Made by a program: the position numbers and the translations under genes. DNA of 64,000 bases from the NCBI GenBank assembly GCA_014621425.1, contig JAANBB010000002.1, positions 375,001-439,000 of the forward strand. Reading direction: 5' to 3'. How positions within the stretch are numbered: position 1 is the first letter of the stretch; each line of letters starts with the position of its first letter. The notes under the pieces were generated by a model. The model ran no database searches. It was not told the origin of the DNA and worked only from the letters and a program-made list of their open reading frames with translations. Shown here in pieces: positions 1-64,000 of this stretch. This DNA comes from Cylindrodendrum hubeiense (lineage: Eukaryota > Ascomycota > Sordariomycetes > Hypocreales > Nectriaceae).

Positions 1-1406
1 GTTGTGACCTGAATACTTCCTTCTATGATCCTGTTAGTGACCAGGGTGTTACATGCATGTTCGAGTCGCGCCCCATTTAGTCTTGAATGTAAGGCAACTA
101 GCGACACAGCCAATCTCTCTCGCTTTAGCTAACAATAACACAGTGCAATAACCACATTCTCATGCAATTTAAGAAAGGGAATGGCTTTAATCGAGTCTAC
201 GTTGTCCAGAGAACCCACGTTGTTAGCCTGTTCTAGATCGATCTGCCTTGCGGGACGATCCATGATCCCTGAACAAAAAGTGCTGCACTCGCATCCACTA
301 TTGAAACACTAGTTCGAGCTCGACGTTTTCTTAGCTTCATATGGTGTCGCTGGAAGCCTTGGAATTTATTACTAGGGGCACTAGGAACAAGTAAGGCAGA
401 TAATGAATGTGTGAGGCTCTCTGCCTAGGGTTGTTTATCGCATTATCATGATAAATCTCTCCGAGATACGGTGCATTTGAGAAACTTCAGTAAGAAGGTG
501 GATCTTCCAACTGCTCGATTTAGAATGCAGCGTGGATCAATGGGGCAACGTCCCTTCCGACGAGAAGAAAGAGGAAGTGACAGAATGAAAGGAGGATCCA
601 GAAAGACAGTAGAAGTAATAATTTGCAAAAGATTTCGGAGTCTGAGCCCGACTTTAGAGCTTCAATATCCCTGATTCGACTCCCAAAGATTTTGTTCGCT
701 TCGTCAGATACATGGACACTGAATATTTACCCTCAAGGTGGAACCATAGGAAGCGTAGGCCTGTATGTAGCATCATGATACTAGAAAACTATCGTAATCT
801 TTTTTAAAGCTTTCTCAAGGGCAGATCAAAAGATGCGGCCTGCTGAGGTATCTCGTCCCAATTAAGTACAGACACAGCTACTCATTACATTAGAATACAA
901 AACAACTACCAGACGGTGCCAAGGACATATAATCCAGCGAACCCTGGAAACAGGCGCCCATCAGCGGCTTATCAATTAGCCTTAGGATTCCCTGGGGTCA
1001 TTATACCAAAATACGTTATCCCAATATCTGCGATGCCTTTTGTGTAGTTGTGACTTCATTACTCGGATTTCACAACTTTCCAGAGATTATTAGCCTACAG
1101 CACTTGGTGTTGGTGGATGTAGTTGGTTTGGTCCAGTGTGCACATTCGGTTCATCTCAATGAATAGTCGCAGTAGATTATTACTCACCGTCCGTCTAGTC
1201 GGCAATATTAGTCATGAATGTACTCATACAGTAACATTCTACTCTAGTCGCATGCGTATGTCACCTCCAGGTCAAGATAATGGCACGCACACTAGCTTCT
1301 CTTGAGATACGGGAGCGTAATTTGCAAGCAATAGAATAGTAGCTTGATTTAACTTTATAATTTATACTTAATCCAACCTCGTGCCGGAAATTTGCCCAAG
1401 TCCCAT
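1..1406. other. intergenic, no gene seen
   Basis: No reading frame here has introns, conserved motifs or sensible composition. The short ORFs at 471-674 and 1123-1305 look like chance frames. Part of the left side may be the 3' flank of a gene outside the window, but nothing shows it. Confidence 0.5.
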
Positions 1407-1928
1407 TTAGTAGTCCATTGAGTCGTGTCGGCGTTGTTGGTTGCTACATAAATTAGAATTGTTTCTTCTATTTCACCGTTGTGGATTTCTCTGCTGTGAC
1501 TTACGGGTCATACTCGTCGTATTGGGAGTACTGCTGGTCATAGAGATGTTCGGCCTGCTTCTTGGCGTGGTGCTTGGTCTTCTCCCGGTCAATGAAGTCG
1601 AGTCCCTTGGTCTCGAACAGCTTGTCGACTTCGGCACCAGCGAGGCCAGCAAGGACCTCCTTGGCGAATCCGTGGTTGACGGTCTCGCCTATACGAGTTA
1701 GTCAAGGCAACGAGGTGAGATGGAGTGTAAACTTACCCTTCTTTCGCTGGCTGTCCTCGAACAGCTTCATGGCCTCAAAGGCGGCACCGCCACCGACGAG
1801 CTCATGGCTGAAGTGGCTCTGGTGCTCGCCATTGTACACCTCGTCGCGCTTCTCACGGCCTTCGTCTACGCTTTGTTAGTCTGCGTTGAAGTAGAAATGG
1901 GGGAGAGATGCTGACCAAATCCGAACAT
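1407..1928 (-). CDS. cipC: CipC-like stress/antibiotic response protein
   Basis: Small soluble protein of about 120 residues in the CipC family, first named from concanamycin-induced proteins of Aspergillus nidulans; its biochemical function is unknown. Exons on the minus strand are 1916-1928, 1737-1865, 1505-1688 and 1407-1443, with GT...AG introns and continuous frame (363 nt). The family signature is clear: N-terminus MFGFDEGRE, then VYNGEHQSHFSHELVGGGAA, then FEAMK, and a charged C-terminus with KHHAKKQAEHLYD and a DPNQ tail. The last exon is short; if it is ignored the frame stops at once at 1501, but reading through the GTAAGT donor gives the conserved DPNQ ending. It lies 1.1 kb from two CipA-like reductases, so co-expression in a stress response is plausible. 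Family call is firm; function remains unknown. Confidence 0.9.
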
Positions 1929-3070
1929 GTTGATGAGTGAATGGGTGGTGAATTGGGATGGATTGGGAGATTGTTGATGAAGAGTTCAAGGGCTGGAGGA
2001 GTGCCAGGTGCATTTAAATAGCCAGGCTACCCCTCACCTTCCCCTCCACGGGCAAACTAGAGGTAACATCCGTCGAGTTAGTTTCAGCTTGCATGTACTG
2101 TGCAGTGCTAGGAAGCGTGGAGAGAACAGATGGCATGATGCGACTACGTCATCTTTCGCTCGCCCTAACGCATGGCAGTTATGCATCCGAGCAAGGGGTT
2201 CTATTCTAGTCCACTCGCGGCTCTTGATCAGTAAATCCCCCCATCAATTGCAGAGTCGCTCGTAAGCTCGAGTATCAGACTGACAGCTCTCGCCAGCTTC
2301 ACAAACACGTCGCTGCTGAATCAGGCGGAGTTCCGGAAGAGCAGCGCCGTGTCTGGCCAATAGCAGGACGGCCCGATCGTCAAATCCGGAATCTCGGCAC
2401 ATCTGCATCCAACCGGGTCATGACCGAGACACTAGTGTATGGGGACTTACGTGTAACGAAGCTGAGCATTCAACGCCGCGCTGCCGAGATTCCGACTGAA
2501 GCATTGTGAAGCAGGACTGCGCGCATACGCAATGCTGGGCGCGCGGGGTTACCGCTATTACCACTCATGGACGCACGGGGTGGCCGACTTTCGCCTCCCA
2601 TCTCGAGCAATTGCGTCGCTTGTTCGCCGTTCGGACACAGCGGCGCTTATGCAGACTAGAGCCTCGATCCGGTGACGTCATATCAGCACCCTTTCATTCC
2701 CCAATTCCTCAGAGTCCGAGGATTATTACACGAGGGACAGCACTCGAAAAGACCCGTAGACCCCTAGAAAGACCCCTTGGAGCAGACCCCTTAAAAGAGA
2801 CCCCTGGAATGCTGATCGGCAATAGCCACGTGGAGACATGTTCCCGTCATCAAGCTAAAACCGGCAAACGGGGCCCATGGTGGCGTCTTCAAATCGCTCA
2901 GCTCTCTAGGGTAGGTTCGGGACAGACGTACGCTACCTGTTTGCCTTGGCCACCGGAGAAAGATGTGAGTTTGTATGCAGGTATTGCCAAGTCTGGTTTA
3001 TCTGGATATATTCTGCCATCAATTCATCTTAATAATAACGACGTCCGATTCACCTGTCACACTACTACCT
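1929..3070. other. spacer between cipC-like gene and reductase
   Basis: Holds the upstream region of the CipC-like gene. A 216-codon open frame at 2506-3156 has no domain, biased composition (many R, P, T) and overlaps the last exon of the next gene on the other strand, so I treat it as chance. A short GACCCCT repeat sits at about 2752-2816. Confidence 0.5.
2752..2816. repeat. short degenerate GACCCCT repeat
   Basis: Five closely spaced copies of GACCC(C/G)T separated by 6-11 purine-rich bases. No coding or structural role is evident. Confidence 0.5.
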
Positions 3071-4166
3071 TCACTCGTCTTTCCAGCCCAATTCCAGCAG
3101 TTCCTTCACGGTCAACGCCGTTATGTCGGGAAACACTTCGTTCAACGTCCCGTTAGGAGGTTTCAAATGGAACATCCCTTCGTCGAACCAGAGCCCAAAG
3201 ACTGAAAATATGCCCTGAATCTGCTCCTTGGGCATGTGTACGTATAACTGAGGGTGAGAGGGAAGTTCCGTCACCTTCCCGGTTCGGAGAAGATCCAGGG
3301 AGTCGTGGCTGACCTCGAATTTCGTGCCTAGTGGTGGCATTCGTTAGCCGACTTCTTTGCATTGCGGAAACGTAGCACTCACCCTTGACCTCTTCTGCAA
3401 TCTTTACAAACTCGTTCCACGTCACGGTATCACCGATAACATAGCTCTCGCGTTCCCACTTTGGGAGCTCTAGGCTGGCTGCGACGAATTTCGCAACGTC
3501 GCGCGTATGTGTAAATGTCACCGGCGTGTCACCCGTGCCTGGAATTGCCGCCACGTTGTGCTCAATGTCGACAGCGATGATGTTGGGTAGCTGGTTTGTC
3601 TTCACGCGTGGGTGGCCCCAAAAGTCCAAAAAGTACCCCACATAGAAGAGAGTGTACTCCAGCGAGCTCGTTTGGAGCGCCTCCAGCGCCTGGAGCTTGG
3701 CGCGGCCGATCTCAAAGTCCTTGAGCTGGCTACCACATGGTTAATTGACATCTTATGGTATGACGAGAATGAACTCACTCCATTGTGTATGGGATCCCCC
3801 AGATGCTCGGGATGAACCGTCTGGTGTACTGGGATGCTTCCGAAGCTCGGATGAGGTTCACTTGCGGTACCCCTGTGGTTGTGAGAAACATTGTCGATAT
3901 AACTGTATCGATCTTGTTGTCGACGAGAACCTTGGTCAGGGCCTCAACATCTTCGTAATCGACTGCAATGACCTCGCAACCGGTCTCGGCTTCAATGGTA
4001 TGGTTCGCCTTTTCACATCAGTCCACAGCTCTGCGTACCACATATCATGCAGGAAACATACCGTTCGGCCCAGGATCTTGACATCATATTTGCCTTGGCC
4101 CTTGATGGTCTCGGCAATAGTGCGACCGATGCCACGAGTGCCTCCTGCAACTGCGATGGTAACCAT
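3071..4166 (-). CDS. NmrA/CipA-like NAD(P)-binding reductase (copy 1)
   Basis: Predicted atypical short-chain dehydrogenase of the NmrA/isoflavone-reductase-like group (CipA-like in fungal annotation), cytosolic, 312 residues. Exons are 4062-4166, 3779-4008, 3383-3729 and 3071-3327. The N-terminal Rossmann motif GGTRGIG follows the start directly. A mid-domain FYVGYFLDFWG and a later IPGTGDTPVTFTHTRDVAKF segment are typical of the family. The substrate cannot be read from sequence; homologues reduce aromatic compounds or act as redox sensors. The neighbouring gene at 4766 is a divergent paralogue whose first three coding exons have exactly the same lengths (105, 230, 347 nt), so the two arose by inverted duplication. 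The 599-bp spacer probably holds a shared promoter. Confidence 0.88.
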
Positions 4167-4369
4167 TTCTTCAGGATTAGGTGTCGTACTGGTGGTAAAG
4201 CGATGCTAATACGAGTATCGAATCAAACATTAGAGGTGTTTTTATGCCCGAGATATATACTTATGCTTAAATACAAAATGGGAGGCGCATCTTAAACACG
4301 GCCTTGAATGTTGGCCCGGTATATTCTTAGATCCACTCTTGGCTCGGGAAATTTACGTATTCCACAACC

Positions 4370-4423
4370 GGCGTCCATCCGGCGTCCGACTTTCGTCCGC
4401 TATTTTCGTCCGTTCGGCGTCCG
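4370..4423. promoter_or_regulatory. cluster of CGTCC(G) motifs in bidirectional promoter
   Basis: Five copies of CGTCC, most followed by G and three preceded by GG, lie within 54 bp between the two head-to-head NmrA-like genes. On the other strand they read CGGACG(CC), the CGG half-site type bound by Zn2Cys6 regulators. A Zn2Cys6 gene lies 3 kb away. Binding itself is inference. Confidence 0.4.
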
Positions 4424-4765
4424 TGGAAGTTCCCCTTGCGGTCGACATCATCTGGGCACGTCTTAATTAGGTCGATGCACCTTAGTAGCATATTATAATA
4501 ATTCCGTCGGGGGAAATTGTCGCTAGATTTGTCGTAAAATACTGGAGAGGATGGCACCATTCGCCCGATTGCGACTTGACGCGGCCAGATAAAGCTCCGG
4601 TATGCTGGGTGGGTTCTGCAGCTCTGAATTAGGTGGCTCAATACTGCGCACGGATTAAATGAAGAAATTGATTTAAGATGTGAAGACAGTCGCCTTTGTA
4701 CCAGATGAATTGCCTTGCACCTTCAACGTAAAGCCCCATACTCAGCACCATCTACAAAGCAAAAA

Positions 4766-5909
4766 ATGGTCAACGTCGCGATTGCTGGAGGCACAGGTGG
4801 TGTCGGACGCGCCATCGTCGACGCCATCAAAGACGACCCGAGACACACTGTCATTATCTTATCTCGAAAGGTGCTTGCATTATGCTTCCACAGTGGCCTT
4901 ATGCGTACTAACAAAGTGCACCTGTAGTCTACCAGCTCAGAGGATCTCGGCTTGCCAATCATCGAGGTCGACTACGAAAGCGTCGACAGCCTTACAGAGA
5001 TCTTGGAGAAACACAATGTCAACACAGTCATCTCTACCCTTGCTCTCCACATTCATGGTGTTGGAGAAGCTCAGCTCAACCTGATCAGAGCGGCTGAAAA
5101 GTCGTCGGCGACGAAGCGTTTCGTGGCTAGCTCTTGGGCTGTCCGCGCTGCCGAACAGTGAGTGAAGTTGAACAGCATCTGTCAATTAGCGACCTGGAGA
5201 CTGACATTGAGCAAAGTTATGTCAACATGCTTCCCCATGGATACCAGCACGTAGCCGCCTATGCAGAGCTGGAGAAGACCAACCTAGAGTGGACAGCCTT
5301 CAACATTGGATGGTTCTTGGAGTACTTCGGCATGCCACACGTCAAGACGCATATCCAGCAAACCACTTTTGTCGTCGACATGGCCAACAAGACGGCATCT
5401 ATTCCAGGGACTGGCAAGCAGTTGATGACCTTCACCTATTCCCTTGACGTCGCCAAGTTTGTAGTCGCAGCGCTTGACCTACCCAAATGGGACCGGGACA
5501 CTATTGTTATCGGAGACAAGATGACTTGGGAGGACTTTGTGAAGCTGGCCGAAGAGGCTCGAGGTACGCTGATTGAAATGACTCCCCTTTGCGTTTGCTT
5601 TTACTGTATTGTCGATATAAGGAGATGGACTAACACATTCATGTTACAAACACAGGCGAAAAGTTCACTGTCACTTACGACAGTGTTGAGAAATTGCAGA
5701 ATGGCGAAATCACGGAACTGCCAGGCCAAGTTGCTGCCTACTCTTATTTCCCCAAAGAATGGGTGCAAAAGCTGTTCTCAGTGTTTGGATACTGGGTCAC
5801 GGAGGGCGTCTTTGATTTCCCTGACGAAAAGGCACTGAACAAGAAGTTCCCAGACATCAAAGTCACGTCTGTAAAGGACATGTTGAACCAGTCTTGGAAA
5901 GGAAAATAG
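4766..5909 (+). CDS. NmrA/CipA-like NAD(P)-binding reductase (copy 2)
   Basis: Paralogue of the gene at 3071-4166, 311 residues. Exons are 4766-4870, 4928-5157, 5217-5563 and 5656-5909. The dinucleotide-binding motif GGTGGVG is at residues 8-14. The later segment IPGTGKQLMTFTYSLDVAKF matches copy 1 closely. Intron 2 needs a less common AAG acceptor at 5214-5216, but the branch site CTGAC at 5201 and the frame support it; the alternative TAG at 5187-5189 would give a 32-nt intron, too short. Exon lengths equal those of copy 1 for exons 1-3. Likely an NADPH-dependent reductase of small aromatic or quinone-type compounds; substrate unknown. Confidence 0.88.
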
Positions 5910-6063
5910 TGTAGGACTTAACAAGTCTTAGTCTAGTCTAAGTAGCTGTGGTTTTGTAAATTCCAAAGTACAACATGAGTAATTACGCGTATCTGAACCA
6001 AATCCAGCGCCTTGCATACTACAAATAGATCTCTCTAGTAACGACCCCAGTAACTGATGTGCA

Positions 6064-7195
6064 TTAATTTCCCACCTTGATGAGAATCTTACCTGCTGCA
6101 CGCTTCGACGCCAGCTTCTCATATGCCTATATCACGGTCAGCTGTGTCTATGTATCAAGAGACTAGGAATCTCACCTCTATAGCAGCATCCATTTCGAAC
6201 GTCGAGTCGATAGCGACCTCCTTGATCCACCCTTTATCAACCCATCCAGCAACCTCTCTGGCACCGGAACCAGCCGGCCCGTTCATGATGTGGAAGTAGC
6301 TCCGCTTGGTCCCCCCAAGCATAACTGGAAGCATTTTGAACTTGATGCCAGACAAAAGTTTGCCAGCGATGCAGAGGAATTGGCCCTCGGGCTTGAGATA
6401 TCCGGGGCATCTCTTGAAAAGCGTTTCATCTCCGATGCAGTCGAGGATTTTATCGAAGGGGGAATCTTTATAGGTCGTGAGTAGATGATCGTATAACGAC
6501 TTGTGTGCGGTATAGTCGACGACCTAAGGTATGACAAATTCGTCAGTAATTCTTCCTCCGAGTAAGCTAGTAGAGCGTACCTCCTCGGCACCGAGCCGCC
6601 GAACCATGGCCTCATTCTTGCCAGAACATACTCCGGTGACGTGAACCCCGGCTGCCCGAAGGACTTGTAGCAGGACGGTACCCACGCCGCCGCTAGCGCC
6701 ATTGACGAGGACCCTGTCTCCTGCGCGAAGCCCCGCGGCGCGCACCAAGATGGCCGTCGTCTGCCCGGGAACTCCGGTGAGCGCGGCTGCGGCACCGTCA
6801 TCCAGGGCTGATGGCTTCTCCGTAACCATGTGTGCTGGCAGGACCAGGTACTCGGCCAGCGTACCACCGCTGCCGCTGAGAATCTGCATGGTGGGAATGG
6901 TGCCGCAGACGGTCATGCCCACACGCACATTAAGGGAAGCGGGGATGGATGGCCCGACCTGGACGACTTGGCCAACAAAGTCTGCCCCGGGAATGGCATT
7001 TCCCATCAGAGGCCTCGGCATGCGCATCATGACGAGGTCGAGGGGGTTCAGGGCGGAGTAGGAGACTTTGACCATGATGTCTCCGCCCTTGGGAGGTGCT
7101 GGAGTCGGCCAGTCGGGTTTAAACTGAAGGACATCCTTGGGCTGGCCGGCTCGGCTGATGATCCAGGCCTTCATGGTTTTTGGCAGTGGTGCCAT
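6064..7195 (-). CDS. MDR-family alcohol dehydrogenase/quinone oxidoreductase
   Basis: NAD(P)H-dependent medium-chain dehydrogenase/reductase. Exons are 6581-7195, 6176-6523 and 6064-6126. The start MAPLPKTMKAW is chosen because the GroES-like fold begins there; an in-frame upstream extension to 7405 adds unlike sequence. GroES segment SYSALNPLDLVMMRMP and PGADFVGQVVQVG are visible, then the cofactor motif VNGASGGVGTVLLQ in the Rossmann domain. The structural zinc-binding cysteines of true alcohol dehydrogenases are absent, so a quinone oxidoreductase or enoyl-reductase-type reaction is more likely than zinc-dependent alcohol oxidation. It is divergent from the Zn2Cys6 regulator at 7655 (460-bp spacer), a common arrangement for a regulator and its target. 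Confidence 0.87.
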
Positions 7196-7654
7196 TATTG
7201 TTGCTGAATCGATTTGTAGCTGGAGAGAAGATTGGCTACTTTGCGAGTAAAGTTCCCAAAAGCAGAAAGAAGACTGGCCCAGCAGCTCTTTTAAGTTGGC
7301 TGCCAGGCCCTCTCCACCCCGGAAAGAAATTTCGTGTTGACATGATATATAAGCCGCCGAGGTATGGTAGAGGCCATCTCGAGGACGCATTACACAGCCA
7401 TTCAATCGGGTTTACGCATCCGCCTGCCCCTTACCCAAAGGAGCACGCATCCACCTTTTCAGTTCCCAAAAGGGGAATGCCATCCACCATGCTGCTGAAT
7501 AAGTCGAAGCTGGCCAGTCAGCGCTGTTGATTTATCCACTAGCGTCCACTCGAGGCGGATCGAGGCGGATCGAGGTGGATGTGCATTCCTATTCTTATCC
7601 CCAGCATCGTTCGTAATCATTTGATCTTGTCCTAGTCGACTGCAACACTCTCTC
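7196..7654. promoter_or_regulatory. divergent promoter, MDR gene / Zn2Cys6 gene
   Basis: A 459-bp spacer between head-to-head genes. It holds a TATATAAG box at 7345-7352 and a direct GATCGAGG(C/T)GGAT repeat at about 7558-7577. Either could serve one of the two genes; no experiment is implied. Confidence 0.4.
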
Positions 7655-9685
7655 ATGCTCATGGCCCGAGAAGACTTCAGGGATGCTGCCACTCTTGGCG
7701 GCCAGGATGCCCAGAAGCAGCATGTGACGCGACGCACGCGAACACGTACAGGCTGTGAGCGCTGCCGCGCAAGACGGCGCAAATGTGAGCGTCGCACCCA
7801 ATCACAAAAGTTACGTCCCTTGAAGTGACTCTAGCTGATACGAAGAGGACTGCTCAGGTGATGAGGCCAAGCCGCAATGCGGGCGCTGCGTTGACGCTGG
7901 TGTCAATTGCCAGTATCTTACGCGACTCTCCTTTCTCGACAGGAACTCGCAGACGCTGGCACAGGACACCGCATCGGGACCGGTCGGAACTGCCTCACAA
8001 AGACCCAAGTACTCAGCCGTGCAGGTATAAATGTCCCTGTGTTCGCCTCGCAGCTTGGTCTCGCTTTACCTGCTAATATGGATGCCCGCCACCCCAGTTT
8101 GTTGACGACACCAGCTCAGCCATCAACCTCGTTTCAGCCCATACACCTCCAGGATTAGGATCCGAACAGCCAATGCAGATTAATGATGATCAAAATGGAG
8201 CTGCTGACGGGCAGATCTCTTCAGGCCACTCAACTAGAGGAGAGCCACCTGGAGAGTCAATACTGGAGCCGCCCCTCAGTCATAACAATCCATCATTTGG
8301 GACTTCCAACAACCGAACCAGCTCAGATGTAACTGATTTGACGGCTCCAACACAGGGCCTCTCAATCACAACTCACAAAATTCACCTCTTGAAGCACTAT
8401 CAGAACCACATAGCCCCTTGGGTGAGCCCGATCCTTCCCATTCAACTCCCCGAGTCAAGCCCCGACACTCTAATGCTGAGATTGTCTCTTGGACACATAG
8501 CTCGATGTCTACGACCTAAGCCGGACCTTTGGCCTACTAATTCCTCAGCTTGCCATGCTGTCGCCACCCGTGCTAGACGCAGTTTTACGTGTATCCGCCG
8601 TTTCCTCCGGGGCCGGGCTGAGCGAGATGTCCTCCAACATCGGCTCCGTCCTTCTACAGCACGCATCCGTCTCGCCCAGCCAGGTGCCCTCTTTCACTGC
8701 CCTCCAGCTGTTGGTCAGCTTCGTGATCTTGAGGATCCAGATGTTTGTCGAGACCGTCCCCGACACTTGGGAGACGACATTCGTCGGAGGCGGTCCCCAA
8801 CCGAGTTTTACAATGTACAAATTCACCGACAAGAGTCACCGAAGGATGTGGTACGGTACCGTCGTCTTGATGTCGAGGTTAGGTATGTTGCCTTTTCTCC
8901 CATTAACCACTTGCCATTCGCAGCTAGTCCTGTTATCTCCTTGGGTATGTACTTAATAGCTAATCGCAATATCGCCAATAAAAGAAATTGCCTATTGTTT
9001 GATGCATCAAATCGCCCCGGTCTGGGGTCCCGATGTTATCCGCGAGATCATGGTGGAGTCATCAAAGGAAGATGACCTCGAAGGGGTCCTAAACGCATCC
9101 CTTCGCTGCCTATTCCTCCTGGGAGATGTTATGAGCCTCTGCTTCGAGGTCCCAAAAGACAGCATTACTCCCCGAGCCACAGCGGCAGCAGGTCACCATG
9201 TATCCCGGCTAGACAGGTGGAAATCCCTCCTATCTGAACTACAGTTGTGGTATGCCGATCGTCCTCCGGACCTACAATCTCTGGCCGAGCTCGATGACCA
9301 CCAGTCCATATTCCCCGTTGTGCTATTTACCAGCGGCGCCGGAATGACCGCGAACGCTTTATATCACACCGCCATGTACCTTCTGTTAAGCGATAAGTTG
9401 CGACCCATCCCGCCCGTGGATGGCCACAACCAGTATCAGACAGAAGCCGCAAGCACATCACCGATCTGGCACTCACGGCGAGTGTGCGGAATTGCGTTGA
9501 CTGGCAAAGAGCAGTACGCACAGTGCTGGGATCCGTGTATGATTGCGGCGTTCTTCCTCGCAGCACGGCGTATGACGCACCAGGCTCAGCAGAAGGAACT
9601 CATTGAATGCTTAGAAAGTGTCAAAACAGCGGGATGGCGCGTTGATAAGCTCACCCACAGGCTATGTATGGAATGGGGTATATAA
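7655..9685 (+). CDS. Zn2Cys6 transcription factor
   Basis: Fungal binuclear zinc cluster regulator, 574 residues, nuclear. Exons are 7655-7784, 7858-8024, 8098-8421, 8501-8882, 8924-8944 and 8985-9685; the fifth is only 21 nt. The DNA-binding domain is complete: cysteines at about 34, 37, 44, 51, 54 and 61 (C-x2-C-x6-C-x6-C-x2-C-x6-C) with basic RARRRK between, split by intron 1. A low-complexity Ser/Gly/Pro linker follows. A C-terminal fungal regulatory region begins near HKIHLLKHYQNHIAPWLDVYD, a typical entry to the middle homology region. A second ATG at 7661 in the same frame is an equally possible start. It probably regulates the divergent MDR gene and perhaps the NmrA pair; this is inference from position. 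Confidence 0.9.
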
Positions 9686-9816
9686 AGTGCTTTCTAATAA
9701 TACAAGGAGTTAAAGTATGTTTATCTCGGCTGCAGTGGCGGTGGATGTCTCATCCTGACTCCAATCCCGGCGAGTATTAAATGTATGTTGCCAAACATAT
9801 GTTGCGACGTGGTATC

Positions 9817-11242
9817 TTAGAGAACGGACCCGGCCAACTTTGCACCTGGGAATTTGCTCTTGATGCCCTTCTCGAAACTTTTCCCACCGACGCTCAGATC
9901 ATCAAACGCCGGGCATGAAAGGTCTAAGATGGATGCTCCAAGAGTATCCGTGATTAGGCTGAGAGGCCCCTCAATGATGGAGAAGAGAGTGGATAACGAG
10001 TTTGGTGACACGGTTTTCACGACCTCAAAGACGAAACACAGCAAGTTGTTGCCTTGTAGCATCTCCGTGAGGTTCAACACGCCGCCTGTCACGTCACTGG
10101 GGTTGACACCGGCATAGCTGTTGACCTTTCCCATGTTGCCTCCAATGCTAAAAAGTGTCATCATACCGTTCTTTCTCAACTGATTTCCAGCATAGACTTA
10201 ACATACCTTCCAAGCTCAGGGTACTTGGCAACTGAAGCAAGAATGTCCAAGTTGAGGTCAATCAAGCCGTAATCAACCGGCCTGCGATACCAGTTCTCAG
10301 GGATTCTCTCCCATCCTCGTTTATAGGTGAAGTTGCCCTCTTTGCCTTGGACGGCATAGAAGCTTTTCAATGTATTTTTGGCTATGTAATGTCAGCATCG
10401 AAACTCTCCTTGCACCACGAGGGTTACTTACTCAGAATGCCGTCAGGATGTTCGGAAGAGTAGTTGGCAAACAGGCGACTGGCGAAGAAGTAGCCAGCAT
10501 TTCGGGCGATCATACCGGTGAATGGTCCGTAGTAAAAGTTTGGGTTCGCCGCTACAGACTCATGGAAGCGGATCCCAGCTCGCTCAACGAATATGTCGAA
10601 GTTGTAATCGCCCTCGCCTGATGACATGTCGTAAAAAGCCTGGAATTGCCTCATAACCAGGGTAGAAGCATCCCCGGTCAAGTAGAAGTCGTCTCGAGTG
10701 TTGGATGAGTCGCCCTCAATGATGTTGTGTGAGCCAGTAAGACCTCTAGGTGTGCCCAAAAGCCCAAGTAGATTGCCCAAAAGGTTCTGAGAGCTACTGG
10801 AGGCATCTCCGATGGAGAAACCTGGGTCGAGGGACAGAGGGTTTCCCACGAACACGGTGCCCATTACCGACAGGATAGTTCCAAGGTCCAATCCCATGCC
10901 GAGAACCTCATTGATGGCCCCCGTAACCTCTGCAAGACTCGTAACGCCCTTCCGACTGATGTAGCCATGGTTCGCCAATGCATTCAGACCGGGACAAGGC
11001 CCTCGTTGGGCGCCATTCTTGAAGTCGGGTGCAATGAACTTGTGGTCGCCGGTGACCTCAATCGGAGTTGTCGTCGGGTTGAATAGTGCCCTCTTCTCGC
11101 GTGCTGCTTGGAAAACACCGGGCAGCTCTGCGGAGAGTCTTGACGGCACGGTATCCGGGATGGGGCCGCTGAGGTAGGACGGGAACCCGTAGACGCCGCT
11201 CCCGAGGCAGGGCAGAATGGAAAACAGAACACGCCACTTCAT
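9817..11242 (-). CDS. secreted chloroperoxidase / unspecific-peroxygenase-like haem-thiolate protein
   Basis: Haem-thiolate peroxidase of the chloroperoxidase family, 438 residues. Exons are 10432-11242, 10207-10381 and 9817-10147. The start at 11242 gives a signal peptide (MKWRVLFSILPCLGSGVYG). The axial cysteine lies in the PCP motif at 82-84 (GPCPGLNALANHGYI). The acid-base motif is EGD at 176-178 with Arg at 183, the pattern of unspecific peroxygenases rather than the EHD of Leptoxyphium chloroperoxidase. At this length it belongs with the longer peroxygenase-like members. Intron 2 is the 59-nt GTATGT...TTTTAG form; a 27-nt alternative runs into a stop. Expected chemistry is H2O2-driven oxygenation or halogenation of aromatics outside the cell; substrate unknown. 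Confidence 0.88.
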
Positions 11243-12696
11243 GATGCCGTGACTGACAAACGAGTGCAATAATCGAACGAGGTAGTATTTGCAAGAGCGA
11301 CGTTGAAAACTGGCGCCACTTGCAGCATGCCCCAACACTCTGGAACAGTAGCAATTGTAAATTGAAACAATCTTATTGGGGTGCGGAGTACGCTTTAAGG
11401 TGTGACAAAGAATGCCTGTTCAACTACGGATCAGGCGGCAGTAGTATCCCTTTTCGAGAGGACATGCACAACTCCTGGGGCTCGTCTAGCCTGCAACTGA
11501 GCGAAGATCTTGTATTAGCTCTGAGAAGGGCAGACTCCGAGGGTGTAGATAACCTTGAGGTGGTATTCTGGGAGGGTCAGACCCACATGTCACAGTAACA
11601 GCATCCTGGAAGCGATTGTCTGGGCCCCTGAAGCTCATAAAAACAGAGAGGCGTGCTCTACTGTAGCTCCCGTTAGCGGTCAAAACACAGATCGAGATGA
11701 AGATGATTGTCGAATCGCAACATTCCCGGCCGGCCCTATGGTCATCGCAATATCAAGGGATTGGTCAGTGTGTGTGTGCTATGACGGGAGGCCTGAAAGC
11801 CCTGTCGCACTTATTTCTGTAGCTGGTTTCAAGCCGTCAAGCGCGCAGTCCGTGTAGAGCGACACTAACGATGTTAAGAATAGGCTAGGTCGAGATGCCG
11901 CGGCGCTCTTCAAAACGGGCAACGTGGCCGTGAACGGCATAGATCTGCATTTCAATTTGTTAAACTTTGACGAACTCATCCAAAGATGGACAAGGCAGGG
12001 CCCTGTAGCTTGTCAAAGCTCGTCGGCGGCCAAAGATAGCCCACTAGTCAGCCCGCAAACCAAAGGGCAGACTAGGATCAGCAAGGGCCAAGACGCTAAT
12101 CTCGACGGGATGTTTGCCCAAATTACATGGTCTCTCTGACAGAGTAGTTCCTCCTACTCGAGCGGAGCGGCTGGTCATCGCGAGTCATAGATACTCGGGT
12201 ACACGTTCCCATGGTCGGCAGCCGAGTTCCTCCTGCAGCCCCTGCATTGTGGAGGAACGCTCCTCCCACCCAGGACCATGGCTCACATAATCTGCCATCA
12301 TCGTAGAATACTACATAAACAGCAGGGTCAGATCCTTGTGCATGATGCGTCATTCTGTGGGATTGCAAAGACGATAGGCGAGTCTGCATCTGCATTGTCG
12401 TTGTGCCCTCCTTGCAGCGCAAGAGATTGTCCATCGCCAGACAAAAAGAGGGACTAGATGGCATCAGGCGGGACACGTCGACATCCCTGACACGGACCTC
12501 AGCCTTATCACGTTGCTGCAGCACATCACACGGCACGATTGCTTCGATGGCGCGCGAAGGCTTTGATGGCGCACGTTGTTAACGTCTTGTTTCCTCCACA
12601 ACTGAGCTCCACCACGGCTGTATGGCGGTGTCCGCGGACAATACCCCAGCCTGTCTCTCTCCCACTGAAACCGCTAGCACGGTTCCCATGAACCGC
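11243..12696. other. intergenic, no convincing gene
   Basis: Contains the promoter of the peroxygenase-like gene. Short open frames at 11320-11598, 11555-11857, 11924-12139 and 12123-12536 lack introns, domains or shared frame. The first three run in tandem on the plus strand and could be remnants of one dead gene, but I cannot support that. Confidence 0.4.
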
Positions 12697-13005
12697 TTAA
12701 TTCTTAGCGCTCTTGGCCACGGCTTGCTTGCAGGCTTGAGCCTGCGATGCTCCATTCTTTTGCTGAATGTCCACCCAGGCTCACAGCGCGGTTGCAGTGC
12801 CATGGAGACCGCGACATACCTTAGTGCCAGTAGCGTTCTGGACCTGCTCCATTTTCAGTGAAACGGGGAGGCTAAAACGCCCGGGAGAGGGGGGCATGGC
12901 CTTACTCACGTCGTACTATGAGCTTCGGCAGATGGAGCAGTCCAGGTTCCTCCGCGAAATTGGGGGACTTGAATCGGTATTCCTACCGTCGATTTCAACG
13001 GTCAT
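12697..13005 (-). pseudogene. possible small gene with a frameshift
   Basis: Unrecognised small-protein candidate. Reading minus from ATG 13005 gives MTVEIDGRNTDSSP, then stops. From the C5 run at about 12963-12967 another frame continues sensibly (FRGGTWTAPSAEAHSTT) up to a GTGAGT donor at about 12909. After a TTTTAG acceptor it goes on as LPVSLKMEQVQNATGTK to a GTATGT donor, and a last exon (QKNGASQAQACKQAVAKSAK) ends at TAA 12697. The pieces look like one basic, soluble protein of roughly 80 residues interrupted by a one-base shift in a C homopolymer. The implied first intron is only 38 nt, which weakens the model. Could be a true pseudogene, a sequence error, or chance. Confidence 0.3.
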
Positions 13006-13070
13006 TTTCTCATTCTCCTTCCCTCTTTTCCCCCCTCGCTGGTTGCCTTGTCTTCAGCAATCGCGGAAAG

Positions 13071-14769
13071 ATGAGGCTCTTCGCATTCGCTATATTGATC
13101 CTTGCCACATTCCAGGCTGGCGTGTGGGCTGCCAACACCACCACGACTCCCCCCTTGTGCGGCGTAGGTTCTTCTTTGGGCGATGCTGGGCGACTTGGGT
13201 TAACATCGATTAGGTAAATTGCATTCAACAGGAGGTACTGAACTCGTCGTGTTCGCCTACGAACGCTACCTGTATCTGCACGAATGTCGAATTAAACGAG
13301 AAGATTTCACTATGCGCCTCGTTAAACTGCACACTCCGGGAATCGCTACGTATGTTCCTTCCATGGCCTCCCTCGTGATTCGTTTTCGCTGACAATTCTT
13401 TGAAGAGCTCCAAAGCTATTCCAAACACACATGCGGAGCACCGTCTAGAGACCGAACGACGTTAGTATGGGTCATCGGCGTCGTCTTTCTTGTCCTCGGA
13501 CTCGTATGTTTCGGCCTGAGAGTCCTGGCGAGATTCGTCCTGGGCACTCACACTTGGGGGGCTGATGACTGGGTAATGCTTCTTGCAGTGGTATGTCGAC
13601 TTCGCAAGCACTAGTTGAATGATAGCTCACTTTTGTCAACAGGCCATGATGATACCGCTCAATGCGCTCTCTATTCCCAGTACGTATCTTTCACCCTCAA
13701 CTTCCTGCACACGTATTGACTGTTTCGCCAGTTTCCAACGTTGCCTTGGGCAAAGATATCTGGAATGTCCCCGCAGATGATATCACCAAGTTCCTCTACG
13801 TGAGTATTCTACCCTCTTCGTCTGGCATTCGGAGACTAAACAATGATTCCAGTTGTTCTTTTGGGACGAACTTCTCTACCTAGGAGTTCTGCCGGTGACG
13901 AAAATATCCATCCTGCTTTTCTACCTAAAGATCTTCCCTGGCGCCGGGTTCAGAATCGCATGTTTTATCTTCATCGGGCTTAATGTAGCATACTTTATTG
14001 CGTTTGAGCTCGTCTCGATCTTCCAATGCACTCCTATCGAAGGTGCTTGGAGGGCATGGGACAAAGAATTCCCGGCGGAATGCAGGAACATCAATATGCA
14101 GGGCTGGATGGCAGCAATTATCAACATCGTCTTGGACTTGGGCACCCTCATTCTGCCATTAAGGGAGCTCTGGAGGCTCAATATGTCTTGGAGAAAGAAG
14201 ATCCAGATCATTCTGATGTTCTGTGTTGGGTTCTTGTATGTTTGTCGCTTTCTGCATTTGCCTATTGCCGCATCGCTAATGCTTTTACTAGTGTCACTAT
14301 CGTCAGCATCGTTCGATTACAGTCGTTGGCCAGCTACGCTACCACCCACAATATTACTCGTACGTATTCAGGACTTTCTAACTTGCATCAAACATGGGCT
14401 TTGTTGACTAACATAACATCAGAGGACTACGTGGAAGTTGGGTACTGGAGCACCATCGAAGTGCCAGTCGGCATTATTTGCGCATGCATGCCTGCCATTC
14501 GCTCCCTCTTCAGCCAAATGTTCCCGAAGGTGTTTGGTAGCACGGCAAGGAGCAAACCCGGCTATGCCGATATTTCGAACCAATCGAAGCCGATATCCTC
14601 ATCAAAGGCTTCTTACCAAACAACAATCCAAGTCAAAACAGACTTCTCTGTCAATTCGAGCAGGTCAAGGCATCACGACGACTCATCCACCATCGAGCTT
14701 ACGAACATGACGCCGAGCCATCACGAACGGCACCACTCGAAACCCACAACTCCCCGCGAGTCGGTATAA
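13071..14769 (+). CDS. CFEM-domain Pth11-like membrane receptor
   Basis: Plasma-membrane receptor-like protein with an extracellular CFEM domain and seven predicted membrane helices, 438 residues. Eight exons: 13071-13163, 13214-13349, 13406-13590, 13643-13679, 13732-13799, 13853-14235, 14292-14359, 14423-14769. A signal peptide (MRLFAFAILILATFQAGVWA) is followed by eight CFEM cysteines in order: PLC, x3, C, then SSC, NATCIC, ISLC, LNC and HTC. Helices follow from VWVIGVVFLVLGLVCFGLRV onward. The polar C-tail is Ser/Thr/His rich, as in the family. Pth11 of the rice blast fungus senses surface cues; the ligand here is unknown. Exon 2 uses the upstream GATTAG acceptor because only this restores the second CFEM cysteine. 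Confidence 0.9.
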
Positions 14770-16119
14770 CCCGCGCGTCATTAGGACCACTAGTCTATAC
14801 TTTCCTTTTTCATTATGCGTTACAAATAGAATAATGTGAACCAATCCCACACGAGGAATATTCCGGTCGTTACCGACAACACTTTGGTCGGGTATTTCTT
14901 TTTTGATCGCCCGCACTACCCGCAGCATCGACTCTGATGACCCTGCTTGCATTGAGCACCTGCACGAAGAAAGTCAAGATCGTCCGGGGAACCTCATCGC
15001 CCAACCTTACCACGTAGTACGGCGTCCCTGCCGTGACCCGTTCTTGGTTCATGCGTGCAGCAGTTCATCTCTGCCAATTGCAGTTAGCTCCTCGCAGGGG
15101 GATACCCCTGCGCAGGCCTAGCGAGGGTCGTTCAAGGTTCCCCTTATTAATACCCCACGTATGTAGCAACGGGCTCCTCAGCTCGTTTCCCACATCTCCC
15201 ACATCGCTACGGCGTACCGAGTAGGAACTTGCCGTTATCCCTGCACAATCTACCGTTTCATACCCGTCCCCTAAAGGCCGCATTTTCCGAAAGTTAAAAT
15301 GGTGGGAGGTAGGGACTTGCCTGTCATTCAATATCACTGCTATTGATTGTGATGGTCTGTGACGCAGCATGCGGCCCGGGACAGCCAAGGGAGTCTGCAA
15401 CATCGTAATGTGACAGTGTACGAGCGACGATCTTGTATCGCCCCGAGGGGCGGTCTACGTGAGTAGGCTCTAACCGGCGCCGAATATCTTCAAGGGCTCA
15501 GACGATCACGGATGGCAAATCTTCAGCATTGCCACTACACGGGGCTAAAGCCGATGCCCCGCTCCTGTACCCGAGAGAATACGTCAAGGACGCGAGACAC
15601 GGGACATTGCAAAGTATGCGCTGCACGCCAAGGGTGTGGGATCTCTCAACTTATTAACCAGACGTAGATTAGTCTGTGTTTCTAGCCTACTTACTACGTA
15701 GTAGTCCCCGTCCGAGCAAATACTCGCTAGTGAAGCCGCTCGACCCTTTCATAACAATGTGCGGACGACGCCGTCCATGTTCACAGACACCGCGTGCGTC
15801 TTTGTGCTACACAGGGCATTGACAGAACCAAATGTCACCCTCATACCATCACCTGCTCTAGTTTTGTCTTAGCGCGTGGATCAATCTCCCTTCAAAGGAC
15901 GGAGCTGATGTTGGACGCTTAGCTAATATGTTCTAGCTTGGGCTCCCTTCTTTTTATCTTCTTTGCGCCCCCGACACACCTCTTTTGGTGAATGGAGTTT
16001 GTGCCTTCGACCGCCAGTTTGCCCGTAATTTCGACTTGATGATTTAGAATCAATTTGATGCATCTAAGGCAGCTGCCACACATTTCTCCACATCCGACGT
16101 GTGCCATTCCGCATCCAAG
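14770..16119. other. intergenic, no gene seen
   Basis: No supported coding region. A GCAGGGG-GATA-CCCCTGC hairpin lies at about 15093-15110. The last 200 bp carry pyrimidine-rich promoter-like sequence upstream of the GMC oxidoreductase. Confidence 0.45.
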
Positions 16120-18268
16120 ATGCGTCCCTCACTCGCCCTAACATTCGTTTCACTCCTGGCCAACGCAGCCGCATCTATGTAAGTATAGATCAAAATCCGC
16201 AAGAAAAGAATACGCCACCAACTAGTAGACAGTACTTTCCCCAGGAAGACAACAGGACAACAACCTCGCCATGATCCATTTATCGGCAAGCGCGCCGATA
16301 GCACAGTGGTGAACTATGACTATGTCGTCGTCGGTTCAGGCCCAGGAGGAGGTCCAGTCGCCGCCAACCTCGCCATCGCCGGCTATAAGGTGTTGTTGAT
16401 CGATGCCGGTGGTGACTCTGGTGACAGTTTAGTCGAAACGCTCCCGGCTCTGCATCTCATGTCTACCGAATTTGAGGATACGAGATGGAATTACTTTGTC
16501 AACCACTACCCCACCCTCGAGCAGCAAAAGAAAGACTCCAAGATGACCTACAACAAGACAGACGGTAGCTTCTACGTTGGCCTTGAACCGCCAAAGAATG
16601 CCAAGCCTCTTGGCGTCTGGTACCCTCGGACTGGCACACTTGGCGGATGCACACGCCACAACGCACTTGTCTCCATCTATGCTCACGATAGCGACTGGAA
16701 GAACATTGCTACCCTCACTGGCGATGCCTCGTGGAAGCCGGATGTCATGCGGTCGTACTTCAAAAAGATCGAGAACAACATGTATCTGCCCAGCAGCATC
16801 ATCGGCCACGGCTACAGCGGCTGGCTTGGCCTGTCTCTTACATCCCTCTCCCTCGTCATAGAAGACCAGAAGCTGCTGTCCTTGATCCTTTCTTCTGCTT
16901 CCGCCATGGGAAAGGGTCTCCTAGGATTTTTGTTGAACACTGTTGTCGGGCTCGGCGAGGTCTTGCTTCGCGACATCAACGCCCCTGGCCAGGCTAGCAA
17001 GACCGGCTTGTATCAGGTGCCGCTGTCAATGACTGACAACGTTCGCGGTGGCCACAGAGATCTGATTCTGAACACAGCCAACGCTGTCAAGTCCGATGGT
17101 TCGCGCAAGTACCATCTTGACATCAAGCTCAACACTCTGGTAGGCGCTGATTGATGAATTTAACCTCCTGCTCCGAGTGCTAACGATAACACAGGTCACC
17201 AAGATTCTGTTCGACAAAAGCGGATCTAAGCCTCGTGCCACCGGTGTCAGTTTCTTAGAAGGCCAGAGCTTATACCGTGCCGACCCCCGCGCTGGATCGG
17301 CCAAAGCTACTGGATCAGGCAGTGTCAATGCCACGCGCGAAGTCATCATCTCGGCCGGCGCCTTCAATACACCCCAGCTACTTAAGCTCAGCGGTATCGG
17401 ACCCAAGAAGGAGCTCAACTCGTTCAAAATCCCCGTCATAGTCGATCTTCCCGGCGTTGGTACCAACATGCAAGACCGCTACGAGGCCACCGTCATCGGC
17501 AAAACCGACAGCGATTTCGTCATCACGTCCGACTGCACTTTCCTAGAGACGATGCCTGACCCTTGTCTAGAGGAATACCAAAATGGAGTCGAACCCATCA
17601 GCAAGGGCGTCTATGGTACCAACGGTATCGCCATCGCCATTGTGCTCAAGTCCTCCGTCGCTGAGGGCGAACCTGACTTGCTCATATCTGGGGCCCCAGC
17701 CAAGTTCAAGGGCTACTTCCCCGGCTATGCCGCCGACTCGCTCGCTGACGCTCAGCACTGGGCTTGGATTATACTCAAGGCTCACAGCCGCAACAACGCT
17801 GGTACAGTCACTTTGAAGTCGACCGACCCGAGGGATATGCCAATCATCAACTTCAACTACTACAATACTGGTGTCAACACCAACGGAGAAGGCGATAAGG
17901 ACCTTCAGGCTACTTATGAAGGCTTGCAGTTTTCCCGCAAAGCCTTCGCTGATCTTATCCCTCTTGATGGAAACTTCGACGAGGTCTGGCCCGGCAACAA
18001 TGTCACGACCAAGCAAGATGCCAAGCAATTCATCAAGGACGAGGCTTGGGGTCACCACGCTTCGTGCACCTGCCCCATTGGTCCCGATAGTGACCCGATG
18101 GCTGTTCTTGACTCCGAATTCAAGGTCCGTGGCACTGAGGGCTTGAGAGTAGTTGATGCTAGCGTGTTCCCCAAAATCCCTGGCTTTTACATTGCTCTGC
18201 CTCTGTTTGTTGTCTCGGAGAAGGCGAGCGATGTTATCATCAAGGCGGCCAAGGCCTCTTCAGTTTAA
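16120..18268 (+). CDS. secreted GMC-family FAD oxidoreductase
   Basis: Glucose-methanol-choline oxidoreductase, 675 residues, probably extracellular. Exons are 16120-16178, 16245-17139 and 17195-18268. The first exon encodes a signal peptide (MRPSLALTFVSLLANAAAS). The FAD motif is VVGSGPGGGPVAANL at about 48-62 with a downstream acidic residue in VLLIDAG. GMC signature 2 is seen as ISAGAFNTPQLLKLSGIGP. The catalytic histidine is in GHHASCTCPIG near the C-terminus, followed by LRVVDASVFPKIPGFY. Members oxidise alcohols or sugars and deliver H2O2; here a functional link with the H2O2-using peroxygenase-like enzyme 5 kb away is possible. Which alcohol is used cannot be told. Confidence 0.9.
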
Positions 18269-18738
18269 TTCCTCTCGCTTTGCGATGTACCTGGCATCAC
18301 AAGCCTTTTCTTTTTATTCAGCGGATTCTTGGCGTCCATGTAAATATTAACTTCATGAGATGTAAATGATAAGGTCGTTGAGGGCAGTGGGCTTGAATGG
18401 CTTGCGTGCCCTGGAGGCATAATGACACACATTGCTCTACTAAAAGTGTTAAAGGTGGCGAGTTTGATTATAATTCCGATTTGACATCGAAGCCCTTTGG
18501 CAATGGCGAATAGTAGATTCAGGTCACCAAGTGCACGAATAGCTAGGGAGCTGCGGTCTCTAAATATGCAGATGTATTGGTATATAAATTCCGTGAAACT
18601 ATGGATCGCTAGGAATTTTGTATCCTTCGAAGATGATATTCCTGATTCTTGTTCTTCTCTAATTAGGTAAAAATGAACCAAAGTCACCGTTCGATGACTT
18701 TTGTTAGACATGAAGGAAAGCTGCAATTACAATATTAA
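18269..18738. other. convergent 3' spacer
   Basis: AT-rich region between two convergent genes, expected to hold both polyadenylation sites. A 153-codon minus-strand frame at 18265-18726 has no recognisable domain and is most likely chance. Confidence 0.5.
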
Positions 18739-19827
18739 CTAGACCTTGACAACCAACTTGCCTCCAGATACCTTTCCAGCCCGTAATTGATCCAATCCAC
18801 CCATAATAGCGTCGAATCCTCCCTCAAGTGTAATGATTGGAGTTGGCTTAATGGTTTGGGTAAGCTCCGGTAAGATGGCGTAGAAGTGGACAAGAGTTTT
18901 GCGGTCCTCTAGGTTGACCCTAAACTTGGGTCCGATGGGTGGTAACCATTGAAAAGCGTGACCGCACATGGTGTATGCCATGATCGATACGTACTCGACG
19001 CCGGGAGTCTTGGACTTGCCCGCGTCAAGGAGGGTCACCACCTTGCCACCTTTGTTCTTGATGACCTTGGCGCACATTTCAGTCGATTTTCCTTCTGAGA
19101 AGCAGTCCACGGCCATTGACATGTTGGGGAACTTTTTGACGATATCCGCGACGACTGTCGGTGACTTGTAATTGAAGACGCTGTCGGCGCCGTATTTCTT
19201 AACGAGGTCAAAGGAGTGCGGAGAGGCAGTGGTGACGACTGTAAGCCCGGCCGCCTTGGCCAGTTGGATGTGGAAGAGACCGGCAGAGGTTGAGCCAGCA
19301 TAGATAAAAATCGCTGGGCGGTCTGTAGACTCTCGTTGGTCTGTCTTGTAGCTCTCGTTGGCCCAGGGAAGGCCGAGTCGGTTGTTAAGGGCGAGCGAAG
19401 CAGTGATGGCAGAGACACCATACGTTGTTGCTTCGACATCGCTCACCTCGGGTGGGATTTTCCAGGCGATTTCGTATTCCACTTTGAGATATTCGGCGAA
19501 AGCGCCGCGGTCACTGTAGATGCCTCCATGCACGACGCCGGCTACTCGCTCGCCGACTTTCCAGGTTCCGGCGGCGCTGGTGCCGACCGCGACGACCTCG
19601 CCGGCATAGTCGCAGCCCATGATGGACTTTGTGGGGGAGACGAAATCAATGTGCTTGAAGTCGGTTGGGTTCAGTGCCACGGCGTGCACCTTGACCAGGA
19701 GCTCATCGTCGGAAATGGTTGGTATGGGGACATCCTTGAAGGTGGCGCCACTTCCACCAAAAGATTTCCCCAGAGCCAGGTTGCCGATCCTGGAAACGAT
19801 GTGGTGGGTGGATACAAGGGCCTTCAT
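18739..19827 (-). CDS. MDR-family enoyl-reductase-like oxidoreductase
   Basis: Single-exon 362-residue medium-chain reductase, closest in style to fungal trans-acting enoyl reductases (LovC type) and zinc-free quinone reductases. GroES-like part: VKVHAVALNPTDFKHIDF and IMGCDYAGEVVAVG. The cofactor region has IFIYAGSTSAGLFHIQLAKAAGL, where the usual GxGxxG is the degenerate AGSTSAG seen in that group. The C-terminus ends in the usual GKVSGGKLVVKV. No structural-zinc cysteine cluster. Trans-acting enoyl reductases normally serve a polyketide synthase; there is none in this window, so a stand-alone detoxifying reductase is the safer reading. NADPH use is assumed from the family. Confidence 0.87.
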   Translation of the reverse strand: MKALVSTHHIVSRIGNLALGKSFGGSGATFKDVPIPTISDDELLVKVHAVALNPTDFKHIDFVSPTKSIMGCDYAGEVVAVGTSAAGTWKVGERVAGVVHGGIYSDRGAFAEYLKVEYEIAWKIPPEVSDVEATTYGVSAITASLALNNRLGLPWANESYKTDQRESTDRPAIFIYAGSTSAGLFHIQLAKAAGLTVVTTASPHSFDLVKKYGADSVFNYKSPTVVADIVKKFPNMSMAVDCFSEGKSTEMCAKVIKNKGGKVVTLLDAGKSKTPGVEYVSIMAYTMCGHAFQWLPPIGPKFRVNLEDRKTLVHFYAILPELTQTIKPTPIITLEGGFDAIMGGLDQLRAGKVSGGKLVVKV

Positions 19828-20705
19828 GGTGAAAATGCGGAGATGGAATTGATGGAATTGATGAAAGTATGTGATTTTATGAGATTGTGTGTGATTGTAT
19901 GTGAGTATGTGATTGTATGTGATTGAACTGGAGAAGGGCTGTTGATGCCATATAACCTACCAGTCCGTTATATAACAACTCTGGCCAGCATGGCGGGGGT
20001 ATTTGAAACGGACTTAATGGGACGATACCAAACGGACCAACAATTGCGCCGCCAGGGAATCTCCGTTGGAGATAGCAAGAAAGTGCCCGTCTAGAATGGC
20101 TATAGGTTCAAGAGGGAATCCTGTGCAACCACGAGCTGCGTCGGACTTTTACCTGCTTCGTACGGGCGCTTCACGATCGGGGGAATCGGGCGCCGAGTGG
20201 AGCCACATCGCGCTGTGGCGACAGGCTCACCACGTCGCATTCGCATAGATCTCGCATATTAACCGAAAATAGGCGGTCGCTGCTGCAGACATCTACTACG
20301 TGTTAGTAGACCGTCATTTCAGACAGATATGAAAAGCTTCTTCACAAGTCAGTCCACATCTTTATTTGCGACAAGCATGATGTACCCAAAGTGACGCCCT
20401 TGAACGCGAAGCAACGGCCTTCAGCACGTGGGCAGTGCACCAGGAACGCTAACAGTAGCCTCTCGTCTCCTCTCTTCTCCTCAGCCGCACGAGGCCGCCG
20501 GTGACGTCATTCTCACAGCCCCTCCGAATCCGAAGCCTTTCTACATTCAAGATGACTCTGCACACAACATGCCTCTCCCTGAGTCTCAACTCATCCAGAA
20601 ATGATCCAACAACTCTGAACCGACGACTCGTTGTAACATGTCGATGCCAGCCCATTCTTCCTCCCCTTCCACTTCACAGCCCAAGTCACTGCGCCCAGTG
20701 CAACC
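19828..20705. other. divergent spacer with TATA-like boxes
   Basis: Spacer between the enoyl-reductase-like gene and the membrane-protein gene. It contains a TATA-like palindrome GTTATATAAC at 19969-19978 (about 145 bp upstream of the minus-strand start), a TG-rich microsatellite near the minus-strand start, and no supported gene. Confidence 0.45.
19865..19925. repeat. GTGATT(GTAT) microsatellite-like repeat
   Basis: Degenerate repeats of TATGTGATT and GATTGTATGTGA just upstream of the enoyl-reductase start codon, within its probable 5' untranslated region. Confidence 0.6.
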
Positions 20706-21752
20706 ATGAGCGACACATCAAAACACCATGACCTCGTCGCATCACAATACGGTCCTGGAGTAGTTGCCTGTTGGATACTGTCGGTTGCATCAGTCTTTAT
20801 TTCATGGAAGCGACATAAGAAATATCGCAACCGCGACTCCCTAGACCTCGATGTCCTCGCGGCCCTGGCCTTCCCTTTTGTCGCGGCCTGCGATGTCATG
20901 TCCCAGGTGGCCCACTATCCTCGCGACTTTCAACTCCAGGACGACCCTGAGCTTGCCAGGATACAACACCTTGCCGCCTTGCAGGCGCCGCTCACGGTAG
21001 TCTCACTCTTTCGCCATTTTGCGCCCTGGATGATATACATCGCCCAGAGTCGAGCCAGTCAGCAAATGGCTTCACGATATGCCTCACACCAAGCTTCACG
21101 ACAGCTACCAAACGCAACAATCATTTCCAAAGTGTTTCCTGCCAAGAGATCTCTGGCTGTTTCCATCACTTGGTTGGTGTGTTCCATGGCTTGCATGACC
21201 CGACAGTTTGGTGGCCCCGTCGATCCAAACGTCTATGCCAAGCCGGAATCTACTGAAATGATATCTTATCATCTCGGCTTTGGATCAACGAGTCTCGCGT
21301 CATTGAGGCCAGACATCGAGGCCTATACAATAATCCAGTTAATCAGCGGCCTTATGCGCGTATCAAGTATAGTCATTTACGTTTGGTATCTTGGTCAAGA
21401 GATTGCTCCAGTATACACAACTCTTGTCTTAGTGTACGCAGCTACTTGTCGATACCTGGAGTGGCCCAAAAGAGAACCGGCAGCTGGCCTTTCATTGTGG
21501 ACAATAACAAGTCGCTTTCTAGATGGGCTAGGAGAATGGGCCTCGATGGTCGTCATACTTATAATACCGTCACTTGTATTCACACAGTTTATTGATGCCG
21601 TCTGGATACTAGGGGGAATAGGCATCTTTAATCCCTTTCGTATGTCAGGCAATAGTATATCCGAGCTAGATCAGGCGTTTACTCTATTCAGCGGGATTGC
21701 TCTTTTTGTATTTTGGTGCTGGGGCGCTTATAAATCGAGAACTCTAGATTAA
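20706..21752 (+). CDS. orphan multi-pass membrane protein
   Basis: Intronless 348-codon frame, unrecognised family. The sequence has about seven hydrophobic stretches: VVACWILSVASVFISW near residue 20, LAALAFPFVAACDVM near 52, a segment near 97 (APLTVVSLFRHFAPWMIYI), one near 150, then paired helices at about 215-245, and WASMVVILIIPSLVF and IALFVFWCWGAY near the end. The sizes and spacing resemble fungal membrane proteins of unknown function. No transporter or receptor motif is seen. Good codon usage and the clean single frame support a real gene; no role can be assigned. The C-terminal stop is 263 bp from a convergent methyltransferase gene. Confidence 0.75.
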   Translation: MSDTSKHHDLVASQYGPGVVACWILSVASVFISWKRHKKYRNRDSLDLDVLAALAFPFVAACDVMSQVAHYPRDFQLQDDPELARIQHLAALQAPLTVVSLFRHFAPWMIYIAQSRASQQMASRYASHQASRQLPNATIISKVFPAKRSLAVSITWLVCSMACMTRQFGGPVDPNVYAKPESTEMISYHLGFGSTSLASLRPDIEAYTIIQLISGLMRVSSIVIYVWYLGQEIAPVYTTLVLVYAATCRYLEWPKREPAAGLSLWTITSRFLDGLGEWASMVVILIIPSLVFTQFIDAVWILGGIGIFNPFRMSGNSISELDQAFTLFSGIALFVFWCWGAYKSRTLD

Positions 21753-22015
21753 TTGAAACGCAGACCAGGAGGTATAGATAGTGTAGAAATAGAGCCTTGG
21801 TATTTTATCCAATCACAGTTATCATGCGAACTAATATGCCGTCGGGATATACGTAAGATAACTGATAACTATAGGTTGTAACTTGAGTAATATTATAGCT
21901 GCTTAATATTTATTCAACAGTTACTAAAAACTGCATGCGTAAATCTTTATGATATGATTTTGCTAATATCTAACTCATCCTAGAAGATTGCTGTTAATAG
22001 ACGACAGCAGGTTAA

Positions 22016-22804
22016 TTATAAAGTCTTCCTTACCTCAAAATCGCCTGGGACAATCAAGCCCTTGATAACAGTTGTGCTCATCCTAGGATGAGCTCGCACG
22101 TACTTGCGATATTCCGGAGCGCCAGGGCGAAGAACATTATCTGCCACGATGCAGGCACCCGGCTTGAGTAAGTTCAGTGATTCGCATAGTTGTAGATCCA
22201 TCTGATATCGAATTTCTGAGTGATCTTGGAAGAGCATATCAATATGGTCAACTCTACCCTCCGCTTGGAGTCGTTTGAGTGTTTCTGCTACCGTGCCAGT
22301 GACGACTTTGACAATATCTTCCAGTCCCGCAAGATGCACCAGATTCATGGCAATTGAAGAAAAGAGTGGATCGGATTCAATGCTCCAATATGAGAGCTTC
22401 GCGCCAGGAGGATGACTGCGACGCATTTGATCGGCAAATAGAATGGCGGAGTATCCCAAATAGCCTCCAAATTCAACAAAGACCTCTGGCTTCTCGTTGT
22501 TGATTAATTCAGAAACCTTGACGCCCTTGTCGCTTCCAATATTAATCAGAAAGTCTTCCTGGCTTGAAAACTCGTCTATTATTTCGCAGACTTTGCGTGG
22601 ATTATTTCGCATGTCATCTAAATGTTCATGACTGTAGATGAACTTGAGAAGTTGGACCTCCCGTCCGTCGTTCCACTCGATAATTAAGTCAGTTTTAGCT
22701 CTTGACGAAGGCTAGAATATTGACAAACACACTTCTTGATAATTAGCACCAAGTTCTTCAAACTTCTTCAAAGATGGGTATTTCTGAATCAAAGCAGGAT
22801 CCAT
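22016..22804 (-). CDS. catechol O-methyltransferase-like SAM methyltransferase
   Basis: SAM-dependent O-methyltransferase of the catechol type, 243 residues, two exons (22733-22804 and 22016-22675). The motif I region VFVEFGGYLGYSAILFA binds SAM, and WSIESDPLFSSIAM provides the acidic residue for ribose. The metal-binding aspartates are suggested by IDMLFQDHSE and by VADNVLRPGAPEY, where catechol O-methyltransferases carry D..N for Mg2+. The intron ends in an uncommon GAG acceptor with a good CTGAC branch site. Expected to methylate a catechol-like phenol in the cytosol. The nearby peroxygenase and reductases also act on aromatics, but no pathway is proved. Confidence 0.87.
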
Positions 22805-23640
22805 TATTTGTTGATAGTCGGTATTTACTCTTAGAACAGAATTACTCGTCGCCAAAGAGCATATGAGATTTTGTAAAGAGATAAATCCCTCAAAATGTAT
22901 GGCTCATGATATCATTGGGCGGTCTACTACGGCAAATTGACAATGTTGTGGGTCAAAGGTGTGATGTTGAGTTGCTGTTTTAGGTATGCTCGAAGGATTT
23001 GCCCGTGGCCGAATCAAGGTGACGTCAGAAGGATTTATAATAGCCAACTGTTGCTATAGGGTAGGGTAGGTGCCCACGATGTTAACCACTCGTCGCATTG
23101 CCAGGGGATAGTGGCTATTCCATGTCAAATTCAGCCACGTAACTCATCCAACCGTGATAACCAGCTGGTTGAATCTTGAACTGATTGTTGATTGGAAGAT
23201 GCTCAAGCGGAGGTGATCCCAGAATGCCAACTCGGACACCATGGATGCCTCAATTGTCTACCACGCCCTCATCAACTGGACCACACGTGCTGGCAACTGG
23301 ACCGTGCTTCGTGCTATGTCTTACTTATTCTCTTACCGTCCAACTAAAACCACGGGAAGAAAAGGCCCGAACGTCTGTAGCGGAAGCCTAGCGCTTCTTC
23401 CATCTTACCCCGCCCTAGCGCTTACAGGCTGTCGCAGAGCTCAAAGAATCCTGCTGTTCATGCAAAATTTGACCCATCGCCAACTCAAAGACAGCGAGAC
23501 TCCATATCCTCTCCTCTAATTTCCGCGTCCTGAAATCGCGGCAGAGGAGCATAGACGACAATATATCCTGTTGCACCGACAGAGAACGACCCCTGCCTTG
23601 ATAGTAGCGTATACATTGGGCAGCCCAAGTACAGACCAGC
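22805..23640. other. divergent spacer
   Basis: Upstream regions of the methyltransferase and the RhoGEF. A 92-codon frame at 23241-23519 and its shadows show no domain or intron support. Confidence 0.45.
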
Positions 23641-25482
23641 ATGCGTTATATTCTACCTGCCAGTCAGCTCTCGGGCACAGCAGCGGATGCTGTCTCGATT
23701 GCGCCCCAGAACTCTCTTGAAATATCCTTTGCAGTTTCCTCGCCCGAAAGTGTCTCTCAGCTCAACAGTCCCATCTTGGTCACCTCAAACACAACCAAGC
23801 AACAGGTCGATGCTCCCCGCTCTGTCCACCAAATCTGTGTCTCCCTAAAGCAGCGCCTGACACAGGTCCCTGGATTCCACCAGTTCATCGAGCAGCTCGA
23901 TGAGGTGGACCTCATTAATTCCTTACGGAATCTCTTCCGCGAGGGTTATCCCCTCCTCACGATATACAACTCACTGCACCCTTCAAAGGAATTAAGGGTT
24001 CAAGATTACACAGCTACTGAAGCCGAGAAGTCCGAGATTGCCATCTTTCAATTTATCCAAGCCTGTAGAGAGGAGCTCAATGTGCCGCCATCGGATCGCT
24101 TCGTCATTGCAGACTTAGTAGGCAATGACACAAGTCGCTTTGTCAAGGTCAGTTGCGAGAATTTTAATTCCTTGCATAGGTACTTAAAATGGCCTAATCA
24201 TGAATTATAGGTAGTCCATGTCATCAACTATTACATCCTAGACCTCGCTGAGAAGCGCGGCTACCTTATACGTCGACAACAGCATGTTGAAGAAAAGCGA
24301 CCAGGCACATGCACCGGCTCGCAGATCACTCCACGAGATCATATTGTAAAAGAGTTGGTTGACACAGAGCGCAAGTATTTTGAGGCCTTGGAGCATTTAT
24401 ATGACCTCAAAAAGACTCTGGAAAACATGGCTACTATTCCGAGCGAAATGATTGACCAAATATTTCTCAACATCGACGCAATCATACATTTCCAGCGCCG
24501 TTTTCTGACCCAAATCGAGGTCACGAATAAGATGCCCACGCCCAAACAACAATGGGGATCTCCTTTTGTGATGTATGAAGATGAGTTTGACGTCTACCAG
24601 AAATTTGTTTCCAACAGCCGTGACGCTGCTCGGATCATCAAGAACGTATTTGATCAGATTCAACTCTCCGAACACCCCCTTACAGCTGACATATATATTC
24701 TCGATGGTTCCTTACTAAGACCTTTATCGCGACTGGCAAAATATCCGCTCCTGCTCAAAGTATATTAACCCACAGCGAATGTGTTCTGAATAGCTAGCTG
24801 ATACATCTCATAGGAACTGATCAAGCATGCTGAAAATGAGGAGATGAAGCAAAATTTAATTGCTGGCCACGATGCTGCGGAACGAGTTCTACATAGGCTC
24901 AACGAGGTCATGGATAGGGACCTTCTAGAGGAAGTATTCAAAGATCTTCTTAACCGAATGAACGACTGGAAGAACTACAAGGTGGAGCAGTTTGGAAAGC
25001 TTATACTGCATGGTACTTATGCAATTATTACCACCAAGGTTGATAAACAGAAGGAGGTGAGTCTGAAGCTCTTGGGAATTGGTTCCCAACATTAACGTGA
25101 TGATAGTTCAAAGTCTATCTGTTTGAAAGGATCCTGATTTGCTGCAAAGAAACTTCAACAGATGGTAATGGGAACAATCGCGGGACACGGAATCGAGGCG
25201 ATAAGCGAAAAGAATTCACCAGGCTTCACCTTAAGGGTCGAATCTTCACGGCCAATATCACTGGCATTATACCGACTTCTGAGCCTGGTAGGTATGCTGT
25301 TGTAAACTATTATCGTCTTTGACTAAGTTGGAATAGGTTCACACGCTGTTCAAGTTTCGTGGAAAGCAGATGGAGATAGCACTGAGAATTTCACAATCAA
25401 GTTCAATAACGAAGCGATGATGAAGAAATGGGCGCACGGGCTTGAGGAACAGAGAAAGCAAGCTAACTCAGTGCTTGCTTGA
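23641..25482 (+). CDS. short Cdc24-like Rho guanine nucleotide exchange factor
   Basis: RhoGEF with a Cdc24-type N-terminus, 541 residues. Exons are 23641-24147, 24211-24759, 24814-25056, 25107-25287 and 25337-25482. Residues about 60-170 form the calponin-like CDC24 region (SVHQICVSLKQRLTQVPGF...). The DH catalytic domain starts near 213 (HIVKELVDTERKYFEALEHL) and contains LRPLSRLAKYPLLLK. A PH domain runs from about 410 (GKLILHGTYAIITT) to its closing tryptophan in MKKWAHGLEEQ. Standard Cdc24 proteins are around 850-1000 residues and end in a PB1 domain that binds Bem1; this one stops soon after PH. It should activate a Cdc42/Rac-type GTPase in polarity control but could not be tethered by Bem1. 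Probably a paralogue of the essential gene. Confidence 0.85.
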
Positions 25483-26181
25483 TTCATCTCTGATCTCCAG
25501 CTCATATCTCACATCTCAGACGCATTGTTGCCATGCCATCACTGGGTTGCCTTCTCAGTCGTTGTTGGGTTCTTCTCGTTTCGTTGTATCCTATTTATTT
25601 AATAGTTAGAAAGGGTAACTGAGTGTTTGATTGAACTGTCCTGGCACATGAAGGTTATTCCTAGTGAACAAAGCTTCTCCATCTCCCAGCCTTTCAGATA
25701 AAACAAGGCCATTTCAGAGTACCACGCTCATGTGATTATGGGTTGGAGAGCGCAGAGTGGGACACGTTCCTAGACACCATTGGCTATTCCCGAATCCACC
25801 TTGGTCCAATGAGTGACGCCTCTCATAATGCCATAGGGCCACCAACCACATCGCGAGGTTGAGCAATCGCAGAGGACTGCGTTTCGGAAGGATGAAAGAC
25901 CAACCACAGCGCGGGATTGAGGAATCGCAGTGGACTGCGTTTTGCTGGGATAAACCAATCGCATTGCGCGGGGTTGACCAATCACAGAGCTCTGCGATTC
26001 GCTTCGGTGAAGCATTAAAAGGAACGAGCACCAGCACAATTCCCTTGATCCTCTTCAATAACAAGTTCCATGGGGCATTTGACATTCTTCTTCATTGTAT
26101 TGTCGGCCCTTTCCAATTGGTCTTCTGGCCACTCATGTTGCATTTTACATTGCCCGCTTCAAGGTCTGCACCAACAACACA
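25483..26181. other. spacer with CCAAT-rich tandem repeat
   Basis: Non-coding between the RhoGEF and the next candidate gene. The notable content is the threefold repeat described separately; the rest shows nothing. Confidence 0.5.
25842..26006. repeat. three degenerate ~57-bp tandem repeats with CCAAT and CGCAG..CTGCG motifs
   Basis: Copies start at about 25842, 25900 and 25955. Each has CCAA(C/T)C(A/G)CA, GCG(A/C)G(G)..TTGA(G/C), AATC(G/A)CAG and a small inverted repeat CGCAG-xxGGA-CTGCG; the last is ATCACAGAGCTCTGCGAT. True CCAAT boxes (CCAATCG, CCAATCA, and CCAATGAG at 25806) occur, as bound by the HAP/CBF complex. Spacing fits a promoter element array upstream of the gene at 26182. Confidence 0.6.
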
Positions 26182-27008
26182 ATGCAGCCATTTCACAAAA
26201 GCTCCCTAGACCCCAATTCGGTGGACACAGAGACACCAACGGGCCAAGTCAGCCCAGAAAACGCTCCCGCACACAAGAATCTTTCCAGTAGGGTGAGTCA
26301 AAGCCACAGGGCCTGTCCGTTATCTTGCTCCATAGCATCCATCCATGCGGTAGCCTGACATAACTAACCAGTCAATTACCCTCAGGTTTTGGACGCAGGC
26401 CCGGTTACCCGCGAAGATGACCTGGAACGTGGCGCGTTACTCCGAGACATGGACACGGGAGTCGAAGGGCATGATGATGAAGCAATGCATTATCTAACCC
26501 AAGGGGATCTGGATCCCGTACCCGAGGGCGAGGGCCAGCCTGACGCTGACCATGAATTCGAACCATCCTTGCTGTCCTCAGTATTGGCAAACAGGCGGCC
26601 ACTACCGACTATGTCACAAAGCGAATCGTCAGCCACAGGACGGTCATACTCAACACCATATCATTCAACCTCACACGCCAGAGCGCAAATGACAACAGCA
26701 ACCTCTTGTATCAGGGCCCCTAGCTTATTCCCAAGAAACTATGAGTTCTCATGGTACCGCTCTTGCCTACTTTTCGCCGGCGACCCGCTTGATATTGTCA
26801 GAGCTGATGAGAAAGGATCATCCAGAGCCAGCCAGAACTCAAAAATCGCATCTACGACGCCTCATATATGCCATCCCCCATCCCAAGTCTGCCGCCTTGA
26901 TGGTCACGAGACTCGACACCTTACTTTCGGCAGAGATTTGTTTGGAGTTGGTGGTTCAGCCAAATCCTGGACTACAAGTAGAGTGGACTGGAATTTGGAG
27001 CTATCTGT
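26182..27008 (+). CDS. hypothetical gene, exon structure unresolved
   Basis: Candidate gene with a well-formed first part: exon 26182-26292 (starts MQPFHKSSLDPNSVDTETP), a GTGAGT...CCCTCAG intron, then an exon from 26386 that is acidic (DLERGALLRDMDTGVEGHDDEAMHYL). From 26693 a second frame reads sensibly to 27008 (SPATRLILSELMRKDHPEPA... LVVQPNPGLQVEW). A 118-nt intron (donor 26581, acceptor 26698) would join them in frame, but the first frame also stays open to 27078, so the choice is open. No domain is recognised. It may instead supply the N-terminus of the C2H2 gene that follows, since a perfect TACTAAC branch site and CCCCAG acceptor lie at 27044-27069. Treat boundaries as provisional. 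Confidence 0.35.
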
Positions 27009-27140
27009 AGCAGGTTTAGCCCCCAAGATCAACTTCTGTTGTGAAGAGATACTAACAAAAAGACCCCAGGTTCCATAGAGGTCGATATTTTGAGGGAGCG
27101 AACCATCTATCATATAGTCACCTTGCTTGTTGACCACTTT

Positions 27141-28319
27141 ATGAGGTCCTGCGCACCGCAAAGAACCGAGAAACAGAACCATACCGCGCAGAATTCCCAT
27201 GAATATTCCGTGGGTCGCGATTCGGGAAGAACGAAAGGAAACCATCACAAGTCAGCTAAAAAGTCGATCATACCCAACAAAGACTCTAGAGAGAGCGAAG
27301 ACGAAGACTCTGGAGAGAGGAGACAAGGGTCAGATCGTACAGCACACTCAAAAAGTACACTCCATCTTGCTTGCCCATACGCAAGATGGAACTTGCAGAG
27401 GCATAGAAACTGCGTGAGAAGATTATCCACCATAAGCCACGTGAAGGATCACCTCAGAACGAAGCACTATTCACGTCACTGTACGAAATGTTGGACGATT
27501 TATGGTAAGGGCAATACCGAACACCATGCCTGTGCTGGCAAGCGCCCCTTACCAGTCGGATTCATCACAAAGGAAAAGCTCAGAGATATCAATAAGCGTG
27601 CTGATAAGAGGAAGCCCCATGAAGAGCAATGGCAGCGCCTTTACCGAGTTATCTTCCCACACCAAGAACGGTGCCACGAGCCTTTCTGGGATGTTGCTGA
27701 AGTAGAGAGAATGATTCAAGCGCACGACTTCTTCCATTCTCCAACAGCTCAGGATCTCTTGGGGAACGAACTTGAACAATCGGTGCTTCAAGACGAGAAT
27801 ATAACCGGATTCCATCACATCATTTATGAGCGGTATCTCCCACTATGCTTTGCGCAGGACACTTTCAGCAGTGAACAAAACTATCCTACCGACGTGCCGG
27901 GAGGGTCAAGACACCATAATGATCAAACAGCTGAGCCAGTTTACGCTAGCCAAAGCCTGGATCTCAATGAGAGTAACATTGCTGTTTCATATGCCATGGG
28001 CAGCCCTATCTTGCAACACGCTTCTGATCCAGCCGCGATTATCCAGGCGTTTCCTGTTCTAGGATTTGATGAAAACGTTGCATCAACACTAAGAACAGTT
28101 GATAGTCACCTGAGCTTCGAAGGCCTTGGCAACTGGGTACCTCCAAACACCACCGAAAATTGGGGCCAAGAGCTTGCTGGATTTGAGACTGATATTTTGG
28201 ACGCCTCTATGAACTGTCTTGAGCTTGAACCTTTGATAGACGATGCATTCTTCCTTCCACTCCCCGATGCGGAGGATGCAGCGCTTGGGATTGGGAAGGC
28301 GGACGGATTTCTGACGTGA
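27141..28319 (+). CDS. fungal C2H2-type zinc-finger protein
   Basis: At least 393 residues from the ATG at 27141; the frame is open further upstream to 27090 and may continue into an earlier exon. After a basic Ser/Lys/Glu-rich N-terminus, residues about 75-135 match a finger module common in fungal nuclear and NLR-associated proteins: ACPYARWNLQRHRNC, then ISHVKDHLRTKHY, then HCTKCWTIY with HHAC. Next comes the conserved tail EEQWQRLYRVIFPHQ. The long acidic C-terminal half (DLNESNIAV... LELEPLIDDAFFLPLPDAEDA) looks like an activation region. Likely DNA- or RNA-binding regulator; target unknown. It lies 3.6 kb from the NLR gene on the opposite strand. Confidence 0.75.
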   Translation: MRSCAPQRTEKQNHTAQNSHEYSVGRDSGRTKGNHHKSAKKSIIPNKDSRESEDEDSGERRQGSDRTAHSKSTLHLACPYARWNLQRHRNCVRRLSTISHVKDHLRTKHYSRHCTKCWTIYGKGNTEHHACAGKRPLPVGFITKEKLRDINKRADKRKPHEEQWQRLYRVIFPHQERCHEPFWDVAEVERMIQAHDFFHSPTAQDLLGNELEQSVLQDENITGFHHIIYERYLPLCFAQDTFSSEQNYPTDVPGGSRHHNDQTAEPVYASQSLDLNESNIAVSYAMGSPILQHASDPAAIIQAFPVLGFDENVASTLRTVDSHLSFEGLGNWVPPNTTENWGQELAGFETDILDASMNCLELEPLIDDAFFLPLPDAEDAALGIGKADGFLT

Positions 28320-29421
28320 TATTTTATCCCAACTCGGGACATATTACTGTTCAATAGACAAAACTACGTGTGGCACTTTGAAGAATCTATCACGTTTCAA
28401 GAACTGTTGTATGATAGTCAATGTGTAGGGATAGGCTTTGATGTTCCTAACATAACACATAACTCTCTCTTATGAACTCCAGAAACTAAATAGACAATGA
28501 CTCTTTCTCGTGAGAATTCATACCAATTTGCTGTGACCTGATGTACTGATATGATGTCTACTTATCCAGAAAGGAGTAATTATTTTCATCTGATCATCAT
28601 TATCCGTGACGCTTTCCGAATCTATTGTGTAACGCACCACTTTGAGGAATCGAGCTCGCTCTGAACGTCATATCCGTATAATGACACAGCCCCATTGACG
28701 CCGATTTTAAACAATGAATGTTAGCTCGATGGTGGTCGGGAAGATTAAGGTCACTCCACACCCGCAAGTCAGTTTAATGCAAGGATTACACCATCAAATA
28801 GCTGACGTGTTGATACTGAATGAAGGTGGACGCCCAAAGACAGACTGGACTTAGCGCTTGGGCACGCACATTCGATATTGTCGCGCATTTGCGTCTGAAA
28901 TCCTCGTCAAGGCGCCGCTGCCCGCCCAGGTAAGATGCCTCATAGCTGTCATGCTGTTATTAGATCTGGAATCGTTCGATTCAGACAGGCACGGAATGGC
29001 AAGTACGTATAGTCTACGTAAGTATGTGCCTTGCTCTTGGCGGGAGGTGTAATTTTAGCGTTACATTATGGTATTGTGGGGAGGGTATTGATGAAGCACA
29101 CAGTCCTCAATCATTCCGCCCTGATAATCCCGTATACGAGAAAATGTTCGCCATGTGGATCGTTTTGACCAGGCCTAACAAACCATATCAATTGAACTGG
29201 CCGGGATTGTCTGCACTATTGATTTACGTCCACCTTTTTGGAGTGGCGCTCAATAGTTTGCCAGCGCCAATCCTTAGAGGGTAATTCCGATAGTTAGTGT
29301 ATACGCTAGCACAGGCCTCACCTCATGTGTGAATTCCATATTTAAGGCTAATTCCCATTTACTTAAATGAATCACACCAGAGACTCTTTCATCTGAAAAG
29401 AGTCGACGCAACCTTTTAGCC
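28320..29421. other. intergenic, no gene seen
   Basis: AT-rich, with only short chance frames (28858-29052, 29024-29284). Promoter of the mucin-like secreted protein lies at its right end. Confidence 0.45.
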
Positions 29422-30683
29422 ATGGCATCGTGGAAATACCTCGTGGCACTTGTCGCGGTCCTTCTCTGTCAGGAGGTCAGTACAGGCCCATGCAAGCCGA
29501 GCCTTTCGTCTTCTGTCACAATTGCGACAACACCAAGCGATGGCACAACGACAACAGTCGACTCATCAACCCCCAGCATCATCCATTCCGAATCGTCCAC
29601 CTCCGACAGCACTGAGTTATCTATCGAGTCATCTACGACCTCCGAATCGACCACCACCGATAGCACTGTGTTATCTATCGAGTCCTCTACTACTCTCACG
29701 ACCCAACAGACTACATCAACTGCAGAGACGACCACAGAGTTGACCACAGAGTCGACCACAGAGTCGACCACAGAGTCGACCACAGAGTCAACATCCCAAG
29801 AGACCACAGCAAGCTCAACGACATCTGAGCAACCAGAACCTACCAGTTTCGGTGTCGTCATCAATGGCGGCTTCGAAGATAGAGCTGAAAATGGGGAATA
29901 CACTGGATCGCCGTGGACGCTAGGTAGAGGTGTCACCGTCGTCAATGATCCTGCCTACTCTCACTCTGGGACCCGTTCTATGTAAGAACCCCCCGCCTTC
30001 CTTCGTATTCGATCTAGAGCTAATGGAACGTCTGCAGTAAGATACAACTGCCAACACCTGCTGGTGTTGGTGGCGTGACCCCGCTCAATCAATATATCTC
30101 TGGTCTGGACAAAACAAAGAGATACGTGTTCGATTATTGGTTGGCATTCACAGATCTTCAAAATTTCGGACCCAGCGGCGGCGGGGTCCAATTCGACACC
30201 TACGTTGCGAATATGGGAGTTGAATTAAGCGCCCTCAAGCCTGCGACACCAGCAAACCAATACTTTCGCAGAAGAATCGGGATCTATAGCTCGAGCTCGC
30301 AGGGCTCGTTGCTGTTTCGCATAAGCGTGGTTCCGCCGACCGGCCAGACTGAGATAAGGATCGACGACATCAGTGTCAAGGAGTACGACCCGCCATGTTC
30401 ACTCATCAGCCAACCGCCGGAGGGTCTTATCTGTGGTAGTCGAGGCTATGTGGGGAGCCAAGCGAATGCCTACAGCCTTTATAAATTGGCGTATGGTCTC
30501 CCTTTTGAGGACTGCGCTCAAGAGTGCAAGTTGGACCCAGAGTGTCGCATATTTATCTACAATGGCAGTTTAGGGGCTGGATGGTGCGGTACTTACTCTG
30601 GGACGAAGGAAGAGATTGGTTTCGTGGAAGATTCAATCCAGAACAACAAATACTACGAGCCGGGGTGTTGGACTTGTAAATAA
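29422..30683 (+). CDS. secreted mucin-like protein with CBM-like and Apple/PAN-like regions
   Basis: Extracellular protein of 401 residues, exons 29422-29981 and 30038-30683. A signal peptide (MASWKYLVALVAVLLCQEVSTG) is followed by a Ser/Thr-rich stalk at about 27-145 (likely heavily O-glycosylated) with tandem TTES units. Residues about 148-315 begin NGGFED and end EIRIDDISVKEY, the outline of a beta-sandwich carbohydrate-binding-like module. The C-terminal ~85 residues carry six cysteines (CSLIS, LICGS, EDCAQEC, ECRIF, WCGTY, CWTC region) in an Apple/PAN-like pattern. There is no catalytic motif and no GPI signal. Probably an adhesin or cell-wall/matrix protein. Domain names are by pattern only. 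Confidence 0.82.
29730..29789 (+). repeat. 12-bp coding minisatellite (TTES repeat)
   Basis: Five tandem copies of GACCACAGAGT(C/T) encode repeated Thr-Thr-Glu-Ser within the Ser/Thr stalk. Copies 2-5 are identical, suggesting recent copy-number change. Confidence 0.85.
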
Positions 30684-31883
30684 TGGGCGTGGGGGCGGGC
30701 AAAGGGAGTCTGCTGTGGAACAGCGTCAGCGTGAAGTACCCACACTCACCACCGTCAAGCAGATAGATGCTGTGGGCGACAAGTTTAGATTAATATGGTA
30801 AACGGATTGTAAACTTAGGGGGATTCTGCGTATGAGAATGCTTCGTCTAGCTACATCTAGTACAAGCGTATCACTAAATAGTGAGAGAATTAAATACGAA
30901 GTAAACAATAACATGGTACTAGTGCCCTGAGAGAATAACTACAGCGGTATTGAACGAGGAGTAGCATTATCCGATATTGTCTATAATATTAAGTTATACT
31001 ATACCCACTTCTGGAGTTAGATTACTGTACTCTACATTTCCCTACTCCTCAATTAGTTAAGCAGTTACTAGGAATCATTTCTTAAGCCAAATCTGAAGGC
31101 CTAACTTTGTTGCATAGCCAAGCTTCTTGGACTCTGGAGTAAGACACTGCTACGGATTGCGAAATAACGGGTGAAAGCTTTCGTCGCCATCAGAGAAAAA
31201 TGTTCGCACGTGCTTTAGTTGCCTTAATCTAGGCCATTGCCACCATTCAGTTTTGTTGTATTATTATTCTTCGATGATCAGCGATCGTTAGTAGAGTTGC
31301 AAATCACGCAACACCGATATATTTATCTGCACATGTCACTATTTAGCTTTTAGTACGGGTTTGCGCTGAGATGGAGAGAAAGCCTCAAGCGAAGGCGTCA
31401 ATGCTACTGTTGGCTCCTTGCTGTCATGAAATCCTCTGCTCTGTTACACATGCTCCTCTTCGGTGACGGAGAATCATGTTAACAGGCTTGGCTAGAGTTC
31501 AATTAAGATTTCGGAGTTTTACTGGAATCTCGGGAGTATTGGCCCACATATAGTGAATGTCAAGTTCTAAACAGGACTACGGCGCTTCGGAGAAGTTTCT
31601 GAGCTAATTGGATCTCCAGATACAGACATTGTCACATTTCGAGACGTCTTCATATTGCCCACGGAGCATATGACTCATAACCTGAATGTTAAAATGATTG
31701 AGTTCTTAATGGAACAATCACTTCCGCTTGAAGCGTAACCATTGCGGACCGTTCCAACTGGTATTGAGATGTTCACGGAGGCTTCAAAGACGCTATCCTT
31801 AAAGCAACTGGTGGCTTTAACCACTGGAATTTCGAGCAAATACCCAATGCAGAAGCGGGAAAAAACCCTGGAATTAAATGTTA
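30684..31883. other. AT-rich spacer, no gene seen
   Basis: 1.2 kb between the mucin-like gene and the 3' end of the NLR gene. The frames are short and repeatedly interrupted; nothing recognisable. Confidence 0.5.
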
Positions 31884-34800
31884 CTAGTCTTCATAATACA
31901 CTCGGATCGATGCATCCTGAATCCAGCATTGCCAACCTTGATAGTTAGCCCTAGGGATTATGCACAGTCGATCACCTTGCCGCATTGAGTTGATAAAGGA
32001 TTCTGCTTCAGCAGGTTGAGACGATGGGCCATGTGCGTCGGATTGGGGGCTGTGAAAGTTTAGCTTGACCTCTACTATTGATATTGCGCACTTACCCTGA
32101 ATCCACATCCCAGCCGATATTGTAGGTTGTCCAAGTTCCAACATTGAGTAGATTTCGTGTGATCTCAAGCTCTTTGAAAACGTTTCCATCTGCACCGTTA
32201 AGTTAATTTGGAAACCTCTAGGTGAAATACAGAAACTCAAACCTCTCTTGATGACAATTTGAAACGAAGTTTGGCTACCGTGAGACGTTCCTTTATCCCA
32301 CGGATACTTATTCCCATGGTCTGACCACCCTTGATCTTTGCCCGTGATAGAAACAACGATCTTTGACATAGGTACTGTAAAAACATGGTCAGAAACAACA
32401 AATTGAGAAAACCAGGGTTTCTTAGTGTACTCCTCAGAAGAGACATCATAACATACTCTTTGCGGTGGTTGGAATTGGGTCGGATTCCAGATATAATCCA
32501 CTACGGACTCCCAAGAACTTCACCACATGCTGCATCTCTGGAGATTGAAAAGTCATCGCCGTTACCTCATCTCCTACTACCACGGCAGTACTGCGTCTCT
32601 CCGATTGAAGACATTCGATCTCCTTGGGAATGGTATCGTAGTCTGGAACTAGCCGATTTTGGTTCCACAACTTTCTAACGGGGTTCCGGGCAGAAGCAAG
32701 ATCCACGATATGCTGGTTTGCCGCTGAGGGCATCAGAGTGTTTGGATCTCGAGCCCAGATTGCTTCCACCACTTCAGGGTTGCACAACTCTGTACACCAA
32801 CGCAGCGTACCGTCATCTGAAGCACCTCTGTCAACACCGTGGCCGATCAAAACTTTCGCAACCGGATAGAAGCCCAGTTTCGTAGCCTCCACAAGGAGAC
32901 TCTGGTAATTCGCTTGTTTTCTAGATTTGTCCAACTCCTCTCTTCCATACCTCTCCATGGCTGCCCTCACAATGTCAGGGTTACCGGTCTGCACCGCATT
33001 TCGAAGTGGGGTTGAGCCATGTGCAAACATCTCTCTGGCCTGGGAAGAATACTGTAGAAGTAGACTGAAAGGTTTGACCGGGGCGTCATGTTGCAATACG
33101 TCAAGGAGCTTTTCAGCATCCTGGCGAGAAAGATCATTACCAATTATTGGTATAAGCTCCTCAATGCACTGCAATTTTCCTTGAAGAATTGCCTTTCGCC
33201 TATCTTCTGGAATGGATGAATCAGGGGCGGTTGCTGCGGTGGAAATAGGGGTACGCCCTTTGTTATCCTTGAGGAAAAGGAGTTCTCTCCGCTGCTCTAA
33301 ATCCGGTTGCATTGCTGCCACATGGTATGGCCGACCCCATCGGCATGCAACATGAAGTGGTGTCTGACCCTCGTTGTCTTGAATGGAAAGATTTGACTTC
33401 TTGAGAAGAAGTTTGAATCCGTCCGTCCGAGCTAAAACCATGTGTCCTTCATGACGTGCAGCAAGATGTAAGGCACATTCTCCGGAACGGTTTTTGGCAG
33501 ACAGGTCCGGTTCTGCTTCGAGAAGTCGTCGCACCGAGTTAGATGCTCCATTCCAGCATGCCCATGCAGCTACCATCAAGGCTGTGGAATTCTGTTCATT
33601 CCGCAGTTCCAGCAAATCTCGTCCGCCAGGAAAATTGAGTAGTGCACCAATGATTCCCGGTTCATTGGCTTCGGCAGCTTGGTGTAGTGCGCTTGAGCGC
33701 GAGGGGCCAGCACTTCTTAGGAGAAACTCGTGCCCATGTGGCATTGATTTCATGGACTTCAGAATTCTTTGAACAATTTTGAGATTTCCTCGGTGGTTTA
33801 TGTTGCCACATGCATCCATCAAAGGAAGCCGTCCCAGTTTGTCTTCTCTCGAAACCATGCTGTGTCTTTTGATCAATGAGGCGGTCTCCAGTATGGCATC
33901 AACTACCTTGTCATGGCCCGCCATGACAGCAGCTTGGAATGCAGTTACTCCTTCGGGGCCATTTCGCCTATCTGGATCGGCCCCTAGAGAAATCAAGACC
34001 TCGACGATCTCGTAGTGTCCCAATCTGGACGCCATGAAAAGGGGTGTATACTCCACCTGGTCCCAAGATGGATTTTGAAACCCCTCTATATCATTTCCTT
34101 GATTGATCCATTTCTCAGCAGTCACGGGGAGGTTGAATAAAGCGAGAATGTGCAACGCAGATAGCGGAGGCGTTTCGGTATCCAGCTTGTACCACATTGC
34201 GTCTTTCCAAAACCCCAGCTCTTTGAGTTGCCGCTGAATAGCAATAGTAGCTGAGTCAAGAAATCGATCTCGTTCGAGGAGTTTCATTATGTCCAGATTT
34301 GGGAATGGCTCCGCCGGTAACCTTTCGTCTGCTTGCTTCAAATGCCAACCCCAATTGGAGGCTGCGTATTCCAAGAAGGGAGACGCCCCAATAGCTCGTT
34401 TCCATTGGTCCAATGTTCCAGCATCTTCACCAGACTTTCCCATACATCCTAGGCATGTTTTGGCGATGAGGCCATGGGGATTCTCAAAGTGGGTTCCGGT
34501 ATTTCGAGGATTGGTACAGTAGTCCTTGACAGCTTTGTGGATGGAAACAAAATCCGAGCTGGTGCCAATACTAAGGAAGTAAGAAGTCGACTTGATGAGT
34601 GTATCCTTTTTGAAATTGACAAGGTCTGTGTTCTTTGAGTATCTTGAGAATGCGAGTGCATGCTGCAGTTGTCCAAGTTGAAGACCAGACCCCACAGTGT
34701 GAATGATCCACAGAAGGGCTTGTCTGCCTGTTATATTCTCACCGATGCGATCCATAACTCTTCTAATGAGCTCATCAAGGCCATTTGTGAGGTTATCCAA

Positions 34801-36387
34801 AGCCTCATCCACACCTTCCGGGTCCAAAGTGTAGAATTGCTTGATGAGCAAATCAGCGCAAAGGAAGTTTTTATTTGAAATCTCGATGATTCTGTCACCG
34901 AGCTTCCTAAGCTTTTCTTCCGTATCCAGTCTCTTAGAAAGTACTGAAGAGCCCAAGAATATGTCTGATTCGTCTCCCGCCGCAATGGTCTTAAGTTTGT
35001 TGTTGACGAAATTACTGATGGAGCTTTTGTTGTTATCGGCATTTATAATTTTGGCTTTCATATGTTCCGCGTGATGACGCAAACCTTCTCTCGAGGTAAG
35101 AATGACTCGTGCTTCTGGTGAGTTCAGCTTGTGTAATTTGGGGATGACATCGCGGTAAATGAGATCTGGAAGCTCATCAAGCCCATCAACCAATATGTAG
35201 ACACGGTCGAAGCTCCGCGATACAGCACCCAAAACCGAGAAAGCCGAATCTCCTTCCTGGAAACTCCGAGCCGGTCGTATCAGATGATCGAGTGCTTTGA
35301 CGTGGCTACTAGCCTGTCGGGGAGCCATTTCCCACAGTTGGTGTAAGAGCTGGCGTATCAGGCAGGCAATAATCTGATCTGAATTCTGTCTCTCCTCTTC
35401 TTTGAAGGAACAGTAATAAATTGTAACACCCACCACGGGTGGCTTTAGGGGGCTCTCGTCCTTATTATCAGCCGGCCATGGGTCATCCGGATCCAAACTC
35501 AGCAGATGTTGCGCTAAAAAAGTAGCCAGATGAGATTTGCCGGCGCCAGCTTCTCCAAGGATCCACAACCACGGGGCATCATCGCTCAAAGGAGCTTTAT
35601 GCCAGGTCTGAAAGGACTCTTCATCAATAATCCAGGAAGGTGGACTATGCTTCAGGTTATTGAGCTTTTCTCCCGCGGAGGGTTCCAATTGAATCGGGAG
35701 TTGCTCGACAGCTCTGGTGAATTGTGTGGCATCGATTCCCTTTTCGATGTTCTTGAGACTGTCAAGAATATTTCGTTGTGCCTCTACAGTGTCAAGAGCT
35801 TGGTACGTATTGAATACCACTAGTGCTCTCCAGGGAACGTTAGCGGCGAAGGAACCAAGAAATGCCACGTTCAAAACTAACCCATCAAGTCTCTCGTCCT
35901 GATTGTGGAGCTCATCTACACGACCGTTGATCCATGACTCGTCAAGAACCCATTTGACTCCCTTCCAACTCCGATCAAACCCTCGTTGAAATGACGACTT
36001 TAGCTTCTTGTCCTTGAAATATTCTTGGAGGTCATCAACTATGCTATCATATTCATCAAGGATTTCCGGGATTTTGGTTTGAGTGCGGTTCACCAAGGAC
36101 TGGACGTCTTCGTTGGGAGATAATGAGGAAAATAGGCGCTTCATATCCTCGATTCGTTCTTGCGATTCCTTCAATGTTTCAGACTATTCATCCAAGCGTC
36201 AGCATTCCAGCGTTCACAACACATAGTCATTGCTCTACAACTCATGTTTGATGGTGAATCCTTGAGTGGGCTGGATGAGGCATACCAAGTTGTTGACTGT
36301 TTTCTCAGCCTTGGCAGCTGTTTTTGTCTTCTTGACCAACAGCGCCACCAGCTTAATCGCCTCTATAGTCGTGGTAAAGATATCCAT
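31884..36387 (-). CDS. NACHT-ankyrin NLR-like protein
   Basis: Fungal NOD-like receptor of about 1414 residues. Exons are 36286-36387, 32566-36183, 32243-32507, 32096-32189 and 31884-32049. Residues 1 to about 200 are helical and charged, with a hydrophobic stretch near 138-160; this would be the effector/signalling region but matches no type I can name. The NACHT domain has Walker A GEAGAGKSHLATFL (about 244-257) and Walker B VYILVDGLDELPD (about 362-374), then LTSREG. Ankyrin repeats fill about 720-1200 (for example YTPLFMASRLGHYEIVEVLISLGADPD). The last ~200 residues form a beta-rich region with ITGKDQGWSDHGNKYPWDKG, a motif I have seen at the ends of other fungal proteins of this kind. 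Likely cytosolic sensor for non-self recognition or regulated cell death. The 32508-32565 intron (acceptor GAG) is the least certain junction. Confidence 0.87.
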
Positions 36388-37865
36388 TGTGTCAGGTACT
36401 TGGCTTGAAACCCGCACGGCAAGTTTCGTCGCGACGGATAAGAAACACGTAGGATATGAGCCGGCTGTGTGTTTTTCGGTCCGAAAATGCCTCAAAAGTT
36501 GCTCATGCATGTGGATTGGGGTCCAAACTCACGTAAGCAGAGTGATTTTGTAACCCTGATCTACACAACCTACTCACGGTCCAAGCACTATTCCATTAGT
36601 GATGTGAAATGCTTTGACATATGTAGTTAAAACGTGGTGAGGGTAAATAAACATCTCTCGACCACGCACCCCGCTCCAGCAGGCCTGTAGCAAGCTGATG
36701 AGTTTCAAGAATGCTCTGCAAACTTCCAAACCGGCTCTCCATCAACTACATTGTATTTTGGCCATCGAGTTTCAACAATATAAATGACCATTTGTGTCCA
36801 TGAGCAATGATACCTCAAATGAAGCCCAAACGAGAAATGCGCGTCCATCAATAACGTCTGATTTCATGAGGAGGGATCACGCCAGCTCTTTGGCCAATGA
36901 TCTTGATTGCAGCGCGAAACAAACTGTCTACCTGATGAATCAGTACTACACGGTATGCGAGACCCTTATCTAGAGTTGGATCTTATTCAGCTCTATTACG
37001 GGGTTGTTTGTCCTGAAAATTAACGCGGTGGAGTGTACTGGTGTAACGTTGGTGTGAGTATCTGAAACTATGTTTTATGGCCAAGGATCTCTAAACCCTG
37101 CCTCCAATTCTCATCATCCAAACCTCAGCGTATTGATATGAGTCTATTATCTTTGCCGATGTTAAAGAGGTGAGATATATTCATTGTAAATTAGTAACAA
37201 TACTCGCAGGACCAGCTAGGCCAGTAGTACTACTCATTACGTAGTAGGCCGTAATGCTAAGAGGTGATGACATTTTAATGCTCATAATAGGTAAGGCAGT
37301 CGCATGTGTTTGACTTGATGGGTGAGTTTAATTAGTTAAAATGAAAGGATAACATGAAGGATCAAATCCGGCTACTAGCAGGATATGAAACAATTAATAC
37401 ACGTCAATCAAGACATAGTACACGGTATGGAGTGCTTTGGTACATTTAAAAGCAAATTAAAGATGCTAGACAAATGCTGCTAGAAGTTTTACTAAGCTCT
37501 ACACTACCCAACCTTCTGGAACTTAGTATAATGACGAATTGGACTAAGTTGATAATTTTCGAACATTCCGAGTGTCGGTAGAATGCACATAAACTTAATC
37601 TAGAAAGAATATATCGTTTCGTGAATCACACACCACACATCTATGGTGTCTGGCTCAAATAATAAAATATTGGGATCGGTCTTTCTTCAGCATGAAACAC
37701 TCAACAAGGCGTTTGCATACTCGAAGTTCAAGATATTATTACACTTAGCTATAGCTTTTTGTGCGTGCACACAGAGCAATACAACTCACTATGCCTTTAA
37801 ATCTGTTCTTGTTATAGAAGGCTGGCATTGAACTTGTAAAATGCATCCGGCTTAGCTTCTAGCGT
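36388..37865. other. AT-rich intergenic, no gene seen
   Basis: 1.5 kb containing the NLR promoter and then AT-rich sequence with many TA steps and no frame over 62 codons after 36600. It may be a decayed repeat, but no terminal repeats or transposase remnants are visible. Confidence 0.45.
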
Positions 37866-38644
37866 CTAGTTATCAGAAGCTGCGATTATCCTATCTGCCA
37901 TATCAGGCAATGTGTCCGCAACAATATCCATCTGTCCAAATATTTCGGGGAGCGCCTCGCCCTCTAGTGCAGTACAATAGGCCGCATTAAATCTGCAAAT
38001 TGATGTCAATAAAGAAGGAAACAGAAGCAGAAGATGAATACATACCCCACAGTCTTGGCTGTAGATGCATCCCATAGGTGGGCAGCTGCAAACCAAGGTT
38101 TACGCCCGCCGACTGAGAGCCGTTTCAGAATAGGCTCATAGGCCTCCGGGGTTGGCTTTGCAAGCCCTGCCGAGTCACAAGACAGAAGGCTCTCTACCGG
38201 CATTTCGACACCTCCTCGCGAGAAGTACCCTTTGACCCGGGCAATATCCCCTGCTGTAAAACACCAGACTGTGAAGCCGGCCTCGCGCAGCTTGCTGATG
38301 CACTCAGAAGCTCCCTCTCGAAGAGACAATTTCTTCCACTCCTCAATTAGATGCGCAACATCATCTGAGCTTGCAAACGAGTGTGGGTCTTTGATCCCAG
38401 CGTAATGGAGACAGCGGTAAAACAAAGCCTCGAAAACCTTGAAGAAAACTACATAGCGCCCAGACATGGAAAGATACGTGTACTCGCGCTCAGCCACCTC
38501 CAGCCAGCAGCATCCAAGAAGCTTCGGCTGGATGCCACGAGCGCGAAGCCGTTCGCCCAGTCGTTCGTCAATAGCCTCGAATAGGTGCTCATAGGAGACG
38601 AGAGTGCCAACAACGTCAAAAACGACATTCTTTGGAGCAGACAT
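37866..38644 (-). CDS. haloacid dehalogenase-like hydrolase (type II L-2-HAD group)
   Basis: HAD-superfamily hydrolase of 241 residues, exons 38046-38644 and 37866-37992. The nucleophile is Asp10 in VVFDVVGTL. Motif II is TVWCFTAGD, motif III the lysine in GLAKPTPEAYEPIL, and the final acidic motif region AAHLWDASTAKTVG. The order and spacing are those of fungal 2-haloacid dehalogenase type II proteins, which act on short 2-halo acids or, more often, on unknown phosphate esters. The first intron ends TTGCAG. The gene is divergent from the flavin oxidase at 39808 over a 1.16-kb spacer that carries repeats and CCGG palindromes, suggesting joint control. Actual substrate unknown. Confidence 0.87.
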
Positions 38645-39807
38645 GGTGAGGAGTTGACGAAAATATTTTGGAAGAATATGCAATAAGTCGGAATTGAGTG
38701 ATGATTGTTTTGATGAAGAATACTCGAGAGCCTGACACAATGCGCTACCTCAAATATAGGGTTTCTAATAGGTGATACATATTGTCTATACTCTATAGAA
38801 ATATCGCACTTTGTTAGTTCGCCGTGTAGAGGCTCCACCTCTGAGTCCCGGAAGCTGGTCCGGCTGAAAAGACCCAGCCTTTGTTACCAATATGTTGCGA
38901 ATCGCAGTCGGCTTTGAGCCGATTAGCCGTATTGAGTGAGGGGTATGTGCTCCGAAACCGGTCCGGCGATAACCCTGTTTCCTATCGTATCAATGACGGT
39001 AATACTTTCCGTGTACAAAAGTTCGTTCTTATCAGTTGGCCCGGTCAGGATGATTAAGCCTTTGATGACTATAATGCAAATTGCAGCCGGCCTGTCGCCG
39101 ATCAGTTGCATTGAGGGGTAGATGCTCCCTGACCGGCCCGGCGATTACCCCTGTTTTGAGTCGCATCAATCGCGGCCATACTTTCCATATACAGTAGTTC
39201 TTATCAGATCGTCCCGGAGGTGGGGGGTACATGCCATTTATCCAGTAAGTCTTGAATTTCGGCGCTACAAATAGGTCCGTATAACTTTCTAGCGGCATAG
39301 TCCTAAACTACTACTGAACTTTATAATTATTCCCTGCGGTAAGTGAGTATCATCGACAAGTTGACCATAACCAGACTAGACTGGAATAGAGGAAGCAATC
39401 GGAAATCTATGTATAGCCTGTGTTTAACGATTATATATAATTCCATTTGCAAAAGTCGATGGATGTTCGACATCATCATTATGGGAACGCACTATTCATA
39501 GTATTAACCTCCGGATAAGATAAGGATTTGTTCACTGACCAAAGGCTAACCATGTGGTCAAACCAGCGAAAAGGACCAACGAGAATCCCATTTATGATTA
39601 AAGTGGAAATCTGATAAACTGATACTTGGGAAGAGTGGAGCCGTACAATACATGCCTGAGCCCGGCAACCGGCCCGGGTCACTACTTCAACGAACGACGT
39701 GTAACGTCAATGAACTTAAAGGGACGCCAACTTCAGCTTGACCAGTAAATAATCTCCACGTCAATTCCACAATCTCAACTACCTAGCCAATACATCTATT
39801 TTGCACA
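38645..39807. promoter_or_regulatory. divergent spacer, HAD / flavin oxidase 1, repeat-bearing
   Basis: Holds two diverged direct repeats (about 38900-39220) and CCGG(N)CCGG-type near-palindromes at about 38866, 38958, 39132 and 39669. The same motif reappears in the spacer at 44526-45256. No gene seen. Confidence 0.5.
38900..39220. repeat. two diverged ~179-bp direct repeats
   Basis: Copy A (about 38900-39078) and copy B (about 39079-39220) share, in order, GCAGYCGGC, CCGAT(T/C)AG, ATTGAG, TG(A)GGGGTA..TGCTCC, ACCGG(T/C)CCGGCGAT(A/T)ACC, CGTATCAAT / CGCATCAAT, CATACTTTCC-like and GTTCTTATCAG blocks. Offset is 179 bp (for example ATTGAG at 38931 and 39110). Pairwise identity looks around 70 percent by eye. 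No coding capacity. Confidence 0.75.
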
Positions 39808-41618
39808 ATGCCTCTCCCAATCGAGAACCCTACGAAGTCGTACTGGATTGAGGGGGCTGAATCCCCTCTACGGGACTTTCGCTCCACCAATGACTTACCA
39901 AGCGAGGTAGACATCGCCATCATCGGCAGTGGGTATGCAGGAGCAACTACGGCCTACTGGCTTCAAAAGGTATTGAGAATGGCCTAATATCACGTTAGCC
40001 AACCAAATTCTAATTAAATGCTAGCATACGCAAAATGGTGCCGACAAGCCTAAAATGCTGATGCTTGAGGCACGGGATATTTGCGGATCCTCGACAGGCC
40101 GAAATGGTTGGTTTATTCTCCATTCGGATCCCTTCGAAACTAACCAAAGATAACCTAGGGGGGCAGTTGAGACCTCATGCCTACTCGCGCTACACGCCAT
40201 GGTCCCGGCGATTTGGATCTGAGGGGGCAATGGATCTCATCAAGCATGAAATGGCACATCTGTCTGCTTTTAAAGAACTCACAGCTGAGGAGGGCATTGC
40301 TGAGGAGGTATGCCTCAAGCTTGGCGAAACATTTGATGCAGCGATGTCAGATGAAGCGTGGACCCGACTGAGAAGCGCATATGAATTGATGAAAAAAGAC
40401 CACGGGGAAGACAATGAGGTGGTTAAAGTTTGCAGGGTTATCGAAAACGCCAAGGCTGCTGAGGAGTTCACTCAAATGAAGGCATGTCTCGGGGCCGTAG
40501 TACACCCTGCAGGCCAAATGTGAGTTCGCTCTATTGTGATGTGGATGTGCTCAAAGATAACTAACATCTCGCAGATGGCCCTACAAATTTGTGCATGCCC
40601 TTCTTCGCATCGTACTTGAAGCAGGCAACCTGAACCTCCAAGCGCACACGCCAGCTTTGAGTGTTTCAGAGCGAGATTCCAGCGGCTGGATCACAGTTAA
40701 AACGCCAAGAGGAGACGTGCGAGCAAGGTCGGTCGTACACACGACAAATCGATGGGCCTCCCACCTCTTACCGGAATTCGACAACCTTATTGTTGCAGAC
40801 AGAGCGACTTTGGCGTCTATTCCGGCTCCAGAGGGTTTTATCAAACACACCGGTGCCCAGCATTGGGACAGCGTTATCAACGTATGAGTGTTCTCAGAAA
40901 TGCGACAGTTCATAGCTAACCCACATAGAATTATCATCTCCAACTTCCACCACCATACAACAACATCATTATTGGTGGAGCGAGATCTGTTCTTGTTCAA
41001 TCTCCAGACAAGTGCTACCTGAATGATGAAGAGGACAAGCAATTCGATGGAATTCCTGAGTTTTTCCAATCTTGGGCTGGGTCAGACGTGGTCGGCTGGG
41101 AAGGGAACAATCCAGCAGAGTTATGGAAGGGTGTTAATGAGGGTGGTTGTTGGACTGGTGGTAAGTCTTCCTACCAGTCTCAAGACGCACAAATGGTTCA
41201 CTAACGGTATTACCAGTTGACTCAGTGAGTATCGACGGCTTCCCCTTCGTCGGAGCTATGCCAAATCGCTCTGGACACTTTGTTGCGGCTGGATTTTCAG
41301 GTCATGGTGAGTATTCTTCTCCGTATCATCGATTAAAAACATGACGCTGACGCAAGTACCCCAGGCATGCCGCGAATTCTTCTCTCTACTGCTCATATCA
41401 CACCGCTTATTTTGGATTCCTTGGGTGTCAAATACAGCCCCCCGTCCCTTGTTGGGCCATATCCAGCCCTACCAAAACCATTCCTAGCTACACAGGAACG
41501 AATCGACTCCCTTCAAAAGTTAGACGCTGGGGCCATATTTGAGCAGGACAAGACAGACGCCCTGGAAAGTGCAAAGAAGCCGTTTTGCAAGGGCCGCCAA
41601 ATCCAATCAAACCTTTGA
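39808..41618 (+). CDS. DAO-family FAD-dependent oxidoreductase 1
   Basis: Flavin amine/amino-acid oxidase-type protein, 495 residues. Seven exons: 39808-39969, 40025-40106, 40159-40519, 40575-40881, 40929-41160, 41217-41306 and 41365-41618. The FAD motif is DIAIIGSGYAGATTA (about 35-49), then LMLEARDICGSSTGRNG and GGQLRPH, the family hallmarks. The C-terminal DGFPFVGAMPN and VAAGFSGHGMPR form the second FAD-contact region. No signal peptide or membrane helix. Homologues (DadA/PuuB-like) oxidise amines, N-methyl amino acids or gamma-glutamyl polyamines. A related oxidase lies at 45257, with a transporter between. Compared with that copy, the stretch before NYHLQ is shortened (about residues 285-305), which could alter the substrate site. 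Confidence 0.88.
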
Positions 41619-42659
41619 AGTGAAGAAAAGGAATTGACGCAGACGAAATGCCAGATTAGCTGAACACCTGGTGACTTTTTCCATAGTACATACATCAGGC
41701 AATTGAATAATATTCAATCAAGTACTGCATTTAAAGATCAAATCAGCACATTTACATCCTTAAATTGAGTCACATATTGATGTTTGTTCTAAAAAGCAAG
41801 ATTTGAATATGTGTTGCATCTAGAGTAGGGTAAATAAAAGAAGCTACCGCGAGTCTCAAGGTATTTTCACACACAGACTAGGACTCAGAAACCTTTCCGC
41901 TATCCTAAATTCAATTAGCTCATGGGAGAGGTTACATAATAATTAGAGGAATTATATTTACTTAATCCATGTCAGGATTCCATGTGCCGACAATTGATTG
42001 GAATAACGGCCTCTATCCTCATTTGTGTCGAAACATTCTCCTCCCTTAATACTCTGTTCTCCAAACCATCACCAGCCTCCACGGCCTCATCATTCGGTTC
42101 TGCCGCTCTCAGTCATGTTAAGAAGCTCAAGATATGATGACATTGTGACGTCCTTAACTGATGGAACCCTTCATATTGTGACCTGGCCTCTTCAATTTCG
42201 ATTCTATAACCGGTCTTCTAATATATGATACAAGTGTGTAATTGCAATCCTCCTTTAAATGTCAAGATGTGACTTTAATGTGATAGGACACATTTTGAGT
42301 TGCAAACTGAATGCTTAAAATTGGTGCTGGTGTTGCAAGCGTGTGGTTAAAGTTATGAGGCTTCGCATTTGGGCGTATTCTTGTATATTTAATCGCTATC
42401 TAAAACAGATAAACGTATACTCACCAAGCTGACTTGACGTAGTATCGAAACTTCGTTGGACTTAGCAAGGCATAGGAATGGTGATTCACACTGCTGCACC
42501 TTAAGCTTCCGAAGCTGATCTCCCATTTAATTGTACATGGAGAGAGTGAAAGAGATGTTATCAGGAGACAAAAGTGATCGATTATACACGAGGACACGAA
42601 CCCATCCCCGCGTACTATCCTAGCCATGTATACACGTCCCTGCAGTCGTCTAGGCTGCT
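41619..42659. other. convergent AT-rich spacer
   Basis: Between the 3' ends of oxidase 1 and the UNC93-like transporter. No gene; contains expected 3' untranslated sequence and A/T-rich runs. Confidence 0.5.
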
Positions 42660-44525
42660 TTAGTCGACCTGGGTCTGTTTCGAGGATGGTATACCATGTA
42701 TCACTGCAGCTTCCCCTACAGCAACATCCACGGTTTCAGGGACCTCTGGCACCAGCCGGATGAGGAATACCATGCACGGAATAGCGAGAGCCAGAACTCC
42801 ACAGTTGACATAAAACGGAATTCGAGGATCAGCGGTAGAGTTGGAGTTGATAGCGTACGAGACCGCTTGACCAGCAGTTTCAAAAGCACGGAACAGGCCG
42901 CCCGTGCGTGAAGAAGATCCTACATCAGTTGAAAATGTGCCTAGAATCCAGTATAGAGAGAGCTGAGTCCAATATCCGGTGATGAAAATGATCAAGTATG
43001 GAAGATAGGCTTCTGCCCATCTCTTGCTTGCACTTTGATAACAAAAGATATTAGCCTATGGTTCAATTAAAGGACTTCAGGATTCAACTTACAGTTCGTA
43101 GTCCAATGCGGCTGTATCTTTCCCAAATTTGTGATACTCGATACCAATCCAGACGAAGCAGGCCGATTGGGGAATAACCCAGAGGATAAAAGCGAGCCAT
43201 GCCCGCTTTGATTGAGACCAGCGCTTCGAATCCAATAGTGACCCGTAGGCAATGACAGCTGGAATAGTGATTGTTGCTTGAAACAGATGAGTAAGCCTTC
43301 AACAGTAGCAGTTCCGAATTCACCTACGGACGATGAGCGATGACAAGCTTCGCGCGCGCACAGAAAAGTGCAACGAAAGGTACGTGCCCATAGTTCCACC
43401 ATAGAAGAATGAGTAGAAGGCAGGGATAAAAACGAGCCAAGTCTAAGTTCAAAGGTAAGCTATAGGCGGGATCAATGACTAGTGGAAATTGGCTGACCTT
43501 TTTGTGCTGCATGTGGATCCATAAGGCTTGAAACTCCTGCTTCCAGCTGATTCTTCCTGAGATAGGAATTTTGGATCCATCACGACGTCGAACACGTCTG
43601 GTGGGCGACAATAGGAAGGCCCAGATTACACCAGTGCACGCTATTCACCACAATAGTGAGAAACAATTATAGGTCAATATGTCAAGAGAAGCTCACCAAA
43701 ACCAACAAAGATGAGGTATGTAGACCATGCAATTCCTCCTGAAGAGGACTGGGTGTTGTTTGTGGAAAAGTTAATGGCACCACCAATAACACTGCCAGAG
43801 TTTCGCATGGCAGACCAAATTCCTGGACCAATTTCGTCAACGCAGGGCATAAACGATACTCGGCTTTGACTTACCTAGGTAGAAACCTCTATCATTTTGA
43901 TACGGGTATGATAACATTGCGGTCGTCTCTGCGACGTATAGGAAACCCGAGGTGAATCCTCCCAAAATCTATTAAATTGACCATTAGAGTTGGAGGAACC
44001 TTTAAAACCGGAGTTATTTGAAACTTGCATTTGAGAAGAGAAGGTACCAGTCCACGCCATATTTTGCGTTCACGTAATAAGCGGAACCTGACAGAGGCAT
44101 AGCCACCGCAGCAATCATGCAAGACCACTTGATGCCAAATTTGTTGATCAGGGGACCTCCAGCCAGTGTCACCATACAGCCGGCCGCGTAATTGAGCGAG
44201 TTGGCCAAGTTGGCTAAGTAAGGGCTGGATAGACCGCCTCCTCCTAGGTTGGAGATGGCATCGGACATAGCTGGGCCAACGAATGAGAGGCTACGCAACG
44301 ATTATTATGAGCTAGATTTTGAGTATTACACGACATGGTGGCTTACGCTCCAAACAAAATCATTTGAAATAGGACACTTCGGTAGAATTTAGGAAAGGAC
44401 GAAGCACGTAGATACGCTTCATCGATTTCACCATCTTGACCTCCATCGATGGTATAGCTTGGTACAGTGGCAAGTTCAGCCCTGTCAGCAGTTTTGCTGT
44501 CGTCTTTTGAATGTGAAGTTGCCAT
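42660..44525 (-). CDS. UNC93-like major-facilitator membrane protein
   Basis: Twelve-helix MFS-fold membrane protein of 491 residues, UNC93-like group. Eight exons: 44347-44525, 44029-44290, 43875-43968, 43697-43822, 43498-43640, 43328-43442, 43093-43276 and 42660-43032. A polar N-tail (MATSHSKDDSK) precedes FYRSVLFQMILFGALSFVGPAMSDAI. Next are NSLNYAAGCMVTLAGGPLINKFG, the family's early loop, and FTSGFLYVAETTAMLSYPY. Later helices include SLLDSKRWSQSKRAWLAFILWVIPQ. Intron 2 is a GC-AG intron (GCAAGT at 44023-44028, ATTTAATAG end), the only reading that joins the two halves. Probably a small-molecule transporter at the plasma or vacuolar membrane. It sits between two DAO oxidases and shares a promoter region with the second, so it may import their substrate. 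Confidence 0.88.
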
Positions 44526-45256
44526 GAGGGGCAATGAAGAAAGGACGTATAATGGGGAAATGGAGTAACCGAAAGTACCAAAGGGAATACAGTTTTATAT
44601 CCATTAGTATTAGAGATCCTATCATTCGTGCATCCTATACTATGGGGACGACTGATAAAGCCAGATGCGAGATAGCACCTCCACGTCAAGGATTCAGATC
44701 TACTGCCTAGCTTCCTTGCAACATCAACTCAAATTGATTAACTCGCTTGTTGCCAGATAGGTCAGAACCTTGCTCATACATCAATAACACGTAGTATTAG
44801 CGAGTACCGGTAAAATCTATTCCGGTTGACACCGGGCCGGGATCTTCACTGTACTACCTAGTAATGCGCAAGGCCTCATACGGTGTCGAGCGGCACGGGT
44901 CCGGGTAACCATTTCCTAAATTGAAATGGTCGAAGTATGTTAGCTACAAGCATCCCCCATTCTTGTGATCGGCGAACCGCGCGTCGCCTTATCTCCGACT
45001 ACCAAAAGTCCCTGCTAGAATTCTCCAGGGATCATTTGATAGCATCCCGGGCCGGCTATCGCGATATGCGATAACTCGCCAGTGGCTGGTCTATTTGGGC
45101 AATTCGGGCCGGAAGCGTTCCGACGACTCAGCTAACGTGACCAGGTCATGATATAACAGGCGACACCAAGCTCACTACACGCTTCCCATGCCCACCTCTT
45201 CCGTATTAGCAATCATCTAGCCTGTACTTTACCCCAATCGGACTGCTATCAAGATC
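44526..45256. promoter_or_regulatory. divergent promoter, UNC93-like / flavin oxidase 2
   Basis: 731-bp spacer between head-to-head genes. Contains CCGGGCCGG-type near-palindromes at about 44832-44842, 45046-45055 and 45105-45112, and the inverted repeat TATCGC...GCGATA at 45057-45071. The CCGG motif type matches that in the HAD/oxidase 1 spacer. Confidence 0.5.
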
Positions 45257-46830
45257 ATGCCCCCTTCCCCGCTCCCCGTCGCGAACCCCACGGCCTCCTT
45301 CTGGAGATCGTCTCCACACCCCCTGGATGATTATAGGTCTACCTCCGACGTCCCCTCAAAAGTGGATATTGCTATCATCGGTGCCGGTTATGCAGGTGTC
45401 TCGACAGTGCATCACATCCTCGACATCTGCAAGTGTCGGGGCACCGCGCCACCAAATATCGTGATTCTTGAAGCTCGACAGGCTTGTTCTGGGGCCACCG
45501 GTCGAAATGGTATGTTGTATCACCGAACTCGTCTTTTCCAGACTCCGGGTCTAAATCAATCGTGTGATAGGCGGTCATCTCAAGCCAGACCCCGCCAATC
45601 GACCCTCCAGTCTCGCCGTCACCTATGGCGTAGGGATCGCTTCAGAGTGTGCGGCTTTTGAGGCGCAAAATCTCTCCGCCGTGAAGAAGACGATAGAAGA
45701 TGAGAGTATCGATTGCGAATTTGTCTTGACACGCGCCGTCGACGCATTGATGTCAGATGCCATCTGCAACAAGATGAAATCTGGATTCGACATGCTCAGA
45801 AAGCTTGGAGTTTCAGGAATAGAAGATGTGCACTTCGCGAAGGGCGTGGACGCGGAAAGGGTTAGCAGAATACCCCATCAAACATATGCATATCCCAGGG
45901 TATCATGATGCTAATTAGAACCAGTTGTCGGGCGTAAAAGGGGCCAAGGGATGTCTTTCTTACTCTGCAGGACACCTTTTCCCGTACAAACTCATTCTGC
46001 ACTTGCTGAGCAAGGCCATTGACTCTGGAGTCAACGTTCAAACGCACACACCTGTCACTGAGGTCACCAAGTCGCCCGATGCGGAGGGCTATTTTACGCT
46101 CACGACGCCACGAGGCCTAATTCGTGCGAAAGACATCGTGTACGCAACAAATGGTTATACCTCATCGCTACTGTCCGAGTTTGCGGATAAGATTGTCCCC
46201 GTAAGGGGGGTCTGCTGCCATATTAAGCCGACCAAGAATCCTGCACCTTTTCTGCCAAACTCGTATATGATTCGCTGGTCAGACACAAAGTATGAGTATT
46301 TAATCCCGAGACTTGATGGCAGCATAATTGTCGGAGGCGCACGGTCCGAGTATTATCACGAACTGGAAAGCTGGTATAACAATGTTAACGACGACCTGTT
46401 GATTGAATCTGCAAAGCACTATTTTGATGGATATATGCAGCGTGTATTCCACGGGTGGGAAGATAGCGGCGCGTACACATCCCAACTGTGGACAGGAAGT
46501 GAGTAAAGGTATCTAATCTGATGTTCTGAATAAGTTACTAAACAGCGTGCTGCAGTAATGGGTTACTCGTCTGACGCAATGCCGCATATAGGTGTCGTTC
46601 CAGGAAGAAAGAATCAGTTTATGCTCGCTGGATTCACTGGGCATGGTATGCCACAAATATTTCTTTCAGCGAGAGGCATAGCATCAATGGTGCTTGACAA
46701 AATAGATTTCCAAAGCACAGGCATTCCAAGGATCTACAAGACTACACAAGCTAGATTGGACAATCCCAAGAACTCCATACTGGATAGTTGGAGAGAAGTA
46801 AATGATAAGCTAGACACCGCCAAGCTATAA
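45257..46830 (+). CDS. DAO-family FAD-dependent oxidoreductase 2
   Basis: Paralogue of the oxidase at 39808, 463 residues, four exons: 45257-45509, 45571-45860, 45925-46498 and 46556-46830. FAD motif DIAIIGAGYAGVSTV (about 37-51), then VILEARQACSGATGRNG and GGHLKPDPAN. Middle region TTPRGLIRAKDIVYATNGYTSSLL is the typical FAD/substrate-domain border. The C-terminus has SSDAMPHIGVVPG and MLAGFTGHGMPQ. Its middle is longer than in oxidase 1, with a complete IIVGGARSEYYHE stretch. Intron 2 uses the rare donor GTTAGC with a good CTAAT branch. The intron after GRNG is shared with oxidase 1, showing common descent; later introns differ. Expected to oxidise a secondary amine or amino-acid derivative and form H2O2. 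Confidence 0.88.
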
Positions 46831-48155
46831 GCAAATGGCTTGCTGAAATTACAGGACTACTAAAACTATTATTTGTTAATTCCAAAGTGTGATATGTGAG
46901 TATAATTCCCTTAATTGAGACCATTCATTAAACTTTTCTCGCCCTGGCAACTGAAAAAAATATTAAGACTGGTGTGATCGTGGTTCTATGACTTGGACTT
47001 TTGTCGATATCAGCTTCACTACCCTAAAGCTGAGAAATTTTATGGCCGGTGGGTGTGGTTGGTTTTGCCCAGTGAGCTTTCATGCTCATCTCACTGGCGA
47101 AGGTATAATGAATATCTTAGATAACAGCTTTAAGAAGACGATAAATGCTCGAAATTGTCACAGCTTAATTTCCTAAAATTTCCCCAAGGCCTATTGAGGT
47201 ATGCTCCATCGATTGGGCGCTGAAAGGGCCATATTTGGCACAAATGACAAGCCCTCGGTGATTGGTAACAGGCCACCATCGGGAAGTTCAAGCCAATCGC
47301 CAGTGGCCGCTACTCCGGGTGCGGAAATAGGTGGGCCGAGCTAAGCAATATTTGTGCGAGGATGGCCGAGAGATGGATCAGTGGAAGATGGCCATGAGAC
47401 CTGCACCTTCTTGCAGTGAGGATATCTAGAATTGAAATGGCTAAAAATGGCAACGCATGTTGTAGGCACTTTGTTGGAAGTTAGCTGCGGCTCCAGGCAG
47501 AGGGGACAATCTGGGATTGTGTGGTGTTGATAGTATCTGCAGAGTACGGCGAGACCGGGATTCTCCAGTTTTGTATTGTGCAGAACCGTAGCATCACAGG
47601 AGCGCTCATCTGACATTCAAATACTGTACCTGAACTAATCGGCGACCAGCCAACTTAGATCCAAGGCCATGCGTGCATTCAGCCTTCTTTTTGTTGTCAG
47701 CGGGGACCAAGCACCAAGCACCGGGCAGTCCAGCGCGTTGAAGCCCGTCGAGCCGCATGTCGGTTACTGCAAGCCACGGTTTCACTAGTGTCATCGCCGA
47801 TTCCTTGGCCAATCCCATGGCTGGGCCGGCTTCTGGTCGCCGCGCATTGCCCGAAACAGCCAACCAGAACTATTTTCGGCCATCGCGAAGTCCGTGGCTG
47901 CGCCAGCTTCTGGTCACCGCTTATCGCACTAAACCGCCAAATATTGTTAATTTCAGTGGAAATAGGCCCAAGGCGTTTTTGCAGTCGGGAATCCACGACC
48001 ATCTCAGGGAGGCCCCAGGGGAAGCACGACATTGCTACTTGGTTTATAAGGGTCCTTCGGGATCCGCAACAATACCTCGTTCCTTTGCCCTTATCAACCT
48101 CGACAGCAATCACCAACTTTTATTGCGCAGACACCCATCTTCCAATCTGCTCGCC
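46831..48155. other. intergenic, no gene seen
   Basis: 1.3 kb; the right part carries a short imperfect repeat (47821-47940) ahead of the small secreted protein. Frames at 47341-47616 and 47697-48116 have no support. Confidence 0.45.
47821..47940. repeat. imperfect direct repeat, 77-bp spacing
   Basis: About 43 bp starting CTG(G/C)GCC(G/A)GCTTCTGGTC at 47821 recurs at 47898, both ending in CCGCCAA or CAGCCAA. About 75-80 percent similar by eye. Confidence 0.65.
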
Positions 48156-48810
48156 ATGCTATCATCTCTCAAAGTACTCGCGGCCGTAGGCCTTCTGGCT
48201 CTCAACGTCGCCGCCGAAAAGATCGAGGCCCCACCGGGTAAGTTTTAGTCCCCATAGCCATCTACGTTACAGCGACTGACCCGTAATTCCAGAGAATGTC
48301 ATGGTGGACTTGAATTTCAACGACCATATCGTCGACGACTGGTATCTCCAGACCATTGACAGCGACTACTTTATGGATATTACAAATGCAGAGTGGAAAG
48401 ACGGATCCTTGGATCCAGCCCTCCGAGTTGGCGAGATCACCGGGACTAAGGGGACTGGCCAAGCTATTGTCAAGTACAAGCCATCGTTTGATCTTGAGCT
48501 GGGGGAGGAGTATCAAATCCAATTCTCTGCCAGGAGCAGCTATGTCGAGAGTAGTGGAAAGGTCGTTCCCGCCTTCGGCTCAAACTTCGGAGACTGGCTA
48601 CAATTCACCGTCTTCAACCAGAACGGCAATATCTTTGTCGCTTGGCCCGGCAAGGGCGACTACTATGAGAAGGAGTGGTACCAATGGCGATACAGGTTCA
48701 CCGTCGCCAGTGGCCAAGATGGCCCAGGATACTTCGGCATTATTGTCCACCCAACGGGCACGTCGGTCGATTGGTCTTTTGACGATGTTTCGATTATCAA
48801 GGTCCCTTAA
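48156..48810 (+). CDS. small secreted beta-sandwich protein
   Basis: Secreted protein of 199 residues, exons 48156-48237 and 48293-48810. Signal peptide MLSSLKVLAAVGLLALNVAA. The rest is rich in Trp, Tyr and Asp with alternating hydrophobics: DLNFNDHIVDDWYLQTIDSD, then a middle GEITGTKGTGQAIVKYK, then YFGIIVHPTGTSVDWSFDDV. This is the outline of a carbohydrate-binding-module-like jelly roll without catalytic residues and without cysteines. It recalls the FED...IDDISV module of the mucin-like protein at 29422 in layout, though identity is not evident. Possible lectin-like, cell-wall or effector protein; family not recognised. Confidence 0.78.
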
Positions 48811-49294
48811 AAGGATGATAAGTCGGTTGCATTAAATTCGGGGGGGTTCATTTAAAGCGTCATTCAATATCATCACATAGACCAAAGCAATATAATCATA
48901 GAACGGTGCTTTTTACACAATTGACATTACACTCAAAACCAGGGAAACAGTAGAAATTTGTTCATAAATATTAGAATCAAGGGCAAAGTTAGTCAAGTCG
49001 AGTTGCGTCACGTTGAAAATGATGAGGATTAAAAGTCGAACGCGTCCAACCGGGAAGGGCGAGGTGCGACACGAAAATAGGGAGGTCATGCATTGAGTTC
49101 ACTCATCGAGGTCCATTGGTAGTAAAGATAGGTTGGGACTAGAAATGTAATCGAATTGTGTTTGATAGCTCCGATACCATATTCGCAATGCCGTGGCGGT
49201 TCATCTGTCCCATTATTATTACATTTACGTCATGGTAACGCATCTGCTCTTACATGGAATACGGCCACTGATGCACGTCCCAATGATGCAGGAT
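48811..49294. other. convergent spacer
   Basis: Between two 3' ends. No gene seen. Confidence 0.5.
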
Positions 49295-50400
49295 CTAAGG
49301 CTCAGGGCTCAATCCCTCGCGCACTCCCTGTTCCAAAGATATCCATCCATCCCGTCCTCCCCATTTCTTCAGAAGCCCCAGTAGGCGGTCCTCATTGCCA
49401 ATAGTGGCCAGGCAAGGTTCTTGAGAAGGGAGATCATCGATGAACTTTCGGTCGGGGTATAGGCGACGTAGAATGGCAAGCACCCTGTTCATGTTGAACG
49501 GCTCGGCCCAAGCAAGCAGTCGCTCATTCTTGACATCAGGGTCCAAGGTAGCCGCAACATGAAGAACTGCCACGTCCCGGACATTGACCTGGCATCCTTT
49601 GAGGTCTCGTTAGTTTCGTCAGTCTTTGGTTGACTGATAGAAGGAATAATAAACTCACCAGGAGGTGCCATAGCAACCATGCCCGGCTCACCGTTGTAGA
49701 CGTTACGAATCCAGCCTGCCGTGCCCTTCAGGTGGCGCTTGTGCAAGGCTGACCCTATTACAAAGAACGGGTTCACTGCGGTGGCGGTAAACCCGGGATT
49801 CTCGTCGTTGACAAACTTGAACATGGCTCTCTCGGCCTCCACCTTGCTTGCCGCGTACACTAGGATAGCGCGTTGTGGCTCATATGGTGGCGGGGCCCAT
49901 GCCGCCTTCACAGCAGCATCATTCCAAGAGTCCTTTGTCAATGTGATCGGGACTCCTCCTTGCGCTAGGGGCGAATATACAGCCCCAACGGTTGACGTGT
50001 AGACGAATCTCTTGACGGAAGGCTCCCGAGCGGCAGCTTGAAGGAGGCCCAAGACAATTCCAACTGCCTGGGGAATCACATTATTGGGGTCCGGGCTGAA
50101 ATCGAAAGGTGTTGCGAAATGAAGGATGGCACTGGCGTTACTGTTGGGGATAACCTTGTCAAATGCGTTTGAAGCAGCCAGGTCCGGGACCTCGACAAGG
50201 TCGAACACGCCACTCTGAGCGAAGAGAGGAAACAATTCTTCCGTGAGCCACAGGGCCTGGGAGAGGTTGCGCACAATACCGCGGACGCGGTAGCCGCGCT
50301 CGAGAAAATCTTTGATGGCGTGGGAGGCAAGATATGACGTTGCTCCCGTAATGAGGACCAGGGAGCCATCTGGGATTGCTGTGGGATTCTGGCTAGCCAT
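49295..50400 (-). CDS. NAD(P)-dependent epimerase/dihydroflavonol-4-reductase-like
   Basis: Extended short-chain dehydrogenase of 347 residues, exons 49659-50400 and 49295-49596. The cofactor motif is LITGATSYLASHAIKDFL (about 16-33), where the usual GATGFLG is GATSYLA. The catalytic tyrosine and lysine are in YAASK and the serine in VYTSTVGAVYSP. Fungal proteins of this kind (GRE2, ketone reductases) reduce aldehydes and ketones with NADPH in the cytosol. The intron has a plain GTGAGT donor and an AAAG acceptor. It is head-to-head with the regulator-like gene at 51007 (606-bp spacer). Substrate unknown. Confidence 0.88.
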
Positions 50401-51006
50401 ACTGGTTGAGTTTTGGTGCGTGCACAGGTTCTTTGGTCTGCGGCGAGTGGGATTGAAAGAAGATGCAGCTTCAGATCAAGAACGAAGCGTACTCGGGGAA
50501 TCTTGCTCCTTTAATACTTTGCAGTTGGATCCCGAGCCGCACTTACTATCCCCGTACATGTAACCTCCGCCGGCTTCATCGGACAAGCTTTCCGCCTCCG
50601 CAAAGGGGGCGAATGGCTTTGGAAGCTACGATTAGACGTGGGATGCCTTGTAGTGGCTCACACCAACACCATTCTTCTTGGGAGCGACCGTGAGGCGAGG
50701 AGGGGTACAAGGACTGCCTAATAGGGAAGTTGTTCAAGGGTGGCTCGATGTTAGCGCCGGGTACAGGGCTAAGCTACTTCTGCTTGGCTGGCTTTATTCG
50801 TCGATCGCTGCTCCGTACGTTCTTAAGCGATGAGAATAAGCCGGCCAAACTGGCCTAGTACGAGACTAATCCAAATGAGGAATTTGCTCGGGAGTCGGCG
50901 GATGACAAATCTCCGCTGGAACAAATGCTTCTTTGGGTAAAGACTTGGAGAGCGTCATCTCAACCGCTCTCTGGGCCTCGTCTCTCTGCCGACGGAGACG
51001 AGAAGA
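50401..51006. promoter_or_regulatory. divergent spacer, DFR-like / regulator-like gene
   Basis: 606-bp region between head-to-head starts. No gene; frames at 50312-50563, 50463-50693 and 50866-51147 appear to be chance. Confidence 0.4.
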
Positions 51007-52102
51007 ATGACGCAGCCAAAGAACAAGCCCATCGGCTTCCACTTTATCAACACGGCCCATCCGAGCGATGCCACGAGCCACAGTAACCTGAGCCAAATCA
51101 GGTCGCATGCCGCCAAGGACATTCGTGCTCGGGCGCGGAGGTCTCACCCAGCGGCCTCATTGCCGGATGAGAGATCCAAGAACCGGGTGCGTCCCCGCAA
51201 CCAAGTCGCGAGCGCCATAGCCGACAAGGCCGAAGACAGACCCGACCCGAGCCATAATCGAGAGCAGGAGGACGCTGAGAATTACGCGCATTTCCGCAGT
51301 CAATCGGTATTTCCTGATGCAGTGCAGATCCCGTGGCTGTCCAGTAGAGACCCCAACTGGACCCCGGCCCGACCGCTTTCAGCCCGGGAGCTCTTCCTGC
51401 TCGACCACTGTATGTCTCCCCTTGCAATGTTTGGTCTTGCTCTCGGGGAAACTGCCTGACACATGTTTTGCCTAGACATTAACTACGTCGTTATCTTCAA
51501 CAAGGGGAGTTGCCAGAGGGTTGGCGGCAAACCAAGTTACCCCAAGCTTAATGGCAACACCCATACATGGTTCACCAGTATGCAGCTAAAATGCTGGCTA
51601 CCGTTTGCTCTGGCGGACAGAGGTCTCCTTCAAGCACTGTTCCTCCAGTCCTGCCGTAGCCTAGGGATGCTAAGTGGATCTCAAAGCTATGATAGCATGT
51701 ACGCTGCCTACAAGCACCAATGCATCCGGTTCACCAACAAGTCCTTGTCGTTCGATAACACAAGGTTCAGTGATGCTACCATTGCCATGGTAATGGTACT
51801 GTTGTCGGAGTCGGTAAGCAGCTCTCCCCTAATGTTCACTACTGTGTTGAATAAATTCTGACATGATACTTTTTGCGGCAACTACAGTACAGTCTTGGCA
51901 ATCTTGACGAGTGGAACATTCACCTCCGCGCCTGCACTGACATGATTGCACTAAGAGGAGGCGTCGAGACTCTCGGGCTCGACGGGTTTCTTAAGGGGGT
52001 TATTGTAAAGTGCGTTGTCGGCTCATTTTGAAATACTCTAGCTAACTCGCCACGACCAGATCACCCCTGTATTATAAGCGTTGTAGCTTATCATCCGCTT
52101 AG
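51007..52102 (+). CDS. fungal transcription-factor-like protein lacking a zinc cluster, short
   Basis: 301-residue protein in the fungal group often labelled tachykinin-family or Fungal_trans_2-like. Exons are 51007-51409, 51476-51813, 51888-52009 and 52060-52102. The N-terminus has the diagnostic block GFHFINTAHPSDATSHSNL followed by QIRSHAAKDIRARARR; these proteins have no Zn2Cys6 cysteines. The middle contains LQALFLQSCRSLGML and YAAYKHQCIRF, then MIALRGGVETLG, typical of the helical regulatory domain. Relatives usually continue for another 100-200 residues; here the frame ends 14 codons into the last exon, so the gene may be truncated. Nuclear role is inferred from the family. Divergent from the DFR-like reductase. 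Confidence 0.72.
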
Positions 52103-52494
52103 ACTACAGGCATAGCTTAGGCTCCTAATATTCCAGGGTTCATTGCGATTTGACAGATAACCCTCAGCACTATTCACATTTAATTACCTGGCAGTCGGAT
52201 CTGTAGCCCTTCCTCAAATAGTTGGTTTAGCATGTAGATTAGAATTAGGTAATTCGATTACTGTGAGATCATTATACTGCGACTGGGAGAATCAGGACCA
52301 TCTTGCCCTCATCGACCCCACTGTGTTCAATCATCACGGTACGAAAAAAGAGTCCGAGTACGTAGGTTAACATCACTTCGCTACCTACTGATTGTTGATA
52401 CCTTACCAACACGAAAGACTGCGATTCAAGCTGCACAGTTTCTCATTAGATGCCTTTCTTTCCTATTGTACCAAAGATATCATTATTCCTCGTC
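52103..52494. other. spacer, possible remnant of truncated 3' end
   Basis: No open frame. If the preceding gene was once longer, its lost C-terminus would have been here, but no clear homology to the family tail can be read. Confidence 0.35.
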
Positions 52495-53662
52495 CTAAAA
52501 TTGACTGCGCTCTTTAATTGGCAACGCGGTCGGCCTATTTACTATGTTTTTAAGCCCGGCTTTTGCATCTAATTGTATTCCGCAAAGGCGTCGGATTTCA
52601 TCGATTCTTTCGTGTTCCCACTTGAAAGTCTCGATCACGACCTTTTCCCCACGGCCGTCCCGTTTCATCGCGACGTTGTTGACAATAGTGTAAGCCTCAA
52701 GCATCCCAGCAGGCCCTTGAAATATCTTAACGCAACCCAAATTTTGAAGATCAGGTGCGAACGTCATGGTATTCATGCTGTGCACGAAGTGCTTGAAATC
52801 ATTATCGCTATACTCTTCCAGCGTGAAGTAGAATATCGTTCTCCATGGAACATCAGCGCAATGACGCGCCTGCAACCACCAACCACGTGGGGCAAGAGGG
52901 TTCGGTTCAAGTGATGATGTGGTGATGTCTCCCTGGGTAAGCCTGTACTCCTCCGGGGGGGTGAACGACCCCGTGATGAGAGCCAGAATGAGTGGGATGG
53001 GTTTCAAGAGCAAGGACAGTTGGAAGATGCCGCCGTACCCGACATCGACTAAGAATGGGACCTCGTGGCCAGGTAATATCGCCAAGATTACGGTATGGCC
53101 GACTGGTCTGAGTTTTGGGGTCCCAAGACTCGTGCTCCAGGTGCCGTTGGTGCGGGCCCCAGTTACGAGAGCTCTAAGGTACACCAAAATGGATCAGTTT
53201 GAATGGTAATTCTGACGCGTGCAGAATTCTTACCTATACCCGAGTGCACGAAGAACCTCCTTAAATAAAAGGCCGTGGCCAATACAGACAGTGCCGTATC
53301 CTTTCTTTTCCGTCACAATTCGGTGAAACACGTCCTGGGCCTTCCAGCAAGCATGACCTTCCTCGGTACTTCATTCAATGTTAGCAAACAATTCATTTGT
53401 AGCACCGAATGACATACTAGTGCTGCTCGGTGTTTTCGTAGGGAAAAGCGATCATATGCAGTCGCATGAGGTTTTCCAACGTTTCGAGATTCGGAACAAA
53501 ATCATCCCACACGCCCTCTGCTCTCCACACAGGTATAGGGCTGAAATCAATCGCTTCTAGGTATTCAACCATCTGAGACGGGGAGAAGAGAGATGGGCAG
53601 TATTTTATAGGCAGCATAGAGCAGTTGAAATGATTTTGATGCGGTTGAACTTGAGGTGACAT
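52495..53662 (-). CDS. arylamine N-acetyltransferase
   Basis: Cytosolic enzyme moving an acetyl or malonyl group from CoA to arylamines, hydrazines or related xenobiotics, 352 residues. Exons are 53418-53662, 53234-53368 and 52495-53173. The catalytic triad can be placed as Cys110 (in KKGYGTVC), His153 (PVGHTVILAI) and Asp170 (FLVDVGYGG). The usual RGG(Y/F)C motif is altered to KGYGTVC, but the cysteine is kept. The start at 53662 precedes the family's N-terminal helices (SPSQMVEYLEAIDF). An in-frame upstream ATG at 53776 would add 38 residues. Fusarium NAT relatives detoxify plant benzoxazinoid breakdown products; whether this one does cannot be told. Confidence 0.87.
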
Positions 53663-54964
53663 TTTTGGAATAATAACCTTAGTCCGCGGCTCAGTCCCAC
53701 TTGGAGGTATGTGGCGAGATATTGTCCTGATTAAAACGTCTACCGGACTCCACAGGAGGATAAATGAAGACAGCAACTACAAGGAGAATATTTTGAATAT
53801 GGATGATAACTTAGGGCAGATAGGACAGAAGGGAAGAATGGGAAATTGATTGATGCTGTTCCGGTCGGTGGAGGGGTATAAATGCCAGGTTGGGAACACC
53901 TGGGTCTAAGACATGGCAGACATATCACAACCTGTTAGTTACAATACGGGCCCTAAACTTGGCTGGTTTGGAACACGTCTCAGTTTAAGAGCGAGGTTGC
54001 GCCGCTGATCACACACTCCGTACACAATTCGCCGAGTCCGGCCAGCCATGAATCTGACAATTAGGCTAATAATATAGCTCTAAGCAATATCTAAGCCACC
54101 CACACACCAGATTTTGTAACTTCGTCCATTAAGGCAATTTGAATCCAGTTAACTGTCCCTCATTCACTCCAAGGTCTGACCACAGAGACATTAGGTAGCT
54201 CTATAATTCATACCTTGATATATACCATTGCAGGTCACATTATCTCAATTACAATTATTCAAGTGTTTGTTTTACGACAGTACTACGTCTGTCATCAGCC
54301 TATGGCTATTACCTGTGGTTGTCCTGGGCAGTGAGTTCCATTGTACGAACTCTGTTATAGTAAAAGTAGTGGAGATACAAATACAAAAGGATGAGAAGAG
54401 CGGATCATCCAGTTCAAGGAGGGAAGCAGACACGGGACGGTATAAAATAAAATGGAAAGAGAAAAAAATGAATTGGGAGAAAAGGGGCAGGCTGGACAAG
54501 ACGATCGAACACGGAAAGAGAATCAATTACCCATAATGCTACAACACCATCGCCAGTTTTCATAATTTACCCTACCCAATGAATTAATGTAGTGGCACAA
54601 TCGGGTTCCGCCACAACGCATCGCTCAAAATGCAAGTGTGCTAAAGAAATATTTTATATTTGTTGTTTCAAGAAGTTCTTCAATCTCAATATATATAAAA
54701 TCGAATACTAAAATGTTCAAATAAAAAAGGAGTTTTCACTGCGACATAAATGAGTATAGGGTAGTGTTAGCTGTGCGGCTTAGGCCTTGCTTAGCCGCTC
54801 TTACGGCTAAAACCGGTCAAGGCCAGAAAAGGGTCCACCTCCGAGATCGGGGACCGCGCCCCTGCGCATAAAAATGATAATGCGTGATATGCTCAGCCAC
54901 GCTCCACGGGTGAATCTGATAAGATCTTCCAGTTGACAATCGATTTCTGCAACCAATAACAAAA
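53663..54964. other. intergenic, no gene seen
   Basis: 1.3 kb, AT-rich right half. A 102-codon lysine-rich frame at 54228-54536 is most likely purine-rich non-coding DNA read by chance. Confidence 0.45.
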
Positions 54965-55948
54965 ATGGCGACGACACTTGAGCATGCTCACCCCCCAAAC
55001 ACCTGCCAGTATCAGGCACGGACAGATAGAGGAGACTATCTTATTCAGGTGGCGTGGCCTTTATGCTGGGGAGCAGACAGAACGCCACTAGAAAATGACG
55101 CTTATCCCATCTCCAGTCTGTGAGTAGAAATACCTCTCACCCAGAAATGAGAAGACACGGATTCTAACTGCAATGGCTCCTTATTTAGCTATGTCATGGA
55201 TGGCAACGCGTATTTCTTTACTGCGCTAGACATCAGTCGACGGTTGGAGTTCACCAACAATGCCAGAACTGTAGTTGTAGGCATCGGCTACCCTCCTTCG
55301 AAATATGTCTACGACTTCCGCAGAGGACCCGACCTCACCCCTCCAACGGCAGATGGAACATTTGACATGCCACTTGACAGCGAGGGAAAGCCTCGGACTG
55401 ATCTCTCATTCGGCGAAGCCGACGAGTTTCTGAACTTCGTTCAGAACGATGTTATGACTTATGTTCAGAAAACGCTCTTCCCACACCTCCCTCTGGGTAC
55501 CAGCCGCAGCGCCCTTTTCGGTCATTCCTATGGTGGAATCTTCACTTTGAACGCAATGTACACTAGGCCGACGCTATTTGGCACTTTTATTGCTGCTAGC
55601 CCCGACATCGAGTGGAACAAGGCATCTATGGTCAGGGAGCAAGAAGCAGCTTTCCGAGGGCGCGAGACTCCTGCCAATCCGCCCCCAGCACTGGTGCTTA
55701 CGTGGGGAACTGGCCAGCAAGATTTGGAAAAGAAGTCCGACGAGTCCGAAGAGTCATTTGAGAAGCGGCTAGCCTGCGCGGAAAGCAAAACCATGAGAGA
55801 CAGTGCTAAGGCATTGGCCGCACGTTTGACCGATTGCCCAAGTGTGCGCAGCGTATCAACATGGGAGTTTGTAGGGGAGGACCACGGAAGTGCTGCAGTG
55901 ACAGGAGTTCAACACGGAATTCTAAAGTTTCTCGTGGATAAAATTTAG
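54965..55948 (+). CDS. alpha/beta hydrolase of the siderophore-esterase (Fes/IroE) type
   Basis: Serine esterase of 304 residues, exons 54965-55119 and 55189-55948. The nucleophile elbow is GHSYGG with Ser165; the histidine is probably in EDHGSAA near the C-terminus. DGNAYF early in exon 2 is the strand-turn found before the oxyanion region (LLDGNAYF in the family). No signal peptide, so cytosolic. Fungal homologues (EstB, SidJ) hydrolyse imported ferric siderophores to free iron; others are general carboxylesterases. No other siderophore genes are in the window, so iron use is possible but unproved. Confidence 0.85.
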
Positions 55949-58900
55949 ATCACAATTGAGTAAAACCCCGAATATAGAGTAAATTGGCGAAGAAATACTC
56001 AAAGGCTAGCGAGTAAACGATTTCATTACTGTAGTGGTAGCTGCTTATATGATATAGTACGGGGAAATCAGCTTTCAATCCCAACGGGTGCAAGCTAGGC
56101 TAGGTAGGAGTACGTAGTGGCGGATAAATTGCTAGCGAGGGACGCATTTAGTGACGCATTTAGTGCAGACTACACCTAAGAAATAGGAGGCTACGGCGCT
56201 AGTAGTAAGAAGTGATCGAATGACTAAGTCGGATACAACTGGGACTGGAAAAGGTAAATCTGCCTGAAGGTCTTTTGTCTTGAAGACCGACCATCTGCAT
56301 GTCTCCAATAAAGGAGCAACAGCAATTTCGGACAGAGGGATGATCGATGTGAGAGGCTAGCAACCAGATGCTACAGGCAATGAAGTGAGTTTTACCTCCC
56401 CCCTTTGTATTTATGTTGCCGGACAATGCGTCTGGAAGTGGCTTGTGACTGGATGGCTTGAGGAAGGCTATCTTTTCCATGGTAATCCTGGGCCAATATT
56501 GACAGTAATTCCCCTCCGCTTCGCTCTAGAGTAGTATATATACTGGCTCACGAATCGAAAACATAACAACCATTAGACTCAGAGAATGCAGCTGCAATTT
56601 ATTCCCTGTGGGCTGTGATGTTGCTTCTGTAGAATTTGTGAGGTGGTGAGCTTACCCGTTTACGGAAATTCTTCTGGTGCCCGGATTTATCATAATAGGT
56701 AGTACATCGCATTTCCAGTTGGTCGCGCCCGCGCAGATGTAAATAGGTGCCCTTTCTCAGAGACGCAGCTGGCTAGCAGAGACTGGCATGGCGATGAAGT
56801 GTCATTGCTTCCTGCTAGGCGATTGGCGAACCTTAACGGCCACTACAAAGGTAGCACAGTGGACAAGCGGAGTCATCTGTCTAAACTTCTTGTATATCGA
56901 ATAAATGATGTATTCGCCCGTCTGCTATTCATGCAGTCTTACCATGACGCGGCCCATCTTTGGCGTTACCACCCTACTCTCTGGATGCGACTCTGAGCAT
57001 CTGCAGCCTTTCCAAACACTGCCCAAAATTTCATAATTTCGTAGTATGCTCTGCCTCATGAAAGGTAATGAGAACTCACTGCCCCAGGTAGCATCTAACA
57101 TAATTCTCCGAATGTCCAATCTGAGGTTTCTTACCGAGATTAAGGTAAAAACTGTTTATCTTCAGGTATCTTTGCAGCCCAGACAGTAGCGAGAATCTGG
57201 AAGATCTTTTAGGAGGACCCCGACAAGATTTAAATGAAAGGCTCTGATCAATTTCGAATCGAGCCAAGTGGAAAATGAAATCACCCGAAAAATTGACAAG
57301 CGCTGCAGTACGTGATGATCGTGCAGGCTGTGTGACAGGGCCGCTTTCTGTGAGTACCTGATTCAGACAGGGCTGGCCTGCGACCGTAGTGGCCGGTTGA
57401 CCGCATTGAGGTTGGCCGGGAATTCAGGGATCTTTAAAACCGGCATTAGGGCTGCGGGTCGGCCTTGATCGACAAGATCTGCAGCAGATTCATCGGATGC
57501 CGCAGAGACCGTCCCACTAGCCTTAAATCTGTCCTTCAAACGCGGACCTCGTCCCGGTAATTTATGATGCATTTCTATGCTTCATCAGTTGATTGAGTAT
57601 GATGCGACGCTTGTTTCGCCCTTCATCAGTGCTCTGCAAGTCTCTGACCAGTCTCGGAGATATCGCAGAGTGTGGAATTCGTTATGTAACAGACAGGCCG
57701 CAGTCTTGCGCTCAATAGCGAGGTTCCCCGCCGATGTTACCAGGCACGGGCTCGATGGCGCTGGCGTAATGGTAGGAGCTTCTGTACTATCTGGAGCCGA
57801 GCGAAGATCGTTGCCGTGGACAGAGAATGCCCGCTGCTAGCGCCATCGGTCCGAATACAGCACCTCCATTGCCCTGAGCGTCCTGCTCCGTCGTTGGTGT
57901 AAGGGGAAGAGCCAAGAGCCTAAATCCACGGGCTGAAGCCAGTGACATGTCTCCGGGGCTTTTTGCCCCGATCTACCGGCCTCCGGTCTGGAAGGGGACG
58001 AGCCCGAGTCTTGGGGCTTCTTGGGAGTCTAGTCTGTGACACCTGGGGACTTATGCTCCGGCTTCAAGTCTAGACCCTCCTCGATTCGTTGCCACCACGT
58101 GGTGTGGCGTCCAGCAACCGCGCGGACCGCGTTGCACGGATTCTGCTCCCCGTCAGCGCCAGCCTCCTTTTCTGCCCGACCGTCAGCCTCCTCTTGTTGT
58201 GCCTCGGCGCCCACCGCGTCTGCCGCGTTCGGCAGGCCATGTAAACCGTGTCACGAGGTGGAAGTGATATGATGGTTCGACCCTCTCCTTTTTTCCCGGG
58301 TTCTGCTTCAGATTTAGGGTTGGTCACGCTAGAGCACGAATTCCGGTAATAAAACTGGCGGGGCCAGGTTGTCGAAGCAAACTACGTGCGCCTGAACGAC
58401 GTCGATGAACAGAGCAGTCTCTTATCTCTCCTCTACTAGAGTCTGTGTAACAAGCAGCCACACACAAGCAACAGTGAGGTGAATGCTCCGCCACTCCGGA
58501 TAATGCGGAATCCCTAGCGGTCAATGTATTGCCATGCCCCTGAGCCATCTCCGACGCGGCAAACATTGAGGAGCTACGCGTGTCATGATTGTGCATGCAA
58601 CGAGAGGGATTGCGCGTGACATCTCCACATGGATTTCTCTTGGGGTCGGTAGTCGATGGGTCAAAGGTGGAGGGACACCGCGGTGTTTTGCTACAGTAGT
58701 CCTTAGTGCTGAATCTGAAGATCATCATAGCGCAACGCTAAACCCATTGGGATCATCATTGCCTGTCATCGACTCATTAATCCAATGAGATGCAGGCCCT
58801 GACTCGAGTCTGGCACGCTACATGGTAAATAATCAGCCACGTTTGAACTGTGCCGAGGAAACGTGCCGAGGAAACGCACCGAGACGGGGAACTCCTAGCC

Positions 58901-59117
58901 TTCAACACTTGTTTTTCACGGAAATAGGTGATCCGATTGCTGCTGCTGCCGGTAGTTAGTGGGGATTGACAGGACCCGTTGCATTTCCATAATAGTTCAG
59001 CTAACCTCGCTCCAAACTTTGTCTGCTTGGTTGCTGCGTCGTTCTTTTGCTTTTGTAGAGCACAACACTGCATTGTACTGCATCGTTTTTGCTTGCTCTT
59101 GCTCACCCGTCGACACT
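55949..59117. other. 3.2-kb gene-poor region
   Basis: No gene can be supported. The left part is AT-rich; from about 57360 to 58330 it is GC-rich with several overlapping open frames on the minus strand (57363-57572 and 58029-58327) of plausible composition, perhaps relics of a lost gene or repeat. A CGGGGC-TTTTT-GCCCCG hairpin lies at 57954-57970. The final few hundred bases are the promoter of the next gene. Confidence 0.45.
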
Positions 59118-60487
59118 ATGGCGGCCGACAGTCGCGGGCCACAAATTGGTGCCATTGCTTACACCTTCGTTATTGTCTCCTCCATTGCAACCCTCCTTCG
59201 AATCTACTGCCGCGGCTGGGTGATTAAAGCGTTTGCGGCGGATGATTGGCTTGCTGTTGTAGCCCAGGTGTGTGCTAATGGATAATCGTCCAACTATATT
59301 TTATTAATGCATAACAGATACTATTTATCGTCTTTTGTGCCTATGAGATTACAGGCGTTCATTATGGCACTGGACAGCATATCGGCGACATCGCTGATGA
59401 GAACATCCCCAAGGCAATGCAGGTGAGTAACGAGACTGGGCGCCTGTTGCTGGGCAAGCCTGACTGTTTATTCTAACGTCGCGACAGATGTGGTGGACCT
59501 GTGAGCCTCTTTACGTCTTGACGAACATGGCTATTAAAGCCAGCATTGCAATTTTCCTCTTACGAATCTGTGTTCACAAATATCACAAGATCACCATCTG
59601 GGTCGTCACTGGCGTCACTGAAGTCTACAGCTTGTTCTTCTTCCTGCTGTTTGTGCTGCAATGCCGACCTACATCCCTGTTTTGGCTCCGATACACCAGC
59701 GATCCTCCGGAGGGGAGCTGCTTGGATGCGAAGGTGGTCGCGAATGCCTTCTATGGCTACTCCGCTATTAGCTGCTGGACCGACTGGACATTCAGTATCC
59801 TTCCGATATTCCTCGTTTGGAAACTGCAGATGAACTTGAGAGTGAAGATCTCTGTAGTACTGATCTTAGCTGCTGGCGCCATGTATGATTCCCTTTCCTC
59901 CTTTTCTCCATCCCTCCTTCTGGCACAAGAGCTAACAGTGTCAACAAAGTGCTTCAAGTGCGACGATTGTCCGTTTCCCTTATCTCCATTCGTTAACCGA
60001 CATCGACGACTTTCTCTATTCTACCTCGGACGTCGCCATCTGGTCGACCGTTGAAACTGGCATTGGCATTAGTGCGTCCGGATTCGCAACCCTTCGACCA
60101 CTTCTCCGAACCTTCTTCGGTGGATCCTCAGCACAAGGAAACGGCACCTCGGCTCGACAATGGCACAGAACAGACAGTGACCACCCGAAAGGAGGATACA
60201 TTCGCAGCCGTGGCGTGGATGGCGAAGCCTTCGAACTACATGATAATGCCGGAAAGCGCATTGGAGTCACGACCGTCATCAACCACAGCAAGACTGGTGA
60301 GGCGGATATCGAAGGCCAGAAGTATAAGGGGGACAATAGATCGGATGGGTCAGATTCCGTTGGAGGGTTGGAGGACTGGAATAACAGCCAATCAAATCTT
60401 GCAGAGAGAGGCGAAGAGGCACAAGCCGGACCAGGGGCGTGGAACATTACAGTGAAGAAGTCAATTGTCCAAACGAGAGGAGTCTAA
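59118..60487 (+). CDS. Pth11-like integral membrane protein (rhodopsin-like, no CFEM)
   Basis: Seven-helix membrane protein of the fungal SAT4/rhodopsin-domain group, 395 residues. Exons are 59118-59267, 59318-59422, 59488-59882 and 59950-60487. It starts with a short outside tail (MAADSRGPQIG) and helix IAYTFVIVSSIATLLRIYCR, followed by the conserved DDWLAV. Later signatures are MWWTCEPLYVLTNMAIKASI, CWTDWTFSILPIFLVWKL and the WSTVETGIGISASGFATLRP block before the cytosolic tail. The last 130 residues are polar. It lacks the N-terminal CFEM cysteines of the receptor at 13071. Role unknown; related proteins are thought to sense environmental cues. Confidence 0.88.
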
Positions 60488-61243
60488 GCATACATCCAAT
60501 AATAATATCAAGTTGCCCAAGGCAATTTGCAGTGTTACAATCAATACTCAGCCGTCATAATCTTTCCCTGGAGATCATATTCACAGTAGTCAGTTAGGGA
60601 ACTGTTAAGTAGGTTGCTTCCAATCTGAAGGACTCGTTATGTAATTCATGGTCTCAAAAGCGTCTGCAGTCGGGGTAGGTTCGTCGCCGTCGCATTCTAT
60701 GACAAAATTAGAGATCAATCTAGTGTGGATCTAGATCTGATGTTTGTAGTGATCTAAGATGCCTCTGGCCCATCTTTTCCTCGAGCGGGTTTGGGTCGAT
60801 CCCACGACCACCTTTGGCTGAGGCCACAATATTTATGTGTCAGAGGATTATGTAAATCTGGCCTCAATCCACACGGTCTCAATCCAAAAAATTGCATAAT
60901 TTGGGAGACCTCGATAGACGCATCATTGTGAGCCCCGCGCCCTTCTGACTACAATTCGACAGCGCCCTTCGATCTACATCGCGATCCACTGCGCCCTTTG
61001 GACTATATCGCGAAAGCAGCAACGTAGTGGGAAGACAAATGGCGACGATCAGTCGATATTGGTTGGTATTTAACATCGACTATCAACAATTAGCAGTAGA
61101 TTTTGCACCTCTCAATCAACCCTCGTTCGTTACTGTTCATCGTCTTCATCCGTGAACTTCGTGAATTTTGGTGGGGCAGTACCTGTCATCAAAGCTGGCC
61201 ACTCCTTTCCTCAACCCCCCAACAGGCCACTCCTTCCAGAAAA
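60488..61243. other. spacer with short repeats, 5' region of MetAP2
   Basis: Promoter and 5' untranslated region of the aminopeptidase gene. Contains three GCGCCCTT(C/T)... repeats at about 60937, 60962 and 60991. No other gene. Confidence 0.5.
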
Positions 61244-62766
61244 ATGGGCGCTAAAGCCCCGACTGATGACGCGAATATGTTGAGTGGTGCGCAATATGTT
61301 TATTAAAAATACGTTATGAATCGACATTAGCTAACAAATGCCTTTACAGTCAAAGGATCTGGAAAGGTCAACGGCTCTGCTGGTGCTAATAGAACCACCA
61401 ACGACGATGCTGCAGAACTCTCTGGAGAAGAATCTGATGATGATGCTGAAAAACACGTCACCCAGCCCCCTGCTACTGCTGGTGAAGGTGGCGCTATGAA
61501 AAAGAAGAACAAAAGGAAGAAGCTTAAGAAGAAGAGGAAGGCTCCGACGGTCCAGACTGAACCTCCGTCAGTTCTTATATCCCAGCTATTCCCAAACAAC
61601 AATTACCCTAAGGGCGAAGAAGTTGAATACAGGAATGAAAATGGGTATCGCACTACCGACGAAGAGAAGCGCCATCTGGATAACATCAACAGCGACTTCC
61701 TGTCTGATTATCGCCAAGCAGCCGAGACGCATCGCCAGGTTCGCCAGTGGGCGCAGAAAAACATCAAGCCAGGTCAAACGCTCACTGAGATTGCTAATGG
61801 AATTGAGGATAGCGTACGTCGCCTAGTGGGACACGATGGCTTATCTGAAGGCGATTCTATTCTTTCCGGCATGGGTTTCCCCACTGGCTTAAACCTCGAC
61901 GAGATTGCTGCACATTACAGTCCAAATGCAGGCAACAAGACTGTGCTTCAACAAAACAACGTAATGAAGGTTGACATCGGAGTTCATGTGAATGGTCGCA
62001 TCGTTGATAGCGCCTTCACAATGTCCTTCGATCCTATGTACGACAACCTCCTCGCAGCCGTGAAGGACGCGACAAATACCGGCGTTCGCGAAGCAGGAAT
62101 TGATGTTCGCCTTGGTGAGCTAGGTGGGCTAATCCAGGAGGCTATGGAAAGCTATGAATGCGAGATCAATGGGACTACCTACCCAATCAAGCCGATTCGC
62201 AATCTAGCCGGCCATAATATCTTACCTTACAGCATCCACGGCACCAAGAGTGTTCCCGCTATAGAGACGGATGACACTACCAAGATGGAAGAAGGCGACG
62301 TCTTTGCCATAGAGACCTTCGGCAGTACTGGTAAAGGCTGGGTTTATGACCAGGGTGAAATATCGCATTACGCCATGCGCAGAGATGCGCCGAAGGTGGA
62401 CCTGCGTCTGTCCTCGGCCAAATCGCTGTTGAATACCATCAAGAAGAACTTTGGCACCATCCCTTTCTGTCGACGATATTTAGACAGGCTCGGACAGGAG
62501 AAATATCTGCTCGGTGTATGGTATGCCCGGTCCTGAATTATGTATTTGGAGTGACTAACAACTGGGCAGCTGAACACTCTGGTCAAATCCGGCATTGTTG
62601 AAGATTATCCACCCATGGTTGATAAGAAAGGGTCATACACGGCCCAATTTGAGCATGTGAGTAATCGCCTCAGTGTAATTGAAAGATCGCCGCTAATGGA
62701 GCACACAAGACGATCCTGCTAAGACCCACCGTGAAGGAAGTAATTAGCCGTGGGGAGGACTATTGA
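61244..62766 (+). CDS. methionine aminopeptidase 2
   Basis: Cytosolic metalloprotease that removes the initiator methionine from new proteins, 450 residues. Exons are 61244-61286, 61350-62515, 62570-62656 and 62710-62766. The N-terminal ~100 residues are acidic then strongly basic ([16 protein letters not shown]), as in type 2 enzymes that bind ribosome/eIF2. The catalytic part has [19 protein letters not shown] (substrate His), [18 protein letters not shown] (two metal Asp), [14 protein letters not shown] (metal His) and [12 protein letters not shown] (metal Glu). The first intron donor (GTGCGC) is weak but required for the start [12 protein letters not shown]. The C-terminus SRGEDY with [11 protein letters not shown] is the usual ending. 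Fungi often carry more than one MetAP2 copy; this could be one. Confidence 0.93.
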
Positions 62767-63149
62767 GTAAGTTAAAATTGCCGCGCTTAGGGTAGAAATA
62801 CATTGATAATAATACGTGTACTAGTATGAATCGGGAGGACTCTGAGCCTTCGAGATTGAATGCGGGCATCGAGTCAACATTGATCATGGAATGAAGGATT
62901 ATCGAGGTTCTATTTTGCCTCATGGAAGGCAACAGCCGGTAACGGCAGTGAAGCATCTTCATCAACTCTGACTCGCAAACATATCACAACGCTATGCAAT
63001 ATCTGACTTATCGCTCTTAATATACATAGGAAGTCCAAGTACAATTATTTCTTCATATTCAGTTTCATATATTCGTAATATCATGCTCGCTTCAAGTCTA
63101 CGTCTACCACATTGAAATCAGTCAGTGAAACACACCAGGGACCAGACCA
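62767..63149. other. convergent spacer
   Basis: Between MetAP2 and the kinase 3' ends. Nothing seen. Confidence 0.5.
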
Positions 63150-64000
63150 TCAACTTCCGATCAATTCTTCCACCCTGACCCTGACCTGTTCGATGTCAAA
63201 CCTCGCAGATAGATCAGGGTTCAACATGCCAGCAACGGTCCGGAATGCGAGTCCACGGGCATTATCTCCGGCATGATAAATCTTGTCTAGGGTAGCCATG
63301 AAATGGGGATGCTCTCCGGCCACTTGGCACGAGCTGATGCTGTTATCAACAACCCTCCACAGCTGCCAAAAAGCTGAAGTGCCTCCCTGCGCTACCGCAA
63401 GCAGAAAAGCAAAGCAACAACCCAATTGCCAAACATCTGCCTTCAGTGTACTCTCCTCGTGACGAACCTGCTCTGGGGCAAGAAACCGATACGTGCTCTT
63501 AGTGAAGTTGGTCGGTGCACCACGGAATGAGAGCTTGCTGACACCCACGTCTGTTATCAACGGAGTGATGTTGGCGTCTCCAGGGTGAAAGAGAAGAATG
63601 TTTTCGGGCTTGATGTCTTTGTGCTTGATTGATCGATGGTGCAGGTGCGCTAGAGCAAGGATGATGCCGTGCATGATTCGGAAAATGATTTGGTCTGACT
63701 TTAGGGATGCTGCGTTGAACCAGGGGCAAGCTTTCTTACGCTCCATGTTGGTGTTGGCCATGAACTTCTAGAGCGTATATGGAGCCCAAGGCTTCATAAT
63801 GATTCCCAACTTCGATTTGTCTTCAAGCCCAAAGGCTTCGACGAATCGGACGATGTTGGGGTGGTGACAATATTTGAGAATAACAATCTCCTGAAGAACA
63901 GACTTCCTGGCCGAAACAGACAGGATTTCCTCAAACGTCTTCATGGCTAGAGATTCTCCTGTCTGCCTCTGGATGACCTTTTGGACGGTGCCAAAGGCAC
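63150..64000 (-). pseudogene. protein kinase with in-frame stop, cut by the window edge
   Basis: Ser/Thr protein kinase domain read from the right edge to the stop at 63150. From 64000 the frame gives AFGTVQKV (glycine-loop part), the ATP-binding lysine in LAMKTFEE, and helix C and hinge through IIMKPWAPYTL. A TAG then occurs at 63768-63770, after which the same frame continues without shift as KFMANTNMERKK. Later come the catalytic loop HKDIKPENILLF (HKD instead of HRD), TDVGVSKL (DVG instead of DFG) and LAPEQ (APE motif). A normal gene would have Glu or another residue at the stop (TL-E-KFM is natural), so a single base change explains it. Either a recent pseudogene or a sequence error. The start lies outside the window. 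Confidence 0.75.

Follow-up and report, generated by a model that had tools for sequence, protein, structure and literature searches.

A divergently arranged HAD-fold hydrolase, UNC93-like transporter and two flavin oxidases form a candidate catabolic module in Cylindrodendrum hubeiense

Gene content of the locus

We analyzed a 64,000-nucleotide stretch of the C. hubeiense genome (the window). At positions 37866-46830 it contains four intact, spliced reading frames in two divergent pairs, as an earlier, sequence-only reading had described. The first pair consists of HAD (37866..38644, minus strand), which encodes 241 aa in two exons (38046-38644 and 37866-37992), and OX1 (39808..41618, plus strand), which encodes a 495-aa FAD oxidase of the DAO family in seven exons. 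The second consists of TR (42660..44525, minus strand; eight exons, 491 aa), an MFS transporter whose orthologues are annotated as UNC93-like, and OX2 (45257..46830, plus strand; four exons, 465 aa), another DAO-family FAD oxidase. OX1 and TR are arranged tail to tail. The gene models were built by hand from the sequence alone and include a single GC-AG intron in TR (43969-44028, minus strand). The deposited protein at the OX1 locus, G7Z17_g324, is identical to our model minus two stretches, both of which are retained in the orthologues P0242 and P0243. The longest ATG-to-stop ORFs lying fully within the three intergenic gaps are 88, 68, and 58 aa, so no extra gene is evident among the four, in agreement with the earlier claim that no unrelated gene interrupts them. 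As for the lack of a synthase, also claimed earlier, a Pfam scan of 30 of the window's 50 ORFs of at least 150 aa revealed none.

All four products score above the Pfam cut-offs: HAD matches PF00702, TR matches PF07690, and OX1 and OX2 match PF01266 with 126.6 and 145.2 bits (cut-off 27.9). The oxidases are paralogues (36% identical), consistent with their earlier description as related. Solved members of the sarcosine oxidase, glycine oxidase, and L-pipecolate oxidase group of the DAO family are only about 14-21% identical to them, and their NCBIfam scores are far below cut-off; for example, the L-pipecolate oxidase profile NF050086 (cut-off 600 bits) gave 58.3 bits for OX2 and 31.2 for OX1. 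The modelled folds, compared in the case of OX1 through a model of its orthologue, are compatible with amine or amino-acid oxidation, as had been proposed. By the rule that a C-terminal [SAC][KRH][LM] constitutes a PTS1, OX2 carries a canonical peroxisomal signal (AKL, codons at 46819..46827, plus strand), as do 16 of 29 OX2-class proteins. OX1 ends in SNL, which is not a canonical PTS1, and OX1-class proteins mostly lack a peroxisomal signal. TR scored 18.6 bits against the UNC-93 family PF05978, below the cut-off of 22.9, while its Neonectria orthologue P0121 (91% identical) scored 25.0, above it. A PDB search with TR gave no useful match, and 19 Fusarium and Colletotrichum rows were excluded from the TR tree.

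HAD has a type-II HAD fold, with Asp10, Thr14, Lys163, His189, and Asp192 invariant in 24 aligned members. The sequence-only reading had called it dehalogenase- or phosphatase-like, and neither activity is upheld by the active-site residues. HAD phosphatases carry a second Asp at the position equivalent to Val12; this valine is invariant in the 24 members, and the phosphatase reading was rejected for that reason. HAD Leu48 aligns with an Arg of the dehalogenases 3um9 and 2no4 (Arg41 in L-DEX), and at this cap position the 24 members have I, M, L, Q or H but never Arg. The adjoining Glu49, a further difference from L-2-haloacid dehalogenases and cis-epoxysuccinate hydrolase (CESH), is invariant. 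HAD does share the fold, the nucleophile Asp, and the Lys with these two enzymes, and its His-x-x-Asp motif corresponds to H190/D193 of CESH. The CESH triad is D18/H190/E212; in HAD, Asp10 and His189 are invariant, as is Glu210, and Glu212 is present in 22 of 24 members; the spacings of these two Glu are 21 and 23 compared to 22 in CESH.

Conservation and related loci

Orthologue positions were compared by organism name and by the length of the longest contig of cluster representatives, using the best 120 of 241, 319, and 196 matches in the respective searches (7991 candidates were scored in the TR search). The comparison drew on 77 HAD, 104 TR, and 96 oxidase rows for which both source name and contig were given; those left out were mostly metagenome rows, together with P0173 (named but lacking a contig) and P0099 and P0108 (names from jgi only). 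TR and OX1 were on one contig in 27 of the 34 organisms common to both match lists, compared to 1.62-3.24 expected, and among the matches listed this pairing spans Ascomycota to Tremellomycetes. Of 12 TR-OX1 tag pairs that can be compared, seven are adjacent and two are apart, by 217 and by 446 or more. In seven organisms the two genes were unmatched; in two of these, Coleophoma cylindrospora and Pseudogymnoascus 05NY08, the tags are widely separated. Scattered orthologues in relatives had been named as the outcome that would refute a cluster, and for TR and OX1 that outcome was not observed; within the top 120 rows per search, the two are neighbors kept together across species, as in fungal catabolic clusters.

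The other genes follow this core less often. Among the matches listed, HAD was on one contig with TR in 5 of 16 organisms and with OX1 in 3 of 11, and OX1 and OX2 shared a contig in neither of the two organisms found in both lists. TR and OX1 form a widespread core that HAD, and likewise OX2, joins in fewer organisms. The proposed four-gene unit is real in its contig co-occurrence, its paralogous cluster, and its common promoter word, but it is not one indivisible block. The paralogous cluster is a second locus of the same genome, on contig C556, with an HAD, two oxidases, and transporters; C556 also encodes a Zn2Cys6 protein.

Two other loci were rejected as copies. An UNC93/DAO pair on C113 is 9 kb apart with other ORFs between, and its TR identity is only 27%; by eye, one of the intervening ORFs looks like a flavin-dependent monooxygenase. 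The HAD on C84 adjoins an ORF that by eye resembles an amidohydrolase, and no DAO gene was seen in 3.8 kb.

A shared promoter word

The word CCGG-N-CCGG occurs exactly five times in the 64 kb, always inside the two divergent promoters, compared to 0.027 occurrences expected, a figure to be read knowing that the word was spotted by eye before the statistical test and that two of the five sites stem from one local duplication. Three sites (38958..38966, 39133..39141, and 39669..39677) lie in the HAD/OX1 promoter (38645..39807). The first two fall one per copy in a local tandem duplication (38937..39214) with a period of about 175 bp, whose copies are 75-83% identical in three repeat families. 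The TR/OX2 promoter (44526..45256) has the remaining two (44832..44840 and 45047..45055), the former overlapping a CCGG-N6-CCGG direct repeat that starts at 44822. Two further sites are in the transporter/HAD promoter of C556. PMC5983819 gives CCGG-N-CCGG as the binding site of PrnA, the activator of proline catabolism, and the five sites and one CCGG-N6-CCGG of the module's promoters are of PrnA type as judged from sequence.

No CCGG-N-CCGG was found near the proline-dehydrogenase genes on C41 and C70, nor in the 1 kb examined at that on C656 (three of four genes looked at), which counts against a PrnA-proline regulon on this word in this species. Elsewhere, no site occurs in the stretch examined around a C246 gene resembling OX2, and single sites at other paralogue loci occur at about the chance rate. 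A C214 oxidase has one site 266 bp upstream (position by arithmetic), and a site at C84:33728 falls inside the ORF of amidohydrolase appearance.

Possible functions of the module

We consider it an even call that HAD, OX1, TR, and OX2 constitute one coregulated catabolic module for the uptake and oxidation of proline-like or other secondary amines. A Zn2Cys6 activator of PrnA-type specificity, PrnA or a relative, would bind CCGG-N-CCGG in both divergent promoters and switch on all four genes. TR would import a small amine or amino acid, secondary or cyclic, such as proline, pipecolate, hydroxyproline, or analogues that are strained or N-methylated. The two oxidases, of which OX1 is probably cytosolic and OX2 probably peroxisomal, would oxidize C-N bonds with FAD and O2, yielding H2O2 and an imine that hydrolyzes. 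HAD may open or cleave a C-N or C-O bond, either in the substrate or in an intermediate, by means of Asp10 and a water activated by His189. Counted against this reading, along with the results for the proline-dehydrogenase and C246 genes, are the low HAD-TR and OX1-OX2 co-occurrence and the fact that a fold alone gives no substrate.

The closest parallel is the PrnA-regulated prn cluster of Aspergillus nidulans, which, according to PMC5983819, also combines a transporter with flavin-dependent imino-acid oxidation and whose divergent promoters carry multiple CCGG-N-CCGG and CCGG-6/7N-CCGG sites. It differs in having proline dehydrogenase and P5C dehydrogenase where the module has DAO-type oxidases and HAD, and a YAT permease where the module has an MFS/UNC93-like transporter; also, a motif scan of the window's unspliced frames turned up neither a regulator gene nor a Zn2Cys6 domain. 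We met no description of the four-gene module in the literature searched for UNC93-like proteins together with FAD oxidoreductases, haloacid dehalogenases, or gene clusters. The expression tables of one study, PMC7010643, have genes of these kinds as separate entries.

MFS proteins can also export, and the locus could instead be a small biosynthetic or tailoring cluster whose transporter releases the product. Its oxidases would then act as FsqB does in fumisoquin synthesis in A. fumigatus; FsqB, likened here by description, is a fungal amine-oxidase-family flavoenzyme that functions within a biosynthetic cluster. We regard this as unlikely given the peroxisomal signal of OX2, the absence of a synthase domain in the 30 long ORFs scanned (out of 50), and a TR-OX1 core that, spanning Ascomycota and Tremellomycetes, seems more widely distributed than product clusters usually are.

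Somewhat more doubtful is a role in detoxifying or using a toxic analogue of proline, L-azetidine-2-carboxylate above all, with HAD opening the ring like AzhA and the oxidases processing the resulting amine. PMC8016842 describes AzhA as a 241-aa HAD-superfamily protein that lets A. nidulans use this proline analogue as a nitrogen source, and the promoter word is that of the proline regulator. However, the same paper gives AzhA as independent of proline induction and 44.5% identical to a Pseudomonas enzyme, whereas HAD, likened to AzhA by description, has just two bacterial relatives, 25-26% identical, among 84,980 genomes searched with two short patterns. Moreover, seven other type-II HADs in this genome score 91-135 bits compared to 76-78 for HAD and its two paralogues, so an AzhA orthologue may be among those seven.

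That the four are chance neighbors, unrelated catabolic genes without joint function, would fit the sparse HAD-TR and OX1-OX2 linkage among the matches listed but is improbable in view of the TR-OX1 pairing, the common promoter word, and the second HAD/oxidase cluster on C556. Degradation of haloacids or halogenated amino acids by a true 2-haloacid dehalogenase is very improbable: L-2-haloacid dehalogenases are the best Foldseek matches of HAD (TM to query 0.67-0.83 among 50 matches listed) and source annotations use that name, but HAD scores 81.3 bits against TIGR01428 (2-haloacid dehalogenase type II; cut-off 125.4), lacks the aligned cap Arg, and belongs to a family in which the place of Asn119 is mostly Ala (19 of 24 members).

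Within the catabolic reading, we speculate, with low confidence, that the module is an undescribed second proline-type regulon of Dikarya. Its ancient and mobile core would pair an importer of the UNC93-like type with a DAO oxidase of the cytosol. In some Sordariomycetes, a peroxisomal oxidase and an HAD C-N/C-O hydrolase would have been added to this core under PrnA-type sites, and the substrate would be one specific plant-derived cyclic or N-alkylated amino acid. If true, this would provide the first substrate for fungal UNC93-like proteins and a new reaction for an HAD subfamily. The module ties to each other four families without an assigned fungal role, namely an UNC93-like transporter, two DAO oxidases, and a divergent type-II HAD. 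The PrnA-type word links it to a named class of regulator sites and narrows the search for a substrate from any amine to proline-like or secondary amines.

Gene models and a shared promoter word

The sequence-only reading placed a module of four genes in the window (C112:375001-439000, on a contig of 550,424 bases in a genome of 47.5 Mb and 798 contigs), and manual splicing of the window sequence bears out this arrangement, with four open frames that are each assigned a Pfam family. These are a HAD-type hydrolase (HAD; 38644-37866, minus strand; PF00702), two DAO flavin oxidases (OX1, 39808-41618, and OX2, 45257-46830, both plus strand; PF01266) and an UNC93-like MFS transporter (TR; 44525-42660, minus strand; PF07690). 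The TR model requires a GC-AG intron (43969-44028, minus strand), which keeps the frame. The deposited protein G7Z17_g324 of Cylindrodendrum hubeiense (Nectriaceae) equals our OX1 minus two stretches, both of which are present in orthologues. The window also encodes a fungal NLR-like frame of 1245 aa on the minus strand (32446-36183), carrying NPHP3_N and ankyrin repeats, a Peroxidase family 2 protein (10424-11419), two fungal rhodopsin-domain proteins (14008-14769 and 16189-18268) and a GMC oxidoreductase (59464-60487).

The exact word CCGG-N-CCGG occurs five times in the 64 kb (38958, 39133, 39669, 44832 and 45047), always inside the 1894 bp of the two divergent promoters, HAD/OX1 and TR/OX2. 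It was spotted by eye in these promoters before statistical testing. The genome total of 680 sites predicts 0.027 in 1894 bp, versus the five seen, and the rest of the window has none, with 0.89 expected. None of 100 window shuffles reached five sites (mean 0.59, largest 4), and when every 4-N-4 word in these promoters was counted, this one ranked first with five, the runner-up having two. Because a segment of about 175 bp in the HAD/OX1 promoter is tandemly duplicated (38937-39214) and the first two sites sit one in each copy, the independent sites number four. The looser CGG-N-CCG showed no clear enrichment in the window (16 versus 9.64, with 5 of 100 shuffles as high).

A test on separate DNA came from searching the genome with all four proteins and analysing 18 kb of another contig (C556:223001-241000). 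This stretch holds a HAD paralogue (58% over its first exon versus the window HAD) directly adjoined by an OX2-like oxidase, with two OX2-like oxidases and two MFS transporters in all and a Zn2Cys6-type protein, whose half-domain is below cut-off (PF00172, E 0.002). The 2.3 kb separating its divergent MFS and HAD genes contains the only two exact sites of these 18 kb (0.033 expected, P about 5e-4). An OX2-like gene on C246 had no CCGG-N-CCGG in the stretch examined, and another DAO gene, on C214, has a single copy 266 bp upstream.

The window promoters carry the site type described for PrnA, the proline-catabolism activator of Aspergillus nidulans, whose sites include CCGG-N-CCGG and CCGG-6/7N-CCGG (PMC5983819; table in PMC12941744); a CCGG-N6-CCGG also occurs at 44822. 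The genome has four proline-dehydrogenase genes, and we sought sites at those on C41, C70 and C656. The first two have no CCGG-N-CCGG nearby, and the third has none within 1 kb at the gene start. These results, for three of the four genes, speak against PrnA itself, a putative regulator that we consider rather unlikely.

Association of the genes across fungi

It is very probable that the four genes form a functional unit. Protein searches gave 241 HAD, 319 TR and 196 oxidase matches, and the best 120 of each were considered, the oxidases being split by BLAST score into 91 OX1 and 29 OX2. Rows agreeing in organism and contig size were counted as the same contig. In the synteny test proposed earlier, among these best 120 of each search, TR and OX1 shared a contig in 27 of 34 organisms, above chance; HAD joined TR in fewer (5 of 16), and OX1 and OX2 shared one in 0 of 2. 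Within the same sets, TR and OX2 shared a contig in 3 of 4 organisms, HAD and OX1 in 3 of 11, and HAD and OX2 in 1 of 2. Chance expectations for a 40 Mb (20 Mb) genome are 1.62 (3.24) for TR-OX1, 0.18 (0.37) for TR-OX2, 0.79 (1.51) for HAD-TR, 0.53 (1.06) for HAD-OX1 and 0.03 (0.05) for HAD-OX2.

Locus tags were comparable in 12 TR-OX1 organisms: 7 were adjacent (Neonectria ditissima, Penicillium brevicompactum, Hymenoscyphus fraxineus, Coleophoma crateriformis and three Kwoniella), 3 were 4-9 apart and 2 far apart. Since Kwoniella is a basidiomycete (Tremellomycetes), the pair spans two phyla. Tags were also adjacent for HAD/OX1 in N. punicea and TR/OX2 in Fusarium lateritium, and two apart for HAD and TR in F. 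torreyae.

The window HAD falls within a 37-row clade (100/95) and, inside it, a 23-row clade (99/96). Among organisms of the larger clade, 5 of 11 have HAD and TR on one contig and 3 of 4 have HAD and OX1 on one; for HADs beyond this clade, the counts are 0 of 5 and 0 of 7. The association is therefore a property of the window HAD's clade. The C556 HAD lies outside that clade, so the C556 cluster did not arise by recent duplication of the one in the window. On C84, a third HAD paralogue adjoins an ORF that by eye resembles an amidohydrolase, and on C113 (205001-218000) another DAO oxidase and an UNC93-like MFS are separated by 9 kb, in which one ORF resembles, by eye, a flavin-dependent monooxygenase.

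In the OX1 tree, which is unrooted, Cryptococcus and Kwoniella OX1 cluster with ascomycete OX1 (100/100), separate from Naematelia and Vanrija. Given this grouping and the adjacency of TR and OX1 in Kwoniella, inter-phylum transfer of the pair is possible, the TR and OX1 trees both being unrooted. TRs of Sordariomycetes split into several lines, and one line of 16 rows includes TRs that lie together with OX2 or HAD on a contig (Microdochium, Fusarium lateritium, Colletotrichum incanum). Judging from this line, the window cluster may be a merger of two gene units.

Putative HAD chemistry and a proposed pathway

The predicted HAD model (pLDDT 95.7) best matches the folds of L-2-haloacid dehalogenases and cis-epoxysuccinate hydrolases (CESH), at 19-24% identity in the first ten rows; two bacterial relatives, from a pattern-limited search of 84,980 genomes, reach just 25-26%. 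Asp10, Thr14, Lys163, His189 and Asp192 are invariant across 24 aligned members, as is Glu49. Its neighbour Leu48 occupies the position of the cap Arg in the dehalogenases 3um9 and 2no4, unlike which the window HAD has lost this residue. The loss of the cap Arg, together with the invariant cap acids, suggests to us a positively charged substrate, not a haloacid. In CESH, as described in PMC10869282, a His and a Glu activate the water molecule by which the ester intermediate is released; by analogy, His189 with Glu210 or Glu212 may activate water in HAD.

Most likely, TR would import an amine, either secondary or cyclic, for C-N bond oxidation by OX1 and OX2, and HAD would act on either the substrate or a product, cleaving a C-N or C-O bond. 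We see an even chance that the substrate of the module is proline-like or a secondary amine.

Fungal nutrient-use clusters are already known, and our searches of open-licence PMC papers turned up no description of this gene composition or site type.
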